From contig JAKADW010000130.1 of NCBI GenBank assembly GCA_021820165.1, positions 1 through 6,377 on the forward strand: 6,377 nt of DNA. Reading direction: 5' to 3'. Positions 1 to 6,377 of this stretch are shown here, one piece after another. The notes under the pieces are model-generated. The model saw only the letters and a list, made by a program, of their open reading frames with translations, was not told where the DNA came from and did not search any database. The stretch comes from Bacillota bacterium (GTDB lineage: Bacteria; Bacillota_E; Sulfobacillia; Sulfobacillales; Sulfobacillaceae). Position numbers and translations under genes: made by a program. Position 1 is the stretch's first letter, and each line of letters starts with the position of its first letter.

Positions 1-45
1 GCCGATTTGCAGAGCCCCCAAATGAGAATCAGTTTCTGGTAGCAT
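1..45 (-). CDS. N-terminus of a divergent gene, product unknown (partial)
   Basis: On the minus strand an ATG at 45-43 opens a frame that stays open to the window edge, 15 codons reading MLPETDSHLGALQIG. It is preceded by a strong Shine-Dalgarno sequence, AGGAGGG (complement of 52-58), six bases from the ATG. The frame is too short to recognise a family, and no function is proposed. The case for a real gene rests on the ribosome binding site and on a GTGAT-N4-GTCAC element at 136-149 that points toward it, as at the other three transcription units. It would be transcribed divergently from the mevalonate operon. Confidence 0.5.
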   Translation of the reverse strand, partial: MLPETDSHLGALQIG

Positions 46-135
46 GCAAAGCCCTCCTTCGTCTATTGGACACGCGATTAGTCAGACGTGCACGAGCGTC
101 CAACCTTACGATGGCTCAGCCACCCTATCTCGAAT

Positions 136-149
136 GTGACTTGGATCAC
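136..149 (-). promoter_or_regulatory. Crp/Fnr-like operator candidate, copy A (divergent gene)
   Basis: Read on the minus strand this is GTGATCCAAGTCAC. With its flanking bases it forms a perfect TGTGA-N6-TCACA (135-150), the classical CRP consensus. It ends 90 bases upstream of the minus-strand ATG at 45 and has the same orientation relative to that gene as copies B, C and D have to theirs. The regulator is not in the window. Assignment to the Crp/Fnr superfamily rests on the half-site only. Confidence 0.55.
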
Positions 150-256
150 ATATGGAATGGGGTCTTTCGTGTTGGTGGTCGCGGCTCCGTGGTTAGGAAG
201 CGGGGCGATATCCGCCCTTGACCATGAAGCTTCGCCCGATCCTGGGGAAGCACATT

Positions 257-270
257 GTGATTTTCGTCAC
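257..270 (+). promoter_or_regulatory. Crp/Fnr-like operator candidate, copy B (mevalonate operon)
   Basis: The sequence is GTGATTTTCGTCAC; with flanks it is TGTGA-N6-TCACC, 9 of 10 to the CRP consensus. It ends 62 bases before the ATG of the first operon gene. Its centre (263.5) lies about 43 bases upstream of the start site expected from the -10-like hexamer at 295-300. That matches the roughly -41.5 position of class II Crp/Fnr activators. Activation rather than repression is inferred from this spacing, helped by the lack of a good -35 box. Confidence 0.6.
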
Positions 271-294
271 CGTCTTCTTTGCGAGGCGTGAAAT

Positions 295-300
295 GATAAT
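295..300 (+). promoter_or_regulatory. -10-like hexamer of the mevalonate operon promoter
   Basis: GATAAT matches the TATAAT consensus at five of six positions and is followed about seven bases later by a plausible start site near 306-307. No recognisable TTGACA-like -35 element lies 15 to 18 bases upstream, where the sequence is C/T-rich. This would fit a promoter that depends on an activator at the 257-270 element. No experiment supports it, and a GATAAT hexamer can occur by chance. Confidence 0.4.
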
Positions 301-332
301 TCTACATCGGTTCCACAAGAGAGGGTTTGAAG

Positions 333-902
333 ATGCCAATTTATACGCGGCGTGGCGATAGGGGGAAAACACAGGTCATTGGAAGCGTCCGACGCTTCAA
401 GGACGATGCCCGTGTTCAAGCATATGGTAGCGTGGATGAAGCAGGAGCCATTGTTGGACTCGCACTTAGTTTGCTAGGAAGCGATGCCCGGTTTCAAGAT
501 ATCAGCACGGTTCTCATCGAGGTGCAGCAGACGCTGTGGGACGTCGGCGCGGACTTGGCGCGCGTTGAAGATACGAGACACCCTTATCGGACGAGTAGCG
601 AGGATGTTCAATGTCTGGAGCGCACCATCGATGAAATTGACAGAGAATGTCCGCCGTTAGAACGATTTATTTTACGCGGAGGCACGCCCGGCGCGGCATC
701 ACTACATTGGGCCTGCACGGTGGTTCGTCGCGCAGAGCGTGAGGCGGTCCACCTTCAGCAAATTGAAGCCGTTCATCCAATCGCCGTTCAGTATCTTAAT
801 CGTCTGTCAGACCTTTTGTTTGTGCTCGCTCGTGTGGTCAATGCTCGGGCTGGGCAGGCTGAAATCGAATACGTTCGCAGCGCACGCGTCTTTCACCATT
901 AA
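333..902 (+). CDS. pduO: PduO-type ATP:cob(I)alamin adenosyltransferase homologue
   Basis: This 189-residue protein belongs to the PduO/MMAB family, which transfers adenosyl from ATP to cob(I)alamin to make coenzyme B12. The ATG at 333 is chosen over TTG 327 because AGAGAGGG (318-325) sits seven bases before it. Family landmarks are the N-terminal ATP loop TRRGDRGKT (5-13), AYGSVDE (30-36) with Asp35, Phe112 before GGT (116-118), RRAER (132-136) with Arg132, and the C-terminal YLNRLSDLLFVLARVVN (154-170). Length matches the family, and residue numbers coincide with those I recall for Lactobacillus reuteri PduO. There the equivalent of residue 128 is an arginine that salt-bridges Asp35 across the subunit interface; here it is Cys128 (TGC at 714-716). 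The enzyme may therefore be weak or repurposed. It lies 26 bases upstream of mvaA and is probably cotranscribed with it. No B12-dependent enzyme is visible nearby. Confidence 0.87.
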   Translation: MPIYTRRGDRGKTQVIGSVRRFKDDARVQAYGSVDEAGAIVGLALSLLGSDARFQDISTVLIEVQQTLWDVGADLARVEDTRHPYRTSSEDVQCLERTIDEIDRECPPLERFILRGGTPGAASLHWACTVVRRAEREAVHLQQIEAVHPIAVQYLNRLSDLLFVLARVVNARAGQAEIEYVRSARVFHH

Positions 903-928
903 CCTATCACAGAGGAGGATTTACCTTC

Positions 929-2128
929 ATGACGTCGCGAGTGCCCGGGTTTTTCACGCTCCCAATGGAGGAACGGCTGCGTATCATTGCCACACTCTGT
1001 GACTTGACGGCGGAGGACGTGCAATCCTTGTTACCTGGCGGAGGACTGCCTTTGGATCAGGCAGATCGAATGATCGAAAATGCTCTCGGACTCTTTGCCA
1101 TCCCATTTGGGGTGGCCACAAATTTCCTAGTCAACGGTAAAAGCTATTTTGTACCCATGGTCGTTGAGGAACCCTCCATTGTCGCTTCGGCCAGCAACAT
1201 GGCGAAAATTGTTCGTAAGGCCGGCGGGTTCACGGCGAATGCCAGCGGCCGACTAATGATAGGACAAATTCAACTACTCCATTGTAGCGATTGGGAGTCA
1301 GCCCGTCAGCACCTGCTCCAAAATAAGGACAAGTTGTTGAACCGCGCTAATGACGCTCGTCCGTCCATGAAAGCGCGAGGAGGCGGCGCAAAAGATTTAG
1401 AGGTGAAGCTTCTGACGGTTCCCAGCGACAAAGATTGGCTTCCCATGCTTGTTATCCAAGTGACCGTTGATACCCGGGATGCAATGGGAGCGAATGTGAT
1501 TGACGGCATGATGGAAGCTATCGCTCCGGACGTGGAGACCATTACCGGTGGGCGTGTTTACCTAAGGATTCTCTCCAATTTCACCGCCCAATGTCTCGCT
1601 GAGGCTCATTGTCGAATTCCCGCGGAACTTCTCGCAACCCAAGGCCTGAACGGGGAGGAAGTGCGCGATCGCATCGTTCAAGCTTATGCGTTTGCAGAGA
1701 TGGACCTTTATCGAGCGGTAACCCACAACAAAGGGATTATGAATGGCATCGATGCTGTGGCTGTCGCGACCGGTAACGACTGGCGGGCATTGGAGGCGGC
1801 TTGCCACGCGTACGTGGCCAGAAGCGGGCAATATCATTCCATGACCCGGTGGGCTATTGCAGAGAACGGAGATCTGGTGGGCGCTCTCGAGCTACCTATG
1901 CCGGTGGGGACGGTCGGGGGTGCAATCAGTATCAATCCGGCGGCCCAAGCCGCATTAAAAATTCTTCATATATCCCGTGCAACGGAATTAGCGGAAGTGA
2001 TGGTATCGGTGGGGTTGGCGCAAAATCTTGCTGCTCTCCGGGCGTTAGTCACTGAGGGTATTCAACGGGGTCACATGGCCCTTCATGCCCGCGCTCGACA
2101 GTCCTGGATTTCGGGGGTGAAGTCGTGA
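929..2128 (+). CDS. mvaA: Hydroxymethylglutaryl-CoA reductase, class II
   Basis: The 399-residue protein interconverts HMG-CoA and mevalonate using NAD(P)H. Next to the three downstream kinase/decarboxylase genes it should act in the synthetic direction. Landmarks in order are ENALG (50-54), VVEEPSIVASAS (78-89) with catalytic Glu81, the nucleotide-binding DAMGANV (184-190), THNKGIMNGIDA (265-276) with Lys268, TGNDW (281-285) with Asp284, and GHM (381-383) with His382. These correspond to Glu83, Lys267, Asp283 and His381 of the Pseudomonas mevalonii enzyme. The soluble, membrane-anchor-free form and the length are those of class II. The ATG is preceded by GAGGAGG (912-918), ten bases away. 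NADH versus NADPH preference cannot be read with confidence. The TGA stop overlaps the GTG of mevalonate kinase by four bases. Confidence 0.95.
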   Translation: MTSRVPGFFTLPMEERLRIIATLCDLTAEDVQSLLPGGGLPLDQADRMIENALGLFAIPFGVATNFLVNGKSYFVPMVVEEPSIVASASNMAKIVRKAGGFTANASGRLMIGQIQLLHCSDWESARQHLLQNKDKLLNRANDARPSMKARGGGAKDLEVKLLTVPSDKDWLPMLVIQVTVDTRDAMGANVIDGMMEAIAPDVETITGGRVYLRILSNFTAQCLAEAHCRIPAELLATQGLNGEEVRDRIVQAYAFAEMDLYRAVTHNKGIMNGIDAVAVATGNDWRALEAACHAYVARSGQYHSMTRWAIAENGDLVGALELPMPVGTVGGAISINPAAQAALKILHISRATELAEVMVSVGLAQNLAALRALVTEGIQRGHMALHARARQSWISGVKS

Positions 2129-3072
2129 TCCGAACAGGTCAAGGAGTCGGAACCACGCATGCCAAGGCTCTTTTGATGGGAGAACATGCGGTCGTGTATG
2201 GTTTCCCGGCCGTCGTCGTCCCGCTTTCCGATCTTAAGGTCCGCGCTTACGCTCGGCTCCGTAATGACAATAATTGGCTCACGTGTTCTTTCTACGCGGG
2301 GCCACTGGGAGATGCCCCACAGGAAGTGTCGGGACTTCAGCTTCTCATTAGCGCCGCCATGGAGGAACTCTCGTGGGACGGGTCGGTGGAGATATCCATC
2401 CAGTCGGACATCCCCCCGGGGTACGGACTCGGGTCGAGTGCTGCTGTCGCCGCAGCCGTGGCTCGAGCCCTTTACGATTTAGTGCGCCGAACTCCCTCAC
2501 GAGAAAAGTTGTTGGAGCTGGTGGGGGTTAGCGAGACGATATACCATGGGGTACCGAGCGGAGTCGATGCGATGGCGGCCATCAGCGATAAGCCCCTATG
2601 GTTTGTTCGCGGTCACCCGCCGATGCCCATTTCTATTGGCGCCCCCATGTTTTTGGTATTAGCCGCCACATCCCAACCCGCCAATACCCGGCAGATGGTG
2701 CAAAGGGTCCGGGGAATCCAAGAGCGATTTGGTCTTGGGGCGGGGCCCATTCATCGCATTGGGGCCTTAACAAGGGCCTCGCGAACAGCTCTGGAGCACG
2801 GAGATTACCCGTACGTTGGGGCCTTGATGACGGAAGTCCATCGAGAACTTGTTGCGTTGAACACTACGACACCGGCAATGGACCGCTTGATTACCGTGGC
2901 CTTGGGACACGGGGCGCTTGGTGCCAAACTGACGGGAAGTGGTGGGGGTGGTTCTATTGTTGTCCTCGTGCAAGATGCGGAGAAGCAGCGACAGGTAGCC
3001 GAGGGTTTGAAATTAGCCGGTGCCTCGGCTGTGTGGACCCCGACTTTCGGGGCTATTGGGAGGACGAATTAA
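2125..3072 (+). CDS. mvk: Mevalonate kinase (GHMP family)
   Basis: The 315-residue protein phosphorylates mevalonate to 5-phosphomevalonate with ATP. The three GHMP motifs are present: HAKALLMGEHAVVYG (12-26) with Lys14; IPPGYGLGSSAAVAAA (96-111), the phosphate loop; and KLTGSGGGGSIVVL (268-281). SETIYHGVPSGVDA (136-149) carries Glu137 and Asp148, spaced eleven residues apart as are Glu193 and Asp204 in human mevalonate kinase. The HGVPSGVD block separates it from the phosphomevalonate kinase further down. The GTG start overlaps the mvaA stop as GTGA, with GGGGGTGA just upstream, so translation is probably coupled. The length is typical of bacterial and archaeal forms. Confidence 0.94.
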   Translation: MIRTGQGVGTTHAKALLMGEHAVVYGFPAVVVPLSDLKVRAYARLRNDNNWLTCSFYAGPLGDAPQEVSGLQLLISAAMEELSWDGSVEISIQSDIPPGYGLGSSAAVAAAVARALYDLVRRTPSREKLLELVGVSETIYHGVPSGVDAMAAISDKPLWFVRGHPPMPISIGAPMFLVLAATSQPANTRQMVQRVRGIQERFGLGAGPIHRIGALTRASRTALEHGDYPYVGALMTEVHRELVALNTTTPAMDRLITVALGHGALGAKLTGSGGGGSIVVLVQDAEKQRQVAEGLKLAGASAVWTPTFGAIGRTN

Positions 3073-3073
3073 G

Positions 3074-4063
3074 GTGCATCGAGGGGTTGCCCAAGCTCAT
3101 ATCAATATTGCGCTAGTCAAATATTGGGGCAAGCGTGACGCGCGCCTCAACCTTCCTCTGAACGGTAGTATTTCTGTTACTCTGGACCATTATTTTGTCA
3201 CCGCCTCGGTTGTCTTAGTACCGGACCGGCCGCACAACACTGTGCTGGTGAATGGTGTGCAGGCCTCAGGGATCGAATATGGACGCGTCTCAGACTTTCT
3301 CGATCGGCTGAAACAGGTTGCCGGCGTAAGTGGGGGAGCCCAGGCAGAGACGACAGCGAACGTTCCCATGGCATCGGGCCTTGCGTCCTCATCGGCGGTA
3401 TTTGCTGCTTTGACAAAAGCGTTTGCCGTGTCGCTTAAACTTTCCTGGTCTGACACAGATTTGTCGCGTCTTGCACGTTTAGGGTCTGGGTCGGCCTGCC
3501 GGTCCGTCCATGGAGGATTTGTGGAGTGGACCAAAGGGAGCCGTCCAGATGGACAGGACTCCTGTGCCGTACCATTGGCGCCGCTTAATAGTTGGCCATC
3601 ACTAACGGTCCTTGTGGTGAAGGTTGAGGCAGGCCCAAAGGCGGTGTCCAGTCGGGACGGAATGCAGCGGGTGATCGACACGTCCCCGTTGTATCCCGGC
3701 TGGTTGGCCAGTGTCGACGACGATTTGCGCAGGGCTCGCGACGCGATTGCCCAGAAGGATCTAACCCGATTGGGGTTAGTAGCCGAATCTAATGCACTTA
3801 AGATGCACGCCACGGCGCTTTCGGCGAAGCCCCCGATTATTTATTGGACTGGTGCCACCGTGTCGGTCATCCGTCGCGTACAAGAGATGAGAATAGCGGG
3901 ATTGGAGGCGTATGTAACTATCGATGCTGGCCCTCATCCGATCATCTTGGCGGACAAGCGCCACGCCCAAGACATTGCCGACCGATTGTCTGAAATTCCG
4001 GGGGTTGCCGAGGTAGTCGCGACCCGGCCGGGTCCTGGAGTTGAGGCGGTTGCTCCGATATGA
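3074..4063 (+). CDS. mvaD: Diphosphomevalonate decarboxylase
   Basis: The 329-residue enzyme converts mevalonate 5-diphosphate to isopentenyl diphosphate in an ATP-dependent decarboxylation. Motifs: AHINIALVKYWGKRD (8-22); the phosphate loop MASGLASSSAVFAAL (99-113); ARLGSGSACRSVHGGFVEW (134-152) with Arg143; VSSRDGM (191-197); and YVTIDAGPH (280-288) with catalytic Asp284. Numbering runs parallel to the Staphylococcus epidermidis enzyme (Arg144, Ser192, Asp283). Presence of the Asp and of the Ser/Arg residues supports a true decarboxylase rather than a mevalonate 3-kinase. The GTG at 3074 is chosen because GGGAGG (3058-3063) lies ten bases upstream and the motif-bearing N-terminus begins at once. 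An in-frame GTG at 3020 would add 18 poor residues inside mvk. The usual DAGPN reads DAGPH. One base separates it from the mvk stop. Confidence 0.94.
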   Translation: MHRGVAQAHINIALVKYWGKRDARLNLPLNGSISVTLDHYFVTASVVLVPDRPHNTVLVNGVQASGIEYGRVSDFLDRLKQVAGVSGGAQAETTANVPMASGLASSSAVFAALTKAFAVSLKLSWSDTDLSRLARLGSGSACRSVHGGFVEWTKGSRPDGQDSCAVPLAPLNSWPSLTVLVVKVEAGPKAVSSRDGMQRVIDTSPLYPGWLASVDDDLRRARDAIAQKDLTRLGLVAESNALKMHATALSAKPPIIYWTGATVSVIRRVQEMRIAGLEAYVTIDAGPHPIILADKRHAQDIADRLSEIPGVAEVVATRPGPGVEAVAPI

Positions 4064-5154
4064 ACTTTTTGACGGTGCGAGTCCCCGGGAAATTGATGTT
4101 GATGGGTGAATACGCCGTGACCGAATTAGGACACCCCGGCGTAGTTGCGGCCATCAATCGCTACCTTCAGTGCCAGCTACGCGCAAGCCCGCGGTTTTCC
4201 CTGACATTTGGAAGTGCTAGGGGGCTAGTAATAAGCGCGGACACGTGGGATGACTTGCTGAACCATCTGTGTGCCGACTCAGCCTTGCGATTTTCCGCCG
4301 AATCGGTCCGTATTTTGGACCACTATTTCCGCGATACGGGGGTCCTGCCCCGCCCATTTGAGCTACGGGTTACCACCGACCTTCAAGCCCCGTCAGGAAA
4401 GAAGTATGGACTGGGATCAAGTTCGGCATTGACAGCGGCTATCGTCGCTAGCCTACTCACGTGGACTCTGTCTCGTTCGGTGGACAAAGAAAAGATTTTT
4501 AAATTGGCCGCCTTGGCCCATCTTGCCGTCCAACCGCGGGGGTCCTTGGCCGACTTAGCGGCCGCCGTCTTCGGCGGCGTCATATGTTATCAACGTTTTG
4601 ACGCCCCGCGCGTCATTCGATGGCGCACCGGCCAACGCCTTTCCACCCTCGCGGAGCGTCCTTGGCCAGGCCTCATGGTAACCCCACTAACGGTAGATTT
4701 CCCCGTTCCCTGGCGGGTCGGCTGGACGGGAAAGACTGCCTCGACGCCTAAAATGTTAGACCAGGCCGTTCAGTTTCGTTGTGCCCACCCCAAGACCCAT
4801 GCCGATTTTTTGGCGCGCAGTGACGCCGCTGTCAGGGAGTTTGTCGGGGCGCTCAACACCCATAGTGGTCGTGGGGTTCAAGACGCCGTACGCCAAAATC
4901 GCCACGCCTTAAAAGAATGGGGGACCCGGGCGCAACTCGCAATCGAAACGCCAGCAATGCAAAATGCCTTGGATCTGGTGGAATCCTGGGGTGGTGCGGG
5001 AAAGTCTTCAGGGGCAGGAGGAGGCGACATCATCGTGGGGTGGATTAATCGTGCCCAGCAGGAGGGCCTCGGCCGCGCCTGGGATGGTCTAAACATTGAA
5101 ACGCTATTCGTGAATGTCGACGTGAAAGGCATGACTGTACAGTTTGGTGAATAA
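4060..5154 (+). CDS. mvaK2: Phosphomevalonate kinase (GHMP family)
   Basis: The 364-residue protein phosphorylates 5-phosphomevalonate to the diphosphate, the step between mvk and mvaD. Evidence: VPGKLMLMGEYAV (8-20) with Lys11; KKYGLGSSSALTAA (114-127); GSLADLAAAVFGG (161-173) with probable catalytic Asp165; GWTGKTAST (221-229), resembling the WTGxPAST block typical of bacterial phosphomevalonate kinases; and the C-terminal glycine motif GAGKSSGAGGGDIIVG (312-327). The length fits the family. Its ATG overlaps the mvaD stop (ATGA). GAGGCGG (4043-4049) is a moderate ribosome binding site, so translational coupling is likely. The loop reads GSLAD, where a small residue is more common at the third position. 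I see no terminator after the gene. Confidence 0.93.
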   Translation: MNFLTVRVPGKLMLMGEYAVTELGHPGVVAAINRYLQCQLRASPRFSLTFGSARGLVISADTWDDLLNHLCADSALRFSAESVRILDHYFRDTGVLPRPFELRVTTDLQAPSGKKYGLGSSSALTAAIVASLLTWTLSRSVDKEKIFKLAALAHLAVQPRGSLADLAAAVFGGVICYQRFDAPRVIRWRTGQRLSTLAERPWPGLMVTPLTVDFPVPWRVGWTGKTASTPKMLDQAVQFRCAHPKTHADFLARSDAAVREFVGALNTHSGRGVQDAVRQNRHALKEWGTRAQLAIETPAMQNALDLVESWGGAGKSSGAGGGDIIVGWINRAQQEGLGRAWDGLNIETLFVNVDVKGMTVQFGE

Positions 5155-5170
5155 ATTGCCGTTCTTGGTG

Positions 5171-5184
5171 GTGATCCTGGTCAC
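5171..5184 (+). promoter_or_regulatory. Crp/Fnr-like operator candidate, copy C (DUF2249 gene)
   Basis: GTGATCCTGGTCAC lies in the 101-base gap between mvaK2 and the DUF2249 gene and ends 71 bases before its ATG. With flanks it is GGTGA-N6-TCACG, 8 of 10 to the CRP consensus. It suggests that the small gene has its own regulated promoter and does not depend only on readthrough from the operon. I could not see a convincing -10 hexamer at the expected distance. Confidence 0.5.
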
Positions 5185-5255
5185 GATGTTCGACGAGAGC
5201 AAACCGCATGCTCTTCATGGACAGAGATTTCAAAAAATAGGAGGTATCGTTTTCC

Positions 5256-5489
5256 ATGTCTGAGCCAGTGATTATTATCAATTGGCCATTGTTGCCCCCA
5301 CCTGTGAAGCATCAGGCCATTTTAGGGACACTGGATGCCGTTCCCCAAGGCTTTTCAGCCCTCTTGATTAACGATCACGACCCCAAGCCTTTGTTGTACC
5401 AGTTGGATGCTGAACAGCCTGGAGCGTTTTCCGTCGAATATCAAGAATCGGGGCCGACGCGGTTCGCGATTTTATTGGCACGAAACTGA
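5256..5489 (+). CDS. DUF2249 domain protein
   Basis: The 77-residue protein consists of a single DUF2249 domain. The hallmark is INDHDPKPLLYQLDAEQPGAFSVEY (38-62, key residues His41, Asp42, Pro43, Lys44, Pro45), followed by ESGPTRFAILLARN at the C-terminus. No signal peptide or membrane segment is seen, so it is probably cytosolic. The biochemical function of the family is unsettled. From memory, its members often occur next to nitric oxide, nitrite or hemerythrin-type genes, which hints at a redox or nitrosative-stress role; that is inference only. An excellent ribosome binding site, AGGAGGT (5239-5245), lies ten bases before the ATG. The gene has its own leader with operator copy C and ends just before a two-way terminator. 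It has no visible tie to isoprenoid chemistry. Confidence 0.88.
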   Translation: MSEPVIIINWPLLPPPVKHQAILGTLDAVPQGFSALLINDHDPKPLLYQLDAEQPGAFSVEYQESGPTRFAILLARN

Positions 5490-5496
5490 AACTAAA

Positions 5497-5529
5497 AAAT
5501 CAGGGGTGTCTTGGCGCCGCCCCTGATTT
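5497..5529. terminator. Bidirectional intrinsic terminator
   Basis: AAATCAGGGG (5497-5506) and CCCCTGATTT (5520-5529) form a perfect 10-base-pair stem with a 13-base loop. The run of A at 5494-5499 becomes a T-tract on the minus strand, making a strong terminator for the AhpD-like gene. On the plus strand the tail is TTTCATTAT, a weaker but usable terminator for the DUF2249 gene and any readthrough from the mevalonate operon. It sits exactly between two convergent genes. Confidence 0.88.
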
Positions 5530-5531
5530 CA

Positions 5532-6011
5532 TTATCGCGCCAGGTCTGGTCGGTAAGTGCCGGGCTGCTCGGCTTTCAGGCTAATGGCCCAGCGGTTCCA
5601 CGCATTAATTGCGATGACCGCCGCAGTGAGCGCGGCAATCTCACGGGGACTGAAGTGCTCTTTGAGAGGAAGGTAAGTGGCCTCGGGCACTCTCCCAGCT
5701 ATAGCGGTAACGGCCTCCGCCCACTCCAGCGCTGTACGCTCACGCGTGGAATAAAAAGGTGCTTCGGGCCACGCGGACAGGGCATAAATGCGCTGCTCGC
5801 GTTCTCCGGCATTTCGCGCTTCCTTGGTGTGCATGTCGAGGCAGTAGGCGCACCCATTAATCTACGACACCCGGATTTTCACTAATTCAAGAAGATCCCG
5901 AGGGATTCCGGCGTGGTGGGCCACGGCTTCTAATTGCACCATGGCATCTCGCGCTTTAGGCAACACCGTGGTCCAATCGATACGCGCCGTTCCCTCAATA
6001 TTTTCACTCAT
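5532..6011 (-). pseudogene. AhpD/carboxymuconolactone decarboxylase-like gene with in-frame TAG
   Basis: The minus-strand frame runs from ATG at 6011 to TAA at 5532, 160 codons including the stop. It is open except for one TAG at codon 50 (5862-5864). The sequence around it reads LLELVKIRVS, stop, INGCAYCLDMHTKEAR, where family members usually have Gln (KIRASQINGCAYC), so a CAG-to-TAG change is the simplest explanation. The alkylhydroperoxidase (AhpD) residues follow: Cys54, Cys57 and His61, with Glu42 before the stop. Both ends look intact: an AGGGGAA ribosome binding site upstream of the ATG, an operator-like element further up, and a perfect terminator downstream. Restarting at ATG 5834 would give a 100-residue product without the CxxC, unlikely to be active. 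The gene would have been a cytosolic peroxidase-like, redox-protective protein. Alternatives are a recent nonsense mutation, a sequencing error or readthrough. Confidence 0.85.
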
Positions 6012-6209
6012 TGGCTATTCCCCTCGTATAAAGATAGCGGGCTTTCTATCTATCGGCATGCCATACTGTCGAGACGGCCGCGTGACAAACATCACAACTC
6101 CCGAAGCATGGCACTCTCAAAAGAGCCGGTGAGGCTGGGCATCAGCATCGGTGCATCCTGCATGGACCCGCAACCACGCAAGAAAGTCCTGTGATTCAAT
6201 CATTCCGAA
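6012..6209. other. Leader of the AhpD-like gene; no convincing gene
   Basis: This 198-base stretch lies between the AhpD-like start and the proposed omega RNA. It contains operator copy D (6082-6095). On the minus strand there is a weak promoter-like stretch: CTCGACA near 6066-6072, then GATAGATAGAAA around 6043-6054. An 8-base palindrome, GGCATGCC, lies at 6055-6062. A 28-codon minus-strand frame (6203-6117) has no ribosome binding site or recognisable content. I see no credible coding region on either strand. Confidence 0.55.
6082..6095 (-). promoter_or_regulatory. Crp/Fnr-like operator candidate, copy D (AhpD-like gene)
   Basis: Read on the minus strand this is GTGATGTTTGTCAC; with flanks it is TGTGA-N6-TCACG, 9 of 10 to the CRP consensus. 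It ends 70 bases upstream of the minus-strand ATG at 6011, nearly the same distance as copy C from its gene. It is closest to copy B: with two flanking T bases, the two agree at 14 of 16 positions. Confidence 0.55.
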
Positions 6210-6377
6210 TGGCTCTCATGAATTGCGGTTCAAACCCTACGTCGAAAGAACTGAGGACCGGGCGCCAAGATAAGCTGACCGTTTCGAGCCGGTGAAATTC
6301 CGGTCTCCGCAAGGACTAGCCCTCCACGGAGAATCGAGTTTTGGGTCCGAGGCCGTGAGACCTCGGGCTAAGCGTAA
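6210..6377 (+). ncRNA. Probable IscB/IsrB omega RNA (HEARO-like), left end of an IS200/IS605-type element
   Basis: No reading frame explains this stretch, but it is rich in nested complementarity. There is a CCGG hairpin (6289-6292 with 6300-6303), TCTCCG pairing with CGGAGA (6304-6309 with 6327-6332), and a terminal stem of about nine base pairs centred on CCGAGG/CCTCGG (6347-6352 with 6361-6366). The opening TGGCTCT (6210-6216), a block reading GTCGAAAGAACTGAGG (6241-6256), and GATAAGCTGACCGTTTCGAG (6269-6288) resemble what I remember of HEARO RNAs, the omega RNAs of IscB. The OgeuIscB RNA also begins TGGCTCT and has a GAAAGA...CTGAG block. Such RNAs lie just upstream of the nuclease gene on the same strand, so an iscB or isrB start is expected shortly past the window. 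The assignment is from memory without a covariance search. The 3' end may be cut by the window. Confidence 0.6.

Follow-up and report, generated by a model that had tools for sequence, protein, structure and literature searches.

Crp/Fnr-type sites before mevalonate and redox genes of Sulfobacillaceae: a candidate regulon

Described regulators and the locus under study

Class II spacing is known for the E. coli regulators CRP and FNR, and the CRP consensus is TGTGA-N6-TCACA. The candidate regulator considered here is like both proteins in its fold family, its helix-turn-helix and the apparent class II spacing of its putative sites, but its identity to each is 23%, and it has neither the cAMP residues of the one nor the cysteines of the other. 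HcpR is a Crp/Fnr-family NO regulator with sites of the form wTGTGAnnnnnnTCACAw; as described in the accessible part of PMC1274295, it shares with the present system a CRP-like site, the lack of FNR cysteines and predicted regulons in which hemerythrin-like, nar and ndh genes occur. The regulator here stays below every NCBIfam cut-off, and SufB-type, peroxidase and mevalonate genes are among its predicted targets. Thermus DnrT is also a CRP-like activator tied to nitrate reductase genes and controls a DUF2249 gene, but the promoters named for it in the accessible text are those of nar, nrc, dnr and drp only (PMC6282519).

Both isoprenoid pathways occur in 2.42% of 4,249 species (PMC13001223). 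For Listeria and Mycobacterium marinum, which possess MEP and mevalonate routes as the relatives studied here do, an oxygen- or stress-related division of labour has been proposed, whereas no Crp/Fnr operator on mevalonate genes is described in the accessible portions of these reports (PMC12632256, PMC13001223). The preliminary description of the present locus considered Crp/Fnr control of a mevalonate operon unusual, and nothing contradicting this view appears in the literature searched, as far as its accessible text extends.

The window is the whole stretch of 6,377 nucleotides analysed (contig JAKADW010000130.1 of assembly GCA_021820165.1, from a Bacillota bacterium related to the acid-loving Sulfobacillus), and it was compared with 34 genomes of Sulfobacillaceae, relatives of its source. 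Its features are collected in Table 1. The divergent gene at its left edge, previously taken as unknown, is instead the start of a peroxiredoxin gene: its product begins MLPETDSHLGAL, and relatives at the same place have MLPENEPGQSFLQIGDRAP and similar sequences, a match of few residues made by eye and backed by synteny. In the peroxiredoxin of relatives, a TGA stands at the position of the peroxidatic Cys.

Table 1. Genes and putative operators of the window
Feature	Position	Strand	Details
Peroxiredoxin gene, 5' end, divergent, cut by window edge	1..45	-	N-terminus and synteny with L133, L134, L135, L136
Operator 1	136..149	-	perfect TGTGA-N6-TCACA; 90 bp before peroxiredoxin start; -10-like CATCGT at -41.5 spacing
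Operator 2	257..270	+	62 bp before pduO-mva; -10-like TGATAAT at 294-300; kept in 6/6 relatives with pduO-mva
pduO, cob(I)alamin adenosyltransferase	333..902	+	PF01923 1.4e-54, TIGR00636
HMG-CoA reductase (HMGR)	929..2128	+	PF00368 1.2e-111, TIGR00532
Mevalonate kinase (MVK)	2125..3072	+	TIGR00549 1.4e-67
Diphosphomevalonate decarboxylase (MvaD)	3074..4063	+	TIGR01240 8.2e-85
Phosphomevalonate kinase (PMK)	4060..5154	+	TIGR01220 1.4e-68
Operator 3	5171..5184	+	71 bp before DUF2249 gene; -10-like CATGCT at -41.5 spacing
DUF2249 protein, 77 aa	5256..5489	+	PF10006 4.5e-19
AhpD-like (CMD) gene	5532..6011	-	interrupted by in-frame TAG; Gln there in four relatives
Operator 4	6082..6095	-	70 bp before AhpD-like gene

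Conservation and placement of the sites

The window holds four exact copies of GTGAT-N4-GTCAC, against an expected 0.01, and four copies were reached in none of 200 shuffles. The pattern scan thus confirmed the positions and strands first described, and the distances from site end to start codon proved right as well. The earlier statement that the window has no further GTGA-N6-TCAC was borne out by a scan allowing up to two mismatches, which covers every such sequence. The ten bases described as fixed are identical in these four sites and vary in the relatives, where the consensus becomes GTGAY-N4-RTCAC. This dyad has the form of a Crp/Fnr-type palindrome of the GTGA/TTGA class; TTGAT-N4-ATCAA, built on the half-site of FNR proper, gave 1 and 0 matches in the scanned regions. 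The asymmetry said to point toward the downstream gene did not survive comparison with relatives: among 48 oriented site-gene pairs, T..G and C..A occur 14 times each, T..A 12 times and C..G 8 times.

Conservation is most complete at the pduO-mva promoters, all seven of which (the window's included) carry a site whose first base lies 73-93 bp before the pduO start. Among the promoters found in the loci examined, the site also precedes peroxiredoxin (5/5), with a distance of 98-109 bp in 4/4 relatives where the orthologue was found, as well as the 78-aa DUF2249 protein (6/6) and the AhpD-like gene (4/5). In S. harzensis (G422), operator 3 has an identical sequence at an identical distance from the DUF2249 gene. 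More broadly, a site stands 80-420 bp before the NDHD motif in 22 of 30 DUF2249 family loci. On the contrary side, four of five DUF2249 loci still carry sites in genomes where the regulator was not detected, although these assemblies may be incomplete.

Contrary evidence also comes from a second mevalonate set in genome G415 (locus L139, with HMGR, MVK, MvaD and PMK and without pduO). No GTGAY-N4-RTCAC lies close to where this set begins; the closest dyad, GTGATCTTGCTCAC, stands some 210 bp upstream of the start of HMGR. This locus counts against the pattern and, like a 44-aa HMGR piece in G424, stands outside the pduO-mva promoter count. The HMGR loci of G412 and G431 were left out as other gene sets: the stretches fetched there gave no match to mevalonate kinase, the decarboxylase or pduO and no GTGA-N6-TCAC, and the regulator was not detected in either genome. 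In G431, a site precedes a DUF2249 gene. Among fetched DXR/IspH loci, GTGAY-N4-RTCAC occurs in 1 of 16. No match was obtained in an Rfam search of five relative loci or, at 60% identity or above, in a plasmid search with PMK, and a first scan of the phylum with MvaD (149 genomes) found no close relative.

The sites also keep a preferred distance to a -10-like element. Of the 48 site-gene pairs, which include orthologues and are not independent, 42 have a NANNNT hexamer at one spacing to within 1 bp, compared with 1-15 for 17 other offset triples. This spacing is as for a class II activator, with the site centre near -41.5. Of the window's own sites, 1 and 3 conform to it at -41.5, site 2 has AATGAT at -40.5 or GATAAT at -43.5, and site 4 has CATGCC at -40.5, without the final T, where G422 and G425 have CATGCT. 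A regulator dimer would bind GTGAY-N4-RTCAC around this centre and, once bound, would activate transcription from the adjacent -10 element.

As the preliminary description anticipated, the motif is enriched between genes, a check made on the relatives. In the S. harzensis regions, 21 of 26 sites are intergenic against 20.8% expected; with two deliberately chosen loci removed, 10 of 15 remain so (p 2e-4). The same removal in G162 leaves 7 of 19 (p 0.12), weak by itself, and the pooled figure without chosen loci is 17/34 against 22.5% (p 4e-4). Eleven permuted control dyads combined were intergenic in 5/33 and 12/69, and in G162 the controls GTGAR-N4-YTCAC and the permuted dyad GGAT reached 4/9 and 6/16. 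The value for G415 (5/5) is weak because the gene calls there miss half of the sequence. All gene calls come from a custom script rather than a standard annotation program, and it placed some starts incorrectly, among them those of pduO in L133, L135 and L138.

Chance or codon usage is an almost inconceivable explanation of these repeated dyads. The excess of GTGAY-N4-RTCAC over a backward-pattern control is similar in seven genomes without a detected regulator, as that explanation would have it, and raw genome-wide counts were dropped as proof since they fail to tell such genomes from those in which the regulator was detected; promoter conservation, the fixed -10-like spacing and the intergenic bias nevertheless contradict that explanation.

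A candidate Crp/Fnr-family regulator

The expected Crp/Fnr gene was found in the relatives, with sites nearby. Relatives of one protein of about 219 aa occur in 27 of the 34 genomes; in S. harzensis the gene occupies L142:8145-8798 on the minus strand. Of eight PF00027 gene neighbourhoods fetched, six contain GTGAY-N4-RTCAC, and the exceptions are those of a G415 paralogue and of another G427 gene. The protein of about 219 aa scores above the PF00027 cut-off, matches PDB sequences and has the cNMP-binding fold and helix-turn-helix of the family. Proteins of 113 aa adjoin it. It is found in all six relatives with pduO-mva, which is uninformative because it occurs in 27/34 genomes (chance probability 0.22), and this co-occurrence was not retained as evidence.

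The cAMP-binding residues E72, R82, S83, T127 and S128 of E. coli CRP (mature numbering) are replaced in all six aligned regulators by I, P, A, V/I and Q/H. None of the six contains a Cys, hence no FNR-type [4Fe-4S] cysteines. The residues at CRP R180, E181 and R185 are kept in 6/6, and R180/E181 are reported to correlate with G3/A6 of the site in the accessible part of PMC1274295. A cAMP-CRP-like global carbon regulator could in principle own these sites, as they conform to the CRP consensus, the recognition residues are CRP-like and the HcpR consensus is itself termed CRP-like (PMC1274295, accessible part). This is nonetheless very improbable given the replaced cAMP positions, the divergence from CRP and the scanned site-bearing genes, which are largely respiratory and redox genes.

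We therefore favour, with considerable confidence, a reading of the four elements as operators for a Sulfobacillaceae Crp/Fnr-family class II activator heading a redox regulon that captured pduO-mva in some species. It is argued from the sites, their conservation, the -10 spacing, the matching recognition residues and the DXR and IspH genes of all pduO-mva relatives; that this protein binds these sites is the probable corollary. Intergenic enrichment, the Crp/Fnr gene and conservation likewise favour the original proposal that one regulator would co-control pduO and isoprenoid synthesis, the DUF2249 and AhpD-like genes and the divergent gene.

The predicted regulon and the mevalonate branch

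The regulon would comprise nitrate-respiration, DUF2249, hemerythrin, peroxidase and Fe-S assembly genes, the last four groups being preceded by sites in relatives, with the pduO-mevalonate operon captured into it in some species. A copper-oxidase gene (NirK-like, below cut-off), Nramp and Nuo51 stand at 246, 395 and 434 bp from the respective sites, and we do not count them among the targets. The signal may be NO, a limited oxygen supply or damage to Fe-S clusters, for a protein built neither as an Fe-S FNR nor as a cAMP receptor. With somewhat less than an even chance, the same operator and activator respond to oxygen limitation or nitrate in the manner of DnrT or FNR, the mevalonate genes serving anaerobic quinone or lipid demand with no Fe-S bypass. 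In line with this, narG, narH and narJ follow the G422 regulator at a distance of a few genes, an Sdh/Frd-type FeS gene lies 66 bp behind a site, DnrT controls nar and the DUF2249 protein DrpA (PMC6282519, accessible part), and S. harzensis is described as growing anaerobically on Fe(III) (PMC8489842, accessible part). Such a signal accords less well with the peroxidase, hemerythrin and Fe-S assembly targets, with the absence of Cys from the six aligned regulators and with the accessible part of PMC4378227, where a single genome among the Sulfobacillus genomes under comparison had a dissimilatory nitrate reductase.

DXR and IspH genes are present in 6/6 relatives with pduO-mva, and the mevalonate route is therefore a second one. 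It appears to lack its usual first enzyme, since the HMG-CoA synthase profile PF01154 matches none of the 34 genomes, against 7 of 14 control genomes. HMGR, MVK, PMK and MvaD are present in the window and relatives (HMGR and MVK only on the pduO contig of G415). There is close to an even chance that pduO-mva is no de novo pathway, HMG-CoA being drawn from leucine or isovalerate breakdown, mevalonate being salvaged from neighbours or HMGR running degradatively. The missing synthase agrees with this, as does the score of the window HMGR as TIGR00532 'degradative', but biosynthetic enzymes of class II fall under that label too, and both kinases and the decarboxylase in the operon, joined there in G427 and G162 by a type 2 IPP isomerase, fit flux towards isoprenoids.

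Within the favoured redox regulon, induced mevalonate genes could yield IPP with no need for the [4Fe-4S] enzymes IspG and IspH, and under nitrosative or Fe-S stress the route would bypass these steps. The complete scenario, in which stress would shift the cell from one isoprenoid route to the other, is more doubtful: NO or oxidants would hit [4Fe-4S] enzymes, and the activator would induce an Fe-S-free branch from HMGR to IPP, including the type 2 isomerase in some species, that replaces IspG/IspH, alongside Fe-S assembly, hemerythrin and peroxidase genes. As HMG-CoA synthase is missing, this branch might draw on HMG-CoA from leucine or on mevalonate from archaeal neighbours.

The reason for which both isoprenoid pathways are retained in some bacteria may be approached here, where the second pathway bears the putative operator of a respiration and redox-stress regulon; this regulatory address makes the question testable in S. 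harzensis, a cultured species according to the accessible part of PMC8489842. The DUF2249 proteins and the 113-aa proteins beside the regulator would gain a physiological frame, and the family-wide motif would allow regulon prediction in related acidophiles.

The probable operator and its conservation at promoters

Four exact copies of GTGAT-N4-GTCAC lie in the window at the positions assigned to them in the preliminary description, and no additional GTGA-N6-TCAC is found elsewhere in it. None of 200 dinucleotide shuffles gives four copies (shuffle mean 0.01). The genes named there as co-controlled were all recovered, the window encoding a PduO-type adenosyltransferase, HMG-CoA reductase (HMGR), mevalonate kinase (MVK), diphosphomevalonate decarboxylase (MvaD), phosphomevalonate kinase (PMK), a DUF2249 protein and an AhpD-like CMD protein. 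At the left edge, the divergent gene that was first listed as unknown is the start of a peroxiredoxin, judging from its first residues and its synteny with relatives. The AhpD-like gene is broken by a TAG codon, immediately preceding the motif NGCAYC, where four relatives carry Gln (CAG or CAA); a decayed gene, a sequencing error or a strain variant are possible readings. A group II intron RNA (RF02005, 59.1 bits) starts near the right edge and continues beyond it.

Coordinates of the features discussed
Feature	Sequence	Position	Strand
Site 1, before peroxiredoxin gene	window	136-149	-
Site 2, before pduO-mva operon	window	257-270	+
Site 3, before DUF2249 gene	window	5171-5184	+
Site 4, before AhpD-like gene	window	6082-6095	-
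TAG codon in AhpD-like gene	window	5862-5864	-
Group II intron RNA, start	window	6295-6377	+
Peroxiredoxin gene with in-frame TGA	L133	14099-14749	-
Second mva set of G415	L139	7373-11670	+
113-aa protein and two ~425-aa proteins	L142	9113-9451 and 9552-12106	-

The window HMGR is 76% identical to a Sulfobacillus harzensis protein, and 98% and 88% identical to two other proteins. A MvaD scan of 149 genomes from the phylum of G001 (Ornithinibacillus, locus L001) gave no close relative. A PduO scan of 398 genomes led to G162 and to its family of 34 genomes, probably Sulfobacillaceae, nine of which have an HMGR match. Conservation upstream of orthologues, proposed as a check, was observed for the family motif GTGAY-N4-RTCAC at 7/7 pduO-mva promoters (the window and genomes G422, taken as S. 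harzensis, G425, G428, G427, G162 and G415; first base 73-93 bp upstream of the start codon), at 5/5 peroxiredoxin genes (window and four relatives; 90-109 bp) and at all six 78-aa DUF2249 genes found (65-72 bp). In a MAFFT alignment of the pduO-mva promoters, two features are prominent: the site itself and, downstream, an ATGATA-like block. Window and G422 agree in all 14 bases of the DUF2249 site and in its distance from the start. A site also precedes the AhpD-like gene in the window, G422, G425 and G428; in G427, where this gene stands behind others, there is none. No peroxiredoxin gene was found in two of the relatives' loci (L137, L138). Among 30 DUF2249 loci fetched, one per genome, from 32 genomes with a match, GTGA-N6-TCAC lies 80-420 bp before the NDHD motif in 22, and GTGAY-N4-RTCAC anywhere in the locus in 28.

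HMGR, MVK, MvaD and PMK follow pduO in five of the six relatives; in G415, HMGR and MVK are visible before the contig ends. The latter genome also carries a second set of the four genes without pduO, at whose start the motif is absent. Its closest dyad, GTGATCTTGCTCAC, about 210 bp before the HMGR start, does not fit the motif. Thus, the operator does not precede every mva operon of the family.

Intergenic enrichment and promoter geometry

S. harzensis regions totalling 254,672 bp, selected for listed sites and supplemented by the regulator and mva loci, hold 26 copies of GTGAY-N4-RTCAC. Of these, 21 are intergenic, versus 20.8% of the sequence; without the two chosen loci, the count is 10/15 (p 2.4e-4). 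The corresponding values for G162 are 15/27 and 7/19 (p 0.12). Pooled without the chosen loci, the two genomes give 17/34 (p 4e-4), in line with the intergenic enrichment that the preliminary description proposed to test. All copies are intergenic in the less extensive mva and regulator regions of G425 (13/13), G428 (9/9) and G427 (12/12). For G422 and G162, respectively, the intergenic counts are 5/33 and 12/69 for 11 dyads with the same letters permuted, taken together (GGAT in G162, at 6/16, is the highest of the larger ones), 0/2 and 4/9 for GTGAR-N4-YTCAC, and 2/10 and 7/24 for mixed forms. Plain per-genome motif counts did not discriminate.

Geometry was read from the 75 intergenic sites, of which those followed at 40-130 bp by a called start gave 48 site-gene pairs. 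Apart from the element and its flanking bases, A at +30.5 from the centre stands out most (32/48), together with T at +34.5 (32/48). NANNNT is spaced as for a centre at -41.5 in 30 pairs and as for one at -40.5 in 11; at least one of three adjacent offsets carries it in 42/48, and 17 other offset triples give 1-15. Such spacing is that of a class II Crp/Fnr activator. In the window, such a hexamer follows sites 1, 2 and 3, and site 4 has CATGCC. The operator and its assignment to the Crp/Fnr family are strongly supported.

Candidate regulator and further candidate targets

A Crp/Fnr gene with its own site had been suggested as a further check. A candidate gene exists; in G422 no site stands directly before it. 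PF00027 proteins number one each in G422, G425, G428 and G162, three in G427 and two in G415. Relatives of the S. harzensis regulator occur in 27/34 family genomes, and a large database holds 76 at E <= 1e-20, the named organisms being four Sulfobacillus, two 'Firmicutes bacterium' and one 'Actinomycetia bacterium'. Six aligned regulators share the recognition helix THRETVSR, versus SRETVGR in CRP and TVETISR in FNR; all lack cysteines, and residues at the CRP cAMP-contact positions are replaced. According to an excerpt of PMC1274295, R180 and E181 correlate with the half-site bases G and A, with which the GTGA motif agrees.

G422 has, in succession, a 113-aa gene, a DUF2249 gene, the regulator, a site, MarR, OsmC, a 156-aa gene, narG, narH and narJ; additional sites stand upstream of the 113-aa gene and of genes for hemerythrin and a double DUF2249 protein. 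The regulator may be co-transcribed with the 113-aa gene, which has a putative operator of its own in G422, G425, G427 and G428. At E <= 0.001, neither Pfam nor NCBIfam has a model that matches the 113-aa protein or two ~425-aa proteins encoded close to the regulator.

Genes that follow a site at 48-130 bp, whether in G422 or in a relative, were taken as further candidate targets. They include a SufB-core protein, a FeS_assembly_P protein, a Sdh/Frd-type FeS protein, further DUF2249 and hemerythrin genes, a redoxin and a pyridine-nucleotide oxidoreductase; less obviously linked ones include a transglutaminase-like protein, a methyltransferase and a SLAC1-type channel.

In 4/4 relatives (L133, L134, L135, L136), the reading frame of the peroxiredoxin adjoining the mva operon contains a TGA in place of the peroxidatic Cys codon (PADFTPV-TGA-TSEF), a sequence feature that suggests a selenoprotein. 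The L133 copy scores above cut-off for the peroxiredoxin model NF009668 and below it for NF040737 PrxU; the window copy ends upstream of the TGA position.

Place of the mevalonate operon

DXR (PF02670) is found in 33/34 genomes and IspH (PF02401) in 30/34, in both cases including all six pduO-mva genomes, where the mevalonate genes are thus a second route. According to an excerpt of PMC11192765, IspG and IspH contain [4Fe-4S] clusters and are sensitive to oxygen. A type 2 IPP isomerase lies inside the operon of G427 and G162, so that DMAPP supply would not need IspH. No HMG-CoA synthase (PF01154) was detected in the 34 genomes, despite mevalonate kinase and decarboxylase genes in some; HMG-CoA could possibly derive from leucine breakdown, or mevalonate could be imported.

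The regulon is near HcpR and DnrT systems in kind, and what is novel here is the captured mevalonate operon together with the breadth of redox targets. Crp/Fnr control of a mevalonate operon had been called unusual, and no such control appears among the literature matches listed; nor, among those listed for Sulfobacillus with mevalonate or isoprenoids, does any title on regulation of isoprenoid synthesis. NO, too, damages [4Fe-4S] clusters of the IspG and IspH kind. An Fe-S-free mevalonate branch that belongs to the same regulon as genes for Fe-S assembly and for redox defence might, as a tentative and rather doubtful proposal, serve these organisms as a bypass replacing IspG and IspH under stress.
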